A stretch of DNA of 64,000 nt from Muribaculaceae bacterium Isolate-037 (Harlan) (lineage in GTDB: Bacteria > Bacteroidota > Bacteroidia > Bacteroidales > Muribaculaceae). The DNA is taken from NCBI GenBank assembly GCA_003762615.1, contig RIAZ01000006.1, forward strand, positions 1-64,000, read 5' to 3'. The notes under the pieces are model-generated. The model was not told the DNA's origin, did no database searches, and saw only the letters and a list, made by a program, of their open reading frames with translations. Numbering within the stretch: the stretch's first letter is position 1; every line of letters starts with the position of its first letter. Below are positions 1 to 64,000 of this stretch, piece by piece. Made by a program: the position numbers and the translations under genes.

Positions 1-366
1 TTAATGAATTATCCAAATTTTCAATGTACTATTTCGTCTCTGAAAACAAGAATTTCCAGCACGTGATTTTTATGTAAAATCCGGTGTTCTGGATGCCGTT
101 TTTCGGAACGTCAAACTGAACACCCTATTTAATAATATAACGCGTGAATATGAAAAATGACATTGTTGATTGAAAAGATTTTTTTAACATAGAAGTTTAG
201 ACAACTTCATATAGATTGAAAATATTCAGATTATTTCAAGAGATAAAAATTTTTTAATCCTTTGTAGTTATATTTCAAAAATTAGTAGTATATTTGCAAA
301 TATTTTCTATTGGAAAATATTGAATATGGTAAAATGTTATAGAAACAATCTTAAACAAAATAATCT
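1..366. other. AT-rich intergenic region, no gene seen
   Basis: No convincing reading frame is present. The only recognisable element is a Bacteroidetes-type promoter near the right end, at 261-296. The rest is AT-rich spacer, probably the end of an upstream intergenic region cut by the window edge. Confidence 0.6.
261..296 (+). promoter_or_regulatory. Candidate promoter of the CoA-disulfide reductase gene
   Basis: TATATTTG at 289-296 matches the Bacteroidetes -7 consensus TAnnTTTG. A TTTG at 261-264 could be the -33 element, but the 24-bp gap is longer than the usual 19-21. The gene's ATG lies about 75 bp downstream. Confidence 0.45.
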
Positions 367-372
367 TTGGAT

Positions 373-2829
373 ATGAAATTCGTCATAATTGGAGGAGTGG
401 CAGGTGGCGCGACCGCTGCGGCAAGAATACGTAGAAACATCGAGCAGGGGGAGATAATCCTTTTTGAAAAGGGTGATTATATCTCTTATGCCAATTGCGG
501 TCTGCCTTATTATATAGGTGGCGTGATTGCGGAGCGCGACAAACTTTTCGTGCAGACGCCCGATGCATTCGGCAAACGGTTTAATATCGACGTACGCACA
601 CGTTCGGAGGTGGTCGGAATCGATGTCAGAAATAAGAGCGTCAAAGTGCGTACTGCCGACGGACGTGAATATGAGGAGACGTATGACCGGCTGCTGCTGT
701 CGCCCGGTGCGTCGCCTGTGGTGCCGCCGCTCGCCGGAATAGGAAGCCGAGGCATATTTACGCTGCGTAACGTCAGCGACACCGATAAGATAAAAAGTTA
801 CATCACTTCCAATGACGTGAAGAGAGCCGTGATCGTCGGGGGTGGATTCATAGGTCTGGAGATGGCAGAGAACCTGAAACATGCCGGAATCGACGTGTCG
901 GTCGTGGAGATGGCAAATCAAGTGATGGGTCCGATCGATTATTCAATGGCGGCAATCGTGCATCAGCATCTGCAACAGAAAGGGGTAGGGCTCTATCTCG
1001 AACAGGCTGTTGAATCGTTTGTCGAGAGGGGTGGTACTCTCGACGTCAACTTCAAGTCGGGCATTACGCTGAATACGGATATGGTGATTCTATCCATAGG
1101 GGTACGTGCGGAGACGCGTCTTGCTGCAGATGCCGGATTGAAGTTGGGCGAGATGAGAGGGATATACGTGGATGAATACCTTCAGACTTCCGAGCCGGGG
1201 GTATATGCCGTAGGGGATGCCATAGAATATCCTCATCCGATCACCGGGAAACCGTGGCTCAATTTCCTCGCCGGACCAGCCAACCGTCAGGCGCGTATCG
1301 TGGCGGACAATATGACATTTGGTAACCACGTGAAATATGAAGGCTCTATCGGCACTTCGATAGCGAAGGTGTTTGACCTGACGGTAGCCGCTACCGGACT
1401 CCCTGCAAAACGGTTGAAGATGATGGGTATGCCTTACGCATCAGCCACGATACATCCCAACTCCCATGCCGGATACTATCCCGGTGCGATGCCGATGAGC
1501 ATAAAAGTGACCTTCTCGCCGAAGGATGGCAGGCTTTACGGCGCACAGATTGTAGGTTATGACGGAGTTGACAAGCGTGTGGATGAATTTGCACTCGTAA
1601 TCAAGAAGGGAGGCACCGTGCGCGACCTTACCGAGATAGAGCATGCCTACGCGCCGCCGTTCTCAGCAGCGAAAGACCCGGTGGCTCTTGCCGGATACGT
1701 GGCTGGGAATATACTTCAAGGGAAGATGCAGCCTATCTATTGGCGCGAGCTTAGGGATGCCGATCTCTCGAAAGTGACACTTATCGATGTGCGTACCCCC
1801 GATGAATATGCGTTGGGGAATCTGAAGGGATCTGTCAACATTCCTCTTGACGAGATGCGCGACCGACTCAGCGAGATTCCTACGGATCGTCCGGTGTATC
1901 TATATTGCGGTGTAGGTCTTCGCGGTTATCTTGCATCCAATATATTGAAGGGTAACGGATTCAAGGATGTGAGGAATCTGATAGGTGGATTGAAGACTTA
2001 TCGTGCCGCCACTGCCCCGATAGCAGCTCCCTCCGATAATGGTGGACCGCGTGGGGGTAAGTTGCAGGAGGCTGACGGAGGTGCTGCGGCTGTAGTTCAT
2101 AAGACTATGAAGGTGGATGCTTGCGGATTGCAGTGCCCCGGACCGATATTGAAGATGAAGAATACGATGGACGGACTCAGTGCGGGGGAACGTATTGAGG
2201 TGACGGCTACAGATGCCGGATTCCCGATAGATGCCGAATCATGGTGCCGCACCACTGGCAACCGTCTTATCTCCACATCCTCAAAGGCTGGCATATACAA
2301 CGTGGTCATAGAGAAAGGTGAGCCGCAGAGGGATGGTGTAGAAGGTGCGCGTCCGTCAGGAGATGGCAAGACCTTCATCCTCTTCAGCGATGATCTTGAC
2401 AAGGCTCTCGCCACGTTTGTGTTGGCAAACGGTGCGGCAGCCACAGGGAAGAGGGTCAGCATATTCTTCACGTTCTGGGGACTCAATGCCATAAAGAAGG
2501 AGAATAAACCGAAGGTGGAGAAAGACGTGTTCGGCAAGATGTTCGGGATGATGCTCCCGTCGAGCAGCAGGAAACTGTCCCTCTCCAAGATGAATATGGG
2601 TGGTGTCGGTTCGCGTATGATGCGCGGCATAATGAAGAGGAAGGGTATCGAGTCGCTTGAGTCGTTGCGCGAACAAGCGATAGCCAACGGAGTGGAGTTT
2701 ATAGCCTGTCAGATGTCGATGGACGTGATGGGGGTGAAGAGGGAGGAACTTCTCGACAATGTTGTCATCGGTGGTGTCGCTACCTATATGGATCGTGCAG
2801 TCGTTTCAAATGTGAACCTGTTTATCTGA
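373..2829 (+). CDS. CoA-disulfide/persulfide reductase with rhodanese, TusA and DsrE-like domains
   Basis: This is an FAD/NAD(P)-dependent disulfide reductase of the CoA-disulfide reductase type. The N-terminal dinucleotide fold (VIIGGVAGGA) is followed by the single catalytic cysteine of the family (SYANCGLPYY, Cys42). After roughly residue 450 comes a rhodanese domain (LIDVRTPDEY, active-site YCGVGLRG), then a TusA/SirA domain (DACGLQCPGP) and a C-terminal DsrE/DsrF-like domain (ACQMSMDVMG). Proteins with this domain set handle persulfide sulfur and reduce CoA or low-molecular-weight persulfides in the cytosol. A TTG at 367 is in frame, but ATG 373 gives the normal family N terminus. A MarR-like regulator follows after 51 bp, which suggests control of a sulfur or redox stress response. 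Confidence 0.9.
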   Translation: MKFVIIGGVAGGATAAARIRRNIEQGEIILFEKGDYISYANCGLPYYIGGVIAERDKLFVQTPDAFGKRFNIDVRTRSEVVGIDVRNKSVKVRTADGREYEETYDRLLLSPGASPVVPPLAGIGSRGIFTLRNVSDTDKIKSYITSNDVKRAVIVGGGFIGLEMAENLKHAGIDVSVVEMANQVMGPIDYSMAAIVHQHLQQKGVGLYLEQAVESFVERGGTLDVNFKSGITLNTDMVILSIGVRAETRLAADAGLKLGEMRGIYVDEYLQTSEPGVYAVGDAIEYPHPITGKPWLNFLAGPANRQARIVADNMTFGNHVKYEGSIGTSIAKVFDLTVAATGLPAKRLKMMGMPYASATIHPNSHAGYYPGAMPMSIKVTFSPKDGRLYGAQIVGYDGVDKRVDEFALVIKKGGTVRDLTEIEHAYAPPFSAAKDPVALAGYVAGNILQGKMQPIYWRELRDADLSKVTLIDVRTPDEYALGNLKGSVNIPLDEMRDRLSEIPTDRPVYLYCGVGLRGYLASNILKGNGFKDVRNLIGGLKTYRAATAPIAAPSDNGGPRGGKLQEADGGAAAVVHKTMKVDACGLQCPGPILKMKNTMDGLSAGERIEVTATDAGFPIDAESWCRTTGNRLISTSSKAGIYNVVIEKGEPQRDGVEGARPSGDGKTFILFSDDLDKALATFVLANGAAATGKRVSIFFTFWGLNAIKKENKPKVEKDVFGKMFGMMLPSSSRKLSLSKMNMGGVGSRMMRGIMKRKGIESLESLREQAIANGVEFIACQMSMDVMGVKREELLDNVVIGGVATYMDRAVVSNVNLFI

Positions 2830-2880
2830 ACTGTTTGAGAGTAAGGATTTGCATGAGTGGAAACTAAAAGTATTTTATGA

Positions 2881-3246
2881 ATGGAAAAGATTTCATGTAT
2901 ATGTAAGATGCGTCAGCTTTATCAGGCAATTTGCCGTCTGGAGACTGACCTTGTGGAATTATATGGCGTGACCCTTAACGAGGCGATGGTTATGTGCTGC
3001 ATCGGACATGAGCAACCGGCGGCGAAGGAGATTGCTCAGAGCGTAGGTATGAAGGTGTCGCATCTGTCGAAGGTGTTGCGTTCGATTGAGGAGAAGGGTT
3101 TTGTCAATAGAGAATTCGGAGATGCCGACCGGCGGTTGATGTGTTTTTCATTGACGGAACCTGCGCTATCGTTGCTTGGCAGGATAAGGTGCGATGGGTT
3201 GCCGGTGCCGGAATTACTGAGAGATTTTTTTGCGGAACATCACTGA
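2881..3246 (+). CDS. MarR-like winged-helix regulator, cysteine-rich
   Basis: A 121-residue protein with a winged-helix core of MarR type: an N-terminal dimerisation helix, then AAKEIAQSVGMKVSHLSKVLRSIEEKGFV as turn and recognition helix, and a wing with DADRRLMCFSLTE. It carries seven cysteines (positions 6, 8, 18, 39, 40, 88, 104), many for so small a regulator. It lies 51 bp after the persulfide reductase on the same strand, so it is probably cotranscribed. A redox or reactive-sulfur sensing role is an inference from the cysteines and the neighbour. A hairpin terminator follows at 3264. Confidence 0.8.
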   Translation: MEKISCICKMRQLYQAICRLETDLVELYGVTLNEAMVMCCIGHEQPAAKEIAQSVGMKVSHLSKVLRSIEEKGFVNREFGDADRRLMCFSLTEPALSLLGRIRCDGLPVPELLRDFFAEHH

Positions 3247-3263
3247 ATGTGTGTCATTGAGAG

Positions 3264-3305
3264 GCGGGTGCAGATGTATTTGAAACTGCACCCGCTGATT
3301 TTTTG
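3264..3305 (+). terminator. Intrinsic terminator after the MarR-like gene
   Basis: A perfect 10-bp stem (GCGGGTGCAG at 3264-3273, CTGCACCCGC at 3286-3295) with a 12-nt loop is followed by a T run. It starts 18 bp after the MarR-like stop codon. Confidence 0.85.
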
Positions 3306-3388
3306 AATATTACTTAATCCAAGAGGAAGTTTAAATAACTTCATATTGAACAAATTGATAAAAATATTGTTTTTTTATAAAAAAACTA

Positions 3389-3682
3389 ATGCGAAGAATA
3401 CTGCCCATAATACTAACGATGGTCATGTCGATATTTACTATCGGTGCAGATTGCTGTGGCATAAGCGAGATGTCGGCTGATGATATAGAAAGTGAGTGTT
3501 GCATCTGCATTGACCTTCCGCAAAGACAGAGTATCCGGAAAACGGTGATGTCAAGCTCCGCATACGGGTTGAAAGAGGGGTTAAGTGTCTCTTTACAGTT
3601 TAGCGGTGCGGAATTAAGCCATATCGTGCCGCGATATTCCAATTACACAAAACATAAGCGTTTTTGTGTGTATCGGTTATAA
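3389..3682 (+). CDS. Small exported protein of unknown function
   Basis: A 97-codon frame. The first 20 or so residues (MRRILPIILTMVMSIFTIGA) look like a signal peptide, followed by a cysteine-containing mature part (DCCGIS and ECCICIDLP). I do not recognise a family. The frame stands alone, after the MarR terminator and about 155 bp before the next gene. A frame of similar length lies antisense, so coding status rests on the signal-like N terminus. Confidence 0.5.
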   Translation: MRRILPIILTMVMSIFTIGADCCGISEMSADDIESECCICIDLPQRQSIRKTVMSSSAYGLKEGLSVSLQFSGAELSHIVPRYSNYTKHKRFCVYRL

Positions 3683-3836
3683 TGCCATCCCTGCTTATTA
3701 GGTCAGATGCTGAATGTCATGCCGTCTGCCTTTGCTTATTGAAATGATTTAAATCAAAATAAAAATATACATTAAAAGACACATTTAAAAGATGTCATTG
3801 GTATTTGGCATCCATTTATCAAAATAAAATTAAATC

Positions 3837-4877
3837 ATGGGATTATTATTGATTTACCTTATAGGAGCGTTGTCGCTCTCATTTTTATGTTCTGTTCTTG
3901 AGGCGGTGCTCCTTTCCACACCGATGTCATACATAAGTACTCTTGAGATGAAAAATCCACGTCTCGCGTCACTTATGAAACGCTACAAGTCGAATATTGA
4001 CCGACCTGTGTCGGCAATTCTTTCCCTCAACACTATAGCCCATACGATCGGTGCGGCAGGTGTTGGAGCGCAGGCGATCGAGTTATGGGGTGAGGCTGTT
4101 TTCGGTATCGTCTCTGCGGTGATGACATTTCTTATCCTTGTGCTTTCTGAAATTATCCCCAAGACTATCGGGGCATTCTATTGGCGTGATCTTGCGTTGA
4201 AGAGCACAGCTGTAATCCGTGTGCTTATCATCATTACCTATCCGTTGGTATGGCTGTCGGAACTCATCACCCGCTGGCTGACGCCAAAGGATGCGCCGGC
4301 ATCAGTGAGCCGCGATGAAGTGTCGGCCATGGTCAGCCTCGGAGTGGAGGAGGGTGTCTTCAAAGCTAAGGAATCAAAGGCGATACAGAGTCTTATACAT
4401 CTTGAAAGTGTTAAGGCTGCCGATATAATGACACCGCAGATAGTGGTGGAATCGGCAAACGCGTCAATGACGTGCCGCGAGATGTATGATGACAGACGTT
4501 TTACAAAGTCGCGGATTCCCGTTTATGACAGCGATGACGATTTCATCTCCGGTTACGTCCTCCGCAATGATGTGCTTGAAAAAGTGTCGGCAGACGACTT
4601 CGGATGTGTCCTTGACAGCCTGAAGCGGGAGATACTGCAATTTAAGGAGAATGAACCCGTGTCGAATATCTGGGAGCAGATGCTTGTGACAAAAGAACAT
4701 ATAGTGGCGATTACCGACGGCTACAGTTGCCTGCGGGGAATCATAACGATGGAAGACATAATAGAGACTATGCTTGGCATTGAGATTGTTGATGAGAATG
4801 AAAGTATTGTCGACATGCAGCTTTATGCTGTACAGTGCGCACAGGAGATGAGGAAGAGTCGGGAGACAAAGAGATAG
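3837..4877 (+). CDS. CNNM/CorC-type membrane protein (DUF21 + CBS pair)
   Basis: Membrane protein of 346 residues with an N-terminal DUF21 region: hydrophobic segments at about residues 1-25, 60-110 and 125-150, including the family segment LSEIIPKTIGAFYW. A cytosolic CBS-domain pair follows (LESVKAADIMTP... TKSRIPVYDSDDDFISGYVLRNDVL... GIITMEDIIETMLGIEIVDE). The family is linked to Mg2+/Co2+ transport or efflux and is often annotated as hemolysin. The C-terminal CorC_HlyC domain of longer relatives is absent, as in short CNNM proteins. It is probably unrelated to the polysaccharide locus that begins after it. Confidence 0.88.
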   Translation: MGLLLIYLIGALSLSFLCSVLEAVLLSTPMSYISTLEMKNPRLASLMKRYKSNIDRPVSAILSLNTIAHTIGAAGVGAQAIELWGEAVFGIVSAVMTFLILVLSEIIPKTIGAFYWRDLALKSTAVIRVLIIITYPLVWLSELITRWLTPKDAPASVSRDEVSAMVSLGVEEGVFKAKESKAIQSLIHLESVKAADIMTPQIVVESANASMTCREMYDDRRFTKSRIPVYDSDDDFISGYVLRNDVLEKVSADDFGCVLDSLKREILQFKENEPVSNIWEQMLVTKEHIVAITDGYSCLRGIITMEDIIETMLGIEIVDENESIVDMQLYAVQCAQEMRKSRETKR

Positions 4878-4898
4878 GTCTGCTGTCGGTATGGTGTG

Positions 4899-4929
4899 AT
4901 TGTGCCTTGTTTCCGGCTGCATATATTTG
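4899..4929 (+). promoter_or_regulatory. Candidate promoter of the tyrosine recombinase
   Basis: ATTG at 4899-4902, a 19-bp gap, then TATATTTG at 4922-4929 fits the Bacteroidetes -33/-7 pattern. The recombinase ATG is at 4987, leaving a leader of about 50 nt. Confidence 0.6.
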
Positions 4930-4986
4930 CAGTGAGAATATATGGCGGTTCCGATAGACTGACCGCATCATGAAAATAAGGAAACA

Positions 4987-6204
4987 ATGGCAACTATCAA
5001 GATTAAGATCAGATTCTCTAATGCCGGCACCAGTGCCGGACGTGTTGTGTATCAGGTGATCCATCGCCGGGTGATACGTCGTATCGCATCCGGAATATCA
5101 GTAAGGAAAGATATGTGGGAGGAGGCGACATCTCGCGTAGTGATGCCCCCGGATGCCATTGGCGATCTCGCCGTGGCAAACGAGATGAGAATCGCCAACA
5201 CCCGCATCGATGAGGACATGGAGGCGATTCGTAGCATAATCGACGGGTTGGAGGGGAGATACGGCGGGTATTCCGCAGATGACATTGTGGATGCCTTTCA
5301 GGCTCAGATAACCCCCATCCCTTTCCCCGACTTCATGGAGGAGGAGATATATCTAAAGGAGAAGAGCGGGAAGATGGGCACCGTGCGCACATATACCTCC
5401 GCGTTACGACGCTTGCGTGCTTTTGCCGCCGAGACGGGCTACGACATCAACATCATCACTGCCGATCTTATGGAGGAATACGAGTCGTGGCTCAGTCAGC
5501 GTGGCGTGGTCAACAATTCCATATCATTCTATATGCGGGCGTTGAGGGCAGTCTACTCCCGTATGGTGAAGACAGGTATGGTGCGCGAATGTCACCCCTT
5601 CGCCAACGTCTACACAGGGATTGCTAAGACGCGAAAACGTGCCATATCCGAGACCGACCTGCGGAAAGTGAGGATGCTCAATCTATCGGGCGACAACGCG
5701 CTGGAGATGGTGCGCGACATGTTTCTGCTCAGTTTCTATATGATGGGGATATCCTTCGTAGACATGGCATTCCTGAAAAAGACGGATATGCGTAATGAGG
5801 TGATAAGCTATTGCCGCGCCAAGACGGGGCAGAGCATCAACATCGGCGTCAACGCGAAGATACTCCACATGCTCGACAAGCATCCTTCGGCTACGGATTC
5901 TCCATATCTTCTACCAATCATCAGTGACCCGAAGGGCGACACGCGTAAGCAGTATCTCAACGCTTTGCGCGAGTTTAACAAGAAACTGAAGAAGATAGGG
6001 GAGAGGATAGGGCTTGCCGATAAGTTGACCACCTACACCAGCCGCCATTCATGGGCATCGATAGCACGCACGCGAAACGTGGAGCTGAGTGTGATCAGTG
6101 ACGCGCTCGGTCATCAGAGCGAGGCGACCACGCGCATCTACCTGGCTACGCTTGACACCGGACGTATCTCACGTGCCAACGACATCATCCTGCGCGGCTT
6201 CTGA
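4987..6204 (+). CDS. Tyrosine recombinase, candidate DNA invertase of the adjacent promoter segment
   Basis: A 405-residue site-specific tyrosine recombinase of the Bacteroidetes type: an N-terminal arm-binding region (1-110), a SAM-like core-binding domain (about 115-210) and a C-terminal catalytic domain. Visible catalytic residues are Lys279 (RAKTGQ), Arg353-His354 (TSRHSWAS), His376 (LGHQS) and Tyr385 (RIYLATL). At the usual first-arginine position there is Met253 (FYMMGISFVDM, where relatives often have RGMSFVDM); loss of that arginine is known in IntDOT. It has its own promoter and ends 181 bp before an inverted-repeat-bounded promoter segment. Single recombinases beside an invertible promoter usually act on it, so I infer it is the invertase. 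No tRNA or att site suggests an integrative element. Confidence 0.88.
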   Translation: MATIKIKIRFSNAGTSAGRVVYQVIHRRVIRRIASGISVRKDMWEEATSRVVMPPDAIGDLAVANEMRIANTRIDEDMEAIRSIIDGLEGRYGGYSADDIVDAFQAQITPIPFPDFMEEEIYLKEKSGKMGTVRTYTSALRRLRAFAAETGYDINIITADLMEEYESWLSQRGVVNNSISFYMRALRAVYSRMVKTGMVRECHPFANVYTGIAKTRKRAISETDLRKVRMLNLSGDNALEMVRDMFLLSFYMMGISFVDMAFLKKTDMRNEVISYCRAKTGQSINIGVNAKILHMLDKHPSATDSPYLLPIISDPKGDTRKQYLNALREFNKKLKKIGERIGLADKLTTYTSRHSWASIARTRNVELSVISDALGHQSEATTRIYLATLDTGRISRANDIILRGF

Positions 6205-6222
6205 CAGCCACACCACCACAGA

Positions 6223-6353
6223 AACGCGGAGAGCACAAAGTTTTTTAATTCCTTTGTGCTCTCCGCGTTCTTTGTGGTGAGTTTAACCGCAGAGAACACA
6301 GAGAGCGCAGAGAAATTATAAAAAACTCCGTGCTCTCCGCGTTCTTTGTGGTG
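6223..6353. repeat. Tandem long hairpins of a purine-rich repeat; likely terminator of the recombinase
   Basis: An 18-bp perfect inverted repeat (6223-6240 and 6252-6269) enclosing a T-rich loop begins 19 bp after the recombinase stop. A second, imperfect pair of the same family (left arm about 6285-6312, right arm about 6326-6353) follows. The units resemble CGCAGAG/CACAGAG repeats found between genes in many bacteria. Their place between recombinase and promoter segment would insulate the two, in both directions. Confidence 0.65.
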
Positions 6354-6385
6354 TAAAATCCACAAATGTTTGCCATTTTTGCCCG

Positions 6386-6408
6386 TCTCTAACTTAGAGT
6401 GGGGTATT
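6386..6408 (+). repeat. Left inverted repeat (IRL) of the putative invertible promoter segment
   Basis: A 23-bp arm that reappears in reverse complement at 6747-6769 with one mismatch (the A in GGTATT pairs against G in AATGCC). The arm contains an odd-length dyad, CTCTAA-C-TTAGAG, as expected for two recombinase half-sites. Confidence 0.85.
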
Positions 6409-6746
6409 GTGATTTAAATAACTGATAATTAAAATATTAAAAATTTATAAGTGCAACAAATGGTCAACAATTAAGGGAAATGGTCAACAAATTATGTACT
6501 TTTTCACGTCATATTTTTACTCTCAACGTTATTCTGATATTTTATATACCAACCCCTATATTCAGTCGAATAAATTCATGAGATTTAATTAATATTATTT
6601 TCTCATTAAGAAGATATGTCATTAATCATCAAATAAATAAGCAATAATAAATCAAAATTCACATAAATTCCAAATATAGGTTAATAAAAATTTTTGATTA
6701 AAATAAAATTTGTTCATATCAGCAGATTTTATTAATTTTGCCATGT
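6409..6746. promoter_or_regulatory. Putative invertible promoter segment (338 bp), in the ON orientation
   Basis: AT-rich, non-coding 338 bp between the two 23-bp inverted repeats. At its right end it carries a complete Bacteroidetes promoter facing the NusG-fusion gene. Inversion would turn this promoter toward the recombinase and its hairpins and leave the downstream operon without it. Bacteroides capsule loci are switched by inverted-repeat promoters upstream of upxY genes; this has the same layout. That it inverts in cells is inferred, not shown. Confidence 0.8.
6709..6740 (+). promoter_or_regulatory. Promoter inside the invertible segment, facing the NusG-fusion gene
   Basis: TTTG at 6709-6712, a 20-bp gap and TAATTTTG at 6733-6740 match the Bacteroidetes -33/-7 consensus exactly. 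The predicted start of transcription, about 6747, falls at the inner edge of the right inverted repeat, so flipping removes the promoter while leaving the RNA start inside the repeat. Confidence 0.85.
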
Positions 6747-6769
6747 AATGCCCCACTCTAAGTTAGAGA
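6747..6769 (-). repeat. Right inverted repeat (IRR) of the putative invertible promoter segment
   Basis: Reverse complement of the arm at 6386-6408 over 23 bp with a single mismatch. It is followed by a leader of 55-220 nt, depending on the start codon used by the next gene. Confidence 0.85.
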
Positions 6770-6783
6770 AGGACTAAGTTTGT

Positions 6784-6861
6784 ATGGGTAATACACTGAA
6801 AATGTGTATGTTCTGCCCTCACTATGCCATCGGGAAACCATTTCCCATCGGCAACACATAA
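6784..6861 (+). CDS. Possible 25-codon leader peptide
   Basis: ATG at 6784 opens MGNTLKMCMFCPHYAIGKPF..., ending TAA at 6861, the first reading frame of the phase-switched transcript. It overlaps the annotated start of the fusion gene in another frame and spans a GGGAAA-CCA-TTTCCC hairpin (6832-6846); a second hairpin, AGACC-TCAC-GGTCT, follows at 6876-6889. This could be a regulatory leader or chance; no homology is known to me. Confidence 0.25.
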   Translation: MGNTLKMCMFCPHYAIGKPFPIGNT

Positions 6862-8569
6862 AGCATTTGAGAATGAGACCTCACGGTCTGGAACTCTCGG
6901 TTTGCCATTATTCTTACGTTGGACAGTTTTACTGAGTCAACGAAAGGAAGAGCACTCTTCACTATACCCCCAAGTTACGGATTTTTCTACTGTGAACTTA
7001 TTGGAATATATAAGGTTGCAGAACGATGAGCTGAAAAAGTCCTCGTCACGTACAACGCAGGAAAAGACCGCTCAGTTTGTGACGACAATCTCCGGATATT
7101 GTGATGCCGACACCGACTTGCGAATGGCACAGACTACGCCCTTTGTCATGGGTTACGGAAAATCCATAACCGACGGCTCCGGCAAGACCTACAGCCCGAC
7201 CGTGGCAAACGAATGTGTGGAACGTCTGCGCGGAACCATCCGTAAAGCCATCCGCGACAAGGTAATACCCAATTACGATCCCATCCCCGAAGCACTCGAC
7301 AGACTGCGCAATGATGTATGGGGTCTTGAAGTGAAAGCCGAGTCACCAGTAAAGATAGATCTCCGGCTGACCGATGCCGTGTTGACCCTGACGCGCAAAT
7401 TAACTTGGATATTCGCTAACCGCTCCATTGCGGAGCAATCCGACGACCCGCAGCAGCGCCGTCGGCTCCGCGAAGAGACCACCGACGCACGTGCCGTGCT
7501 CATCTACCTCTTCAGCCTCTTCTTCTACGGACTCGACATCGAATCCATCCTCCGCCTCAAGACATCAGAACCCTCAGAAAATTCAGAGTGCTTCATCCCG
7601 AAATACGGTCGGGCATTGCCGATTCCGGCAGTAGCCCTCTCCCTCGCCCGAATGCACAACGAAGGGAAGATCTGCACCACCGGCGACCGACTCTTCAGCG
7701 TAATCAGCGATACAGATACCGACGCGCAGATTGCAGCCAAAGCGAAGCGCATCATGACGCGTGCCTGCAAATGGCTCCGCCGTCAGGAGATACCCCTCGC
7801 CACCTATCCCGACACCTTCAGCGAATGGCTCTCACTCGCCGCCGAGACCGGTGCACCGGCAGCAGCCATCGAGACAGCGATACAATGCGCCGTCAGCGGC
7901 AAGTTTACCGAGATAGACGAGCAGACATGGCTCGACCTCAACCGTTCGGAACGCAGTGTAGCCACATTCCTCCAGCACAACTGGTACGTACTCTGTAGCT
8001 ACTCCACCACCTTCCGTGGCGAAAAACTCCGTTCATTCATAGCACGTTCCGGCATCTTCGGCACAGAAACCGAAGCCTACCGCCGACTCTACAACCCCAC
8101 CGATAACACCGACGAACGCCCCACAGAGACATCCGCCATAAGCCGATTCGTCTTCCTCAAGGCGAACCCCATAGAGGCGATGCTCATCGACAGGCTAAGA
8201 CGCGACGCCGCACTTCTCCGCGTGAGCCGTACCCGCCAATTCGCAATAGTACCACAACACGAAATCGAGATCTTCCAGGTAGCCCTCCGCGACTTCCGCG
8301 ACGACGTAGACCTCGTAGACCGCGAGGAATGGATCGCCGCCCACCGTAAAGAATTCGCCAAATCCCAAAAAGTGATAATCCACACCGGACCCTTCAAAGG
8401 ACGCGAAGCCACCATCATCGACATCAAGACACCTAAAGCCATCGGCAGCAAAGCCCGTGGCACCACAGTAGGCGAAGCCACCGAACCCCACTACCTCCTC
8501 TCCCTCGCCCACGCCACCTTCACCATCGTCGCGACCCGCACCGCCCTCGCCCTCGACGCCGCCCCGTAG
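6824..8569 (+). CDS. Recombinase-like / UpxY-type NusG fusion, putative antiterminator of the polysaccharide operon
   Basis: A 581-codon frame with two halves. Residues about 57-370 follow the plan of a Bacteroidetes tyrosine recombinase: a SAM-like helical region, then IYLFSLFFYGLDIESILRLK and LATYPDTFSEWLSLAAETGA. These align by eye with FYMMGISFVDMAFLKK and LTTYTSRHSWASIARTRN of the neighbouring recombinase. The Arg-His pair is replaced by Thr-Phe and no catalytic Tyr is evident, so it should be inactive. Residues 386-485 form a NusG N-terminal (NGN) domain as in UpxY (NWYVLCSYSTTFRGEKLRSF, RFVFLKANP, IVPQHEIEIF). Residues 516-540 are a KOW motif (HTGPFKGREATIID). UpxY proteins prevent early termination of their own capsule operon. 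The first 56 residues look poorly conserved, so translation might begin at GTG 6992. Confidence 0.8.
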   Translation: MPSGNHFPSATHKAFENETSRSGTLGLPLFLRWTVLLSQRKEEHSSLYPQVTDFSTVNLLEYIRLQNDELKKSSSRTTQEKTAQFVTTISGYCDADTDLRMAQTTPFVMGYGKSITDGSGKTYSPTVANECVERLRGTIRKAIRDKVIPNYDPIPEALDRLRNDVWGLEVKAESPVKIDLRLTDAVLTLTRKLTWIFANRSIAEQSDDPQQRRRLREETTDARAVLIYLFSLFFYGLDIESILRLKTSEPSENSECFIPKYGRALPIPAVALSLARMHNEGKICTTGDRLFSVISDTDTDAQIAAKAKRIMTRACKWLRRQEIPLATYPDTFSEWLSLAAETGAPAAAIETAIQCAVSGKFTEIDEQTWLDLNRSERSVATFLQHNWYVLCSYSTTFRGEKLRSFIARSGIFGTETEAYRRLYNPTDNTDERPTETSAISRFVFLKANPIEAMLIDRLRRDAALLRVSRTRQFAIVPQHEIEIFQVALRDFRDDVDLVDREEWIAAHRKEFAKSQKVIIHTGPFKGREATIIDIKTPKAIGSKARGTTVGEATEPHYLLSLAHATFTIVATRTALALDAAP

Positions 8570-8848
8570 CCACTAAAAGGGGAGCGAAACCGGGAGCGTC
8601 AGCTTCCAACTTGCGCAAATCCGTGAAGATACCGAAGAACTAATAGCGCAGCAGTTTTGTTTCAAGTGTGAGCGCGTAGCGCGAAAACCCGATAAACCGC
8701 AGAGCCCACAAAGCCCACAGAGAATTATCCTCACACAAAGAAACAAAAGAACAAAAAGAAATTAATCTACAATAAAATACAATTTCAAATCTCGCCACCT
8801 TTCCTTCTGTTTCAGGGAGTAGGGGCTTAATCATATATCCCCACCGCT
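8570..8848. other. Intergenic spacer with a purine-rich repeat
   Basis: No gene seen. About 8695-8733 holds CGCAGAGCCCACAAAG/CCCACAGAG units related to the repeat after the recombinase, followed by an A-rich stretch. There is no clear terminator, in keeping with transcription running on into the flippase gene. Confidence 0.5.
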
Positions 8849-10282
8849 TTGTCTGAATCGCTGAAAAGAAAGACCCTAAAGGGCACACTCTGGAGCACTC
8901 TCGAAAGATTCTCCGTGCAGGGTATAGCATTCGTCGTCATGATTATCATGGCGCGTATACTTACCCCTGAGGACTACGGTCTTGTAGGGATGCTCACGAT
9001 ATTCATAGCCATTTCGCAGTCGCTTGTAAATAGTGGTTTCTCGCAAGCTTTAATCCGGAAACAGGACCGTTCGGAGGTTGACAACTCCACCGTCTTCTAC
9101 TTCAATATCGGAGTCGGGCTGGTTCTCTATCTCCTCCTCTTCCTCTGTGCTCCGCTTATTGCTCGGTTCTACAACGAGCCGATACTTGTGCCACTCACAC
9201 GACTTATCTCGGTCAGCGTGCTGATCAATTCCTTTGTCGTCGTGCAGAGAGCATTGCTGACGGTTAGGATAGACTTCAAGACACAGGCAAAGGCTTCATC
9301 TGCGGCTGCTGTTGTCTCCGGTGCGGTCGGTATAACGATGGCATACACCGGTTCTGGGGTGTGGTCGATAGTCTGGTATCAGCTGACCAACCTAACCGTT
9401 AATGTAGGTCTGCTGTGGATATTATCCCCATGGCGTCCGCAGTGGATATATTCATGGAAGTCTTTCCGTGAACTTTTCTCATTTGGATCTAAACTAGCTT
9501 TATCTGGAATTCTTGAGTCTCTCTACCAAAATATATATCTTATGATTATTGGAAAAGTATTCAAGGCATCCGATCTTGGCTATTATACGAGGGCACATCA
9601 GTTTGCGGAATTTCCGTCATCGAATGTATCAGGCATAATACAGCGAGTCACGTTCCCGATACTCTGCTCCATACAAGATGATGACGAGCGTCTTCGCAGT
9701 GTCTACCGCCGTTTCCTGCGTCTCTCCGCCTTCATCGTGTTCCCACTCATGATAGGGCTTGCGGCAGTGGCGCATCCGTTCATTCTGCTTGTGCTGAAGG
9801 AGCAGTGGGAGTTTGCCGCAGTCCTTCTCCAGATAATCTGTCTGGGTATGATGTGGTATCCAATCCATGCCATCAACCTCAATCTACTTCAGGTGAAGGG
9901 GAGGAGTGACCTGTTCCTCCGTCTGGAGATAATCAAGAAATGTCTCGGAGTCACCATGATATGCATCACTGTGCCGTTCGGCATAGTCGCCATGTGCTGG
10001 GGCTCCGTGGCGAACTCGATAATCGCACTGATAATCAACACCCACTATACGGGTAAACTCATACAGGTGGGCTTCCTGCGCCAGATGCGCGATCTTGTCC
10101 CGACACTCCTCTACTCATTCTCGATGGGCGCGGTGGTCTGGGGCGTGGTGCAGTTGGTTCCCGGCAACATGCTGAAACTCATAGCCGGCATACTGTCTGG
10201 CATCGTGTACTTCCTGATTGTGACGAGACTCACACGCTCGTCAGACCTGCGCGAGCTCCTTTCATTCGTAAAAACAAAATAA
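8849..10282 (+). CDS. Wzx-type polysaccharide flippase (MOP superfamily)
   Basis: A 477-residue polytopic membrane protein of the polysaccharide-transport/MATE-like superfamily, with about 12-14 hydrophobic segments throughout and the typical N terminus SLKRKTLKGTLWSTLERFSVQGIAFVVMIIMARILTPEDYGLVGM. Such proteins move undecaprenyl-linked oligosaccharide units across the inner membrane. The best N terminus needs a TTG start at 8849; the first in-frame ATG would cut off the first membrane segment. It is the first structural gene after the NusG fusion, as flippases often are in UpxY-led capsule loci. Confidence 0.9.
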   Translation: MSESLKRKTLKGTLWSTLERFSVQGIAFVVMIIMARILTPEDYGLVGMLTIFIAISQSLVNSGFSQALIRKQDRSEVDNSTVFYFNIGVGLVLYLLLFLCAPLIARFYNEPILVPLTRLISVSVLINSFVVVQRALLTVRIDFKTQAKASSAAAVVSGAVGITMAYTGSGVWSIVWYQLTNLTVNVGLLWILSPWRPQWIYSWKSFRELFSFGSKLALSGILESLYQNIYLMIIGKVFKASDLGYYTRAHQFAEFPSSNVSGIIQRVTFPILCSIQDDDERLRSVYRRFLRLSAFIVFPLMIGLAAVAHPFILLVLKEQWEFAAVLLQIICLGMMWYPIHAINLNLLQVKGRSDLFLRLEIIKKCLGVTMICITVPFGIVAMCWGSVANSIIALIINTHYTGKLIQVGFLRQMRDLVPTLLYSFSMGAVVWGVVQLVPGNMLKLIAGILSGIVYFLIVTRLTRSSDLRELLSFVKTK

Positions 10283-10294
10283 TCATTATAAATT

Positions 10295-11407
10295 ATGGAC
10301 GGTAACAAGCAGATTACCGTGACTTCTCCGCTACTTCCTGATCTGGAGGAGTTTCACGACATGCTCAGGGAGATCTGGGCAAGCAAGTGGATAACGAACA
10401 ACGGTTCCTTTCACAAGCAGTTGGAGAAGGAACTTGCCGCATATCTCAAGGTGCCATACATCAGTCTCTTCACCAACGGCACGTTGCCCCTTATCACAGC
10501 CCTCCAGGCACTGCGCATCACCGGTGAGGTCATAACCACCCCCTACAGCTTCGTCGCCACGACCCACTCCTTGTGGTGGAACGGCATCAAGCCGGTGTTC
10601 GTCGATGTGGATCCTGCCACCTGCAACCTTGACCCCTCAAAGATAGAGGCGGCAATAACTCCCAAGACCACCGCCATCATGCCCGTGCACTGCTACGGCA
10701 AGCCGTGCGACACGAAGGCGATACAGGAGATAGCCGACAAATACGGACTGAAGGTGATCTACGATGCCGCCCATGCCTTCGGTGTGGAGGTAAACGGGGA
10801 ATCCGTCCTCAATGCCGGCGACATGTCGACACTCTCGTTCCATGCCACCAAGGTCTACAACACGATCGAGGGCGGGGCGATGGTGATGCAGGATGAGGTG
10901 ACTAAGAGACGCATCGACTATCTGAAGAACTTCGGATTCGCCAACGAGACGACGGTTGTCGCCCCCGGCATCAACTCCAAGATGGACGAGATGCGCTCAG
11001 CCTACGGACTCCTCAATCTCCGTCAGGTGGATGCGGCGATAGCCGCCCGTCAGAAAGTGGCCAACTCCTACCGTGAGGCACTGCGCGACGTTGAGGGTAT
11101 CAGCTTCTTCGACGACATGCCCGGAGTGCGCCACAACTACAGCTACTTCCCGATCTTCATAGATGCGGAGCGGTTCGGCAAGACGCGCGATGCGCTCTAT
11201 CAGGAGATGAAGGAGGCCAACGTCCTCGGACGCCGCTACTTCTATCCCCTCATCAGCGAGTTCAGCACCTACAAGGGGCTTCCCTCGGCAACGCGCGAGA
11301 ACCTCCCCGTTGCACATAAACTTGCCGACACAGTACTCTGCCTGCCGATGCACCATGACCTATCGGATGCGGATATAGAAAGAGTCCTTAAATTCTTCAG
11401 GAAATGA
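10295..11407 (+). CDS. DegT/DnrJ/EryC1-type sugar aminotransferase
   Basis: A PLP-dependent aminotransferase of 370 residues that puts an amino group on a nucleotide-linked keto sugar. The family marks are VTSPLLPDLEEF at the N terminus, the TNGTLPLITALQAL turn, YDAAHAFGVEVNG with the PLP-binding Asp, and the PLP lysine in LSFHATKVYNTIEGGAMV. It overlaps the next gene, a NeuD/PglD-type acyltransferase, by 4 bp. Aminotransferase plus left-handed-helix acyltransferase is the arrangement of VioA/VioB and PglE/PglD, so a 4-amino-4,6-dideoxy sugar acylated on nitrogen is likely. The substrate could be dTDP-4-keto-6-deoxyglucose, made by the RmlB at 28849, but this is inferred. Confidence 0.9.
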   Translation: MDGNKQITVTSPLLPDLEEFHDMLREIWASKWITNNGSFHKQLEKELAAYLKVPYISLFTNGTLPLITALQALRITGEVITTPYSFVATTHSLWWNGIKPVFVDVDPATCNLDPSKIEAAITPKTTAIMPVHCYGKPCDTKAIQEIADKYGLKVIYDAAHAFGVEVNGESVLNAGDMSTLSFHATKVYNTIEGGAMVMQDEVTKRRIDYLKNFGFANETTVVAPGINSKMDEMRSAYGLLNLRQVDAAIAARQKVANSYREALRDVEGISFFDDMPGVRHNYSYFPIFIDAERFGKTRDALYQEMKEANVLGRRYFYPLISEFSTYKGLPSATRENLPVAHKLADTVLCLPMHHDLSDADIERVLKFFRK

Positions 11408-12039
11408 AGAATCTGATTATAATAGGAGCCCGTGGATTCGGTAGGGAAGTCTACAATCTTTATCTGGATTGTAGAAGGAATGATCCGGAATTAGTTTGCA
11501 AGGGGTTCCTTGATGACAAAGCGGATGCCTTGGATGGATATGAGGGGTATCCTCAAATAATATCCTCAGTGGAGGATTATGAAGTTCAGGACGATGATGT
11601 CTTTGTATGTGCCCTTGGTGATATCAGATACAAGAGGCAGTATGTGGAAAAAATACTTGCCAAAGGCGGTGAGTTTATATCCCTCATACATCCGGATGTG
11701 CAGATAGGGATGAACACAATGATAGGCAAAGGTTGCATAATACGCACTGCGTGCAGCATAAGCTGCGATATAACGATAGGTGATTATGTGACCATCATGG
11801 GTTATTCTGTACTTGGGCATGACTGCAAGGTCAGGGACTGGTCCCATCTTGGTGCATATTCATTCCTCGGAGGATTCTCAGAAGTCGGGGAGATGGTCAC
11901 GTTGCACCCCGGAGTGCGTCTGCTTCCACACAAGAAGGTCGGGGACAATTCCATCGTTGGAGCCGGTAGTGTAGTGTTGAGAAATGTTAAACCGGGGATA
12001 ACCGTATTCGGGGTCCCTGCAAAAAAAATAGAGTATTAA
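11404..12039 (+). CDS. NeuD/PglD-type sugar N- or O-acyltransferase
   Basis: A 211-residue protein with an N-terminal Rossmann-like substrate domain (KNLIIIGARGFGREVYNL) and a C-terminal left-handed beta-helix of hexapeptide repeats (IGKGCIIRTACSISCDITIGDYVTIMGYSVLGHDCKVRD). The catalytic His lies in VLGHDC, and GAGSVVLRNVKPGITVFGVPAK closes it, as in NeuD, PglD and VioB. The ACP gene begins 2 bp after its stop, so the acyl donor may be the acyl-ACP made by the next three genes rather than acetyl-CoA; that is inference from order. Confidence 0.9.
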   Translation: MKNLIIIGARGFGREVYNLYLDCRRNDPELVCKGFLDDKADALDGYEGYPQIISSVEDYEVQDDDVFVCALGDIRYKRQYVEKILAKGGEFISLIHPDVQIGMNTMIGKGCIIRTACSISCDITIGDYVTIMGYSVLGHDCKVRDWSHLGAYSFLGGFSEVGEMVTLHPGVRLLPHKKVGDNSIVGAGSVVLRNVKPGITVFGVPAKKIEY

Positions 12040-12040
12040 T

Positions 12041-12268
12041 ATGGATTTGAACAGTTTTATAGAGAAATTCGCAGAGGCGATTGAATTGGAGGATTCCTCT
12101 GTTTTGAGTGGAGATACAGTGTTCCGCACATTGCCGGAATGGGATTCCTTGTCCTATCTTTCAGTTATAGCTATGATGGATGAGGAATATGACATCCAGA
12201 TAGAGAACGCAGAGTTCAAGCAACTGCTGACAATAGAGGATCTTGTAAACTATATTTCCAACAGGTAA
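12041..12268 (+). CDS. Acyl carrier protein
   Basis: A 75-residue acidic protein with the phosphopantetheine site EWDSLSYL (Ser36) in the ACP context, followed by AMMDEEYDIQIENAEFKQLLTIEDLVNYI, which is the usual helix III/IV region. It overlaps the KAS III gene by one base. A specialised ACP inside a polysaccharide cluster points to a dedicated acyl group for sugar decoration rather than membrane lipid synthesis. Confidence 0.93.
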   Translation: MDLNSFIEKFAEAIELEDSSVLSGDTVFRTLPEWDSLSYLSVIAMMDEEYDIQIENAEFKQLLTIEDLVNYISNR

Positions 12269-13326
12269 TGGCATTCTCTTCATATACCGGGGTGGGTGTG
12301 ACAGCCCTCGCCGGGGCTGTCCCCCATACCGTGATAGACAATTACAGGTACACCGACCACTTCCCTGCTGATCAGGTCAAGGAAGTGGTTGACAAGGTTG
12401 GAATATACGAGCGCCGTTTCGCGGACAAGGACACGTGCTCCTCCGACCTCTGTTTTGCGGCGGCTCAGAGACTTATTGATGACAACGACATAGACAGGTC
12501 GGAGATAGACCTTCTGATATTCATATCCCAGACCCCTGACTACAGGATGCCTGCCACATCAGTACTGCTGCAGCATCGTCTCGGATTACCAAACTCGACG
12601 GTTGCGTTCGACATCAACCTTGGATGCTCCGCCTTCATATACGGGCTTAACGTAGTGTATGCACTCATGTCGGTAGGCAACTACCGTAAGGCATTACTGC
12701 TTGACGGGGAGACCCGGTCAAAGGTATATTCCCCTAAGGACAGACGTTCGGCATTCCTTTTCGGGGATGGTGGTGTCGCCGCGCTTATAGAGAGGGATGA
12801 GAAGTTTGGCAGGAGCTATTTCTCACTGAACTCCGACGGTTCACGCGGAGATCTCATCAAGATAAATGCCGGAGGCTACCGTATGCCGTCATCAGCCGAG
12901 ACCGTCAAGGAGAAGGTCGTCGATGAGTACGGCAACATCAGGAGTGAGGAGCAGGGCTACATGATGGGGGGCGATGTCTTCAATTTTGTCATACGTGAGA
13001 TACCTAAGGACATAAAGAAGACCCTTGAATACTCCGGCAAGACTGTGGCAGACTTCAACTACTTCATCTTCCATCAGGCGAACAACTTTATCAACAGCTA
13101 CCTTGCGAAGAAACTCAAGCTTGACACTGCCAGGATACCCTCCACAATAGAGAAGTATGGCAACACCTCCTCCGTGTCAGTCCCCCTGACCATCGCTGAT
13201 CAGCTGAAAGGGAAACTTGAAGGGGAGAACACCCTTCTTTTGAGTGCTTTCGGTGTCGGCATGACATGGGCTACGGCTGTGGTTCCATTCGTGAATCTTA
13301 ATATAAGCGACATAGTTGAGGTATGA
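12268..13326 (+). CDS. Beta-ketoacyl-ACP synthase III-like enzyme
   Basis: FabH-like thiolase-fold condensing enzyme of 352 residues. The catalytic triad is visible: Cys120 in DINLGCSAFIYGL, His269 in FIFHQANNF and Asn299 in YGNTSS, plus the C-terminal LLSAFGVGMTWA motif. Such enzymes condense an acyl-CoA with malonyl-ACP to give beta-ketoacyl-ACP. Packed between an ACP (1-bp overlap) and a ketoreductase (4-bp overlap), it probably makes acetoacetyl-ACP or a similar short chain for the sugar acyltransferase upstream. Start ATG 12268 gives the normal N terminus. Confidence 0.9.
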   Translation: MAFSSYTGVGVTALAGAVPHTVIDNYRYTDHFPADQVKEVVDKVGIYERRFADKDTCSSDLCFAAAQRLIDDNDIDRSEIDLLIFISQTPDYRMPATSVLLQHRLGLPNSTVAFDINLGCSAFIYGLNVVYALMSVGNYRKALLLDGETRSKVYSPKDRRSAFLFGDGGVAALIERDEKFGRSYFSLNSDGSRGDLIKINAGGYRMPSSAETVKEKVVDEYGNIRSEEQGYMMGGDVFNFVIREIPKDIKKTLEYSGKTVADFNYFIFHQANNFINSYLAKKLKLDTARIPSTIEKYGNTSSVSVPLTIADQLKGKLEGENTLLLSAFGVGMTWATAVVPFVNLNISDIVEV

Positions 13327-14084
13327 ATCCATTCTCGTTGGAAGATAAGGTTATAGTAATAACCGGGGCATCCTCAGGCATAGGAAGGCACACCGCCATC
13401 TCCTGTAGCCTGCAGGGTGCTTCGGTCATCCTTATAGGTCGTAATCCGGAACGTCTTCAGGAGACATACACATGCCTGTCTGAAGGCAAGAGACACGGCA
13501 GTTACGTGTTGGATCTCACGGATGATGCATGTATGTCGGATGTGGTTCAACAGATAAACACGGATTTTGGGAGGATAGACGGGATTGTACATTGTGCCGG
13601 CATTTCCGGGACATTGCCATTGAAATTGGCAGACACCGCTGAGATGGAAAGATATTTCTCCAACAATGCCATAGGTGCTGTCAACCTTACAAGGGAACTC
13701 TGCAAGGTCGGCAGGTTCTCCAAGGATGGAGGCAGCGTTGTGTTCCTGTCATCTGTCGCTGCACTTACAGGAGATCCCGGGAAAAGTCTGTATGCTATGA
13801 GCAAGGGAGCGTTGCTTTCAGGTTGCCGTGCCCTTGCAGCCGAATATGCACGAAGGAAAATCAGATTCAACTGCATATCTCCGGGAGTTATCATAACACC
13901 GATAAATGAGAATCTTCCGCATATCAAGGATCCCGAAAAAAGGAAGGCATTGGAGGCGAAGCATCTTCTTGGACTTGGAAAAACAGAGGATGTGGCGAAT
14001 GCATGCATCTACCTCTTGTCGGATGCATCCCGTTGGATCACAGGACAGAATCTCATCGTTGACGGGGGGTATACAGTGCAATAG
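13323..14084 (+). CDS. SDR-family oxidoreductase, FabG-like beta-ketoacyl-ACP reductase
   Basis: A classical short-chain dehydrogenase of 253 residues: the cofactor glycines TGASSGIG (14-21), an NAG-like motif written HCAGIS, and catalytic Ser144 (FLSSVAA), Tyr157 and Lys161 (YAMSKGAL), ending in WITGQNLIVDGGYTVQ as in FabG. With the ACP and KAS III before it, the simplest role is reduction of beta-ketoacyl-ACP to 3-hydroxyacyl-ACP, for use as an N-acyl donor on the amino sugar. It could instead act on a sugar. The gene ends the GC-rich part of the cluster. Confidence 0.88.
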   Translation: MNPFSLEDKVIVITGASSGIGRHTAISCSLQGASVILIGRNPERLQETYTCLSEGKRHGSYVLDLTDDACMSDVVQQINTDFGRIDGIVHCAGISGTLPLKLADTAEMERYFSNNAIGAVNLTRELCKVGRFSKDGGSVVFLSSVAALTGDPGKSLYAMSKGALLSGCRALAAEYARRKIRFNCISPGVIITPINENLPHIKDPEKRKALEAKHLLGLGKTEDVANACIYLLSDASRWITGQNLIVDGGYTVQ

Positions 14085-14271
14085 TTGTTTCGTTGAATAC
14101 TTGGGTATACAAGAAATGATTAAAGGATTTGTCCGATTACTACAATATCATTAATGAGAAGACTATCAGCTTCGCGTGTAGGTCGCACCCTCTCAAGAGG
14201 AGAGGCTAATTTATTAACCTCTTGTGTACAAGGTCGCGGAGGAGTCTACAAGAATCATAATTCTTAATATC

Positions 14272-14469
14272 ATGATCAAAATTCTTTTATTGATCGTGGC
14301 CTTTGTGTAGTGGGCGTATGGATTATCCAAATACATAACTACATTTGAGTAGGCCATTGATGATTACAGAGAAGCAAGGAGCAGGTCATCCTTTAAGAAA
14401 CTTGCTTGGGGATTCTGCGGAATTCTTTGGGAGGAATTGCTTTTTATACTTAGTTTTATACCCCTCTGA
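14272..14469 (+). pseudogene. Remnant of a small membrane protein with two in-frame TAG codons
   Basis: From ATG 14272 to TGA 14467-14469 one frame reads MIKILLLIVAFV, stop, WAYGLSKYITTFE, stop, AIDDYREARSRSSF... then KKLAWGFCGILWEELLFILS. That pattern is two hydrophobic segments around a charged middle, as in a real small protein, broken by TAG at 14308 and 14350. I read it as a decayed gene. No family recognised. Confidence 0.4.
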
Positions 14470-14499
14470 TACGAGTAAAGGGTGACATCGAAAATAATA

Positions 14500-14554
14500 G
14501 AGTTGATTTAAGCTGTGTATTTAAATCAACTCAAACAACAGCTTAAATCAACTC
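14500..14554. repeat. 17-bp perfect inverted repeat
   Basis: GAGTTGATTTAAGCTGT at 14500-14516 and its exact complement at 14538-14554, with a further copy of TTAAATCAACTC at 14521-14532 in the loop. There is no T run, so a recombination or protein-binding site is as likely as a terminator. Confidence 0.6.
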
Positions 14555-14625
14555 AATTTGTCTAATCAATTGCAGGGAATCAGCCGCGAATGATCCCCTA
14601 CACGGAACGGTCTAATATTGTCAAT

Positions 14626-15591
14626 ATGAATGAAAATAAAAAATTGAATAAGCCATTGTCGTTTGCTCCTGTTATTATTCCGACATTGTGTAGATATGAT
14701 CATTTGAAAAAGTGTGTGGAATCCTTAATGAAGTGTACCTGGGCAGAAGAAACAGAAGTATATATTGGTCTTGACTATCCTCTAAAGGAATCTCATTGGG
14801 AGGGATATAAAAAAATAGAACAATATTTGAACTCTCTTAAAAAAACGCATTTATTCAAGACTCTTCATGTGGTAATACGTTCTACGAATTTAGGTATTGG
14901 TCCAAATGGTAATTCTGAAAATCTTCGTGATATTGCGTTTAAAAATCATGACAAATTAATTTTTACTGAAGATGATAATATTTTTTCACCTTCATTTCTT
15001 GTGTTTATTAACGAAGGTCTTGAAAAGTTTCGAGATGATTCTTCAGTATTTGCAATCAATGGTTACCGGCATTTTTATGATGTAAAATTTATGAATAATA
15101 ATTTTTATCGTCAAAATGTTGATTTTTCGGCATGGGGTTATGGTATTTGGAGAGACCGATATTATAAGTTAAAGGAAGCAAGTAATTCAAAATATTGGCG
15201 TTTAAAAGCGATTAATCCATTAAATTGGTTTAGAATTTATAAAAATGGTTGGAATAGGGTATTGGGCTTTATTAGTCTTGTATATAAAACGAAAGTTCTA
15301 TTTGATAACGAGAAAAGTGTGTACATTGCTATAAACAATATGGACGTTATTATGCCTAAAGAATCAATGGTTCGTAATTTAGGATGGGATGGATCTGGTG
15401 AACATTGTAAAACTGTAGATAAAAATCTCATAGTTTCACATATAACACAACCCATCTATACCCACACAACTTTTGACTATAAAGGGAATGGGAAAGAGTA
15501 TTACAAGGAAAATAAGAAGATTTATGTGAATCAATCTTATGGACGTATTTCATTTAAGGACTTATTGAAAAATATAATTCAGAGATTTTGA
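14626..15591 (+). CDS. Glycosyltransferase, GT-A (family 2-like)
   Basis: A protein of about 320 residues with a GT-A-like N-terminal half: FAPVIIPTLCRYDHLKKCVESLMKC as nucleotide-binding start, LGIGPNGNSENLRDIAF, and the acidic metal/sugar-nucleotide motif IFTEDDNIFSPSF (EDDN). A WGYGIWRDRYY motif follows. It probably adds one residue to the lipid-linked repeat unit on the cytosolic face. ATG 14590 is also in frame but adds a GC-rich N-terminal stretch unlike the rest of the AT-rich gene, so 14626 is preferred. Codon use is markedly AT-rich, as in the next five genes. Confidence 0.78.
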   Translation: MNENKKLNKPLSFAPVIIPTLCRYDHLKKCVESLMKCTWAEETEVYIGLDYPLKESHWEGYKKIEQYLNSLKKTHLFKTLHVVIRSTNLGIGPNGNSENLRDIAFKNHDKLIFTEDDNIFSPSFLVFINEGLEKFRDDSSVFAINGYRHFYDVKFMNNNFYRQNVDFSAWGYGIWRDRYYKLKEASNSKYWRLKAINPLNWFRIYKNGWNRVLGFISLVYKTKVLFDNEKSVYIAINNMDVIMPKESMVRNLGWDGSGEHCKTVDKNLIVSHITQPIYTHTTFDYKGNGKEYYKENKKIYVNQSYGRISFKDLLKNIIQRF

Positions 15592-15932
15592 ATTTATGTA
15601 AGCGGTAAGTGGAAATTCCCTGTGAATATTCAATTTTGGTAAGTATTCAATTTTAATATCTGCCAATGAAAGGGAATAATGCATATCTTTGCACTGATAA
15701 ATTTTTAAATTGAAAGAGAGGCGGGTATGTGAGATATTATAATTTATAGTGATTGAGTATGCTGATGCTTAATTCTGGGATGTTTTACGCATTTTTTTAC
15801 TTTGTTGTTTACTTACAGTGCTTATATTTTAAAATATTCTATGTCGATATGCTCGAATGAATGCCTCGTGGAGTATTGATACAGAAGTACTGCAAGCAGA
15901 ATAACGTATAATACAATTCTATTGTCGTAAAT
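15592..15932. other. AT-rich spacer with a promoter-like box and a gene fragment
   Basis: TATCTTTG at 15684-15691 matches the Bacteroidetes -7 box, though no TTTG lies 19-21 bp upstream. From ATG 15861 a frame (MPRGVLIQKYCKQNNV, then TAA at 15909) continues in phase into the next gene, so the left end of this glycosyltransferase reading frame seems to include a remnant of another coding sequence. Confidence 0.45.
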
Positions 15933-16991
15933 GTGGATGAAAACTCTCCCTTTAGGGTGGTGGAGTCAGATATTAATATAAAGGACTTTGAAATCCTTTC
16001 TCCTAACCCCACAAGTCAAAGAAGGACGCTTACTGTTCACGGTTTGGTAGAAATGAATAATTTAGATATCGTATATAAGTTTATGAGTGAAAATATTAAA
16101 ATGCTTAGAAGATTAAATTCGGATAAAGATAATCCGATTAATAAAGATATTGCGATAATAATTCTTAATTATAATAGTGAGGTAGATACGATAAAATGTG
16201 TTAAATCACTTCAAGAACAGAGATATGATTCTTTTGAAATAATTATAGTTGATAATTGCTCTAAAAAGCCGTCTCTTAATGTTATTAGAAATTTCTGTTA
16301 TAATGAATCAATACATCTTATTGAGAATAATAAGAATAATGGATATAATGCTGGAAATAATATTGGATTGAAATATGCATTTAATAAAGGTTATAAGTAT
16401 GCACTGATTGCAAACCCTGATATGGAATTTCCTGATAAAGATATGTTGCAGATTCTTGTTGATAGAATGTCAAATGATATTGTTGTAGTTGCTCCAGATA
16501 TACGAGGTATTGACAATTCTCATCAGAATCCATATAAGCGATTAGGGGACTGGAAACATTCGTTTTATTGGATAGGTAATGTGATTCGATCTATTATTGA
16601 TTCGAATGCAAAGGATTCCTTATTTGATGATTGGAGTAAATCACATTATTGTGCCATGGTGAGTGGATGCTGTTTCTTGATTGATTTGAAATTTGTTGAT
16701 GCTATTGGATACTTTGATGAGGGTGTTTTTCTGTATTGTGAGGAATCAATATTATCTCGACAAGTTGAACAGTTGAAATATAAGATGTGGTATTGTGCTA
16801 ATACTTATGCAGTACATGCACATATAGAAAAAGCCAAAGGAAATCCGAACCCACGAATAAGAATTTGGTATAGATCAAAAAAATATTTTATACGTAATTA
16901 TAGTGGTAATAGTTGGATCGGAAGGCAAATTGCTTATTTTTCGGCTTGGCTAAATTGTATGGTTCAATTGATGATACATTCGGTTAAATAA
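15933..16991 (+). CDS. Glycosyltransferase family 2 (rhamnosyltransferase-like)
   Basis: The GT2 domain starts near residue 70: DIAIIILNYNSEVDTIKCVKSL, VDNCSKKPS, NNGYNAGNNIGLKYA, then the metal-binding ALIANPDMEF (NPD in place of DxD) and FDEGVFLYCEESILSRQVEQL. This form is common in rhamnosyl- and related transferases of polysaccharide loci. The first 40 residues or more do not look like part of the domain. The frame begins with GTG 15933, and ATG 16053 (MNNLDIVYKF) is a credible true start. It probably adds one sugar to the repeat unit. Confidence 0.82.
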   Translation: MDENSPFRVVESDINIKDFEILSPNPTSQRRTLTVHGLVEMNNLDIVYKFMSENIKMLRRLNSDKDNPINKDIAIIILNYNSEVDTIKCVKSLQEQRYDSFEIIIVDNCSKKPSLNVIRNFCYNESIHLIENNKNNGYNAGNNIGLKYAFNKGYKYALIANPDMEFPDKDMLQILVDRMSNDIVVVAPDIRGIDNSHQNPYKRLGDWKHSFYWIGNVIRSIIDSNAKDSLFDDWSKSHYCAMVSGCCFLIDLKFVDAIGYFDEGVFLYCEESILSRQVEQLKYKMWYCANTYAVHAHIEKAKGNPNPRIRIWYRSKKYFIRNYSGNSWIGRQIAYFSAWLNCMVQLMIHSVK

Positions 16992-17015
16992 TGGAGACAT
17001 TATAATGAGGATGTT

Positions 17016-18242
17016 ATGATAGATATATGTCGAAATAAAGATATTTGGAAGAAGATATTTATTGGTATAATAGTATCTTTATCTATTTCTCCATCTTTTG
17101 CAACAAGTGATTTGGATAATAGGAATTTTTTGTTAATAGGATGTATGTGTTTGGGTCCAATTATTTTTTTATATTTGAGAAAAGTAATATGGAAAATAGA
17201 TAAGTATATTATAATATTGATTGGAATGATATTCATTACCCAGACAATATTTAATTTTACAAGTATTCGAATAACGTCAATATTATTCTCAATAATGTTT
17301 TTTATATATTATTTGATTGCTATTCGAACGGCACTTATAGCTCAGATAAATTATTCGAATATGTGTATGATAACAAAATATTTGATTTATGCATATTTTA
17401 TAGTATTGTTAATTCAGCAATTTTGTGTATTACTAGGATTGCCTGTATTTAATCAGTTAAATGCTTTGGAAAATCCTTGGAAACTGAATTCTTTATCCGC
17501 AGAGCCAAGTCATACATCCAGATATGTTGGAATATTAATGTATAGTTTCCTTGTATTTCAAGATAAAATAAAAAAATACAGAATAAATTTTAGAGATAGT
17601 TACAAAGAAAATAAGAAGATTTGGATAGCATTCTTTTGGATAATGTTCACAACAGTGAGTGGTACGGCATTTATTGTTGTGGTATTGATATTATCACGTT
17701 ATCTTACACATAAGAATATTGTTATTGCGGTTGGGTTGTTATTTATTGTTTTTACAATTGGTGTCTCTTCTGATATTACAGCATTAAGACGAGCTACCCT
17801 TTTCCTATCAGCCGTTGCTACAGGAAATGCTGAGGCTATGATTGGTGCAGATCATAGTGCATCTGTCCGTATAGTTCCGTGGATGTTATGTATTCAGCGA
17901 ATTAATCCTTTTTCATTAAATGGATGGATTGGTGAAGGAGGTGGTTCTACTGCTGCATGGCTTTATCAATATATGCCAGGTGTGCGAGAGGGTTTTATAG
18001 GGGGAGGAATGGCAGCATATACACTTGAATATGGTCTTTTAGTTGGTTTACTCTTTTTATATTTTTCATTAAGATGTTGTTATGATAAAAAATATAAAAT
18101 ATCAACTATTGGTTTGTGGATTATGTGTGTAGTTTTGATAGGGGTAAATTCTCAGATAGGTTGGCTTTGTATTTTAATGCTTTATTTAGATAAAAATTTA
18201 TACGTGACAAATGCGAACAAAAGTATTCTACGACTTGCCTGA
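17016..18242 (+). CDS. O-antigen/capsule polymerase (Wzy-like) membrane protein
   Basis: A 408-residue protein with some 10-12 hydrophobic segments, very AT-rich coding and a large loop (about residues 270-320, with NGWIGEGGGSTAAWLYQYMPGVREGF) before the last membrane segments. This plan is typical of Wzy polymerases, which have little sequence conservation. It sits after the glycosyltransferases and is the only polymerase candidate in the locus. Its end overlaps the start of the Fe-S protein gene by 32 bp. Confidence 0.75.
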   Translation: MIDICRNKDIWKKIFIGIIVSLSISPSFATSDLDNRNFLLIGCMCLGPIIFLYLRKVIWKIDKYIIILIGMIFITQTIFNFTSIRITSILFSIMFFIYYLIAIRTALIAQINYSNMCMITKYLIYAYFIVLLIQQFCVLLGLPVFNQLNALENPWKLNSLSAEPSHTSRYVGILMYSFLVFQDKIKKYRINFRDSYKENKKIWIAFFWIMFTTVSGTAFIVVVLILSRYLTHKNIVIAVGLLFIVFTIGVSSDITALRRATLFLSAVATGNAEAMIGADHSASVRIVPWMLCIQRINPFSLNGWIGEGGGSTAAWLYQYMPGVREGFIGGGMAAYTLEYGLLVGLLFLYFSLRCCYDKKYKISTIGLWIMCVVLIGVNSQIGWLCILMLYLDKNLYVTNANKSILRLA

Positions 18243-19401
18243 GACTGCGTGTTATGGTTGTCAGGCATGTGCTCAGATATGTCCAGTATCTGCGATTAGT
18301 ATGGTTCCTGATGAAGAAGGTTTTCTTTTCCCGCAAATTGATACGGATAAATGTATAGAATGTAATTTGTGTGAGAAAACATGTCCGACACAAAAATCAG
18401 TATCTAACCCATTATTTAATGCGGTTCCAACAAATGTTGATGCTGCATGGGAAAAGGATTTTGATGCAAGACTTGAATCTACATCTGGGGGAGCATTTTA
18501 TATCTTTGGTAAAAAATGGATTGAGGATGGCGGCGTGGTTTATGGTGCAGATTTTGATGATAAGCTACAGGTCTGTCATTGTAAGGCTGTGACCATAGAA
18601 GAATTACAAAGACAACGGGGATCCAAATATGTGCAAAGTAATCTATCCGGAATTTTAAAAGCTGTAAGAACGGATTTAAAGGCTGGTATAAAGGTATTGT
18701 TTTCCGGTACACCTTGTCAGGTCGCCGGTTTGAGGGCATTTTTAAAGAAGGATTATCCTAATTTAATATGTATTGATTTAGTATGTCATGGTGTCCCAAG
18801 TCCTCTGATTTTTTTAGAACATTTAAAATATGTGGAAAATATGAGTGGCAAGCAGATTGTCGATTATAAATTTAGAGGAAAGGAACGCTCTGGATGGCGG
18901 GCTTATATAAAATATATATTCAAGGATAAGACTGTTGAAAAGAGATTTTTGGGAAATGATTTCTATGCATATTCCTTTTATCGGTCTCGATTTAATCGAA
19001 GAAGTTGTTTCTCATGTGGATTTTCTCATGCAAAAAGAGTAGGAGACATTACTCTTTCCGATTTTTGGAATGCTGAAAGATATTCAAAGGAACTTAGAAA
19101 GCAACGGAAATATGGGTTTAATATGATTATGTGCAATACGGAAAAAGGTCGGAATTTGTATAATGAAACGATCTCAAAATTTGGACGTATAGAATTGCCT
19201 CTACAAATTGCAGTTGATGGAGATGTGAGATTGAGACATGCAGAAAAGGCTCCATTGGATAGGGATAGTATATTTCAAGAATACCATACTCATGGATATG
19301 AGTGGTTGGTAAATAATAGAGGACCTAAAAATTCTATTGCGTCACGTCTGACACCAACTTGGGTTAAAAATCTTATATATGAAATAAAGTCCAGAATATG
19401 A
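18211..19401 (+). CDS. FrhB/FdhB-type 4Fe-4S protein paired with pyruvyl transferase
   Basis: A 396-residue protein with two N-terminal ferredoxin clusters (CYGCQACAQICPVSAI and CIECNLCEKTCP), followed by the FrhB N- and C-terminal domains of the coenzyme F420 hydrogenase beta-subunit family (SGGAFYIF, FSGTPCQVAGLRAFL, CHGVPSPLIF, RSCFSCGFSHAKRVGDITLSDFWN). In polysaccharide loci this type recurs beside polysaccharide pyruvyl transferases, as here, with a 4-bp overlap. Its chemistry in that setting is unclear; a flavin/Fe-S redox step on the sugar or on the pyruvate group is an inference. Confidence 0.88.
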   Translation: MRTKVFYDLPETACYGCQACAQICPVSAISMVPDEEGFLFPQIDTDKCIECNLCEKTCPTQKSVSNPLFNAVPTNVDAAWEKDFDARLESTSGGAFYIFGKKWIEDGGVVYGADFDDKLQVCHCKAVTIEELQRQRGSKYVQSNLSGILKAVRTDLKAGIKVLFSGTPCQVAGLRAFLKKDYPNLICIDLVCHGVPSPLIFLEHLKYVENMSGKQIVDYKFRGKERSGWRAYIKYIFKDKTVEKRFLGNDFYAYSFYRSRFNRRSCFSCGFSHAKRVGDITLSDFWNAERYSKELRKQRKYGFNMIMCNTEKGRNLYNETISKFGRIELPLQIAVDGDVRLRHAEKAPLDRDSIFQEYHTHGYEWLVNNRGPKNSIASRLTPTWVKNLIYEIKSRI

Positions 19402-20489
19402 AAATTGGAATATTGACAAGACGTTACGGTTATAATTTCGGGTCTGCACTTCAAGGATTTGCAATCATGCAATTAGTGAAAAATCAGGGGCATGATGTAG
19501 AGGTGATAAAATATGATGAAACTTCAAATCATTGGTTATGGAAAATTAGACCATTTGTAGAATTTATACAATATAAAGTTGGATTATCATTTTCAAAAAG
19601 AAAGAAGAAATATTTGGAGCAACGGTTTAAACAAGAATGTTTGTTTAAGCAGTTTGAAAATAAATATTTTAATTTGACAGAAAGGTGTTTCAGAAATAGC
19701 GGATCATTGCGGAAACAATCAAATAAATATGATAAGATTGTAATAGGGAGTGATCAAATTTGGAATCCATATTTTTTTGATCCATGTTATTTGGGTAGTT
19801 TTATACCTGTAAATGAAAGGGATAAAATAGTGCCGTATGCCCCAAGTTTTGGAACATCAAATCTTGATTTGATTTCGTCGAAGCAAATTGAATTAATAAA
19901 GAGTCTTAAGCATTTATCTTGTCGTGAAGAGGAAGGCTCAAATATCTTGAAAAAATTTACAGGTAAAGATATTCCAGTGGTTCTTGATCCAACGTTGATG
20001 ATTTCTGAAGAAATTTGGAATGATATAGCAGATAAGTATGTAATGTCTGTTTTGCCAGAGAAATATTTATTAACATATTTTTTAGGGTCAAATATTCCTC
20101 AAGATGAAATAGATCGTTTGAAAAATAAATATGGACTACCGGTTGTTAATATATCTATTTTTAATCGAATTAATGATGTTGACTGTGATTTAGAGGTGTC
20201 AGATGTGGGACCGGGGGAATTTCTTTATTTAATAAAAAATGCGGATCATGTTGTTACCGATTCGTTTCATGGAACAATATTTTCTCATGTTTTTAAGCGA
20301 AAATATACTGTGGTTGAGCGTTTTAATGAAAATGATTTAAGGAATGAAAATTCTCGAATATATACCTTATTAAAGATTTTTGGGGAACAGGATAGATTAT
20401 ATAATAAGCATTTTGAAAAGACGGATAATTGTTTGCAAAATAAGAGACAATTTTCATTGGAATATTTAAAAAATGCAATAAACTCTTGA
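19398..20489 (+). CDS. Polysaccharide pyruvyl transferase family protein
   Basis: A 363-residue protein with the family landmarks MKIGILTRRYGYNFGSALQGFAIMQ at the start, IVIGSDQIWNPYF, SCREEEGSNIL, VVLDPTLMI and the C-terminal HVVTDSFHGTIFSHVFKR. The family transfers pyruvate from phosphoenolpyruvate to form ketals on surface sugars, giving the polymer an acidic group. It overlaps the Fe-S protein gene by 4 bp and is followed at once by a glycosyltransferase, so the three look cotranscribed. AT-rich coding. Confidence 0.88.
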   Translation: MKIGILTRRYGYNFGSALQGFAIMQLVKNQGHDVEVIKYDETSNHWLWKIRPFVEFIQYKVGLSFSKRKKKYLEQRFKQECLFKQFENKYFNLTERCFRNSGSLRKQSNKYDKIVIGSDQIWNPYFFDPCYLGSFIPVNERDKIVPYAPSFGTSNLDLISSKQIELIKSLKHLSCREEEGSNILKKFTGKDIPVVLDPTLMISEEIWNDIADKYVMSVLPEKYLLTYFLGSNIPQDEIDRLKNKYGLPVVNISIFNRINDVDCDLEVSDVGPGEFLYLIKNADHVVTDSFHGTIFSHVFKRKYTVVERFNENDLRNENSRIYTLLKIFGEQDRLYNKHFEKTDNCLQNKRQFSLEYLKNAINS

Positions 20490-20497
20490 TTCAAATT

Positions 20498-21589
20498 ATG
20501 AGATTATTGATAGATTGTCATTGCTTTGATTTTGAGATAAGTCAAGGTATAACCACTTATATTCAAGGTATATATTCTGAATTGCCGGATTTGGCTCAGG
20601 ATATTGAATTTTTCTTTGTCGCTTCCAATATCGGAAAGATTAAGAGAATTTTTGGAGAAAGGGAAAATATTCATTATGTACCTCTCGTATCAAAGAATAA
20701 GATTTATAGATTGCTTTTTGAAATACCGGATATTATACGGAAGAATAATATAGATGTAGCACATTTTCAGTATGTGTCTCCATTAATTAAGAATTGTAAG
20801 ACGATAGTGACATTGCATGATATTCTATTTGTGGATTATCCTCAATATTTTCCATTTCCATACAGATTTTTTAAGGGTGCAGCTTTTAAATTGTCGGCAA
20901 AACGTGCTGATTTGTTGTGCACTGTATCAGATTATTCCCGTAAACAGATTGAACATCATTATAAATTAAATGGAGATGATATCGTAATCACTCCGAATGC
21001 TGTAAGTGAGGACTTTTATTCTATAGATGGAGATAGACCGAAAGATTTTCCGGAAAAATATATTCTTTATGTAAGTAGAATAGAGCCAAGAAAAAATCAT
21101 GTCGCTTTAGTGAGGGCTTTCAACCGTTTGAACCTTGCAGAGAAAGGATATGAATTGGTTTTAATTGGTCGTGAGACTGTGCCTACTCCGGAACTTCATC
21201 AGGTATTGGATGAATTAAAGGATAATGTGAGATATAGAATTCGAGTCATACATCAGTCTCCATTCGCAGAATTGAAATTATGGTATAAATATGCAGATTT
21301 ATTTATATATCCTACGGTTGCAGAGGGGTTTGGAATACCACCGATAGAAGCCGGAGCTGCAGGGGTGCCCGTAATATGCAATAATGCGACTGCTATGTCT
21401 GATTTTTCCTTTTTCGGAAATAATCTTATTGATTTTTCGGATAAAAATATATTGGATAGAATAATAATGAATTGCCTGAATGATAGAGATTCTGATAGAC
21501 TAAATCTTATTTCAAAAGAGATTAAACAAAAATATAATTGGCATTCAATAGCTGAAGAATTTAATAAGTCTCTGAATGCCTTTAGATAA
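20498..21589 (+). CDS. Glycosyltransferase family 4 (GT-B)
   Basis: A GT-B enzyme of about 363 residues. N-terminal half: RLLIDCHCFDFEISQGITTYIQGI and VTLHDILFVDYPQYFP. C-terminal donor half: ILYVSRIEPRKNHVALVRAF and the family motif FIYPTVAEGFGIPPIEAGAAGVPVICNN with the E(x7)E pair. A TTG at 20486 is in frame, but ATG 20498 follows the upstream stop by 9 bp and gives the usual N terminus. It ends the AT-rich block of the locus, and only 118 bp separate it from the defence pair. Confidence 0.87.
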   Translation: MRLLIDCHCFDFEISQGITTYIQGIYSELPDLAQDIEFFFVASNIGKIKRIFGERENIHYVPLVSKNKIYRLLFEIPDIIRKNNIDVAHFQYVSPLIKNCKTIVTLHDILFVDYPQYFPFPYRFFKGAAFKLSAKRADLLCTVSDYSRKQIEHHYKLNGDDIVITPNAVSEDFYSIDGDRPKDFPEKYILYVSRIEPRKNHVALVRAFNRLNLAEKGYELVLIGRETVPTPELHQVLDELKDNVRYRIRVIHQSPFAELKLWYKYADLFIYPTVAEGFGIPPIEAGAAGVPVICNNATAMSDFSFFGNNLIDFSDKNILDRIIMNCLNDRDSDRLNLISKEIKQKYNWHSIAEEFNKSLNAFR

Positions 21590-21647
21590 GAAATTTATGA
21601 ATCCAAGCCGGATAGTGAAGTGGAATTTATCAAAAAATGGGTTAAGG

Positions 21648-21679
21648 TTGCGTTATATCTGTTTTTTTTTGTAATTTTG
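21648..21679 (+). promoter_or_regulatory. Promoter of the Septu-like defence pair
   Basis: TTG at 21648-21650, a 21-bp gap and TAATTTTG at 21672-21679 form a Bacteroidetes-type promoter 28 bp before the ATPase start codon. The pair can therefore be expressed independently of the phase-switched operon. Confidence 0.7.
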
Positions 21680-21707
21680 AGATGTAGAAAGCAATTCCCA
21701 AATTAGC

Positions 21708-23036
21708 ATGAAAAAGATCACACTGTATAATTTCCGTTGTTTTGAAAATTTTGAATGGGATTTTACTCCCGGAATCAATCTCATCGTGGGAGATAATTCC
21801 AGTGGTAAAACATCTTTGCTGCGGGCTTGTAGACTTGTGGCAGGGAGTTTTTTTGCCGGATTCAGCGATGAGAATACAGTGTGCCCCGGTCCGGAAGCGG
21901 CTGATTTCAGGGATGTCATTGTCGATGGAGTAAAATTGCCTGTAAAAGCTATTGAAATCCAATTTTTATTGGATGCGGAAATGTATCCTGATATAGATAT
22001 GGCTTTTAAACGGGGGGATGATGAAATCGCGTTTAATCCATCAATGGCTAATCCGTATTTTTTGCGGAAAAATAGTCCAAAGAATACTAAGCAACTTACT
22101 TCCGGAATCTCTGCTTATAAGGCTTATTGTAAGGCTCTACAAGAGAATGAGAATCAAAATTTGCCTTTGCCTCTATTCGCTTTTTTCTCTACTGAAGACA
22201 TTCATGCCTCAAGAAAGATAGATGCCGGAAAATTCAAGGAGGAGTATCTCAAAAGATCTTTCGGTTATTATTTTTGTCTTGACAGCAACGGGCTTTTGCC
22301 TTATTGGGAGAAACGTCTTCTTGTGATGAAGGAATTGCAACAAGACTGCGTGGAGGTGAAGGTGGTGACTGATGCATTGCTAAATGCGCTTGGTGAGTCA
22401 GGATGTGGAATTTTACGGGATGTATCTGTTCGTCCGATGAGAGGAAAGGTTTATTATACTCTCGCTGACGGGCGTGTGGTTGATTCTGCGATATTGTCTG
22501 ATGGATATAAGCGGCTCGTGAATATTGTGATGGACTTGGCTTTCAGATCGTATATTCTGAATCGTCCTACTTTCGGAGCGGATGCCTGTAAGTATTCAAG
22601 AGGTACGGTATTGGTTGATGAGGTTGATCTTCATCTGCATCCGTCGTTGCAGGTAAGGGCACTTCCTTCAATTGCCGCTACTTTCCCGGGAATACAATTT
22701 ATAGCCACAACTCATGCTCCTCTTGTGATGTCGAGTGTCGGAAATAACGAACGGGATACTGTAAGCAAGATTGAGTTTGATGGTAGAGATTCTTATTCAC
22801 GTGTAGCCATAGATGCTTTTGGTTTTGATGCCTCTTCCATTATGACAAGCATTTTGGGCGTGTATGACCGCGACATTAATGTGCAGCATGATCTTGATTC
22901 TTTGTTCGGGCTTATAGATGATGAAAGGATTGAAGAGGCACGGGCAATGTTTGATGCCATGAAAGAGAAGTATGGCAATTTACCTGATCTTGCACGGGCC
23001 GGAGTGACGATTGATTTTTTTAGCCCGGAGTTATGA
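21708..23036 (+). CDS. ptuA: PtuA-like AAA/ABC-type ATPase of a Septu-like defence system
   Basis: A 442-residue SMC/OLD/RecF-like ATPase: N terminus MKKITLYNFRCFENFEWDF, Walker A GDNSSGKT (28-35), an insert of some 220 residues, an ABC-like signature LSDGYKR (263-269), Walker B VLVDEVDLHLHP (Glu305) and the switch histidine in ATTHAPLVMS. It overlaps by 4 bp a gene for a TIGR02646-type HNH protein. An ATPase of this class with such an HNH partner is the composition of Septu anti-phage systems. No reverse transcriptase is nearby, so it is not the retron-linked form. It lies inside the polysaccharide locus with its own promoter. The symbol is given from architecture, not a database match. Confidence 0.82.
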   Translation: MKKITLYNFRCFENFEWDFTPGINLIVGDNSSGKTSLLRACRLVAGSFFAGFSDENTVCPGPEAADFRDVIVDGVKLPVKAIEIQFLLDAEMYPDIDMAFKRGDDEIAFNPSMANPYFLRKNSPKNTKQLTSGISAYKAYCKALQENENQNLPLPLFAFFSTEDIHASRKIDAGKFKEEYLKRSFGYYFCLDSNGLLPYWEKRLLVMKELQQDCVEVKVVTDALLNALGESGCGILRDVSVRPMRGKVYYTLADGRVVDSAILSDGYKRLVNIVMDLAFRSYILNRPTFGADACKYSRGTVLVDEVDLHLHPSLQVRALPSIAATFPGIQFIATTHAPLVMSSVGNNERDTVSKIEFDGRDSYSRVAIDAFGFDASSIMTSILGVYDRDINVQHDLDSLFGLIDDERIEEARAMFDAMKEKYGNLPDLARAGVTIDFFSPEL

Positions 23037-23695
23037 TTACCATAGAGAAGCAAAAGCAGCCCGGTAGTCTTATCTCATTCAAGAAGAATGGTGGGACTGA
23101 TTATCTTTCGCTTGACAAGGATACGAAGAAAGATATAGTGGATTCTCTATTAGAAGAACAGGGTTATCTTTGTGCCTATTGTATGCGTAGAATCCCTCGT
23201 CATGAGAAAAACGGAGATAAGGGGTATCTGGATGATCATGTGCGGATAGAGCATGTCAGAGACCGGGAACATAATCCGGACTTGCAGCTTGAATATAAGA
23301 ATATGGTGGCAGTTTGTCCCGGATTTCTTAGAAGCATCCCTCATTGCGACCGCAGTAAAGGTTCACGGTCAATCACACTGTCACCGTTTGATCCTGAATT
23401 GGAAAAATCGATCTCTTATGCTACAAAGGATGGAGGTATCAAATCTGAGAATCCTGATTGGAATAAGGATCTGACAGATGAAGATCTTTTGAATCTGAAT
23501 CATGAAGGGTTAAAGATTGCTCGAAAGAATGTAATTTTTGAAGTTATTGCTATCCTTGGCAAAAAAGGATGGACTAAGATTAAACTTGAAAGGGAGTTGG
23601 ATAATTGGAATCATCGTGATTCCAATGGATATTTGCGTGAATATGCGGGTGTGGTCAGATATTTTATTAAGAGAAAATTGAGGACTATTAAATAA
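23033..23695 (+). CDS. ptuB: PtuB-like HNH endonuclease (TIGR02646 type)
   Basis: A 220-residue protein with an HNH nuclease core: a zinc-binding CAYC (47-50), the metal/general-base region VRIEHVRDREHNPDL (His74), YKNMVAVC (Asn90, Cys95) and HCDRSKGSRSI (104-113), then a helical C terminus. This spacing matches TIGR02646 proteins found with OLD-like ATPases in Septu and retron-Septu defence. Translation is coupled to the ATPase (overlap ATGA). The expected role is cutting DNA or RNA on phage infection when released or activated by the ATPase. Confidence 0.82.
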   Translation: MITIEKQKQPGSLISFKKNGGTDYLSLDKDTKKDIVDSLLEEQGYLCAYCMRRIPRHEKNGDKGYLDDHVRIEHVRDREHNPDLQLEYKNMVAVCPGFLRSIPHCDRSKGSRSITLSPFDPELEKSISYATKDGGIKSENPDWNKDLTDEDLLNLNHEGLKIARKNVIFEVIAILGKKGWTKIKLERELDNWNHRDSNGYLREYAGVVRYFIKRKLRTIK

Positions 23696-23903
23696 TCAAT
23701 AGATTCCTTCAAAACATAAAAATATTGGTATTTACCTGAAAACTCAATTTTTTTTTGAAGCTCTTGTTTTGCTTGAGCTTTCTCTGTTATACTATCATTT
23801 GAAAATTTTTGATTTGTTGAGACATTAACAACGGATTGCGTGCTTGCTCGATTTGCCAATATGAGTTTATTTAGGTGCGCAGTCTATTCTCACATTTATT
23901 TTT

Positions 23904-24980
23904 ATGAAAGTTGCGATTATAGGCACGGTGGGCGTGCCTGCCAACTACGGGGGGTTTGAGACTCTCGTGGAGCAATTGGTGCGTCATAACTCTTCGGATG
24001 AGATTCAGTATGCTGTGTATTGCAGCAAGAAGTCGTATGATGAGGAGAGATGGGTGTATCATGGAGCGAAGACTGAGTATGTGGGATTGAATGCCAATGG
24101 CATGCAGAGTATCCCGTATGATATATTGTCGCTGGTGAAGGCTGCCAGAAACAGTGATGTTATACTTGTGTTGGGTGTGTCGGGATGTGCTTTCCTACCG
24201 ATATTCCGGTTGTTCTCTAAGAAGAAGCTGGTGATCAATATTGATGGTCTGGAGCATAGGCGTGACAAATGGAACAAATGGGCACGGAGGTTCCTGAAGT
24301 TCTCGGAGAAACAGGCTGTGAAATATGGCGATGTCATTATTACCGACAACAAGGGTATCACAGATTACGTCATGGAGGAGTATGGCAAGCCTTCGGAACT
24401 TATCGCATACGGAGGTGATCATGTGTTGACTTATCCGGATGAGGAGCTTGTCGGCAGGACGATGAAGGAGTATGGCATTGAGAAGGATAAGTATGCCATG
24501 GCTCTTTGCCGAATAGAACCGGAGAATAACGTGCATACCATTCTTGAGGCTTTTGAAAATGCTAAGAAAAGATTGATTTTCATAGGCAACTGGAATAAGA
24601 GTGAGTATGGCAGGAATCTTGCGGAGAAGTATAAGAATTCCGAGTATGTGAAGATTACACCGGCTGTATACGACCTTAATGTGCTGAATGTATTACGTAG
24701 CAACTGTTCGATATATCTGCACGGGCATAGTGCAGGGGGCACAAATCCCTCTTTGGTGGAGGCGATGTTTTTCGCTAAACCGATTTTTGCATTCGACTGT
24801 GTGTATAATCGCGAGTCGACGGAGAACCGGGCGGTCTACTTTGCATCGTCGGATGATCTCGTCGGCAAACTGAATGACTCAACTATTGACTTGGCAGCCA
24901 ACGCTGCTGCTATGGCGGAGATTGCCGACCGCCGTTATCGCTGGGAGACAATCGCCCGCCAATACGAAGCATTATATTAA
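23904..24980 (+). CDS. DUF1972/GT4 glycosyltransferase, rhamnosyltransferase-like
   Basis: A 358-residue GT-B protein whose N-terminal half has the DUF1972 pattern (MKVAIIGTVGVPANYGGFETLVEQL, LVLGVSGCAFLPIFRLFS, INIDGLEHRRDKW). The donor-side half contains MALCRIEPENNVHTILEAF and GHSAGGTNPSLVEAMFFAKPIFAFDCVYNR. Relatives are mostly rhamnosyltransferases that act early on polyrhamnose or capsule units. It stands next to the dTDP-rhamnose genes, which fits a rhamnose donor. The 208 bp before it hold no gene. Confidence 0.88.
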   Translation: MKVAIIGTVGVPANYGGFETLVEQLVRHNSSDEIQYAVYCSKKSYDEERWVYHGAKTEYVGLNANGMQSIPYDILSLVKAARNSDVILVLGVSGCAFLPIFRLFSKKKLVINIDGLEHRRDKWNKWARRFLKFSEKQAVKYGDVIITDNKGITDYVMEEYGKPSELIAYGGDHVLTYPDEELVGRTMKEYGIEKDKYAMALCRIEPENNVHTILEAFENAKKRLIFIGNWNKSEYGRNLAEKYKNSEYVKITPAVYDLNVLNVLRSNCSIYLHGHSAGGTNPSLVEAMFFAKPIFAFDCVYNRESTENRAVYFASSDDLVGKLNDSTIDLAANAAAMAEIADRRYRWETIARQYEALY

Positions 24981-24995
24981 CTTTTTTCCTGCGGA

Positions 24996-25030
24996 TTTGC
25001 GCGCGGTTTGAGCGTTTTTGCGTAAATTTG
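24996..25030 (+). promoter_or_regulatory. Candidate promoter of rfbA
   Basis: TTTG at 24996-24999 and TAAATTTG at 25023-25030, 23 bp apart; the -7 box is perfect and the gap slightly long. rfbA begins 23 bp downstream, so the dTDP-rhamnose genes may be expressed in either state of the switch. Confidence 0.5.
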
Positions 25031-25052
25031 TGGGACTTAATCCGTATTTCTT

Positions 25053-25958
25053 ATGAAAGGTATCGTTCTTGCCGGTGGGTCCGGCACTCGGTTGTATCCG
25101 ATTACGAAGGGGGTGTCGAAGCAGATGCTCCCAGTGTTTGACAAGCCGATGATCTATTATCCGATTTCGACTCTGATGCTGGCGGGGATAAGGGATATCC
25201 TTATCATCTCGACGCCTACTGATCTGCCGGGGTTTAAGCGTCTGTTGGGTGACGGATCGGACTATGGCGTGAAGTTTACGTATGCGGAGCAGCCGTCGCC
25301 TGATGGTCTTGCGCAGGCGTTTATCATCGGACGTGAGTTTATCGGTGATGACTCGGCGTGTCTTGTGCTGGGCGACAACATTTTCCATGGCGCGGGCTTC
25401 TCGTCGGTGCTGAGGGAGGCTGTGGCTACGGCTGAGAACGAGGGTAAGGCTACGGTGTTCGGCTATTGGGTGGATGACCCGGAACGTTACGGCGTGGCTG
25501 AGTTTGACAGGGATGGCAATTGCCTGAGTATCGAGGAAAAACCGGAGCATCCGAAGTCGAATTATGCCGTGGTCGGGCTGTATTTCTATCCGAACAGGGT
25601 GGTGGATGTGGCTGCGACGATCAAGCCGTCGGCTCGCGGTGAGCTTGAGATCACGACTGTGAACCAGACGTTTCTGAAGGATGGTGAGCTGAAGGTGCAG
25701 ACGTTGCCGCGCGGTTTTGCGTGGCTGGATACTGGTACGCATGACTCTCTGGCGGAGGCATCGATCTATGTGGAGGTGCTGGAGAAGCGTCAGGGATTGA
25801 AGATTGCGTGTCTGGAGGGGATTGCCTACCGTCAGGGATGGATCTCGAGGGAGAAGATGGTGGAGCTGGCGCAGCCGATGCTTAAGAATCAGTACGGGCA
25901 GTATCTGCTGAAGGTGGTGGATGAGCTGGGCAGGACCGGGAATGGGAATCTGGACTGA
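25053..25958 (+). CDS. rfbA: Glucose-1-phosphate thymidylyltransferase
   Basis: RmlA, 301 residues: dTTP + glucose-1-phosphate to dTDP-glucose, the first step of dTDP-L-rhamnose synthesis. The signature [35 protein letters not shown] is at the N terminus; [32 protein letters not shown] and [16 protein letters not shown] follow, and the length is normal for the family. rfbC, rfbD and rfbB lie downstream on the same strand, separated by repeat-rich spacers and an MNT/HEPN pair. Confidence 0.96.
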
Positions 25959-26135
25959 GTGTCTTGGACGGCTTGGACGGCTTGGACGGCTGGGATTTTT
26001 TGGACTAATTGGACTTCTTGGACGGCTGGGACTTCTTGTAATTGGGATTGTTGTGGTCGAAGTGGTCGAAGTGGTCTAAGAAGTCTAAGTGGTCAAAGAG
26101 GTCGAGGAGGTCGAAGAAGTCGGAGAGGTCTTAGT
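25959..26135. repeat. Array of 9-nt units forming a long imperfect hairpin
   Basis: The left half repeats CTTGGACGG-type units, the right half GTCGAAGTG/GTCTAAGAA-type units. With G-U pairing the halves are complementary, so the RNA could fold into a long imperfect stem between rfbA and rfbC. A second array with the same unit lies at 33108-33285. The frame that runs through it is low-complexity and not a gene. Confidence 0.75.
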
Positions 26136-26151
26136 GATAAAATTTGATGAT

Positions 26152-26700
26152 ATGAAAGTTATAAAGACAGATATAGAGGGGGTGGTGATCATTGAGCCGC
26201 GCGTGTTTGAGGATGCGCGGGGGTATTTCTTTGAGAGCTACAGCCGGAAGGCGTATGTGGAGGCAGGTATCACGGCTGAGTTTGTGCAGGATAATGAGTC
26301 GTGCTCGACGAGGGGTGTGATGCGTGGTCTGCATTTCCAGCGTCCGCCGTTCACGCAGGCGAAGCTGGTGCGTTGCGTTAAGGGACGTGTGCTTGACGTG
26401 GCGGTGGATATCCGTAAGGGTTCGCCGACTTACGGGCAGCATGTGGCTGTGGAGCTGTCGGAGGATAACCACCGTCAGTTCTTCATACCTAAGGGTTTCG
26501 CGCATGGTTTCGCGGTGCTGAGCGACGTGGCAGTGTTCCAGTATAAGTGTGACGAGTTCTATCATCCGGAGGCGGATGGGGGTATCTCGATCCTTGACGG
26601 GAGCCTGGGCATTGACTGGCATGTTGATCCGGCAGAGGCGATCCTGTCGGAGAAGGACACTCGGCATCCGCTGCTGAAGGATTTTGTTTCGCCCTTCTGA
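26152..26700 (+). CDS. rfbC: dTDP-4-dehydrorhamnose 3,5-epimerase
   Basis: RmlC, 182 residues, a cupin-fold epimerase for the third step of dTDP-L-rhamnose synthesis: GVVIIEPRVFEDARGYFFESY, FVQDNESCSTRGVMRGLHFQ (catalytic His in GLHFQ), VRCVKGRVLDVAVDIRKGSPTYG, FIPKGFAHGFAVLSD. An in-frame ATG at 26089 lies in the repeat array and would add a low-complexity tail (VEEVEEVGEV), so 26152 is the start. The stop codon directly abuts the first copy of a 59-bp direct repeat. Confidence 0.96.
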   Translation: MKVIKTDIEGVVIIEPRVFEDARGYFFESYSRKAYVEAGITAEFVQDNESCSTRGVMRGLHFQRPPFTQAKLVRCVKGRVLDVAVDIRKGSPTYGQHVAVELSEDNHRQFFIPKGFAHGFAVLSDVAVFQYKCDEFYHPEADGGISILDGSLGIDWHVDPAEAILSEKDTRHPLLKDFVSPF

Positions 26701-26758
26701 CGGGATCCCTCGCCCATGGGCTCGGGCACGGAACTCCAGACATTTGAAGGAATGGGCT
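26700..26758 (+). repeat. 59-bp direct repeat, copy A
   Basis: Identical over 59 bp to 27617-27675; the two copies bracket the MNT/HEPN gene pair. It contains the palindrome GCCCATGGGC found in other intergenic repeats of this window. Copy A starts on the last base of the rfbC stop codon. Confidence 0.9.
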
Positions 26759-26800
26759 ACCTGGCTTCCTGAAGGGGGAGAGAAGGAGATGTGAGGCGGA

Positions 26801-26832
26801 TTTTTATTTTTCAACAAAATATGCTATTTTTG
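26801..26832 (+). promoter_or_regulatory. Candidate promoter of the MNT/HEPN pair
   Basis: TATTTTTG at 26825-26832 fits TAnnTTTG, and a T-rich TTTT at 26801-26804 stands 20 bp upstream as a weak -33. The MNT gene starts 56 bp downstream. Confidence 0.45.
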
Positions 26833-26887
26833 CATTGAGATTATATAGAGGGGTTGGAAGCCTCTCGATTTTAATGATAATCATGCA

Positions 26888-27208
26888 ATGACTAAGAGAG
26901 ACAAAATATTTAATGCGATTTCTGCACTTGCCCGACAGATGTTTGGCAATGGTGGAGGACGTGTGTTTCTCTACGGTTCTCAGGCGAGGAATGATGCCGG
27001 ACCAAAATCGGATTGGGATCTGCTCATCATCACGGATGATTCCGTTGAGACTGCCGATAATTACCTGTCGTTTGCATTCCCTTTTGCAGAAATAGGATGG
27101 TATCTTGATGCTCAGATCACTCCGCTGCATTTCTCTCAATCGCAATGGGATGCCCAGCGTGATACTAATTTTTATCAGAATGTGACAGCAGAAGCGATAC
27201 GCCTATGA
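26888..27208 (+). CDS. MNT-type nucleotidyltransferase (antitoxin of a HEPN/MNT pair)
   Basis: A 106-residue minimal nucleotidyltransferase: FLYGSQARNDAGPKSDWDLLII carries the GS (30-31) and D-x-D (42-44) motifs of the polymerase-beta-like fold, with DNYLSFAFPFAEIGWYLDAQITPL after it. It overlaps the HEPN gene by 4 bp (ATGA). In known HEPN/MNT modules the MNT protein silences the HEPN RNase, in some cases by adenylylating it. The module sits inside the rhamnose gene run, between perfect 59-bp repeats. Confidence 0.87.
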   Translation: MTKRDKIFNAISALARQMFGNGGGRVFLYGSQARNDAGPKSDWDLLIITDDSVETADNYLSFAFPFAEIGWYLDAQITPLHFSQSQWDAQRDTNFYQNVTAEAIRL

Positions 27209-27615
27209 ATCCTAACCAAAAGAAAATAGCAGTGGAATTGCTGATGGAGAAATCTGTCCGCAATATGGAACAGGCTGTAAGGAATGCAGAGATGGATTAT
27301 TGGGATCTTGTTGCCAACCGTCTTTATTATTCAATATTCCATGCAGTGACAGCTCTGATGCTTATTGATGGTATTAAGACTTCTACACATAAGGGTGTAT
27401 CGTCTCAATTCGGGCGGTATTATGTGCTTTCCGGTGAGTTTGATCGGGAAGATGGCATTTTCTATAGTCGGTTGCAAACGATGAGGGAAAAGGCTGATTA
27501 CCAGAATGTGTTTGTACTTGCGCCTGAAGATGGGAATATTTTGATTTCGAAGGCACAGGATTTGTTGTCGCGGATAAATGAGCTTACAATAAGTAAACTG
27601 AATCGACTCCCTTGA
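27205..27615 (+). CDS. HEPN-domain protein (toxin of a HEPN/MNT pair)
   Basis: A 136-residue, mostly helical protein with the HEPN core SVRNMEQAVRNAEMDYWDLVANRLYYSIFHAVTALML. The RNase motif is R-x6-H (RLYYSIFH), followed by THKGVSSQFGRYYVL and a C-terminal helix. HEPN toxins of this type cleave RNA and are held by the MNT partner encoded just upstream. The stop codon is followed after one base by copy B of the 59-bp direct repeat. Confidence 0.87.
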   Translation: MNPNQKKIAVELLMEKSVRNMEQAVRNAEMDYWDLVANRLYYSIFHAVTALMLIDGIKTSTHKGVSSQFGRYYVLSGEFDREDGIFYSRLQTMREKADYQNVFVLAPEDGNILISKAQDLLSRINELTISKLNRLP

Positions 27616-27616
27616 G

Positions 27617-27675
27617 ACGGGATCCCTCGCCCATGGGCTCGGGCACGGAACTCCAGACATTTGAAGGAATGGGCT
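27617..27675 (+). repeat. 59-bp direct repeat, copy B
   Basis: Exact copy of 26700-26758, just after the HEPN stop codon. Recombination between the two would remove the MNT/HEPN pair and leave rfbC followed by rfbD. Confidence 0.9.
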
Positions 27676-27718
27676 CCACGGCTCCTTGAAGGGGATTTTT
27701 TATTTGAATATTGAAATT

Positions 27719-28663
27719 ATGAATCAGGATATTGATAAACTAAATGATAATGGCTCCTCCATTCCCCCTTCAGGGGGCAGGGGGGCTGGGATCACCATCC
27801 TTGTGACGGGCGGGAACGGGCAGCTCGGTAACTGCCTGCGGAATGCCGCCAGGGGATCGGATGATAGTTACATTTTTACTGACGTAGCTGGTGATGACGT
27901 GGTGCGTCTCGACATCACGGATGCGGATGCGGTCAGTAGGATGGTGAGGGAGAATGATGTGAAGGTCATCGTCAACTGTGCGGCTTATACCAACGTGGAT
28001 AAGGCGGAGGATGACGCGGAGCTCGCGGAGTTGCTTAACGCGACAGCAGTGAGGAACCTGGCGGAGGCTGTTAAGGCTAATGATGGCACGCTCATCCATA
28101 TCTCTACCGACTATGTGTTTGGGAAGGAGCCGTATAACGTGCCGTGCCGAGAGGACCAGAAAGGGACTCCGACGGGCGTTTACGGGATGACTAAGCTGCA
28201 TGGTGAGCAGGCGATCGCGGAGAGCGGTTGCCGCGCGCTTATCTTCCGCACGGCGTGGCTCTATTCGGAGTACGGCAGGAATTTTGTGAAGACGATGCTT
28301 AACCTGACTGCCACTAAACCGGAGCTGAAGGTGGTGTTCGACCAGGTGGGGACTCCGACGTATGCGCAGGACCTTGCTGATGCGATCTACCGCATTATAG
28401 ATGGACGGATGATGGCAGGTAACGAGGGGACATATCATTACTCGAATGAGGGTGTGTGCTCGTGGTATGACTTCACGAAGATGATCGCAGAGTATGCCGG
28501 CAACAGGGGATGTGACGTGCAGCCGTGCCATTCGGATGAGTTTCCGTCAAAGGTGGTGCGCCCGTCGTATTCGGTTCTGGATAAGACTAAGTTCAAGGAG
28601 ACGTTCGGGATGGCAGTGCCGTATTGGACGGATTCGCTGAGGAGATGCATCGGTAATCTTTGA
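27719..28663 (+). CDS. rfbD: dTDP-4-dehydrorhamnose reductase
   Basis: RmlD, an extended-SDR enzyme that makes dTDP-L-rhamnose: TILVTGGNGQLGNCLRNA (cofactor loop), VIVNCAAYTNVDKAEDD, ISTDYVFG, catalytic YGMTKLHGEQ, RTAWLYSEYGRNFVKTM. Family members begin almost at the ILVTG motif, but here about 24 extra residues precede it, from ATG 27719. They include SSIPPSGGRGAG, encoded by a palindromic C/G-rich intergenic repeat that has entered the 5' end of the gene. An in-frame ATG at 27686 would add 11 more residues. The catalytic part looks intact. Confidence 0.92.
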   Translation: MNQDIDKLNDNGSSIPPSGGRGAGITILVTGGNGQLGNCLRNAARGSDDSYIFTDVAGDDVVRLDITDADAVSRMVRENDVKVIVNCAAYTNVDKAEDDAELAELLNATAVRNLAEAVKANDGTLIHISTDYVFGKEPYNVPCREDQKGTPTGVYGMTKLHGEQAIAESGCRALIFRTAWLYSEYGRNFVKTMLNLTATKPELKVVFDQVGTPTYAQDLADAIYRIIDGRMMAGNEGTYHYSNEGVCSWYDFTKMIAEYAGNRGCDVQPCHSDEFPSKVVRPSYSVLDKTKFKETFGMAVPYWTDSLRRCIGNL

Positions 28664-28671
28664 CTCACGGC

Positions 28672-28705
28672 TCCCTCGCCCTGGGCGAGGGGATGGGGCT
28701 CCAGC
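28672..28705. repeat. Palindromic repeat after rfbD
   Basis: CCCTCGCCC-TG-GGCGAGGG forms a strong hairpin followed by GGCTCCAGCC. It is a variant of the CTCGCCCATGGGCTCGGG family found after other stop codons in this window. Confidence 0.55.
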
Positions 28706-28725
28706 CGGCAGAAATTAACATCCTT

Positions 28726-28797
28726 GGAATTTTGAATGGAATTCAAAATGGAACGGGGATTTGAGCTGAGGCTCAAACGAAACTGCCGGAACATCTG
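28726..28797 (+). repeat. Two-hairpin structured repeat, copy 1
   Basis: Hairpin 1 TTTTGAAT-GGA-ATTCAAAA (28730-28748); hairpin 2 TTTGAGC-TGAG-GCTCAAA (28760-28777); tail CGAAACTGC. Copies at 30018 and 31373 keep the stems through paired changes. Confidence 0.75.
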
Positions 28798-28848
28798 ATT
28801 TTTTCACTTCTTTCTTCATTTTTTCTTTTTTAATTTGGATAATTTTTT

Positions 28849-29982
28849 ATGAGGAATATATTGATCACCGGGGGGGCGGGGTTTATCGGCTCCCATGTTG
28901 TCAGGCTTTTTGTGAACAAGTATCCTGACTATCATATCGTGAATCTTGATAAGCTTACGTATGCGGGTAATCTCGCTAATCTGAAGGATATCGAGACTCG
29001 ACCGAACTATACTTTCGTGAGGGCGGATATCGCTGATCTTGATGAGATGCGCCGCGTGATCCGTGAGTATGAGATTGACGGTATCATCCATCTCGCTGCG
29101 GAGAGCCATGTGGACCGCTCGATCAAGGACCCGTTCACGTTCGCGCGCACCAACGTCATGGGCACGCTTGCGCTGTTGCAAGCTGCGAAGGAGTATTGGG
29201 AATCGTTGCCGGAGAGGTATGAGGGTAAGCGTTTCTATCATATCTCGACGGATGAGGTGTATGGAGCTCTTGAGCTGACGCATCCGGAGGGTGTGGATGC
29301 ACCGTTCTCCACGAAGGCATCGAGCGGGCAGAAGCATGAGGCGTATGGCGAGCTCTTCTTCACGGAGGAGACGAAGTATAATCCCCATTCCCCGTATTCT
29401 GCATCGAAGGCTTCATCCGACCATTTCGTGCGTGCCTATCATGACACCTACGGCATGCCGACGATCGTGACTAACTGCTCAAACAACTATGGACCGTACC
29501 AGTTCCCGGAGAAGCTGATACCGCTCTTCATCAACAATATCCGTCACCGCAAGCCGCTCCCCGTATATGGAAAGGGTGAGAACGTGCGCGACTGGCTATA
29601 TGTGGAGGACCATGCGCGTGCGATCGATACTATCTTCCATGAGGGGAGGGTTGCCGACACGTACAACATCGGCGGTTTCAACGAGTGGAAGAATATTGAT
29701 ATCATACGGGTGATTATCCGGACTGTTGACCGTCTGCTCGGTAATCCGGAGGGTTACAGTGACGAGCTGATCACGTTTGTGACGGACCGTCTGGGTCATG
29801 ACATGCGCTATGCGATCGACAGCCGTAAGCTCCAGCGTGAGTTGGGCTGGGAGCCGAGTCTCCAGTTTGAGGAGGGTATAGAGAAGACTGTGCGTTGGTA
29901 TCTGGATAATCAGGAGTGGATGGATAATATCACGAGCGGGGATTACGAGCGTTATTACGAGGAGATGTATAAGGGGAGATGA
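28849..29982 (+). CDS. rfbB: dTDP-glucose 4,6-dehydratase
   Basis: RmlB, 377 residues, an extended-SDR enzyme converting dTDP-glucose to dTDP-4-keto-6-deoxyglucose: ILITGGAGFIGSHVVRLF, DKLTYAGNLANL, HLAAESHVDRSI, STDEVYG, YSASKASSDHFVRAYHDTYGMP and NNYGPYQFPEKLIPLFI. Length and motifs are normal. It is the last of the four rhamnose genes; its product is also the usual substrate of VioA-type aminotransferases, which links it to the gene at 10295. Confidence 0.96.
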   Translation: MRNILITGGAGFIGSHVVRLFVNKYPDYHIVNLDKLTYAGNLANLKDIETRPNYTFVRADIADLDEMRRVIREYEIDGIIHLAAESHVDRSIKDPFTFARTNVMGTLALLQAAKEYWESLPERYEGKRFYHISTDEVYGALELTHPEGVDAPFSTKASSGQKHEAYGELFFTEETKYNPHSPYSASKASSDHFVRAYHDTYGMPTIVTNCSNNYGPYQFPEKLIPLFINNIRHRKPLPVYGKGENVRDWLYVEDHARAIDTIFHEGRVADTYNIGGFNEWKNIDIIRVIIRTVDRLLGNPEGYSDELITFVTDRLGHDMRYAIDSRKLQRELGWEPSLQFEEGIEKTVRWYLDNQEWMDNITSGDYERYYEEMYKGR

Positions 29983-30017
29983 GTGAGATGCGCCGGGAGG
30001 ATGAAGGGGCTTTTTCT

Positions 30018-30085
30018 TTGGAATTTGAATGGAATTCAAATTGACTTGGATTTGAGCTGACGCTCAAACGAAACTGCTGGAACAT
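30018..30085 (+). repeat. Two-hairpin structured repeat, copy 2
   Basis: Hairpin 1 ATTTGAAT-GGA-ATTCAAAT (30023-30041); hairpin 2 TTTGAGC-TGAC-GCTCAAA (30051-30068); tail CGAAACTGC. Relative to copy 1 the outermost pair of hairpin 1 has switched from T-A to A-T. Confidence 0.75.
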
Positions 30086-30161
30086 TTGGCTTCTTGGCTC
30101 TCTCTTTCTGGGGCTGAGGAGCCAATATCTTTAGCTTCTGCTTTTCTGGGGTTGGATTTTT

Positions 30162-30512
30162 ATGCGGATTGGCGGGATTGAGTTTTTGAGGGAGGGGGAG
30201 GGGTTTTCTCCCCGGGGTTGTCCGGAGTTCTGGTTTGTGACGCGGGAGGGGATCTCGGAGTCGTGCTGGAAGGGGTATTACCTGGAGGTGCCGGGCGTGG
30301 ACGGTATGTTGCGCGTCAGGAGGCGGAGTCATGGGGGATGGATGCTGATGAATGTGCCGGTGTATGGGGATGTTGTGTTTCTGCCGGAGGGGACGGTGTA
30401 TAGGAGGGTGTCGGAAGCCGGTGAGGATGGCATTCTGATTGCGGATTTGTGGGAGCGGTATTTTCTTTTGACTCCGGACGGGAGGAGGAGGGAGGTGACG
30501 GCACCCGGTTAG
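30162..30512 (+). CDS. Hypothetical protein after rfbB
   Basis: A 116-residue frame: MRIGGIEFLREGEGFSPRGCPEFWFVTREGISESCWKGYYLEVPGVDGMLRVRRRSH..., then PVYGDVVFLPEGTVYRRVSEAGEDGILIADLWERYFLL. It has balanced composition and a beta-rich look, with no signal peptide and no membrane segment. I do not recognise a family. It lies between rfbB and the terminators at 30594. Antisense frames overlap it, but this one has the more protein-like composition. Confidence 0.5.
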   Translation: MRIGGIEFLREGEGFSPRGCPEFWFVTREGISESCWKGYYLEVPGVDGMLRVRRRSHGGWMLMNVPVYGDVVFLPEGTVYRRVSEAGEDGILIADLWERYFLLTPDGRRREVTAPG

Positions 30513-30550
30513 CCCCCGGTCCCCTGAAGGGGGAGCTGAGGTGACGGCAC

Positions 30551-30583
30551 CCCTCGCCCATGGGCTCGGGCACTGAACTCCAG
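30551..30583. repeat. CCCATGGG palindromic repeat, copy C
   Basis: Shares the core CTCGCCCATGGGCTCGGGCA with the 59-bp repeats and differs by one base in the following ACTGAACTCCAG. It lies shortly after the stop of the 30162 gene. Confidence 0.7.
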
Positions 30584-30593
30584 CCAACGGATT

Positions 30594-30640
30594 AGCCCCG
30601 CTGTTAGCCTGCTTTGCAGGCTGTCGGCGGGGCTTTTTTG
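30594..30640 (+). terminator. Strong intrinsic terminator closing the polysaccharide locus
   Basis: AGCCCCGC pairs with GCGGGGCT and encloses a second stem AGCCTGC-TT-TGCAGGCT; the structure is followed by TTTTTTG. It marks the right end of the plus-strand locus that began at 4987. Confidence 0.85.
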
Positions 30641-30647
30641 TATAAGA

Positions 30648-30676
30648 AGAGGCGGCACCGGGGTGTCGCCTCTTTT
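30648..30676. terminator. Second hairpin terminator, probably bidirectional
   Basis: GAGGCGGCACC pairs with GGTGTCGCCTC (one G-U) around a short loop, followed by TTTT on the plus strand and preceded by an A-rich stretch that gives a U run for the minus strand. Confidence 0.65.
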
Positions 30677-30814
30677 CATAGAATTTAATGCCTCGTATGT
30701 GTTGTACATACAATTCTCATCGCGGTGCCTCACGGCGGCGCAGATGATGCTTTTGTTACATTTAATTGCTGTTTATTGCTTTCTTACTTTGTCTGCTTAC
30801 AAAATCTGACTTTA

Positions 30815-31142
30815 TTATTCTGATTTTCGGTATTTCTGTGTTATGATGTCGCTCACGATGATCAATACCAGCCGGTTCTTGGCATTCGTCTTGATCCGGA
30901 CCACTTTCTGGAATCTACCGTGGGTGCGTCCCTTGCCGTTGAAACGAACCGTCACTTCGCCTCGTTCTCCCGGAGCAATCTCCCCCTTTGTATAGGATGC
31001 TGCGGTGCATCCGCAGTCGGAGAATACTTTTGTCTCTACAAGGGGGGCTGTGCCCGTATTGGTGAGGCCGATGGTGCGTGTCTGGATCTTGTTGTTGAAG
31101 ATTTCGAAGTTGATGGTGTCCTGATTTATAAGACTTCATCAT
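30815..31142 (-). pseudogene. Broken DUF1573-domain gene
   Basis: On the minus strand one frame encodes DTINFEIFNNKIQTRTIGLTNTGTAPL, then FSDCGCTAASYTKGEIAPGERGEV and VRFNGKGRTHGRFQKVVRIK, the recognisable half of a DUF1573 Ig-like domain, ending at TAA 30815-30817. Upstream this frame meets TGA at 31136-31138 without any start codon, while the only nearby ATGs (31142, 31139) are in another frame. A frameshift or 5' truncation therefore disabled it, unless an unusual start is used. A good promoter remains at 31248-31278. Confidence 0.6.
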
Positions 31143-31247
31143 TTTTTAAGTTGAAAAAGTAATATCTGATTACGTGATTTCCTTATCCCGAACTCGCATA
31201 ATTATCAAAGGTAAGTTGATTTAGTCAGATAGTTACCTAATTTTGTG

Positions 31248-31278
31248 CAAAATTAATATTAAGGATTGTAAATTGCAA
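31248..31278 (-). promoter_or_regulatory. Promoter upstream of the broken DUF1573 gene
   Basis: Read on the minus strand: TTG at 31278-31276, a 20-bp gap, TAATTTTG at 31255-31248. The -7 box is part of a near-palindrome (TAATTTTG-TG-CAAAATTA, 31238-31255), so a plus-strand -7 box is present too. Confidence 0.55.
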
Positions 31279-31285
31279 TAGGCTT

Positions 31286-31543
31286 GTGAAGAAAAAATTT
31301 TTTTAACGGAATTAACTAAATTTTTGAATAGGCAAACCCCTCATGGGGACGGGCTTCTTTTATGGGGCGGGGATTTTGAGTGGAACTCAAAAGGGACTTG
31401 GATTTGAGCGTGGCTCAAACGAAACTGCTACATTTTGCTTCCCGGGAAGCACTCAGCACGGATTAGCCCCTCCCCTTTAGGGGGCTGGGGGCTTCCGGGC
31501 TGAAGGGGATGCATGGGCGATCCCCTCGCCCATGGACCGGGGC
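31286..31543. repeat. Repeat-rich spacer: structured repeat copy 3 and C/G palindromes
   Basis: Structured repeat copy 3 spans 31373-31436: hairpin 1 TTTTGAGT-GGA-ACTCAAAA (31374-31392), hairpin 2 TTTGAGC-GTG-GCTCAAA (31403-31419), tail CGAAACTGC. After it come a CCCCTTTAGGGGG-type element and a CTCGCCCATGGACC variant of the CCCATGGG family. No gene seen. Confidence 0.7.
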
Positions 31544-32959
31544 TTATTTCCCATTTCTTACTATCTCTTCGGGGGTGAGGATCTCGAGGGCGCGGGCACC
31601 GTCGCGGGTGCCGGTGAGGTAGGCGAGACGGTCGGTGGGGCGCAGGCGTCCGCTCTCCACGATTTCGTTGACTGCCTCGACGGAGAGGTGGGGCATGTAG
31701 TCGGCGATCTGGGGATAGTAGAATGCCGCCACGCCGTAGCTGAGGGCGAGCCAACGCTGCACGTTGCGGTTGTGGCAGATGGCGAAGGTCGGGTTGTTGC
31801 CACGGAAGGAGGCTATGTAGCGGGCGGATCGTCCGCGGTAGGCGTCGGTGAAGATCGCCTTTGTGCCTACTTTTGTCTCGGATAGGACTGCCTCATGTGC
31901 GAGGAAGGAGGTGATGTCGGCGTCAAGGAGCGGGGGCACGTCCATCTTGCTGCGGAGTGATGATTCCACTTCGCGTGCCACGCTCGTCATTATGCTGACT
32001 GCCTCGACGGGGTATTTGCCGTAGGCTGTCTCTCCGGAGAGCATCATGGCGTCGGCGCGCTGATAGACGGCGTTTGCGACGTCGGAGATCTCGGCACGCG
32101 TGGGACGCGGATGCTCGATCATGGTGTGGAGCATCTGAGTGGCTACGATCACGGGTTTATGCTTGCGTATGCATTTGTTGATGAGCATTGCCTGTATGCC
32201 GGGGATGCGCTCTGCCGCCACCTCTATTCCGAGGTCGCCGCGTGCCACCATAATGCCATAGGAGGCTGTGAGGATGGCGTCGAAGTTGTCGATACCCTCC
32301 TGGTTCTCTATCTTGGATATTATCTTTGTCTCGGCGCCGTAGGTGTCGAGTATTGCCTGCACCTCCATGACGTCGGCGGCAGACCTCACGAATGAGTGTG
32401 CGATGAAGTCTACGCCTAATTCCACGGCATAGCCGATGTTGCGTCGGTCGCGTTCGGTGACGGCGGGCAGGTCGATTCTGACGCCCGGTATGTTGACGCT
32501 TTTGCGGGAGCCTACTTCTCCGTCGTTGTTTGCGCGGGCGGTCACTATGTCTTTCTCTACGCTGACGATCTCGAATTCCATCTCTCCGTCGTCAATGAGC
32601 AGGCGGTCGCCCGGTTTGAGCACGGGGGCGATTGCCGGATAGTTTAGGCAGATGCAATCGTGAGTGGTGATTCCGTCGGGGTTTCCGGAGATGGTTACGA
32701 TGTCGTCGGTGTGGTATACCACGGCGTTTCCGTCGGCGGTGACTGTGGTGCGGATCTCCGGACCTTTCGTGTCCATCATTATTGCGATTGACTTGTTGGC
32801 TGCGCGGGTGTTTTCCACAATTTTTTTGAAGCCCTCGTAATCAAGGTGGGCTGAGTTCATCCTCACTACGTTTACTCCGGCATCGAAGAGGGATTTTATG
32901 AATTCTACGCTGCATCTCTTGTCGGAGACGGTTGCCACGATTTTTGTATATTTCTGCAT
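31544..32959 (-). CDS. pyk: Pyruvate kinase
   Basis: Catalyses phosphoenolpyruvate + ADP to pyruvate + ATP, in the cytosol. Family motifs: TKIVATVSDKRCSVEFIKSLFDAGVNVVRMNSAH, MMDTKGPEIRT, KIENQEGIDNFDAILTASYGIMVARGDLGIEV, ATQMLHTMIEHPRPTRAEISDVANAV and MLSGETAYGKYP. Length is about 471 residues from ATG 32959; an in-frame start 14 codons upstream (33001) adds residues not typical of the family. It reads toward the polysaccharide locus and has no evident functional link to it, apart from using PEP, which is also the donor for pyruvyl transfer. Confidence 0.95.
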   Translation of the reverse strand: MQKYTKIVATVSDKRCSVEFIKSLFDAGVNVVRMNSAHLDYEGFKKIVENTRAANKSIAIMMDTKGPEIRTTVTADGNAVVYHTDDIVTISGNPDGITTHDCICLNYPAIAPVLKPGDRLLIDDGEMEFEIVSVEKDIVTARANNDGEVGSRKSVNIPGVRIDLPAVTERDRRNIGYAVELGVDFIAHSFVRSAADVMEVQAILDTYGAETKIISKIENQEGIDNFDAILTASYGIMVARGDLGIEVAAERIPGIQAMLINKCIRKHKPVIVATQMLHTMIEHPRPTRAEISDVANAVYQRADAMMLSGETAYGKYPVEAVSIMTSVAREVESSLRSKMDVPPLLDADITSFLAHEAVLSETKVGTKAIFTDAYRGRSARYIASFRGNNPTFAICHNRNVQRWLALSYGVAAFYYPQIADYMPHLSVEAVNEIVESGRLRPTDRLAYLTGTRDGARALEILTPEEIVRNGK

Positions 32960-33107
32960 ATAAGTTTTTAGGATTATATATTGAAGTTGTCTAAGCTTCA
33001 ATGTCGATTCTTATATTTTGAACGTCGGTTTTGTATTAAAACTTATATGAGTAACATACGAAAATGGGATAAGTTGTTGTGGGAGTGTCAAAAAAAGTGA
33101 AAAATTA

Positions 33108-33285
33108 GACTTCTTGGACGGCTTGGACTACTTTTTTAGGACTACTTGGACTACTTGGACTACTTTTTTAGGACTACTTGGACGGCTTGGACGGCTTGGA
33201 CTACTAATCCAAGAAGTCGAAGTTGTCCAAGTAGTCTAAGAAGTCCTAAAAGTCTTAGTAGTCCAAGTAGTCTTAGTGGTCTTAT
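33108..33285. repeat. Second array of 9-nt units forming a long imperfect hairpin
   Basis: Left half: TTGGACGGC/TTGGACTAC units interrupted twice by TTTTTTA; right half: GTCCAAGTAGTC/TAAGAAGTC units. The halves are complementary around about 33205. Unit and geometry match the array at 25959-26135. It lies between the peptidase gene and pyk, both on the minus strand. Confidence 0.75.
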
Positions 33286-35579
33286 TTTGCTCCTGAGGGG
33301 AGGTTGTCGAGCCAGTATTTTGCCATTGTCTTGCGGAGGTGGAGGGTGGTGCCGGGGCGTTCGTTGATGGCGTGGGTGCGCATCGGGTAGCTTACTTGGC
33401 TGAAGACTTTGCCGTGGCGCACGAGTTCGTTGACGAGCATCTCGCAGTTCTGGTAGTGTACGTTGTCGTCGCCGGTGCCGTGGATGAGGAGTAGGTTACC
33501 CTGTAGTCCGTCGGCGTAGGTTATCGGTGAGCCTTTGCGGTAGCCGTCGGGGTTGTTCTGCGGGGTGTCCATGTATCTCTCCTGATAGATGGTATCGTAG
33601 GTGCGCTGGTCGGCTACGAAGGCTATGGCTATGCCTGTTGAGAAGACGTCGGGGTAGCGGAACATGCTGTTGAGGGTCTGGCTACCGCCTCCGCTCCAGC
33701 CTGTTATGCCGATGCGTGAGGAGTCGATGAAGGGGTATTGACGGGCAAGGTCGGTTATGCCGCGTGCCTGGTCTTCGGAGGCGAAGGTGCCCACTTCTCC
33801 GTAGATGCACTTGCGCCACTCGCGTCCGCGCGGCACGTTGGCACCACGGTTGTCGATGCTCACGATGATGTATCCGAGGTTAGCCATGTACTGGTTCCAG
33901 AGGTCGCCGCCGCCCCATACGTCCTGCACGGTGGAGCTGGCGGGTTCGCCATATACCTCCACGATCACGGGGTATTTCTTCGTGGGGTCGAAGTCGATGG
34001 GTTTTATCATCCAGGCGTCGAGGGTGAGGTCGCCCGATTTCGTCTTTACAAATTCCTTGGGATTCAGCCCGAGTGCGGCGTATTGGCTGCGTGCCTCGGC
34101 GTTATCCTCGATTACGCGCACCGAACGGTGGCGCGGGAATGACACCATGTCGATGACGGGTGGTGTGGCGGCGTTGCTGAACGTATGCACAGCCCATTTT
34201 CCGGTGGGCGACATGTGGTAGCGGTGCTGTCCCGATTGGTCGGCGGGACTGACACGCACTGCGTCCCCCTTGCCGTCGAGACGTGCGCTATAGAGATAAC
34301 GCTGGGTGAAGTTGTCGGGGGAGGCGATGAAGTAGGTGAGTCCGTTCTTCATGTCGGTGCCTACGCGCTCCACGTAGTCGAAATCGCCATGGGTGATGGG
34401 TAGGATCTGCTTACCGTCGCGGCTTATCTTGTAGAGATGACGCCATCCGTCGCGCTCGCTGAGCCATGTAAACCATTTGCCCCCGTCGAGCCATTCCACG
34501 TCGTCGTTGGTGTCGAGCCATGCGGCATCGGTGTCGGTGAAGATATTCTCGGCGGAGGTGCTACCGACGGATGCGATCCAGACGCGGTTGGTGTTCTGCT
34601 GGCGGTTCATCTGCTGGATGAAGAGATCGTTGCTGCCGGGTATGAACTCCATTCGCGGTACGTAGTTCTCACGCGGGTCGCCGGGGAGGTTGATCCATGA
34701 GGTCTTGCCACCGTCGGCTGATACGTAGCCCACCTTTACGTCGGAGTTCATGCTTCCTGCCTTGGGGTAGGGGAAACGGTTGTAGGTGGGGTAGATAGAA
34801 TCGACGTTGTTGATGATGTCGAAGAAGCCTGTGCCGTCGGTGTCGCTCTGCCAGTAGGCTATGTAGCGGCTGTCGGGGCTCCATCGGAATCCGTCGCGGC
34901 ATCCGAATTCCTCCTCATATACCCAGTCGAAGGTGCCGTTGACAATCTTGTCGTTGCCGTCGTCGGTGAGGCGCGTGATCTTGCCGTCGGCTATGTTCTC
35001 TACATATATATTATTGCCGGAGACGTATGCCACTCTTGTGCCGTCGGGTGAGAATTTTGCGAACATGAGTGATGCTTCGGGAAGCCCCTTGCCAAGCTGA
35101 CGGAATGTGCCGTCGGCGGGGATGAGCACCCAGTAGTCGCCGCGTGTGTCGTAACGCCACACCTTGCGCGTGTTGGTGTAGACGAGCACCTTGTCGTTGT
35201 CGGCACTCCATGAGATGCTTCTTACGGGGATACGCTTGCCGGTGGATTTGTCGGTGAACATCTCGGCGGGTATCAGCACCTCGCGTCGGTTATCCTTTGC
35301 GCGGTATGCCACCACGTCTTTGCCGCCATCGGCATTTGGTTCAAGACGGCTGTAGCGTTCGCCATCCTTTAGCCATTCGAGCGCACCCGCGCCGCGGGTG
35401 CTGATGAGCCTGCCCGCAACCACGTCGTCAAGCAGCAGCTTGCCGTTGTATGTCTGAGAGCTGCCTTGAGCGAAGGGGGAGTCATCGTTGGCAGTACGGT
35501 TCTCCCAAGGCATTATCTGGGAGAATGCCGTAGAGGCGGCAAATGCCAGTATACCCGCCAATAATATCTTGCGTTTCAT
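33282..35579 (-). CDS. S9 family dipeptidyl/prolyl-tripeptidyl peptidase (DPP-IV type)
   Basis: An exported serine peptidase of 765 residues: signal peptide MKRKILLAGILAFAASTAFSQ, a beta-propeller region (about 80-500), and an alpha/beta-hydrolase domain with nucleophile Ser629 (GITGWSGGGSQTL), acid Asp near 704 (IHGTGDDNVHYQN) and His736 (MRTHAINERPG). The propeller has the double-Glu motif of DPP-IV (FDWVYEEEFGCRDGFRWSPDSRY) that holds the free N terminus of the substrate. Such enzymes remove Xaa-Pro di- or tripeptides in the periplasm as part of peptide feeding. The C69 dipeptidase gene directly upstream on the same strand may share its transcript. Confidence 0.93.
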   Translation of the reverse strand: MKRKILLAGILAFAASTAFSQIMPWENRTANDDSPFAQGSSQTYNGKLLLDDVVAGRLISTRGAGALEWLKDGERYSRLEPNADGGKDVVAYRAKDNRREVLIPAEMFTDKSTGKRIPVRSISWSADNDKVLVYTNTRKVWRYDTRGDYWVLIPADGTFRQLGKGLPEASLMFAKFSPDGTRVAYVSGNNIYVENIADGKITRLTDDGNDKIVNGTFDWVYEEEFGCRDGFRWSPDSRYIAYWQSDTDGTGFFDIINNVDSIYPTYNRFPYPKAGSMNSDVKVGYVSADGGKTSWINLPGDPRENYVPRMEFIPGSNDLFIQQMNRQQNTNRVWIASVGSTSAENIFTDTDAAWLDTNDDVEWLDGGKWFTWLSERDGWRHLYKISRDGKQILPITHGDFDYVERVGTDMKNGLTYFIASPDNFTQRYLYSARLDGKGDAVRVSPADQSGQHRYHMSPTGKWAVHTFSNAATPPVIDMVSFPRHRSVRVIEDNAEARSQYAALGLNPKEFVKTKSGDLTLDAWMIKPIDFDPTKKYPVIVEVYGEPASSTVQDVWGGGDLWNQYMANLGYIIVSIDNRGANVPRGREWRKCIYGEVGTFASEDQARGITDLARQYPFIDSSRIGITGWSGGGSQTLNSMFRYPDVFSTGIAIAFVADQRTYDTIYQERYMDTPQNNPDGYRKGSPITYADGLQGNLLLIHGTGDDNVHYQNCEMLVNELVRHGKVFSQVSYPMRTHAINERPGTTLHLRKTMAKYWLDNLPSGAK

Positions 35580-35624
35580 ATTAATATATTTACTCTTACT
35601 TATTCCTTAATAATAGGGAGAGTC

Positions 35625-37289
35625 CTATTTCTTGTTATGCTCGTTCAGTAGCAGACGGTTTCCGCTCTTCTCCACGATATTGTCGTAGAAATCCTGAGGA
35701 TAGCCGAGAAAGTCGGGGGAGAGGGGTTTGCCGTGGGGATTACGTGCGAACTTGCCGTCGGCATCCAGTTTCTTACGGTTGCCGTCGAGATAGCGGATCA
35801 TAAGGAAGTAGGCGAGGTCGCGGTAGGCATCGGTTGCCTCCTTCGCTATCGCCGCACCCTCGGCGTTGACGCTCTTCTCGAAAGCCTCGGCGTTGCCAGT
35901 GTTGTAGAGAGCCATCAACTCGCGCTCACGCGACGGTCGTGAATCCATGAATTTCGATTCAAGCGCACCCTGCACCTTGCGTATATCCTCGATCATGAGG
36001 TCGTAGCGGTTGTATGCCTGGTTAGCCACCCAGTTTGTCATCCAGAAATTGGCAGTCGGGGAGAATGTGTATAGGTCGCCGTTGCCGGGTCGCACCTCCT
36101 CGGGCACTTCGGTCATCGAGCAATAGAAGGGCATGTAGACGGAGGTATTGGCGTCGTCGGTGCCGAACCAGAGGACTCCGCCGATGGGGTCGGGGAGGTC
36201 GGCACGGCTCTGGCTTACGAAATGCCAGGCGGTCTGCTGGGTGGCGGTGGCGCGTTCATGCACGTAGGTCTTGCCATCCACCTTGTAGCGGTTGGGACGG
36301 TTGCGGTAGGGGGATCTGTTGGGACCCGCACCGGGATCTTCCGTCATGGCGTAGGGGGTATCCTCGAAATGGTCGCGCATCCGCTCCTGCATGTCGCGGA
36401 GGGAGAGCTTGCGGTCGGGGATGATATAGAGGGGCATGGGCTCGTCGGAGTCGGCATTTACCCAGCTGAACCATCTCTGATCCTCTTCGGGGGATGCGAA
36501 TCGGCGGAAGAAGCTCCATACTCTGCCGTCGCATGAGCGTCGTTTGGCGGAGGAATGGTCGTGGAAGGCGTCGGCGAATGAGAAATCCTCATCCTTGCCG
36601 TTGTAGTAGCCATGTTTCTTTACGAAAGAGAAGAGATCCTTGGCATACATCACGTTATCCTTATCCTTATAGTCAACTTTCCGGATTCTCGGCTCGTTGG
36701 CGTGGGCGCAGATGGCATCGTCGGGAATCCTGACGGCTATCCAGAGGGCACCTTTCTCGCTCCCCTTGCCGATCATCTCCATTATCCACGCCTCATTCTT
36801 GTCGGCAATGGAGAATGTCTCTCCGGTGCTTGCGTAGCCGTATTTCTCCACGAGGTCGGTCATTGTACGGATAGCCTCGCGTGCGGTCTTGCAGCGTTCG
36901 AGGGTGATGTAGATGAGCGAGCCGTAGTCGAGGATGGAATTGGCGGTGGTGTCCTGAAGCTCCGGGGAGCCGCCCCAAGTGGTCTCTCCGATCACGAGCT
37001 GATGCTCATTCATGTTGCCGACCACGTTGTAGGTCTGTTGAGCCTGCGGGATCTCACCCCGGTAGCTGTTGTCGCCCCAGTCGATCACGCGTCTCATCTC
37101 GCCGGGGGCATACGTGGCGCGAGAGGCGTGGAAGAGGTCGCCGAAACGGGTGTGGGAATCATCGGCATACGTGACCATCACCGATCCGTCGGTAGTGGCT
37201 TTTCGTCCGGCGATGAAATTCGTGCATGCCTCGGCAGCTACAGGCATGAGAAGGGATGAAAGAAGGATAGCAGTCTTTATCGGTTTCAT
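35625..37289 (-). CDS. C69 family dipeptidase
   Basis: A 554-residue Ntn-hydrolase of the PepD/C69 type. The signal peptide is followed by the nucleophilic Cys22 exposed after cleavage (AEACTNFIAGRKATTDGSVMVTYADDSH). Further family segments are NVVGNMNEHQLVIGETTWGGS, ILDYGSLIYITLERCKTAREAI, NEAWIMEMIGKG and GGVLWFGTDDANTSVYMPFY. Dipeptidases of this group release amino acids from short peptides. It stands 45 bp upstream of the DPP-IV gene on the same strand, a plausible two-gene peptide-degradation operon. Confidence 0.93.
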   Translation of the reverse strand: MKPIKTAILLSSLLMPVAAEACTNFIAGRKATTDGSVMVTYADDSHTRFGDLFHASRATYAPGEMRRVIDWGDNSYRGEIPQAQQTYNVVGNMNEHQLVIGETTWGGSPELQDTTANSILDYGSLIYITLERCKTAREAIRTMTDLVEKYGYASTGETFSIADKNEAWIMEMIGKGSEKGALWIAVRIPDDAICAHANEPRIRKVDYKDKDNVMYAKDLFSFVKKHGYYNGKDEDFSFADAFHDHSSAKRRSCDGRVWSFFRRFASPEEDQRWFSWVNADSDEPMPLYIIPDRKLSLRDMQERMRDHFEDTPYAMTEDPGAGPNRSPYRNRPNRYKVDGKTYVHERATATQQTAWHFVSQSRADLPDPIGGVLWFGTDDANTSVYMPFYCSMTEVPEEVRPGNGDLYTFSPTANFWMTNWVANQAYNRYDLMIEDIRKVQGALESKFMDSRPSRERELMALYNTGNAEAFEKSVNAEGAAIAKEATDAYRDLAYFLMIRYLDGNRKKLDADGKFARNPHGKPLSPDFLGYPQDFYDNIVEKSGNRLLLNEHNKK

Positions 37290-37376
37290 GGTGATGTTTG
37301 GTTAAGTAATCTTCAAAAAATAACTTGTTAAAGTTATAAATGTAAATTTTTTCTTGTGGCAGCATCTTTCCGGTGC

Positions 37377-37489
37377 TTTCGGAGCGCGGAATCAGTCGCA
37401 TAGCCCGCTATGCTCCATCTTCCTTACTCCGAAATCCCTCGGAAATATGCGCCAAACTTTCACAACTTATTTTTTTACGATTACTAAAA
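37377..37489. repeat. Structured intergenic element upstream of gltB
   Basis: TTTCGGAG (37377-37384) pairs with CTCCGAAA (37427-37434); GGAA with TTCC forms the next helix; and GCATAG-CCCG-CTATGC (37398-37413) caps it. It is followed by ATGCGCCA (37446-37453), a T run and CGATTACTAAAA (37478-37489). The ATGCGCCA ... CGATTACTAAAA part recurs at 63361-63402, so this is a dispersed element, perhaps an RNA leader or terminator. Confidence 0.6.
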
Positions 37490-37620
37490 TCAATCTGCTG
37501 AAGCCGTTCAGACTCCAGTTGCATGCAAAGTTACATAAAGTTGGGGAAATATTCAAGCGTGTCGGAGAGATTGCGTCGGTATCATATCTTTTGAAATTTG
37601 AAAGTTTTTTTGAATATTTA

Positions 37621-37651
37621 TTGACAATATTAAGATATTTTAGTAATTTTG
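37621..37651 (+). promoter_or_regulatory. Promoter of glutamate synthase
   Basis: TTGA at 37621-37624, a 19-bp gap and a perfect TAATTTTG at 37644-37651. Predicted RNA start about 37658, giving a leader near 87 nt before ATG 37745. Confidence 0.7.
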
Positions 37652-37744
37652 TGCGTTATTTGTTAGAAGGTGGTTTCTAATGTTAAACTTTTGTCAATTA
37701 TTTGCTGCCTTTGTATAAGTTTCTACAGATAAGATATAGGTATT

Positions 37745-40700
37745 ATGATTATGGTAAACAAGGGGCAAATGCCCGACAGCGCATCCCGCTTCCCTGATGG
37801 CAGAGATTTCTATCCCGCCGATTCGAATGGTCTTTACTCACCATCCTACGAGCATGACGGCTGTGGCGTCGGGCTTGTGGTAAAGATCGATGGCAGCAAG
37901 CATCATTCCATAGTAGACCAAGGGCTGAAGGTGCTGGAGCACATGGCACACCGTGGCGCGGAGGGCGCCGACAACAAGACGGGTGACGGTGCGGGCATCA
38001 TGGTGCAGATTCCGCATGAATACATATTGCTTAACGGCATACCGGTGCCCGAGAAGGGGAGGTATGGCGTCGGGATGGTGTTCCTGCCCAAGAATGACGC
38101 TGACCGTGAGAGATTTGAGGCTATAATCGACCGCGAGATAAAGGCTCAGGGTCTTTTCCTGATGCACACCCGCGACGTGCCGGTGGATTCCTCGGTGCTC
38201 GGGCATGACGCCCTGATGACGGAGCCGATCATCCGCCAGCTGTTTATCGTGGGGTGTGACAACCGCGAACGTCTCGAGGGGGTGCTCTACGTGATCCGCA
38301 AGAGGATAGAGCAGGCGGTGCTCGAATCGGATGAGATAGTAGATAAGGATTCCTGCTACATCGTGAGCCTGTCTACCCGCACGCTCATATATAAGGGTAT
38401 GCTCTCGTCGCTTCAGCTCCGCACCTATTTCAAGGATCTTCAGAGCCCCTATTTCACGAGCGCGATAGCCTTGGTACATTCCCGCTTCTCCACTAACACG
38501 TTCCCCACCTGGCGATTGGCGCAGCCGTTCCGCATGATTGGGCATAACGGTGAGATCAACACGATACGCGGCAACCGCTTCTGGATGTCGACGCGTGAGG
38601 CTGTGATAGAGTCGGAGAGTCTCGGCGAGATGGGGCGTATAGGCAACGTAATACAGCCGGGGATGAGCGACAGCGCGTCGTTTGACAATGCCCTGGAATT
38701 TTTCGTGAGGGCGGGGATGAGCCTTCCCCACGCGCTCGCCATGCTCGTGCCGGAGAGCTGCAACGAGCAGAATCCGCTGTCGCGCAAGCTATTGGCATTC
38801 TATGAATATCATTCCATCTTCATGGCTCCGTGGGACGGTCCGGCGGCGATAATCTTCTCCGACGGACGGTATGCCGGCGGTATGCTCGACCGCAACGGTC
38901 TGCGTCCGGCGCGCGTGCTGATCACGAAGAGCGGCGAGATGATAATAGCGTCGGAGACCGGAGTGCTTGACGTGCCGGCGGAGGACGTGGAGCATAAGGC
39001 GCGGCTGAAACCGGGTAAGATACTGATGGTAGACACGGAGGAGGGGAGGATTCTCGTGGACCGCGACATAAAGCGTCAGTTGGCATCGGAGCATCCCTAC
39101 AGTGAATGGATAGAGCAGAACCGCATTGTGCTGAGCAATCTTAGGAGCGGACGCAAGGTGACGCATGAGGTGGCTGACCGCGAGAGGCTGATGACCGCCT
39201 TCGGATATAACAAGGAGGATATCGAGAGAATAATAAAGCCTATGGCATCGGCTTCGCAGGAGCCTCTCGCCTCGATGGGCAACGATGCGCCTCCGGCTGT
39301 GCTCTCGAAGATGCCGCAGCGATTCTTTAACTATTTCCGCCAGCAGTTCGCACAGGTGACCAATCCTCCGATCGACCCGATACGTGAGGAACTCGTCATG
39401 TCGCTGACGAGCTATGTGGGGGCGGTCAGGAAGAATATCCTGCATCCCTCTCCGGAACTGTGCAACGTGGTGATGATGCCCTCTCCGATCGTGTCTGACA
39501 GCGAACTCGACATATTGCGTCATCTCCAGTATAAGGGGTTCAACACCATCACAGTGCCGATGCTCTTCGATGCCGCCGGAGGCGTGAAGGCTATGGAGGA
39601 GGCGATCGACCGCCTGTGTGCCGAGGCTGAGGCTGCCGTAGACAAGGGGTATAACTATATGGTTCTCTCCGACCGTAACGTCAACGCCAAGCATGCGCCG
39701 ATACCATCGCTGCTCGCCCTTTCAGCCGTGCATCATCATCTGGTGAGCCGACGCAAGCGTTCGCAGATAGCCATCATAGTGGAGAGCGGCGAGATATGCG
39801 AGGTGATGCACGTGGCTCTGCTGATGGGCTATGGTGCGAGCGCGGTCAATCCCTACATGGCGTTTGCCATACTGAAGAATCTCGTGGATAATAAGGAGCT
39901 TCAGCTTGACTATGAGGTTGCTGAGAAGCATTATATAAAGGCGGTCAACAAGGGGATAATGAAGATAATGTCGAAGATGGGTATCTCTACGATACGCAGC
40001 TATCGCGGGTGTGCCCTTTTCGAGGCGTTGGGCGTCAGCTCCCGCCTTTTGAGCCGCTATATGGGTGGTGGTGCGTCGCCGCTCGAGGGGATAGGGATAG
40101 AGGAGGTCACGGACGACGTGCTCCGCAATCATGTGCGTGCCTTCGCAGAGGATAGGGTGGATGACGTGCCGGAGGATTTCGGCAACTACAACTTCCGTAA
40201 GAATGGTGAGCTGCATGCGTGGAACCCGCCTGTGGTGAAGGCTCTGCAGCTTGCCACGTGGCATAACGACCATGATGAGTTTATGAACTACGTCCGTCTC
40301 GTGGAGGAGAAGGATACCCCTATCTTCCTGCGCGACCTCATGACGGTGGAGAGCGACCGCAAGCCTATCCCCATTGAGGAGGTGGAGAGCGAGGAGGAGC
40401 TCATGCACCGTTTCTGCACGGAGGCGATGTCGTTTGGCGCGATAAGCATAGAGGCGCATGAGGCTCTTGCCATAGCCATGAATAAGATTGGGGGCATGAG
40501 CAACACGGGCGAGGGTGGTGAGGACCCGGCGCGTAATAAGGTGCGCGAGGATGGCACGTGGGCACGCAGCAGCGTGAAGCAGGTGGCGTCCGGACGTTTC
40601 GGCGTCGATGCCGAGTATCTGGTGAATGCCGATGAGATACAGATCAAGGTGGCACAGGGTGCGAAGCCCGGAGAGGGTGGACAGTTGCCCGGATTCAAGG

Positions 40701-42244
40701 TGGATGAGGTGATTGCGCGTGCGCGTCATTCCGCACCGGGCATAACGCTCATCTCGCCCCCGCCTCACCACGACATATATTCTATCGAGGATCTTGCGCA
40801 GCTTATCTTTGACCTGAAGAACCTGAACCCGACGGCGGCTATAAGCGTGAAACTCGTGGCTGAGAGCGGCGTGGGCACCATCGCAGCCGGAGTGGCGAAA
40901 GCGAAGGCGGACAAGATACTGATAAGCGGCTGCGACGGTGGCACCGGTGCGAGTCCGGCAAGTTCGATGAAGCATGCCGGAGTGCCGGCGGAGATCGGAT
41001 TGGCGGAGATTCAGCAGACTCTCGTGATGAATAATCTGAGAGGGAAGGTGAAGCTTCAGGTGGATGGTCAGATGAAGAGCCCGCACGACGTGATAGTCAC
41101 CGCACTGCTCGGTGCGGAGGAGTATGGCTTCGGCACCGCCGCACTCGTGGTGCTCGGATGCTGCATGATCCGCAAATGCCACACCAACACTTGCCCGAAG
41201 GGTGTAGCCACCCAGAATCCGGAGCTGCGCAAGAAGTTTGTGGGTCGCTACGAATATCTCATCAATTATTTCCGGTTTATGGCGCAGGAGATACGCCGCC
41301 GTCTCGCCGATATGGGCTACCGCCGTCTTGACGATATCGTGGGGCGTGCCGACCTTCTCCGCAAGCGTGAGCAGCCTGTCGGCTCGAAGGCTGACAAGAT
41401 TGATTTCTCGCGTCTTTTCTATATGCCTGTGGATGCCGCCGAAGCCACTCTTCATCATGATTCCGAACAGGATCATAAGCTGAAGGGGGTGAAGGATGAG
41501 GCGTTGCTCCAGCTGATAAGCACGGCGATAGATTCGCGTCAGCCGATAGCGTTGGGTATGCCGATCGTCAATACCGACCGTTCGGTGGGCGCGATGCTGA
41601 GCGGCTATATCACGAAGCATTATGCCGGGGAGGGTCTGCCCGACGACAGTGTGCGCCTGACGTTCTACGGCTCGGCGGGACAGAGTTTCGGTGCGTTCCT
41701 CTGCAAGGGCGTTACGCTGCGTCTGGAGGGTGATGCCAACGATTATCTCGGCAAGGGTCTGTCGGGCGGACGCATCGTGGTGGTGCCACCGCGTGACTGC
41801 ACTTTCGAGGCTGAGAACAACACTATTGCCGGAAACACGCTTCTCTATGGCGCGACGGCGGGTGAGCTATACGTCAACGGACGTGTGGGCGAACGCTTCG
41901 CGGTGCGCAACAGTGGGGCGGACACTGTGGTTGAGGGCGTGGGCGACCATGCCTGTGAGTATATGACCGGCGGCAGGGTAGTGGTGCTCGGAAAGATCGG
42001 ACGTAACTTCGCTGCCGGCATGAGCGGCGGCGTGGCGTATATCTGGAACCGCACGGGTAATGTGGATTATTATGTCAATATGGATATGGTGGAACTGACG
42101 CTCCTCCATGATGAGGAGGAGGCGTCAGAGCTGAAGGGGCTTATAGAGGAGCATTATCGCCGTACTAAGAGTAAGCTTGCGAAGCGTATGCTCGACGATT
42201 GGGGGAGCTACGTGCCGCAGTTCCTGAAAGTCACTCCGGTGTGA
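37745..42244 (+). CDS. gltB: Glutamate synthase large subunit
   Basis: A 1499-residue protein that forms glutamate from glutamine and 2-oxoglutarate. Domains in order: a class-II glutamine amidotransferase whose nucleophile Cys40 (YEHDGCGVGLVVK) is exposed by removing a short propeptide; a central domain; an FMN synthase domain (about 830-1200: GGMSNTGEGGEDPAR, ISVKLVAESGVGTIAAGVAKA, SGCDGGTGASPASS) with the 3Fe-4S cysteines in CCMIRKCHTNTCPKGVA; and the C-terminal beta-helix domain (GGRIVVVPP, NTLLYGATAGELYVNG, GVAYIWNR). Its small-subunit partner gltD is not next to it: the following gene is on the other strand. Two ATGs (37745, 37751) lie close together at the start. Confidence 0.96.
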   Translation: MIMVNKGQMPDSASRFPDGRDFYPADSNGLYSPSYEHDGCGVGLVVKIDGSKHHSIVDQGLKVLEHMAHRGAEGADNKTGDGAGIMVQIPHEYILLNGIPVPEKGRYGVGMVFLPKNDADRERFEAIIDREIKAQGLFLMHTRDVPVDSSVLGHDALMTEPIIRQLFIVGCDNRERLEGVLYVIRKRIEQAVLESDEIVDKDSCYIVSLSTRTLIYKGMLSSLQLRTYFKDLQSPYFTSAIALVHSRFSTNTFPTWRLAQPFRMIGHNGEINTIRGNRFWMSTREAVIESESLGEMGRIGNVIQPGMSDSASFDNALEFFVRAGMSLPHALAMLVPESCNEQNPLSRKLLAFYEYHSIFMAPWDGPAAIIFSDGRYAGGMLDRNGLRPARVLITKSGEMIIASETGVLDVPAEDVEHKARLKPGKILMVDTEEGRILVDRDIKRQLASEHPYSEWIEQNRIVLSNLRSGRKVTHEVADRERLMTAFGYNKEDIERIIKPMASASQEPLASMGNDAPPAVLSKMPQRFFNYFRQQFAQVTNPPIDPIREELVMSLTSYVGAVRKNILHPSPELCNVVMMPSPIVSDSELDILRHLQYKGFNTITVPMLFDAAGGVKAMEEAIDRLCAEAEAAVDKGYNYMVLSDRNVNAKHAPIPSLLALSAVHHHLVSRRKRSQIAIIVESGEICEVMHVALLMGYGASAVNPYMAFAILKNLVDNKELQLDYEVAEKHYIKAVNKGIMKIMSKMGISTIRSYRGCALFEALGVSSRLLSRYMGGGASPLEGIGIEEVTDDVLRNHVRAFAEDRVDDVPEDFGNYNFRKNGELHAWNPPVVKALQLATWHNDHDEFMNYVRLVEEKDTPIFLRDLMTVESDRKPIPIEEVESEEELMHRFCTEAMSFGAISIEAHEALAIAMNKIGGMSNTGEGGEDPARNKVREDGTWARSSVKQVASGRFGVDAEYLVNADEIQIKVAQGAKPGEGGQLPGFKVDEVIARARHSAPGITLISPPPHHDIYSIEDLAQLIFDLKNLNPTAAISVKLVAESGVGTIAAGVAKAKADKILISGCDGGTGASPASSMKHAGVPAEIGLAEIQQTLVMNNLRGKVKLQVDGQMKSPHDVIVTALLGAEEYGFGTAALVVLGCCMIRKCHTNTCPKGVATQNPELRKKFVGRYEYLINYFRFMAQEIRRRLADMGYRRLDDIVGRADLLRKREQPVGSKADKIDFSRLFYMPVDAAEATLHHDSEQDHKLKGVKDEALLQLISTAIDSRQPIALGMPIVNTDRSVGAMLSGYITKHYAGEGLPDDSVRLTFYGSAGQSFGAFLCKGVTLRLEGDANDYLGKGLSGGRIVVVPPRDCTFEAENNTIAGNTLLYGATAGELYVNGRVGERFAVRNSGADTVVEGVGDHACEYMTGGRVVVLGKIGRNFAAGMSGGVAYIWNRTGNVDYYVNMDMVELTLLHDEEEASELKGLIEEHYRRTKSKLAKRMLDDWGSYVPQFLKVTPV

Positions 42245-42263
42245 TTTGATTCTCGCGGTTAAC

Positions 42264-42295
42264 TCTCGCCCATGGGCTCGAGCACGGAACTCCAG
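42264..42295. repeat. CCCATGGG palindromic repeat, copy D
   Basis: CTCGCCCATGGGCTCGAGCA then CGGAACTCCAG, one base different from the 59-bp repeat core. It lies 20 bp after the gltB stop, between converging genes. Confidence 0.7.
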
Positions 42296-42312
42296 TCTTT
42301 TGTTTAACTTTC

Positions 42313-43629
42313 TTATTTTGCGCGAAGCTCGCGGATTGTGAGTCCGGTGACGTTCTCGGTGAAGATGGGGGTGACGCCCGCCTTGATGAAGCCTTCGCCG
42401 AGGCAGGGGCGACGGTCGAGTATGCCGGCGGGATAGTCGGTGATCTTTTTCAGGTGAAGGTCGATGTTGTCGAGGGTGATGGCATCGACCTTTCCCGGCT
42501 CGTCACATCCGATGAATATGCCGTTCTCAGATACTGCCCGGATGTTGATGAAGCGAATGTCGGTCACTTTACCGCATTTCCCCTCTGTCGCACCTTTAGG
42601 GAAACGCCAGCCTGCATCCTTGTGGTTGCCGCGTGCGCGGGGGTAGGAGGTGACGTAGATCGGCTCAGCCTTACCCCACCAAACGTCGGAGAAGAGATGG
42701 CAGTCAAGGGTGATGTTGGAGAAGGTCACGTCTGATACGGTCCCTTCGTCGCGGTTCTGTATGCCGATGCCACGGTTTGACTTGGTGATGATGCAGTTGT
42801 TGAAGAGCACGCGTGAGATGCTGTCCATGTTTTCCGAACCGATTTTGACGGCGCACGAACGTGACGTCATCACGCAATTGTCTACGACGATATCCTCGCA
42901 TGGTCCGAACTCCTCAAATTCCCGACGGTTTTTGAGGCAGATGCAGTCGTCGCCACTCTCGATGTAGCAGTTGGTGATGCGCACTTTCCTTGAATGGTCG
43001 ATGTCGATTCCGTCGCCGTTGCGCACTTTCAGATTGTTGAGCAGCGAGATTCCGGAGATTGCCACGTCGGTGCATCCGACGAGATGAACCGTCCAGTATG
43101 CGCTGTTGGAGATTGTGACGTCGGTGATATTGATTTTCTCACCGCCGATTATCGTCAGCACGTGGGGGCGTGGGTCAAAGTCGGTGACGGGTTTCAGCTT
43201 GAAGGAGTCATCCAGCTCTTTCCCCATGAACGCCACGGCATTTCCGTCGATTCTTCCGGTGCCGCTGATGGAGAAGTTGCTGATATTCTCGCCGTAAAGC
43301 CACATCATTCCCTCGCCACGGTTCTCACGGAATGCGCTCAGCGTGTAGATGCTTTCGTCGGGGTTTGCTAATAGGGTGGAGTTTGGCTCAAGATGCAGGT
43401 CGATGAATGACGCCATGCGGAGCGGTCCGCTCATGAAGGTCTTTCCGGATGGGAACACTACCGAGCCACCACCGGCAGCGGAGCATCTGTCGATCGCTTT
43501 CTGTATTGCGGCGGCATCATCGGTCTTTCCATCACCCTTTGCACCGAAATCGGTCACTATATATTCTTTGGCACTGCCGCACAGTGCAGCAGCTATCAGT
43601 AGGGAGATGCTTAGGAATTTACGGAGCAT
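42313..43629 (-). CDS. Glycoside hydrolase family 28 (polygalacturonase-like)
   Basis: An exported right-handed beta-helix enzyme of 438 residues: signal peptide MLRKFLSISLLIAAALCGSA, YIVTDFGAKGDGKTDDAAAIQKAID at the start of the helix, then the GH28 acidic centre NGDGIDIDHSRKVRITNCYIESGDDCICLK. The usual G-H-G motif is represented by SCAVKIGSE, as in many Bacteroidales members. GH28 enzymes cleave galacturonic acid linkages in pectin. It follows the susCD operon on the same strand, behind a terminator-like hairpin, so pectic or related plant-wall sugars are a reasonable substrate guess. Confidence 0.88.
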   Translation of the reverse strand: MLRKFLSISLLIAAALCGSAKEYIVTDFGAKGDGKTDDAAAIQKAIDRCSAAGGGSVVFPSGKTFMSGPLRMASFIDLHLEPNSTLLANPDESIYTLSAFRENRGEGMMWLYGENISNFSISGTGRIDGNAVAFMGKELDDSFKLKPVTDFDPRPHVLTIIGGEKINITDVTISNSAYWTVHLVGCTDVAISGISLLNNLKVRNGDGIDIDHSRKVRITNCYIESGDDCICLKNRREFEEFGPCEDIVVDNCVMTSRSCAVKIGSENMDSISRVLFNNCIITKSNRGIGIQNRDEGTVSDVTFSNITLDCHLFSDVWWGKAEPIYVTSYPRARGNHKDAGWRFPKGATEGKCGKVTDIRFINIRAVSENGIFIGCDEPGKVDAITLDNIDLHLKKITDYPAGILDRRPCLGEGFIKAGVTPIFTENVTGLTIRELRAK

Positions 43630-43680
43630 GGTTTTGGGGTTTATGGTTTGGATTAAGTGGAGGTTATTGATTTATTATTA

Positions 43681-43717
43681 TTAAAAAGACGCAGCCGCAC
43701 TTTTGCGCGGCTGCGTC
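43681..43717 (-). terminator. Intrinsic terminator or attenuator downstream of the susCD operon
   Basis: A perfect 11-bp stem (GACGCAGCCGC at 43688-43698, GCGGCTGCGTC at 43707-43717) is followed on the minus strand by TTTTT. It lies between the 43737 gene and the GH28 gene and would lower or stop expression of GH28 from the susC promoter. Confidence 0.8.
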
Positions 43718-43736
43718 GGCTTGTTTGGTTGAAATA

Positions 43737-45227
43737 TTAGCGGATTGCAGTTTTGCTTACTTTCTTGCCCTGCTTCTTGATGAAGATGCCGTTTTCGGGG
43801 TTAGCCACGCGGATGCCCTGGAGGTTGTAGTATTCTACGGGAGCATTCTCGTCGTCAGCCTCGATGCCGTCAACGCCGGAGTCACCTTTCTCTACTTTCT
43901 CGAGTTTGATGTCAGCGTATGCGTGCCAGTAGCCGTCGCCGGAGTTGGCATCTTTGCCAAGACCTACCCATACTTTAGCAGGCTCGGTAAGAGTGAACTC
44001 TACGCCCTGACGCCATTTCTCACCTTCGTTTGCAAAAGCAGCTGCAGCTTCTCTCTCACTTCCGGAGTCGTTTCCGCGAGTACATTTGTTTTTTGTATCG
44101 TAAGGGATATAGTCAACAACTCCATCTACCATAGTGGCGTAGGGATTATTGTTAGGCATGATGGAAAGGTCGCCTTCGCAAATTTCCCAGCAGTCTTTCA
44201 CGCGTGTGCGAACGTCAATATCATCGGTGAGATCGCCCTCATAGTCACCGTTTGCCCATGTGAGGAAACGAGGTTTCTCTTCATTCTTAGACATGTAGAT
44301 ATAAGCATGAGCATACTCATCTCCGATTTCATCATAGTCGTTTGCTTCATACCAATCTTTTGGCGTACGATTCATCTTGCCGTAAGGTTCTGAAATATTC
44401 ATAGGCCATTTGTGATTGTAGTAGTTGCCATCCGGGTCTACAGTTGAGCCATAGCGGTGGAAGCAAAGCATGGAGAAGCGGTATGTACCTGCGGGCAGTT
44501 CAATCTGCTGACCGGTATTGTAGGGGGAACCACCGCACTTGCGATAGTCTCCACCACCACTGCCATCTTTCTGGATATCGGGGGTCTTCTCTTTATTTTC
44601 ACTATTATGGTTGTCCCATGCTCTTTTTGAGTCGAGTCCTTCAGCGAAATCACCGTTGACAATCTTGTCTGCAACCACTTCGCCATCGCGAGTGAGCACG
44701 AAGTTGTCGAAGCAGCACCATTCGTCGGCGTAGCAGCCGGTGTTTGCGATACCGATGATTAGTTCACCACCTTCATGATTGTATTCCACTTCATTGAGGT
44801 ATTCTCCGGCTGCGAAAGCCTCATTTGCTTCAGTCATTGAATTTGGGGCTGTATCTTTACCGTCAAACAATGCTTTGACAGGAGTCTTTGCATCGTTGAT
44901 GAAGATGTAGGCGGTATTGAGATCCGCATTTCCTGCCTGATGCTCTTTTGCATAGTTATTGTCGCCGCAACGATAGAAAGCATTTGCTTTCAATACATAT
45001 TTTCCGGCAGGCATCTCTCCGAGATTCTGATATGTCTTGAATGCACCGTTCCAGACCTCGCCAACTCCTTCGGCAGCATTACCGATAACTCCTTGCCAGC
45101 CCGGCACGAATGTGGGGTCCTTGATGTATTGTGATGTGATGTCGACGTAGGTGTCGGCGAATGCTGATGCAGAGAGTGCTGCAACTCCGAGAAGCATCAA
45201 GCTACGTTTTATGTAGTTTTTTTGCAT
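43737..45227 (-). CDS. Exported PUL-associated surface protein of unknown function
   Basis: A 496-residue protein with a signal peptide (MQKNYIKRSLMLLGVAALSASAFA). It contains at least two beta-sandwich-like stretches that resemble each other (MPAGKYVLKANAFYRCGDNNY near residue 70 and LPAGTYRFSMLCFHRYGSTVD near 250), suggesting carbohydrate-binding modules. The C terminus VEYYNLQGIRVANPENGIFIKKQGKKV is a tail seen on many exported Bacteroidales proteins. It comes right after susD, the usual place for SusE/F-like surface glycan-binding proteins, and I infer that role. No catalytic motif recognised. Confidence 0.72.
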   Translation of the reverse strand: MQKNYIKRSLMLLGVAALSASAFADTYVDITSQYIKDPTFVPGWQGVIGNAAEGVGEVWNGAFKTYQNLGEMPAGKYVLKANAFYRCGDNNYAKEHQAGNADLNTAYIFINDAKTPVKALFDGKDTAPNSMTEANEAFAAGEYLNEVEYNHEGGELIIGIANTGCYADEWCCFDNFVLTRDGEVVADKIVNGDFAEGLDSKRAWDNHNSENKEKTPDIQKDGSGGGDYRKCGGSPYNTGQQIELPAGTYRFSMLCFHRYGSTVDPDGNYYNHKWPMNISEPYGKMNRTPKDWYEANDYDEIGDEYAHAYIYMSKNEEKPRFLTWANGDYEGDLTDDIDVRTRVKDCWEICEGDLSIMPNNNPYATMVDGVVDYIPYDTKNKCTRGNDSGSEREAAAAFANEGEKWRQGVEFTLTEPAKVWVGLGKDANSGDGYWHAYADIKLEKVEKGDSGVDGIEADDENAPVEYYNLQGIRVANPENGIFIKKQGKKVSKTAIR

Positions 45228-45334
45228 GCTGTTGTTGTTTAAGGTTAATAAATATGTTTATTGAAAAATTTTAGCGAGATTTTTATTCCCACGGGAGATT
45301 GCGTTCATCCGTAATCTCCCGTAGAGATGTTTGT

Positions 45335-47083
45335 TCAGACGCCGGCGTATCCGGGGTTCTGCTGCCAGTTGGTGTTGGTGTTGAGGAGATCGCGGTGTAT
45401 CGGCATGAGACGACGGTTGGGGTCTTTCACACCTTCACGTTCCACCCAGATAAATTCTGTGTGGTCGTCGTTGGTCCATTTCTTATAGCGGTTCTTGAAG
45501 CCCCAGTCGTCCTCGAAACGTCCGAAACGGATGAGGTCGTTGCGACGCCACGGTTCGAGGATGAACTCGCGGGAACGTTCGTCGAGGAGTTCCTGCTCGG
45601 TCGGGTCGGCACCAAGCTCCGGAGCACCGGAACAACGGCGTATCACGTTGAACAGGTCTTTCGGTGTCTGACCGAGAGTAGCGGTTGCGCCGCGCATTAT
45701 GCATTCCGCTTTCATGAGAAGAATGTCGGCGAAACGGAAGATGGGGGCATCGTTTGCCTGCTGGCGATTCCAGAGAGTGTAATCCTGTTCGCGTGCCGGA
45801 TATTTGAAGAGACGTGCGCCTTTCTGAATATTTTTCAGGGCAGTGCCGTTCTTCACATTTGCCGGAGTGAGAGCGGGAGTTGCCTCGTCGCCGAGAGAGT
45901 AGATGCTTCCGTCGTCAAAGTCGAAATTGGCATCATAGTTGAGCTGTATGTGACTTTTGCTCGGATTGTCTACGTCGCGGTAGATGATGACAGGTTCGTC
46001 GGTCTTGTTGTAGTTGGCGTCAAACGCTGTCTGTGGACCCTGAAGGATCATGATGTTGCGCTCGTCGCCCGGAAGATTGAAGCGAGCCACAGCCTCGGCA
46101 GTTAGCACGGTCTGTCCTGCAACAGACTTGTCATAGTTGACGCTGAACGGATAGGGGCGGCACATGCTCTCTTTCTTGAAACCGAACCAACGGTGCCATG
46201 TGGTAGTACCATCCCCCTTTGTCGCGGGATCTACATCAAGCGCGTAGATGAAGTCCTTGATGTGGACTCCATTGTCGGGATAGAACTTCTGACGATAGCC
46301 TACGCCCACTTCAAAGAGTCCGCTCTCAATAATTTTGTCACACCAGTAGACGCAATCGTTCAGTTTTGGATTGGGGGTGCTGTTGTTGACAGTTGTAATG
46401 TCGTTGGTGTAGACTCCCCAGTTGAGGTATAACTTTGCGAGTAGTGCGGCAGCCATCCAATAGTTGGGTTTGCCGTAGGTCGACATATCGTTTGCCTTGC
46501 TGAGTCCCTCCTCCTGATCGAGGATTTCAAGCAGCTCCTTCTCGATAAATTCCGCCACTTTTGCGCGTGGCTGACGGTCGATCGGCTCATTTTCAGACGT
46601 CACCCTGTCGAGGATAGGCACATCGCCGTAAAGCTCCATCATCCAGAAATGGTAGTATGCGCGTATTGCGCGGAGTGGAGCCACTATCGGGTCAAGCTCT
46701 TCGGGATATCCCGGACCGCCATAGAGCTGTATTCGCTTGTTGGTATAGGTGATACCGTTTAGGGAAGCTTCCATACAAGCCTTTGTGCGCCAGTTGTCAA
46801 GATGGAGCGAATGGATGGAGGCATGCAGGTAGCGTCCGTCGTCGAAATAGTTGCCGGCTCCGAAGCAGCAACCCATCACCTCGTCGCCCTGATATACGAC
46901 ACCCTCGGCGAAGTCGCGACCGAACCAACCGTGAAGAAAACGGTAGCAACCGTTGAACTCACCCTCAACCGCGATAGGGTTGTCGGGCAATTTTGTATAT
47001 TGGTTTAGATCCGTGTTGAGGTCCGTGCATGATGCGAAGGCAAGCAGACCGGAGAGTAACAGACCCTTTGTATATAGTTTCAT
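45335..47083 (-). CDS. susD: SusD/RagB-family surface glycan-binding lipoprotein
   Basis: A 582-residue SusD-like protein: lipoprotein signal MKLYTKGLLLSGLLAFASCTDLNTDLN (lipobox Cys19), TPR-like helical scaffold with AIRAYYHFWMMELYGDVPI, ALLAKLYLNW and the C-terminal RSREFILEPWRRNDLIRFGRF typical of the family. SusD proteins sit on the cell surface as a lid on the SusC porin and bind oligosaccharide. It is 46 bp downstream of susC. The symbol is used in the generic family sense. Confidence 0.95.
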   Translation of the reverse strand: MKLYTKGLLLSGLLAFASCTDLNTDLNQYTKLPDNPIAVEGEFNGCYRFLHGWFGRDFAEGVVYQGDEVMGCCFGAGNYFDDGRYLHASIHSLHLDNWRTKACMEASLNGITYTNKRIQLYGGPGYPEELDPIVAPLRAIRAYYHFWMMELYGDVPILDRVTSENEPIDRQPRAKVAEFIEKELLEILDQEEGLSKANDMSTYGKPNYWMAAALLAKLYLNWGVYTNDITTVNNSTPNPKLNDCVYWCDKIIESGLFEVGVGYRQKFYPDNGVHIKDFIYALDVDPATKGDGTTTWHRWFGFKKESMCRPYPFSVNYDKSVAGQTVLTAEAVARFNLPGDERNIMILQGPQTAFDANYNKTDEPVIIYRDVDNPSKSHIQLNYDANFDFDDGSIYSLGDEATPALTPANVKNGTALKNIQKGARLFKYPAREQDYTLWNRQQANDAPIFRFADILLMKAECIMRGATATLGQTPKDLFNVIRRCSGAPELGADPTEQELLDERSREFILEPWRRNDLIRFGRFEDDWGFKNRYKKWTNDDHTEFIWVEREGVKDPNRRLMPIHRDLLNTNTNWQQNPGYAGV

Positions 47084-47129
47084 AATATTAAATTCAAATT
47101 GTGCTGGTAAGATTTAAATTAGGAGAGAG

Positions 47130-50100
47130 TTAGAAATTGACGTTGAGACCCACGAGAATCTGGCGTGTGCGGGGGAAGTGGTCAGCGCGTGTGTCATGAC
47201 CCGGTTCGAGTCCGCCAAGATTAATTTCAGGATCGCGTCCTTTGTAGTTGGTTATCGTGAAGAGGTTGTTGCCGCTGACGTATAGTCTTACGTCGCCGAG
47301 CCATCCGTTGAAGCAATTGCGGAAGGTGTAGCCGATAGTGGCTGTGGCGAGCTTGAAGTATGAGCCGTTTTCAAGATAACGCTGCGAAGGATAATGTGCG
47401 AGGGCGTCTGTGGCAAGCTGATCCTCCATTACGGATGCCATCACGTTCTTGCCAGTGGAGATGGATGCCACGTAAGAGAAGTAGGCGTGGGGCTCGTTGA
47501 ATATTTTCTGACCGAATACTCCGGTGAAGAACACGTTGAGATCCCAGTTTTTCCATGTCACGTTGTTGTTCCATCCCATTGTCAGCTTAGGCTGTGCGTT
47601 CCCCATATAGATGCGGTCGTCCTGACCGGGTTCTGTAGTCACTTCCGGATTGCCGTTGGCGTCAAGTATGCGGTTCCCCTTGCCGTCATAGCGGTAGAAT
47701 GTGGAGATGCCGTCATCATTATATCCTGCCCATTCCCACAGATAGAATGAACCGATAGGCTTACCCTCAACGATTCTCTGGGTGCTGCATCCCTGGCTGA
47801 GACCCGGTAGATGTGGATCGTAGCGGTCAAGGACTCCGGCGTTGAACTCAGAGTTGGATACTGACACCACTTCATTGGTGTTGTGGGAGAAGTTGAGAGA
47901 GGTAGACCATTTCCAATCCTTGGTCATGATCGGCATTGCGTTGATGGTAAGCTCGAAGCCGGTGTTGCGCATCTTGCCAACGTTGGCGGTGAGAGTGGAT
48001 ACGGGGTAGAGGGCTGCTGAGACGGGATAATCCCAGATCATATCCTTGGTTGTCTTGTTATACCATTCGAAAGTACCGTTGATGCGTCCGTTGAGGAAAG
48101 CGAAGTCAAGACCGAGGTTGACCATTGTCGTTGTCTCCCATTTCAGATCGTCGTTGACGTTGCGTGCGGCTGTCAGACCCTTGTAGCTTGTGGTCTGTCC
48201 GGTGATGGGGTCAACGTAGTCGAAACGTGTGGTGCTCTTATAGTAGAAGCGAGATGTGTAGATGTCAAAACCGGCAGAATTACCGCTCTGTCCCCAACCT
48301 GCGCGGAGCTTGAGATCGTCAATCACTGTCTGGTCGCGGAGGAAGCTTTCGTCGGTGATACGCCATGCCACGGATGCCGATGGGAAAGTTGCCCATTTAT
48401 TGTTGGAGCCGAATGTCGAAGCACCGTCACGACGCACAGCTGCTTGGAAAATATAACGCGATGCGTATGAATAGTTGGCACGTCCGTAGAATGAGATCAT
48501 ACGTTTGGAACTCATCCCTCTGCCACCGTCTACACTTGCCCATACTGGATCTGCATCCCAGCTGTTTGCCATTCCGATATTGTCCCAGCCGAGTGAGTCA
48601 TCGTAGAAGTTATATCCTTTTGCTCCAAAGCCATCGCGGAGTTTCTCCTCCTCCCATGAGTAACCTGCCATGAGGGCTACCTTATGATCCTCCTTGAATG
48701 TCTTGTCCCAATTGCCGAAGATCTCCATCAGCTTGGAAATGTCGGTGAATGTCTCACGAGAGCTCTCACCATTGCGGTTATGCGTCTCTGACTTTTGGGA
48801 GAAGTAATCTCTGTAATCCTTGCTTCTGTTCTGATAAGAGAAGTTGGCGTTAAGGGTAAGCCCCTCGATGATCATCAATGAGGCCTTACCGGTGGTCTGG
48901 AACCGTTTGAATGTAGCCTTTGACCTATCCTCATATACCATTGTGAGCGGGTTGTAGTTCTGAGAGATAGACTTGTCGGAATACCATGAGCCATCCTCAT
49001 TGCGCACAGGCACGAGAGGGGAGTAATAGTACATCGCATTGTAAACCGACTCACCGTCGTTGCCACGCGGCACGCCCCATTCATTGCGGACATTGCCGTT
49101 GACACCCACGCCGATAGTGAGATGATCTTTCAGAGTCTTTGTCTCGATGTATGCGCGTGCGGTGAAGAGGTTGTTGCCGACGCCCTTGATAGCACCGTCG
49201 CGCTTGATATAGTTGACGGATGCGTTATAGTTGGTTGATTTGCCGCCGCCCGAGATTGAGAGGTTGTGGTTGGTGGCGAAGCCTGTGCGCTGGGTCTCGT
49301 CTGCCCAGTTGGTGTCATAGCCGAGGTCGTTCGGTATGGTGATGTTGTTTGCTTCAGCGTATGAGCGGAGTTGGCTTGCTGTCATCATCTTGTGGTCGTT
49401 TGCCACGCGCTCCCATGACACGTAGCCCTGATAGGTGACGTGAGCCGGACCGTCGGCGCCGCGTTTTGTGGTCACGATTATGACACCGTTGGCTGCTTTT
49501 GAGCCGTAGATAGCCGTGGCTGAGGCATCACGGAGCACGTCGATGCTCTCGATGTCGGAGGGCGGAATGAGGTTGAGATCCACTCCCGGAATACCGTCAA
49601 CCACGTAGAGGGGTTCGGTCGAGCCGTTGAGGGTAGATGCGCCTCGTAGGGTCATGGAGTTGACTCCGCCGTTAGGGTCGGAGTTCTGAACCACCACAAG
49701 ACCAGGCACTTTACCTTGGAGAAGCTGACCGGGATCGGTGTAGGCTCCTACGTTGAGGTCCTTGGAGTTGACCGTAGTGATGGAACCGGTGAGGTCTTTG
49801 CGTTTCATTGTGCCGTAGCCCACTACCACCACCTCTTCAAGGAGCTCGTTGTTCTCCTTTAGCACTATATGGAGTGGCTTGGAGTCGGTCACTTTCACGT
49901 CTTTCGTGAGATAGCCGACATAGGATACGCGTAGCGTCGCGCCTTTGTTTGCCTTGATTGAGAAATTGCCGTCGATATCGGTGGCTGTGCCGTTGGCTGT
50001 GCCCACGACGAGCACGCTTGCTCCGATAAGAGGCTCATCTTTTTCATCTACCACCGTGCCGGTGACGTTACCCTGCGCGCTTGCCTGCAACGAGGCTACA

Positions 50101-50183
50101 ATGCACAGGAACATGATCGCAATCGCTTTACGCAGCGATAAGTTAGGACTGTTTTTCCCTGATGTTTGTTTAGAGATATCCAT
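47130..50183 (-). CDS. susC: SusC/RagA-family TonB-dependent transporter
   Basis: A 1017-residue outer-membrane transporter: signal peptide ending SLQASAQ, a carboxypeptidase-regulatory-like domain ([39 protein letters not shown]), TonB box region ([20 protein letters not shown]), plug ([45 protein letters not shown]) and a beta-barrel ending in VGLNVNF. It moves oligosaccharides into the periplasm with energy from TonB. It lacks the N-terminal STN domain of the other SusC in this window, so it is not directly sigma-signalling. A strong promoter is at 50263-50294. Confidence 0.96.
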   Translation of the reverse strand: [1017 protein letters not shown]

Positions 50184-50262
50184 AGACGATAGGTTAACAA
50201 TGGTATTTTGTTACAACGGTTACCCGTTGCGTTGGTAGGTTGTTGTCGTAGTATAAGGTCGG

Positions 50263-50294
50263 CAAAATTACAAAAAAAAATAAAAAACAACAAA
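50263..50294 (-). promoter_or_regulatory. Promoter of the susCD operon
   Basis: On the minus strand: TTTG at 50294-50291, 20-bp gap, TAATTTTG at 50270-50263, an exact match to the Bacteroidetes consensus. The leader to the susC ATG is about 70 nt. Confidence 0.85.
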
Positions 50295-50376
50295 TTTTAT
50301 AAAATTTTTGAAAGATATGGTGGATATTTATCTCTATTTGATTGAAATGTATATTATAGTTTAGATATATCATGAC

Positions 50377-50384
50377 TACCTTTG
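50377..50384 (+). promoter_or_regulatory. -7 promoter box of the divergent glycosidase gene
   Basis: TACCTTTG fits TAnnTTTG; the -33 region is weak (no TTTG at the right distance), which suggests a regulated promoter. The two divergent promoters of this locus are about 107 bp apart and could share an activator site. Confidence 0.5.
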
Positions 50385-50418
50385 CGGAAATCTCTTATAT
50401 GATAATTTTAATCTGACC

Positions 50419-53121
50419 ATGAGACAAAATCTACTTTTTATTCTTGGTGCGCTCTCTGCTATGCCAGGAGCCGCTGCAACTGACATCCCCGACGGCTGGA
50501 GCCTGTATGACCTGATACCCCCTGCCGACCGTGTGCTCCTTTTTGATTATGACGCGGAGGGGAAGAAACTCCCGATCCTATGGGGATTCGATACGGCATG
50601 GAATGACTACGGCAATATGCTCCGTGGCGTGCGCTACTCGCGTGGTGCCGACGTGGGCGTGGCGCGTGTCTCGTTCCAGCCTTGGGCTAAGATAGAGGAG
50701 AAGGGGAAACTCCCCCCGATGCTTCAGGAAAATCTTGAAAAGCGTCTGGCGAATGTGGCTCTCAATGAGAGGAGGGTCGACATAGCCCTTAACCTTGACG
50801 GAGGAGAGAATACGGTTAAGGCTATATATGGCGGACTCGACGGAGCCAACAACTACGTCGGCGACCCGGATGCCGCGGCTGAGGAGTATGCCCTGCTTAT
50901 TGATGCCACTGCCGCTGCCGTGGAGGAGGCGGGCTACAGGGTGGTCTCGGCGGCTCCATTCAATGAGCCGGATTACTTCTGGAACGGTACACCCATCAAT
51001 GTATTTGATAAGATCAACCGCCGGCTGAAGGATTTCGATGCATATCCGCGTTTCCGCGACATACGCATCAGCGGCGGCAATACCCTCAACTGCGACCAGG
51101 CGATGCCCTGGTATTCCGAACTGAAGGAGTATCTTGACGAGGGGAACACTCATCAGCTTGCCGGCGATTTCGACCATTATGCCGATTTCTTCGCCACGGT
51201 ACGTGCCGACGGTAAGTATGCCACTGCCGACGAACTTCACAACGTGATGGAGGCGATGGTAGGCGTGGAGTATGGCATGCAGACCGGTATCTGGTGGGGC
51301 TCTGCCGAGCAGGCACGAGGCGAGTTTATGAAGGCAAGCGCTGGTGAACGTCTCGGATATGCCGAGAACCGCAAGGCATGGTCGGCGGCTTCCGTCTACC
51401 GTGCGCCGTCTGGTAGGGTGCAGGCGTTTCTCGGTTGCAGCGAGCGTCAGGCGCGTCCCTCCACGTATAAGCTCGTGTCGAGAAACGGTGATGTCTACGT
51501 CGATGGCTTCGGTCCGGTGAGGGAGTATGTGGCATCATTGCCCGGTGATCCCAACGGAGGGTATCAGACCGATCAGCAGCGTAATGCAGAGACGGTGCTT
51601 AATATCACGCGTGGTGCCGACATTCAGCCGGCTATCGATGGCGCGTATATTCTCGTCAACGCTGCCAGCCACATGGTGATAAGCGGCAAGGATGGCAACA
51701 CCAACAATGCCAACGACATTGTGCAGCGCAGCTATACCGGAGGTGCCGACCAGCATTGGGCATTCCGCCACGTGCCGGAGACGCAGGGTGGTGACTTCAG
51801 CTATTTCTTCATCACTAATTATGGCACGAGTCAGGCTCTTGACGACAACAATTGGAATATAGAGGTAGGGGGTAAGGTGATCTCCTACGGACTTTCCGGT
51901 GCCGGAGTGCAGCAGTGGGCTTTGGAATATGACGGCGACGGATGGTTTCATATCCGCAATAAGCAGAGTGCGCTATATCTGGAATGTGACGGAGGGGAGA
52001 ATGCCCCCGCCCTTCAGCAGGAGCGCACGGATAATGCCAATCAGCGTTGGCGTCTGATTCCTATGGGTTCGCCTGTGGAGTTTGACGCGCCTTCGGCTCC
52101 GACGGGTCTGACCGCTGCGGGGCGCAATGCGAGCGTCATGCTGGAATGGGATGAGATGGCGGATGAAGTGACCTACATGGTGCTTCGTGCTGAAGCCGGA
52201 ACGGATGATTTCAATACCATCGCACGCGGATTGAAGTCAACAGCTTATCTTGATAATACGGTGACTCCCGGCGTGGCGTATGATTATAAGCTGGTTGCGG
52301 AGGATGCCTCCTGCAACCGTTCGGTGCCCTCGGCGAGTGTTGAGGGGGAGACGGTCGGCAACGGTATGACTGCCTGGTTCCCACTTGATAATTCTATGGA
52401 TGAGTTGGCTGCAAACGGATGGTCGATGCGTACGCATGAGGATCCCTCTTTCCGCGCAGGGTATAAGGATGGCATTAAGGCTCTCTTCTTCCGTAAGACC
52501 CAATATGCGCAGCTCCCATATTCTGCATTTAGCGGGGATTCCTTCTCTCTGGCGTTATGGACGCGTATCGGTGCCGCTTCTGAAGGTGACTATCTCTTCT
52601 CTACTGGTGTTAGTGAGGATGAGACGCTGTATCTTACTCCGCGCACTGAGGGGGAGATGCGTCTTGTGGCTGTCAACGGCGACGTGACACGACAGATTGC
52701 AGTCCCTGCCATTCAGGATTGGAACCATGTTGCGATTGTAGTGGATGGTGGAGATGTGAAGCTCTATCTTAATGGTGAGTGTGTCGGTAGCGATGATTTC
52801 TCTGATGCTATGCCGCAGTGCCGTTTGCTTTCGTATCTTGGACGCGGTCATGGTCTGAAGGATACTTATCTCACAGGTTATGTAGGCGACTTACGTATCT
52901 TCAATCATGCCATCACTCCGGAGACTGTAAAGGAGACCATGACGGGAGAATATTCCGGCGTGTCGCAGATAGTGGATGATGCAGAGGTTGTGGCAGTGGA
53001 ATACTATTCACCGCAGGGAATCCGTCTGGATGCACCGGCTCCCGTCGGCATAACTATTGTCCGCACCATCTATAGCGACGGACGTGTCGTGACCCGCAAG
53101 GTAATTGCTGACCGCAACTGA
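50419..53121 (+). CDS. Modular exported glycosidase: clan-A-like catalytic domain, ricin-type lectin, FN3, LamG-like
   Basis: A 900-residue protein. After a signal peptide (about 1-20) comes a probable (beta/alpha)8 catalytic region to about residue 400. AAPFNEPDYFW (Glu183) resembles the NEP acid/base motif of clan GH-A, and Glu272 (ADELHN) or Glu284 could be the nucleophile. Residues about 410-570 look like a ricin-type beta-trefoil (GADQHWAFRH, GVQQWALEYDGDGWFHIRNKQSALYLE, NANQRWRLIP: three QxW-like repeats). Next are a fibronectin type III domain (575-665) and a LamG-like lectin domain (about 670-845), then the tail VEYYSPQGIRLDAP. I cannot assign a GH family. It is divergent from susC, so probably a surface or secreted enzyme of the same utilisation locus. 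Confidence 0.75.
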   Translation: MRQNLLFILGALSAMPGAAATDIPDGWSLYDLIPPADRVLLFDYDAEGKKLPILWGFDTAWNDYGNMLRGVRYSRGADVGVARVSFQPWAKIEEKGKLPPMLQENLEKRLANVALNERRVDIALNLDGGENTVKAIYGGLDGANNYVGDPDAAAEEYALLIDATAAAVEEAGYRVVSAAPFNEPDYFWNGTPINVFDKINRRLKDFDAYPRFRDIRISGGNTLNCDQAMPWYSELKEYLDEGNTHQLAGDFDHYADFFATVRADGKYATADELHNVMEAMVGVEYGMQTGIWWGSAEQARGEFMKASAGERLGYAENRKAWSAASVYRAPSGRVQAFLGCSERQARPSTYKLVSRNGDVYVDGFGPVREYVASLPGDPNGGYQTDQQRNAETVLNITRGADIQPAIDGAYILVNAASHMVISGKDGNTNNANDIVQRSYTGGADQHWAFRHVPETQGGDFSYFFITNYGTSQALDDNNWNIEVGGKVISYGLSGAGVQQWALEYDGDGWFHIRNKQSALYLECDGGENAPALQQERTDNANQRWRLIPMGSPVEFDAPSAPTGLTAAGRNASVMLEWDEMADEVTYMVLRAEAGTDDFNTIARGLKSTAYLDNTVTPGVAYDYKLVAEDASCNRSVPSASVEGETVGNGMTAWFPLDNSMDELAANGWSMRTHEDPSFRAGYKDGIKALFFRKTQYAQLPYSAFSGDSFSLALWTRIGAASEGDYLFSTGVSEDETLYLTPRTEGEMRLVAVNGDVTRQIAVPAIQDWNHVAIVVDGGDVKLYLNGECVGSDDFSDAMPQCRLLSYLGRGHGLKDTYLTGYVGDLRIFNHAITPETVKETMTGEYSGVSQIVDDAEVVAVEYYSPQGIRLDAPAPVGITIVRTIYSDGRVVTRKVIADRN

Positions 53122-53124
53122 TAC

Positions 53125-53261
53125 TCAAATGGTTTAAGGTTTAATGTTTATGGTTTATGATCATTAAATTTTGTATAATGAAAAGATTCTTGGATTTCCG
53201 TGAATCTTAAACCTTAAACTATAAACTATAAACCACTGAAGTGCAGCTTGCGAAACTTCAG
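53125..53261. terminator. Inverted-repeat spacer between converging genes
   Basis: A TGGTTTAAGGTTTAATGTTT-like left arm is roughly complementary to TAAACCTTAAACTATAAACC on the right, followed by a small ACTGAAG/CTTCAGT hairpin. This probably ends transcription from both sides. Confidence 0.5.
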
Positions 53262-55529
53262 TCAATTAAATTTTAGGGTTCCGGCACTGTTTAGGTCGGA
53301 ATGAGTGATACTGAAGTCTTCAAGTGGCTCTCCGTTGAGGAGGATGCGCTTGAAGACTTTTTTACCTTCCGACGCGCCGGGAGCCGTTATCGTGAAGGGT
53401 TTCCCACCTTCTGGCGTTATCGTCACGCGGTCAAAGAGGGGTGCGCCGAGGTAGTAGCGGTCGGTAGCCGGACATACCGGGTAGAAGCCCATGGCGGAGA
53501 AGACGAACCATGCCGACATCTGCCCGGCATCGTCGTTGCCGGAGAGTCCGCCCGGGGTGTCGAGATATTCCGTGTCGAGGATATGACGCACCCATTTCTG
53601 CGTGAGGTCGTTGCGCCCTGCCATGTCAAACATGTATGCTACCTGGTGACACGGCTCATTGCCGTGCCAGTAGCGTTTCTGAGTGAACATGGAGTCAAGT
53701 TTCTCCACAAACCTTTCGCGCCCGCCGAGCATACCGATGAGTCCTTCCGGATCGTGTGGCACGTACCACGTGTAGTGACAGGGGGCACCCTCCGTTATTG
53801 CACGGTTGAAATCAAACGGGTCGGTGCCTTCTGCAAAAGTGCCGTCGGCATGGCGTCCGTTGGCATAGCCAAGTGCGGGGTCGATGACGTTGCGGTAGTT
53901 GCCGGCACGCTTGCGCAGCATTTCAGCATCTTCAGTGGCTCCCACAATATCGGCAAGTTGCGCCAGTGCGAAATCATCGAAGGCATATTCCAGGGTGCGG
54001 GAAGTCTGTTCCTGCTTGTGGAAAGCCTCCTCCACGCCATCTTCAAGCGGGATGTAGCCATATCTCATGTAGGATTCCAATGCACGTCTACCCATGCCGT
54101 CCTTATATTCGTTGAAGTCTGCCGGAGTCTCAAAGGCATTCTTGCGGAGATAGCGGTAGGCTTTCTCTTTGTCGAAGTTATTCACCCCCTTCACTGCGGC
54201 ATCCGCTATGGCGGCTGCGCAGTGGTCGCCTATCATGGCTGCGGTATAGCTGTTCCAGCATGGGAATATGGGCATCCAGCCACCCTCCTCCGCGTCGGTC
54301 ACTAGCGACTGCATCATCTCGCCGCTCCTCTCCGGAGTGAGAAGAGTGAGGAGCGGATGAAGTGCGCGGTAGGTGTCCCACATGCTGAAGTCGCCGTATT
54401 TGTCGGTCTTACCTCCGGTTGAGAGTATCTTATCCCCTTTGGCGAATCGGGGATAGCTGCCGTCGGCATCGCTGATCACTCGAGGAAGGAGCGAACAGCG
54501 GTAGAGCGAACCGTAGAATTTAGCCATATCCTCATCCTTGCCACCCTCCACCTGAATCATGCCGAGCTGACGGTTCCACGCATCTGTGGATTGGCGACGC
54601 ACCTTTTCAAAGTCGGCTACGGGTATCTCCTTTTCAAGATTACGTCGCGCACCCTCCATGGAGGTGAATGATGAGCCTGCCGTAAGAGTGACCTGCATCG
54701 ATGGCTTTGTCTTGAAACTTACATACGCACCTATTCCCGGCTCGCCTGATATGGCGGTGCGGTGTGGATGCAGGGTGTCCCCCTTGAATGTGCCGTAATC
54801 GGTGATTTTAAGATTCTTCGGTAGTTTTATGATGAACCATCCGGAGAATCCTGCCGGTTCGCCCCAGCCCTGATATATGCGGTGGACGGGATTATACCCC
54901 CTTATCTCATGACGCCGGGGATCGTATTCAATCATCCCTTCCCCCTCGTCGGAGTTAGGATTGACGATGATATGCCCGATTCCGTCATGGTCGTAGGAGA
55001 AGCGGAATATCCCGGCTCTTGACAGACCGGTCATCTCCGCCGTCATCCCTTCATCCGGAAGGCTTACGGAATAATAGTCAGGCCGTGCTGTCTCCGACTG
55101 CCTGTCTATGCGTGTGGCACGTGAGCGCGGGGAGGTGCGGAGCGGTCCGGATATGGCATGGAGCGTCATGGAGCCGTAGTCCTGTGTGCATCCGCCGTTG
55201 AGCCAATGACTGTTGCGGAAACCCTGTAGGAGGGAGTCTGCGAAATAATATGGGGCGATGCACTTCTGTTCGGTGTCGCGGGTCTGCGGAGTCCAAAGGT
55301 TCATGCCGTGGGGCACCCCGACTGCCGGCACCGTCTGACCATGGTCCTCCGACCCCTTACCGAATAGTCCGGCGGTGCGTGTCTCTGCAAAAGCGGTACC
55401 TACGCGGGTGTCAACGCGATCGATAGGATTTATCGCAAGAGAGAGAGGGGAGTGGATTGTCGCCACAGCCATCAGCATAAAGGCAGACGCCCATCTACAG
55501 GAATCAGAAATGTGAAGAATACGTTTCAT
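53262..55529 (-). CDS. Glycoside hydrolase family 92 (alpha-mannosidase family)
   Basis: An exported protein of about 755 residues with the two-domain GH92 plan: an N-terminal beta-sandwich beginning NPIDRVDTRVGTAFAETR and an (alpha/alpha)6 domain with LSTGGKTDKYGDFSMWDTYRALHPLLTLL, EGAPCHYTWYVPHDPEGLIGMLGG, GNEPCHQVAYMFD and GLSGNDDAGQMSAWFVFSAMGFYPVCPA, which carry the Ca2+ and catalytic acids. GH92 enzymes are exo-acting alpha-mannosidases on N-glycans or mannans. An in-frame ATG at 55616 adds 29 non-signal residues; from 55529 (MKRILHISDSC) a signal sequence follows. It is the only mannosidase of this utilisation locus. Confidence 0.92.
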   Translation of the reverse strand: MKRILHISDSCRWASAFMLMAVATIHSPLSLAINPIDRVDTRVGTAFAETRTAGLFGKGSEDHGQTVPAVGVPHGMNLWTPQTRDTEQKCIAPYYFADSLLQGFRNSHWLNGGCTQDYGSMTLHAISGPLRTSPRSRATRIDRQSETARPDYYSVSLPDEGMTAEMTGLSRAGIFRFSYDHDGIGHIIVNPNSDEGEGMIEYDPRRHEIRGYNPVHRIYQGWGEPAGFSGWFIIKLPKNLKITDYGTFKGDTLHPHRTAISGEPGIGAYVSFKTKPSMQVTLTAGSSFTSMEGARRNLEKEIPVADFEKVRRQSTDAWNRQLGMIQVEGGKDEDMAKFYGSLYRCSLLPRVISDADGSYPRFAKGDKILSTGGKTDKYGDFSMWDTYRALHPLLTLLTPERSGEMMQSLVTDAEEGGWMPIFPCWNSYTAAMIGDHCAAAIADAAVKGVNNFDKEKAYRYLRKNAFETPADFNEYKDGMGRRALESYMRYGYIPLEDGVEEAFHKQEQTSRTLEYAFDDFALAQLADIVGATEDAEMLRKRAGNYRNVIDPALGYANGRHADGTFAEGTDPFDFNRAITEGAPCHYTWYVPHDPEGLIGMLGGRERFVEKLDSMFTQKRYWHGNEPCHQVAYMFDMAGRNDLTQKWVRHILDTEYLDTPGGLSGNDDAGQMSAWFVFSAMGFYPVCPATDRYYLGAPLFDRVTITPEGGKPFTITAPGASEGKKVFKRILLNGEPLEDFSITHSDLNSAGTLKFN

Positions 55530-55724
55530 GGTCAGGTTGGTTTGGGTTTCAAAACGGATGCAAATATAATGAAAAAAGTCAAACATCCGGATACAGACCG
55601 CCCACAAAGTCACCAAATGATATGGTTCCCTTGTGGGCGGCTTTCTATAAACACTCTATAACGTTTTCTATAATTTTGTTGGCAGCGGATGAAAGTCATC
55701 CTTATCTATTGTATCTATAGTGTG

Positions 55725-57080
55725 CTATTTGATTGCGGCATCAAGCTTCTTGCGGAAATCATCGTCAGAGGGGCGGAAGGCATCGGCATTGTAGATGGTG
55801 CCGTCGGCATTGATGACCATAAAACGCGGAATACCGCCTATGCCGTAGGCATCGGTCAACGCCTGATGGTCGTCGCCGGAAGCGCGGAACTGCGGCCATA
55901 GCGGCTTGTCTTTCTCCATCGCCTTTTTCCATGCATTCTCATCCTCATCAACCGATATGCTGAGGAACATCACCTTGTCGTTCCCCTTGTAATATTCCGT
56001 GTAGTGGCGTGCGATGTGGGGTATCTCTTTGCGGCAGGGTCCGCACCAGCTTGCCCAGACGTCGATATATATGACTTTGCCGAAGAATTCGCTCAGTTTA
56101 TGGGGTTTGCCGTCGGCATCCGTGAAATTGATGTCGATGGCTTTCATTCCTGCGCGAGTGGACTTCAGCGATTTGACCTTGTTGGCGTAATATTTCACTA
56201 CGGGAGAGTCTTCACCGGCAAATTCCACGAATGGAAGCCAGAAGTCATCGACATTGTTGCATTGTCCCCATTCCAGCACCTGAAGCGCACAATTGTTGAG
56301 AAGGGCTTTCCTTACATCAGGGTCGGTAATTTTCTCATCGATAGCCTTTATATAGGCGAGACCCCACGGTGTCATGTCGGCATCAAAATCCGGGGTTTCG
56401 AGTTTGCTTTCAAATGCCCATACCGGAAGATAGTTGTATAATCCGATCCATGAGTTAAGATCCACCGTGTCAAGCAGAATGGCAGCCTTTTTCTGGTCGG
56501 AGCCACACAGACGCACCCGGAAATTAAGATAAGCATCGTCGGTCAGGCGTTTGAGAAATTCCTTTACCTTACCGTCAGACACCTTGTCGAGATCACGTTT
56601 CAGCGCGGCGTAGTTATTGTCAATCTCTGCCTGTTTTACATCGGTCGGCACGGTGTCGTTCTCAAACGGGAAATATTTCCCTATGTCGAAATATTCGTTA
56701 TACGCTTTCAGATATTCTGCGGCGCGTGCGTTGTCGCCTTTGAATATGAAGCTGCAATCCCCGTTTGAGTCGCGGGTCACGTCTATCTCGAGCGTTTTGC
56801 CCGGTTCCACGATAAACTGACGCGATGCGTTGTCGAGATATATCCATGCCGGGGCAAAATCCATATCTTTCAGTTCAACATTGTCCACAACAAGTGTAGA
56901 CGGCGATTTACGCTCGGCTTTCAGACGTCGGGCATCAAATTCATTCTGACCCTTCTCTTTGCCGATTGTCAATTCCGATTTAGAGCAGTCGGTGGTGTCC
57001 GGGAAGTTCACTGTCAGAATCTGTGCGGGGGCAGAGAGTGCCGAAAGGCACAGAAGCGTCAGGAAAATGTGTCTTGTCAT
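55725..57080 (-). CDS. TlpA-like exported thioredoxin-fold protein
   Basis: A 451-residue protein with signal peptide MTRHIFLTLLCLSALSAPAQ, a long N-terminal region (beta-rich DUF4369-like start, then helical to about residue 310) and a C-terminal thioredoxin domain with WASWCGPCRKEIPH (Cys346/Cys349) and the cis-proline segment GIGGIPRFMVI. Such proteins reduce or shuffle disulfides in the periplasm. In Bacteroidales they recur inside sigma/anti-sigma-controlled utilisation loci, as here, 33 bp downstream of susD, though their role there is unclear. Confidence 0.88.
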   Translation of the reverse strand: MTRHIFLTLLCLSALSAPAQILTVNFPDTTDCSKSELTIGKEKGQNEFDARRLKAERKSPSTLVVDNVELKDMDFAPAWIYLDNASRQFIVEPGKTLEIDVTRDSNGDCSFIFKGDNARAAEYLKAYNEYFDIGKYFPFENDTVPTDVKQAEIDNNYAALKRDLDKVSDGKVKEFLKRLTDDAYLNFRVRLCGSDQKKAAILLDTVDLNSWIGLYNYLPVWAFESKLETPDFDADMTPWGLAYIKAIDEKITDPDVRKALLNNCALQVLEWGQCNNVDDFWLPFVEFAGEDSPVVKYYANKVKSLKSTRAGMKAIDINFTDADGKPHKLSEFFGKVIYIDVWASWCGPCRKEIPHIARHYTEYYKGNDKVMFLSISVDEDENAWKKAMEKDKPLWPQFRASGDDHQALTDAYGIGGIPRFMVINADGTIYNADAFRPSDDDFRKKLDAAIK

Positions 57081-57113
57081 AATTTATATGTGATTATGAA
57101 GTCGGTATGACTC

Positions 57114-58526
57114 CTATTCGTAATTCTGTGAGAATGTGGGATTGGTCTGCATTACAGCAATGGGGAACGGCATGATCCAGAGTGGACTCTCCGGGGATAT
57201 GGAGTATGTGCCGATTCCTGGAAGATCTCGGGTGATTGTCGCCTTGTATTCATCTTCCGAGTTCCAACGCTTGCGGTCGAAGAAGTTTTCAAATGTCATA
57301 AGGAATTCAATGAATTTCGCCTGTTGCAGCTCCTCCATAGCCTCCTTTACTGTGGAAGCCGTGAATGGCACGTATTTTTCGGGGTCGATACGGTGTTCGC
57401 GGATCTCATTGACGTAGCCCAGACCCTTCTCTATCTGATTGTCGCGGATGTAACATTCAGCGGCTACATACATTATGCTTTCCACGGTGAGTCCCCAGGG
57501 ATTCTTGTAGGTGTCCCAGCCGGAGAATGAGAGACAACCCTCAACTCCCGAGCTCATCTCTCCATATATGCCGTTCCATATCTCTTCGCCCTCCTCCTTG
57601 TAGCCGGCGTAGCCGTAGTCGATCGTGAGATCGCCATCTTCAAACTTGGCAACGGTCTCGCGTGACAGATTATCGGCGAAAGGACACCAGAAACTCGGAT
57701 TGCTCGATGCCACGTATAGGAAGTTGTTGGGAGAGGTGGGGAGGAGGAGCCAGCAATAATCATCCATCATGTAGAGACGGTCTTCTATGGTGTAGTCGCT
57801 GTCGAGTGCTTTGAGAGCGTAGGGGAGGGCATCCTGATAGCGTTTCATCTGGAAAAGTATCCTTGCCTTTATTGCGTTGCCGGTGGCGCGTGAGCAGCGG
57901 GTGACGGATGCGGTAGAGGGCAATGCGTCGATATACTTGTCGTCAAGATCCTCAAGGATTCTCTCATATACCTGATCAAGGGGAATCTGTTGCTTCTGAT
58001 CCATGTCGTAGTTGTCAACGTAGGCTATGCCGCCGTTTTGTGATGCGGTGGCTGCATCATATTGGCGTGCATAGAGGTTGGCAGCCAGGAAATGCAGATA
58101 TGCCCGTTTCAGATGTGCCTCGGCTATCACCTTCTGTTTGATGGATTGTTCGCCTGTGGCGGCATCAATTTTACCCAATGCCACGTTGAGGGTGTTGATT
58201 GCGCTGTAGATCGAGGTGTAGCGCGAGTCTTTCGATGCGAGATTCCCCCTGTCGAGATTCTCGTTGTAGCAGAGATATGAGGAGAGGAGCGTGTTGGTGT
58301 TGTTGATGAGCTGCTTCACCGTGGAGAACTCCTGTCCGTAGCTCTCATTCACCAGGATTGAGATGTCGGAGCCCGGGTCGGTGCTCACGTGGATCTCATT
58401 CAGCAGATATTCTATCTCCTGGGCTGTCTCGAGAGTGGTCTGTCCTTTCGGCACCATCTCTATGTCGCAGGAGGAAAGCATCAGCAATGATGCGGTAAGC
58501 GATAGGATATGATATCTTTTTTTCAT
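57114..58526 (-). CDS. susD: SusD/RagB-family lipoprotein (second locus)
   Basis: A 470-residue SusD-like protein: lipoprotein signal MKKRYHILSLTASLLMLSSCDIEMVPKGQTTLETA (Cys20), TPR-like helices (KVIAEAHLKRAYLHFLAANLYA, ATGNAIKARILFQMKRYQDALPYALKAL) and a C-terminal segment with AKFIEFLMTFENFFDRKRWN. It is shorter than the first SusD. It forms a pair with the STN-type SusC gene 18 bp upstream and should bind the same glycan at the surface. Confidence 0.92.
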   Translation of the reverse strand: MKKRYHILSLTASLLMLSSCDIEMVPKGQTTLETAQEIEYLLNEIHVSTDPGSDISILVNESYGQEFSTVKQLINNTNTLLSSYLCYNENLDRGNLASKDSRYTSIYSAINTLNVALGKIDAATGEQSIKQKVIAEAHLKRAYLHFLAANLYARQYDAATASQNGGIAYVDNYDMDQKQQIPLDQVYERILEDLDDKYIDALPSTASVTRCSRATGNAIKARILFQMKRYQDALPYALKALDSDYTIEDRLYMMDDYCWLLLPTSPNNFLYVASSNPSFWCPFADNLSRETVAKFEDGDLTIDYGYAGYKEEGEEIWNGIYGEMSSGVEGCLSFSGWDTYKNPWGLTVESIMYVAAECYIRDNQIEKGLGYVNEIREHRIDPEKYVPFTASTVKEAMEELQQAKFIEFLMTFENFFDRKRWNSEDEYKATITRDLPGIGTYSISPESPLWIMPFPIAVMQTNPTFSQNYE

Positions 58527-58544
58527 TTCATTTTCTGTTTGCGG

Positions 58545-61500
58545 TTAGAATTTGATGTAAAGTCCGAGGGTGTAGCTGCGGGGTGTGGCGAAATCCCATT
58601 TACCGGTCTGTGCGTCCACACGTTCGGGGTCAATGCCATCGCCATTGCGCACCCATGTGGCCACATTGTTGATCTGCGCACGCAGACGCAGCTCCTCCAT
58701 TCCCAATTTCTTGCATATTTTGTGGGAGAATCGGTATGTCAGCACGATGTTGCGGAGTTTCAGATAGTCAGCCTTGGCAATGTGGCGGTCGCTGAAGTAG
58801 ACGTCGTCCCAATACATCTCGGAGTTGTTCATCACCATGCCGTTGCCAAGCATATCCTTGCGCTCCTCTTCCGATGCACGCCAATAAGCGAGATACTCCT
58901 TAGGCGCGGCATTGCCGTAGCTGTAGCTGCTGTCATAATACCATTTGTTGAAGTTCGGACGGAAATAATGACCGAGGTAGAATGCGGTCATTGCGCTGAG
59001 TGTGAACCGCTGATAAGTGATGGTCGGGGTGAAGCTGCCGCTCCATTTCGGGTCGAGCGAACCGCTGAACACCACGTCGGCAGGTTCAAACGTCTTGGAT
59101 GTCAATCCGTCGTAGTTGGATGAGCCGTCGGCCTTCTTCCAATAGATGTGCTGGTAGCCCTCGTCGTCATAGCGGATGCCGTCCCAGACGTAGGAATAGA
59201 TTGAGTTGACGGGATACCCCTCCTTATAGTCGGATGATTTAAGTGCGTTGTAGCCTGAAGTGGCGATATGGTTGATTTTCGTCACCTTATTATTGTTGTA
59301 GGCAAGGGCGATTTCTGCACTGATACCCACCTGCTCGGGTTGGGTGGCACGCAGGATGTCGCCGTTGAGCTGCAATTCAAAGCCACGGTTGCGGGTGTTG
59401 GCATTGTTCATGTTGAGGGAAGCCCATCCGGTGGTGGGGTCGGTGTCGACGAGGCTGAGGATATCGGAGCCGCGTTTGTCGTAGTAGTCGAGCGATCCGT
59501 TTATACGGAAATTGAGGAATGAAAAATCCACGCCGACGTTGAGTGTCTTTGTCTTTTCCCATCTCAGCTGGTCGTTTGGCGGGGTGTTGATAGTGGCATA
59601 CTTGTCGCCGGTATCCTCATGCACAGATATCCTTGCAGTCAGGTATGACGTGTAGTTGGAATTGATGTTGCCGGTGACGCCGTAGCTGAAACGGGGTTTC
59701 AGCACGTCGATCCATGTGTTGTCCTGAAGAAACGCCTCGTTATGCACGTTCCAGCTTGCACCGACCGACCATAACGGGCGGCGTGTGAATTTCTTGTCGG
59801 CTCCGAATAGGTCAGCCTCATCAATACGGTAAGAGCCGGAAAGGTTGTAGCGGCTGTCGAAGGTATAGTTGGCGGTGGCATAATATGAGATGTATTTATG
59901 CTCGCTGTCGGAAAATTCAGCCACATCCGACCCGTAGAAATATACTCCCGAATTGTAGATAGAGCCTAAGTCGGTGCTCTTCAGTCGGCTGAGATCATAG
60001 AAGTTCATTGTGCCGTTGGAGTTGGTCAATGTCTTCTCGTCGTAGCCATATAGCTGAATGTCGGTATATTTGTCGCGTGTGTAGCGGTATTCATAGCCCG
60101 CGATTGCACTGATGGAGTGTTTCTCGGCGAAAGTCTTGTCGTAGGATGCCTGCACACGGAAAGTATAGTAATTATCCTCGATATTCTTCTCATCCATGAG
60201 TCCACCCTCCGGCATGTTGTGCTTGCCGTTTGAGGTGTAGAGGTTATACCAGTGGCGTCGCACGTAAGAGTCGCCGCGCTGGAGATCCTGTCGTTTTGCG
60301 GTGATGTCCTCATATTGGAACATTCCGGAGAGTTTCAGCTCCGGTATGGGGAAGAAATTGAGATGCACGAATGCTCTGGAGTAGGTCTCGCGGTATCTTG
60401 AGGTGTTCTGGAGCATCTCGTTTACGGGCACGAAGCCTTCATCCTTTAGTCCGAGGTCAGGATTTGCGAGCGACGGCTCATTGAGGTCTACGGCAGCCTG
60501 TAGGCGGGCAGGGGTCCCGTCGGGATTGTAGAAAGAGAGATAGCGAGGCTGGTCGGTGAATTTGGTGTAGTCGTAGTAGGAATAACGGCTCTTCTGGCGG
60601 GTGTTGTCAAGTTGCAGACCGACAGTGGCAGAAAACCATTTGATGGGATTTATGTCGCCGAGATAGCGGAGAGACAGACGGTTGTCATAGCTGTTGACCA
60701 TGGTGGTGTTGTCGCCTTGCCAGTTGACGGTGAGATTATTGTTGAGAATCTTCCCTTTTGTACGCACGGAAAGGTTGTAGCGTTGTTCAGCACGTGTGTG
60801 GTTCATGAATCGGCTCCAATCATTGATGTAGTCATTCTGTCGCCATGTGTCAAGCTGACGGTTGTAGTCGGCATCGCTCACGTTGCCGTAATAATGGTTT
60901 ATCATCATCCGGTTGAGTGGGTTCCAAGTGCCGCCATATCGGCTGAAGCTGCTCTCCATATATGAGAAATCGTCCGGACGGTTCTTAAGCCATTCGAATT
61001 GCGACGTCTCGAGTTCTATCAGTTCCGCTGCCGAGCAATAGCCGAGGTCATCATAGTTCTCACGTTCATGTATTGTGAAGTCAGCGTTAAATTCCACCGT
61101 CAGACGTTCGCTGAGCCCCTTCTTTGTGACCACGACGATGACACCGTTAGAGGCTCTTGCTCCGTAGATAGCAGCTGCCGCCGCATCTTTCAGGATTGTC
61201 ACTTTCTCTATTTCGTAAGGGTTGATATCGCTGAGAGTGCCGTTTATGGGAAGACCGTCCACCACCACGAGAGGGGATGTGCTTGCCTTCAAGGTGCCGG
61301 TGCCGCGGATCTGTATCTTGTTGTCCTGTACTACCATACCTGCCACCTTACCTTCAAGATTGGCGGTTAGGTTCGACATTGTACGGGTGTCGAGATCTTT
61401 TGATGAAATCTGTTGGAATGCACCTGTGGCGTTCTCCTTCTTGATATTCTGATAGCCTGTCACCACCACTTCATCCATCTGTGAGATGCTGCTACTCATG

Positions 61501-62039
61501 ACGATTTTCAGATGAGATTTCACCGACTTGTCGGTCAGAGCCAGATGATAGGGGTGCATGCCTATGCAATTGACAAGGAGGATGGGGTTCTCGTTGTCGA
61601 TATGCAGCGTGAAGTTTCCGTCGATGTCGGAAGCGACACCGTTAGTGGTGCCTTGTATTGAGACAGTGGCACCCGGCAGTGGGTCGCCCTCCTCATCAAA
61701 GATTGTGCCGGAGACGGTAGCCTTCAGTTTGCTCCCCTTGGGCTTTATGCTCAGAGAGACGGTATTGCCGACGATTTTGTACGACAGCCCGAGCTGGAAG
61801 TCAATTGTCTCATCAAGGAGCCTGTCAAGGGGAAGATCATGGTATTTCCCTGTGACCGTGGAATGAAGGTCGGTTATCAGTTTCTTATGATACACGAAAT
61901 CGCATCCTGTGGCTTTCTTTAAGATGGCAATTGCCGATTCTGCATCCGCATTATGAAATGTTGCGCTATAGTTTCGCGCAAGTGCGGTGAAAGGGATTAT
62001 CATCAAGATAATCAATAGAAAAATGTTTCTCCTGTTCAT
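58545..62039 (-). CDS. susC: SusC-type TonB-dependent transporter with N-terminal STN signalling domain
   Basis: A 1164-residue outer-membrane transporter. After the signal peptide comes an STN domain (about 22-105: YSATFHNADAESAIAILKKATGCDFVYHKKLI), then a carboxypeptidase-regulatory-like domain (SGTIFDEEGDPLPGATVSIQGTTNGVASDIDGNFTL), TonB box (MDEVVVTGYQNIKKENATGAF), plug (LKDAAAAAIYGARASNGVIVVVTKKG) and a beta-barrel ending YTLGLYIKF. The STN domain is the part that contacts a FecR anti-sigma protein when substrate binds; the fecR gene is 46 bp upstream, so this is a trans-envelope signalling transporter. Confidence 0.95.
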   Translation of the reverse strand: MNRRNIFLLIILMIIPFTALARNYSATFHNADAESAIAILKKATGCDFVYHKKLITDLHSTVTGKYHDLPLDRLLDETIDFQLGLSYKIVGNTVSLSIKPKGSKLKATVSGTIFDEEGDPLPGATVSIQGTTNGVASDIDGNFTLHIDNENPILLVNCIGMHPYHLALTDKSVKSHLKIVMSSSISQMDEVVVTGYQNIKKENATGAFQQISSKDLDTRTMSNLTANLEGKVAGMVVQDNKIQIRGTGTLKASTSPLVVVDGLPINGTLSDINPYEIEKVTILKDAAAAAIYGARASNGVIVVVTKKGLSERLTVEFNADFTIHERENYDDLGYCSAAELIELETSQFEWLKNRPDDFSYMESSFSRYGGTWNPLNRMMINHYYGNVSDADYNRQLDTWRQNDYINDWSRFMNHTRAEQRYNLSVRTKGKILNNNLTVNWQGDNTTMVNSYDNRLSLRYLGDINPIKWFSATVGLQLDNTRQKSRYSYYDYTKFTDQPRYLSFYNPDGTPARLQAAVDLNEPSLANPDLGLKDEGFVPVNEMLQNTSRYRETYSRAFVHLNFFPIPELKLSGMFQYEDITAKRQDLQRGDSYVRRHWYNLYTSNGKHNMPEGGLMDEKNIEDNYYTFRVQASYDKTFAEKHSISAIAGYEYRYTRDKYTDIQLYGYDEKTLTNSNGTMNFYDLSRLKSTDLGSIYNSGVYFYGSDVAEFSDSEHKYISYYATANYTFDSRYNLSGSYRIDEADLFGADKKFTRRPLWSVGASWNVHNEAFLQDNTWIDVLKPRFSYGVTGNINSNYTSYLTARISVHEDTGDKYATINTPPNDQLRWEKTKTLNVGVDFSFLNFRINGSLDYYDKRGSDILSLVDTDPTTGWASLNMNNANTRNRGFELQLNGDILRATQPEQVGISAEIALAYNNNKVTKINHIATSGYNALKSSDYKEGYPVNSIYSYVWDGIRYDDEGYQHIYWKKADGSSNYDGLTSKTFEPADVVFSGSLDPKWSGSFTPTITYQRFTLSAMTAFYLGHYFRPNFNKWYYDSSYSYGNAAPKEYLAYWRASEEERKDMLGNGMVMNNSEMYWDDVYFSDRHIAKADYLKLRNIVLTYRFSHKICKKLGMEELRLRAQINNVATWVRNGDGIDPERVDAQTGKWDFATPRSYTLGLYIKF

Positions 62040-62085
62040 TGATGCTGGTTTTGTTAGTTATAGTTGAAGTTAAATTTTTTTGTAA

Positions 62086-63237
62086 TTATTGAGTTTGTCG
62101 GGAGATTATCACCACTCCATTCTCCAATGAGAATTTTATGTCTCCGCAATTCTCGATGATCTGTATGGCGGTCTCAAACTCTGCATATCGTGGAATGCTG
62201 CCCATGAATACGATATCCTCGATTGATGGGTCGGTAAATCGGTATTTGAAGTCATACCATCTGCTGAGGTCACGCATTATTGCGGAGATCGGCTGCTCCT
62301 CAAAGATGAATCTCCCGTGACGCCAACCCGTTATGACTTCCGGATTCACCTCCTTCATTTTTAATCGGTTGTCGCTGCGGTCAAATACTGCCTGATTTCC
62401 GGGGGATAGATGAATCTCGCCGCCGTTGTTTCCGATTGAGGAGAGGGCGATTGATCCGCTTTCAAGGGTAATGAACGCACACGGGTCGTCAGGATAGTCC
62501 CTGACGTTGAACGATGTGCCGTAGACGTGGATCATCTGGTCGGCTGTCTCAACAAAGAACGGGCGCGTATCATCCTTCCTGACTTTGAAATATGCCTCTC
62601 CCGCCACTTTTACCTTCCTCTCTCCGGAGGCGAAATGCTGTGGGTAGAAAAGTTTGGAATCGGAGTTCAGCCATACTTCGGTGGAATCCTCAAGTATGAT
62701 CTTAAATTCGCATCCCACGGGTATGTTGAGGCATAGAGGCTTGTCGTCTACTATCTTTGCGGCGTTTTCATGGCATCTTTCAGCCATGTCGGCATTGTCT
62801 CGCACTACGATAGTGTCTGATCCTACGGAGAGTATGGCCTTTGATGTGCCGGGCTTTATGTCGTCGATTGAAGCAATCTCCACAACCCGTGTCGCTGTCG
62901 GCTTGACAATTGTGGTTTTATCCGGAGACTCATGTAGCATAACAATCGCCACCACGGCTGCGACCGCCACTCCCGTAATCGCTGCGGCGAGCCGACGCAC
63001 TCTGCGTCGGTTCCTGTCGATGTCCTTTATCCGGCGTCGCATGTCGGATTCCGCTCTCTCGGTGTCAATGATGCTTCTCATCCGTAGCTCATGGTCGATG
63101 ACACCGGGGTCGGAGAGTCGTCGCGACAGATCGCGATGGCTCTCGCTTTGCGATTCCCAACGGCTGATCTCCATCTTCTCTTCGGAGGAGAGCCTTGACA
63201 GGAGACGTTTGAAAAACAGATTACTGATACCGGACAT
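62086..63237 (-). CDS. fecR: FecR-family anti-sigma factor
   Basis: A 383-residue inner-membrane protein: a cytosolic N-terminal region (about 1-80) that should bind the sigma factor, one transmembrane segment (RRLAAAITGVAVAAVVAIVML, about 82-102), a periplasmic FecR domain (LPVGCEFKIILEDSTEVWLNSDSKLFYP, FVETADQMIHVYGTSFNVRDYP, SPGNQAVFDRSDN) and a C-terminal DUF4974 domain (WRHGRFIFEEQPISAIMRDLSRWYDFKY). It passes the signal from the STN-SusC to the ECF sigma factor. It is divergent from the sigma gene at 63456 and co-directional with susC. Confidence 0.94.
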   Translation of the reverse strand: MSGISNLFFKRLLSRLSSEEKMEISRWESQSESHRDLSRRLSDPGVIDHELRMRSIIDTERAESDMRRRIKDIDRNRRRVRRLAAAITGVAVAAVVAIVMLHESPDKTTIVKPTATRVVEIASIDDIKPGTSKAILSVGSDTIVVRDNADMAERCHENAAKIVDDKPLCLNIPVGCEFKIILEDSTEVWLNSDSKLFYPQHFASGERKVKVAGEAYFKVRKDDTRPFFVETADQMIHVYGTSFNVRDYPDDPCAFITLESGSIALSSIGNNGGEIHLSPGNQAVFDRSDNRLKMKEVNPEVITGWRHGRFIFEEQPISAIMRDLSRWYDFKYRFTDPSIEDIVFMGSIPRYAEFETAIQIIENCGDIKFSLENGVVIISRQTQ

Positions 63238-63360
63238 AGTGGTTGCAATAAGATTTGTTGTTCTCTATTACGTTTGAAATTTGATTTGGTATACATTTAT
63301 TTTGAAAAAATATGCCATTGATTGCAAAAAAATAATTAATCTTCGGAATTTATCGGCATT

Positions 63361-63402
63361 ATGCGCCATATTTACTTCTTTTTTTGTTTGCGATTACTAA
63401 AA
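63361..63402. repeat. Second copy of the ATGCGCCA ... CGATTACTAAAA element
   Basis: ATGCGCCA at 63361-63368 and CGATTACTAAAA at 63391-63402 with a T-rich spacer, matching the arrangement at 37446-37489. It lies in the divergent region between fecR and the sigma gene; the preceding hairpin is degenerate here. Confidence 0.5.
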
Positions 63403-63415
63403 AGCGGGGTAATTG

Positions 63416-63446
63416 TTGTGAAATAGAAATATTATGAATAATTTTG
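63416..63446 (+). promoter_or_regulatory. Candidate promoter of the ECF sigma gene
   Basis: TTG at 63416-63418, a 20-bp gap, TAATTTTG at 63439-63446. The start codon chosen (63456) lies only 9 bp past the -7 box, so the message would be nearly leaderless, or translation begins later. Confidence 0.5.
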
Positions 63447-63455
63447 TTAGTGCTA

Positions 63456-64000
63456 ATGCTTGATTACAACTACATATATCGGTCGTTTGTTTCAGGAGAC
63501 ATACATCCCCTGTATGCTTATATGTATCCTGGATTGATTCGTTATGCCACAAGATTATTGGGGGAGACCCTTACATTCATGGCAGAGGATTGTGTGCAGG
63601 ACTCAATTCTTAAGACTTATCTGGCACGAGAAGAGATAAAGAATGAGTCGCAATGGAGATCATGGCTTTTTGTGACGATACGCAATCGCGCTGTGGATAT
63701 GATTCGGAAGGCGGAGAATAATGGCATTTATATAGAGAAGGTTAAGACTGACGGGGAATGGAGTGATGATGATGTGTCGTTGGATATAGTGGAGCAGGAG
63801 ACTGTCGATATCATTTATACCGCCGTGCAGTCGTTGCCCGAGATTTATCGTCAGATATTTGAGCTGAGTTTTGAGCAGGCGTTGAGAAACTCGGAAGTGG
63901 CAGAGCAATTAGCAATAGCGGAAATCACGGTAAAGAAAAGGAAGGCACGTCTTCTGGAACTCCTTCGCCAGCGACTTGGCAGGTCGATAAGCGAGGAATA
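63456..64000 (+). CDS. ECF (RpoE-type) sigma factor, cut by the window end
   Basis: An open frame from ATG 63456 to the last base (181 codons, then TA): MLDYNYIYRSFVSGDIHPLYAYMYPGLIRYATRLLG, the region 2 helix MAEDCVQDSILKTYLAREEIKNESQWRSWLFVTIRNRAVDMIRKAE, and a region 4 helix-turn-helix LPEIYRQIFELSFEQALRNSEVAEQLAIAEITVKKRKARLLELL. The length suggests the stop codon lies at or just past the edge. Divergent to fecR and the STN-susC, it should direct transcription of this utilisation locus when the glycan is sensed. Confidence 0.9.
   Translation, partial: MLDYNYIYRSFVSGDIHPLYAYMYPGLIRYATRLLGETLTFMAEDCVQDSILKTYLAREEIKNESQWRSWLFVTIRNRAVDMIRKAENNGIYIEKVKTDGEWSDDDVSLDIVEQETVDIIYTAVQSLPEIYRQIFELSFEQALRNSEVAEQLAIAEITVKKRKARLLELLRQRLGRSISEE

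Follow-up and report, generated by a model that had tools for sequence, protein, structure and literature searches.

A gene at the head of a surface polysaccharide locus in a Muribaculaceae genome encodes, within one open frame, a catalytically dead tyrosine-recombinase-like region followed by an NGN-KOW region of the NusG/UpxY type. This recombinase-NusG architecture is real, recurrent and apparently undescribed. It defines a family-wide group in the Muribaculaceae rather than a one-off: proteins of about 450–630 aa, hereafter long forms, in which the recombinase-like and NGN-KOW parts share a single frame. From sequence comparison we propose, with a probability of roughly 60%, that the gene encodes an operon-resident, UpxY-like elongation factor in which the dead recombinase would serve as a targeting or control module. 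The case bears on how specialised NusG proteins reach only their own operon, and the fusion to a domain from the type of enzyme that flips capsule promoters makes a direct test of operon targeting possible. Muribaculaceae are abundant in the mouse gut, and the fusion suggests that in them a single protein can link phase variation physically to elongation control. No description of a recombinase-NusG fusion was found in the titles or abstract openings of the papers listed by full-text literature searches, subscription papers and preprints aside, in agreement with a first-pass annotation of this DNA that knew of no protein so built. The accessible main text of two papers on NusG paralogues (PMC7593976, PMC7819879) is without the words recombinase, integrase and fused; in the accessible text of a third, which brings together UpxY, a tyrosine recombinase and the word fusion (PMC4747536), that word refers to FLAG-tag fusions and fusion PCR.

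Domains of the fusion protein and their ancestry

The frame at positions 6824–8569 of the window (the whole stretch of 64,000 nucleotides that was analysed) is uninterrupted on the plus strand and gives 581 aa from ATG 6824, where the first-pass annotation had opened the protein. The two paralogues described below point elsewhere: because the first residue of each aligns with window residue 56, we prefer GTG 6992 (residue 57), so that, judging from this alignment, the true product probably has 525 residues and 6824–6991 is probably leader, not coding sequence. The leader as a whole extends over 6778–6991 (plus strand), with ATG 6824 opening the longer frame inside it and the conserved protein beginning near GTG 6992. 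Three parts follow on the plus strand: the dead tyrosine-recombinase-like region of about 325 aa (6992–7972), composed of a SAM-like core-binding domain and a pseudo-catalytic domain and recognised through sequence links, its fold coming from a relative only; a UpxY-like NGN (NusG N-terminal) domain (7979–8353); and a KOW domain (8354–8566), the last two with approximate boundaries.

Family-model matches of this protein, taken alone, are suggestive only, and it is the relatives that decide. The NCBIfam UpxY model NF033644 matches residues 434–538 with an E-value of 2.9e-7 and 30.6 bits, for a cut-off of 100; the Pfam matches to KOW (E 0.003) and to Phage_int_SAM_5 (residues 58–150, E 0.012) are weak; and a PDB sequence search with the protein gave three matches at chance level. 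The same pattern is found in the profile comparisons. The first-pass annotation had aligned residues 57–370 with the recombinase next door, a kinship that direct comparison of the three paralogues with the neighbouring recombinase family did not bear out (E 0.044, probability 1%) and that the relatives did. The paralogues match the long-form family across the pseudo-catalytic, NGN and KOW regions (E 3.1e-6, probability 88%); the window recombinase, used as query, matches three long forms (L082, L021 and L079), the best being L082 with an E-value of 2.6e-13 over recombinase residues 124–376; and the N-terminal half of a 32-row long-form profile matches separate recombinase-type genes with E-values down to 1.1e-16. 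With hhalign, the match of the long-form family to four recombinases is weak (E 0.0014, probability 18%). Scanned singly against Pfam at E 0.1 or better, 22 of the 32 aligned long forms match NusG, nine KOW, nine Phage_int_SAM_5 (best 3.3e-11) and six Phage_int_SAM_1. At the level of sequence, descent of the N-terminal half from a tyrosine recombinase is strongly indicated, with the link of the window protein itself firm only through its relatives.

Predicted folds, proposed in the first-pass annotation as a check, were informative in a relative, whereas the model of the window protein, made from a five-row alignment, reached a pLDDT of only 45 and was kept out of the fold searches. The relative, L099, was modelled by AlphaFold2 with 23 sequences (pLDDT 83, pTM 0.73). 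With Foldseek it has 23 matches with E-values no higher than 1e-3, all of them to NusG/RfaH proteins or tyrosine recombinases, the latter including lambda Int, XerA, the Brujita integrase and Cre. In VIA-align, residues 10–282 match Xer 4a8e with a Z-score of 11.6 over 236 aligned residues and an rmsd of 13.6, from which it follows that the two subdomains are placed differently; residues 109–256 match integrase 3nkh (Z 9.2, rmsd 3.3 over 138), residues 285–405 the NGN domain of RfaH 8pen (Z 8.8, rmsd 2.9 over 100), and residues 412–473 KOW-like barrels. This representative is thus predicted to fold as an Xer-like region followed by NGN and KOW domains. According to a warning of the tool, Z-scores of this size can often arise with helical models, and we let the sequence matches, not the Z-scores, carry the recombinase-NusG claim. 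The UpxY-type NGN and KOW domains recognised at the first pass are supported by the UpxY model match, which is below the cut-off, by the Pfam NusG matches of the long forms and by the L099 fold.

The loss of the Arg-His pair and of the catalytic Tyr, noted at the first pass for the window protein, turned out to be general. In an alignment of four intact-looking recombinases with 32 long forms, the window protein among them, Arg-II, His and the nucleophile Tyr are each kept in 0/32; the Lys column is kept in two and is a gap in 25. The main clade has an FSR motif with an Arg about three columns off the Arg-II column, which could be a displaced Arg-II. A search by eye for a still-active recombinase-NusG protein among seven further long frames found the Arg-His and Tyr boxes kept in none. 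Two frames, L128:902-2773 (624 aa) and L133:1020-2693 (558 aa), retain by eye a Gly-His like that of the recombinase box and not the rest, and are possible intermediates of decay. The net charge of the N-terminal halves of the 32 long forms averages -1.2 (range -11 to +7), and that of the last 290 residues of the four intact recombinases is +12 to +23. DNA binding by the dead domain is therefore not assured, and its near-neutral charge speaks against a classical DNA grip.

Copies, spread and origin of the long forms

Two close paralogues in the home genome, C52 and C102, have the same open frame as the window gene (65% identity). The dN/dS ratio is 0.088 for C52/C102 and 0.339 and 0.328 for the pairs that involve the window gene, and sequence comparison strongly indicates that the N-terminal half is kept under purifying selection. 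The same genome also encodes L021 (480 aa) and L022 (463 aa), both divergent from the window protein and each with integrase SAM-like and NusG matches within a single frame. At E 1e-3 the UpxY model finds six matches there, five of which are long frames; the sixth, a frame of 190 aa on C20, is the housekeeping NusG, judged by its gene neighbours.

The window-type clade is rare. A profile of the three paralogues at E 1e-10 matches 4/397 family genomes, the home genome counted, and the window protein at E 1e-5 matches one of 61 near-relative genomes, namely the home genome. No close relatives appeared in a scan of a genome-contig collection with the window protein or in a scan of viral contigs with the three paralogues. 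The wider search for other proteins with the same pairing, as suggested in the first-pass annotation, revealed the long forms throughout the family. Profile A2, built from eight long forms, matches 228 of the 397 family genomes at E 1e-8, long and short proteins pooled; among the 150 matches listed, at least 101 have an open frame of at least 430 aa, five have frames of 313–373 aa and 44 are shorter. About 60 long proteins were aligned or profile-checked, some being the same gene met in two collections, and the remaining ones are assigned this architecture from their frame length and profile match. One single-contig genome carries three long forms, and Isolate-036 carries two, L099 and L101. 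The 28 named loci encoding relatives are labelled Muribaculaceae or Paramuribaculum (14), Porphyromonadaceae (9), Bacteroidales (2), and, once each, bacterium, Bacteroides sp. and Alistipes sp.

Beyond the family the two halves were met separately. At most three or four candidates were scored per genome in the order and class samples; within this scope, the 52 matches listed outside the family in the order sample (393 genomes) are all frames of 166–241 aa, and in the class sample (345 genomes, profile A3) all 75 matches outside the home genome cover one half only, either the N-terminal (24, in frames of 310–449 aa) or the C-terminal (51). The single N-terminal-half match of the class sample that was inspected, L119, is an intact tyrosine recombinase. 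The UpxY cut-off is exceeded in 67 of 99 family genomes, among the matches listed nearly always by short proteins; one long form, L082 (483-aa frame), also exceeds it, with 106.6 bits. In a tree of the NGN-KOW region that includes 22 short proteins, three of them grouped with NusG, the long forms require two label changes and 0/200 bootstrap trees require only one, whereas the well-supported branches force only one. A single origin of the long forms is thus neither shown nor ruled out by these sequences.

The upstream switch and the polysaccharide operon

A tyrosine recombinase of 405 aa (4987–6204, plus strand), the probable invertase of the adjacent switch, has Ser at the Arg-I position and retains Lys, Arg-II, His and Tyr. 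The switch consists of the left arm of an inverted repeat (6378–6408, plus strand, core TCTCTAACTTAGAGTGGGG), an invertible segment of 338 bp (6409–6746), the inversion of which is deduced from paralogous loci, and the right arm (6747–6777, minus strand). Within it, the promoter-like TTG-N20-TAATTTTG at 6710–6740 (plus strand), a motif match without chance control which we take to be a promoter from the Bacteroidales consensus, faces the fusion gene (ON). The same type of repeat is found at C52, truncated by the contig end and with the promoter motif facing the gene (ON), and at C102, where the motif faces away from it (OFF). The two segments align with a score of 160 in opposite orientation and of 31 as assembled, the best of 200 shuffles scoring 34; since they align well only in opposite orientation, they are evidence, from a comparison of paralogous loci, that inversion happens in nature. 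Both orientations of a promoter between repeats are thereby seen in C52 versus C102, not at the window locus, and sequence comparison strongly indicates that the promoter ahead of the operon of the fusion gene lies between inverted repeats. Between the recombinase and the switch (window:6223-6343) there are strong inverted repeats with AACGCGGAGAGCACAAAG, which may be a terminator or a repeat element.

We examined 40 long-form loci for such a switch, defining a paired site as two TCTCT-N5-AGAGA with five-base cores that are reverse complements. The first-pass annotation had asked whether each fusion follows an inverted-repeat promoter, and the answer is mixed. Upstream DNA of 600 bp or more was available at 33 of the loci; among these, the pair is present in 11 (window, C102, L022, L080, L084, L100, L103, L104, L106, L108 and L110) and missing from 22, nine of which belong to the L085-L096 clade; a further set of seven long-form loci (L132 being the same place as L112) had the pair in none and a single site in one. 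C52, L099 and L101, with shorter upstream DNA, have one TCTCT-N5-AGAGA site each, against a background of 49 single sites in the 380 kb of remaining DNA of these loci. The promoter motif occurs in three of 11 further invertons or part-invertons, facing away from the gene each time. The palindromic TCTCT-N5-AGAGA (window:6388-6402) recurs at L005, L022, L080, L084, L100, L103, L104, L106, L108 and L110, and its presence in invertons of different genomes points to a single invertase class. A lone repeat core at L019:7309-7323 (C69:185308) lies next to a transposase-like gene and no fusion gene; it was set aside, being no more than the reversed-pattern control gives, namely one match.

Judged by position and gene content, the fusion gene heads a putative surface polysaccharide operon. 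The first genes of this locus (8849–16991, plus strand) encode, by Pfam content, a flippase, a DegT aminotransferase, a hexapeptide acetyltransferase, a KAS III-like protein, an SDR and a glycosyltransferase 2, with one gene (14590) having no Pfam match. Between 8569 and 8849, where an adjacent upxZ could stand, there is no plus-strand ORF of at least 80 aa; an adjacent upxZ gene is not universal for UpxY. In eight further loci we scanned the next ORF of at least 130 aa after the long form, which is typical of polysaccharide loci in six, clearly at L097, L102, L109 and L112 and less specifically at L106 and L107, and had no match at L099 and L110. The antitermination target is not visible, because between 6200 and 9000 terminator-like sites are absent from the plus strand (two were found, both on the minus strand) and an Rfam scan gave no match. 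By eye, the leaders of the window gene and its paralogues have no element in common beyond the repeat and a few adjoining bases.

Proposed role, alternatives and known relatives

The C-terminal half and the position of the gene are the grounds for proposing a UpxY-like action on its own operon. Once the promoter flips ON, the fusion gene, as the first of the operon, would be expressed; its NGN domain would bind RNA polymerase and keep it going to the end of this long operon; and the dead recombinase would confine the factor to the home locus or exert feedback there. To do so, the dead domain might touch DNA of the leader or the switch, bind the active invertase or act on the adjoining NGN domain; given the N-terminal charge, the last two deserve as much consideration as DNA binding. 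Several observations count against the UpxY-like reading: the 30.6 of 100 bits scored by the window protein, the near-neutral N-terminal charge where DNA targeting is concerned, the absence of a visible antitermination target, the leader that differs between the window gene and its paralogues, the 22 of 33 loci without the switch pair, the position of the L085-L096 clade beside pectin genes, and the caution attached to the fold Z-scores together with the poor model of the window protein.

Comparison with known systems places the protein close to UpxY and yet apart from it. UpxY proteins of Bacteroides capsule operons, as presented in the accessible text of PMC7819879 and PMC7593976, share with it the NGN-KOW domains and the place in a polysaccharide operon, which in the window has a switchable promoter upstream. 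They are compact, with NGN and KOW only and under about 250 aa, whereas the fusion protein and its paralogues have 525–581 aa, and the window protein has an extra recombinase-derived region of roughly 300 aa and an NCBIfam score below the cut-off. The window protein thus resembles UpxY in its genomic place and C-terminal half, and falls outside UpxY by size and score. RfaH is likewise a specialised NusG, the NGN fold of L099 matching it, but acts in trans at ops sites and has no recombinase-like region. In Bacteroides fragilis, the tyrosine recombinase BF2766/Tsr19 is reported to flip promoters linked to polysaccharide synthesis (PMC4747536, accessible text), a setting comparable to window 4987–6777, where a tyrosine recombinase stands beside an invertible polysaccharide promoter; BF2766/Tsr19 is an active separate enzyme, whereas 32/32 aligned long forms are without Arg-II, His and Tyr.

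How the dead domain would act can be imagined in several ways. It might recognise the switch or the bound invertase and load the NGN half on polymerase leaving the flipped promoter, coupling inversion to processive transcription, a mechanism we put forward tentatively and with more doubt than belief. It seems unlikely, in turn, that the domain acts on the switch itself, forming mixed complexes with the invertase or covering a repeat so as to bias or lock orientation, while NGN-KOW signals transcription. The 11 loci that have the TCTCT-N5-AGAGA pair fit such an action, but the 22 loci without the pair and the near-neutral N-terminal charge count against it. Similarly, an intact recombinase adjoins the long form in the window and at L104, and a recombinase fragment at L079, but in the flanking DNA analysed, which differs in length between loci, these were the only three long-form loci with a recombinase when the window recombinase served as query (E 1e-8). 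Regulatory, DNA-binding dead recombinase folds do exist, and SroF is among the fold matches of L099 (Z 8.9). We know of no NGN-KOW half in MrpR/YopR, the master repressor of prophage SPbeta. This protein resembles the long forms in another respect, having, according to the accessible text of PMC10516654, a tyrosine recombinase fold that has lost recombination and been put to regulation, binding DNA as a repressor; if our reading is true, the long forms would add to the cases in which a site-specific recombinase has been turned to regulation without catalysis.

Alternatively, the N-terminal region might be an appendage, either self-inhibiting or purely structural, that covers the NGN surface in the manner of the C-terminal domain of RfaH and makes no contact with switch DNA. 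The loss of both catalytic residues and positive charge fits this idea, as does the wide divergence of the N-terminal half between clades, but conserved positions persist in that half within the main clade, and we regard it as rather improbable. A join of two neighbours by sequencing error, a danger raised at the first pass and excluded because the architecture recurs in many assemblies, can be dismissed together with a recent non-functional fusion, both being refuted by these assemblies, by the three copies on a one-contig genome and by purifying selection.

The long forms of the L085-L096 clade stand alone: they lie beside pectin genes, do not head a capsule operon and have no paired inverton site, and they may act in trans. 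In this clade the next ORF of at least 130 aa is on the opposite strand in nine of the 11 loci having one, and the two neighbours scanned encode a rhamnogalacturonan lyase (RGL11) at L085 and a GH88 enzyme at L088.
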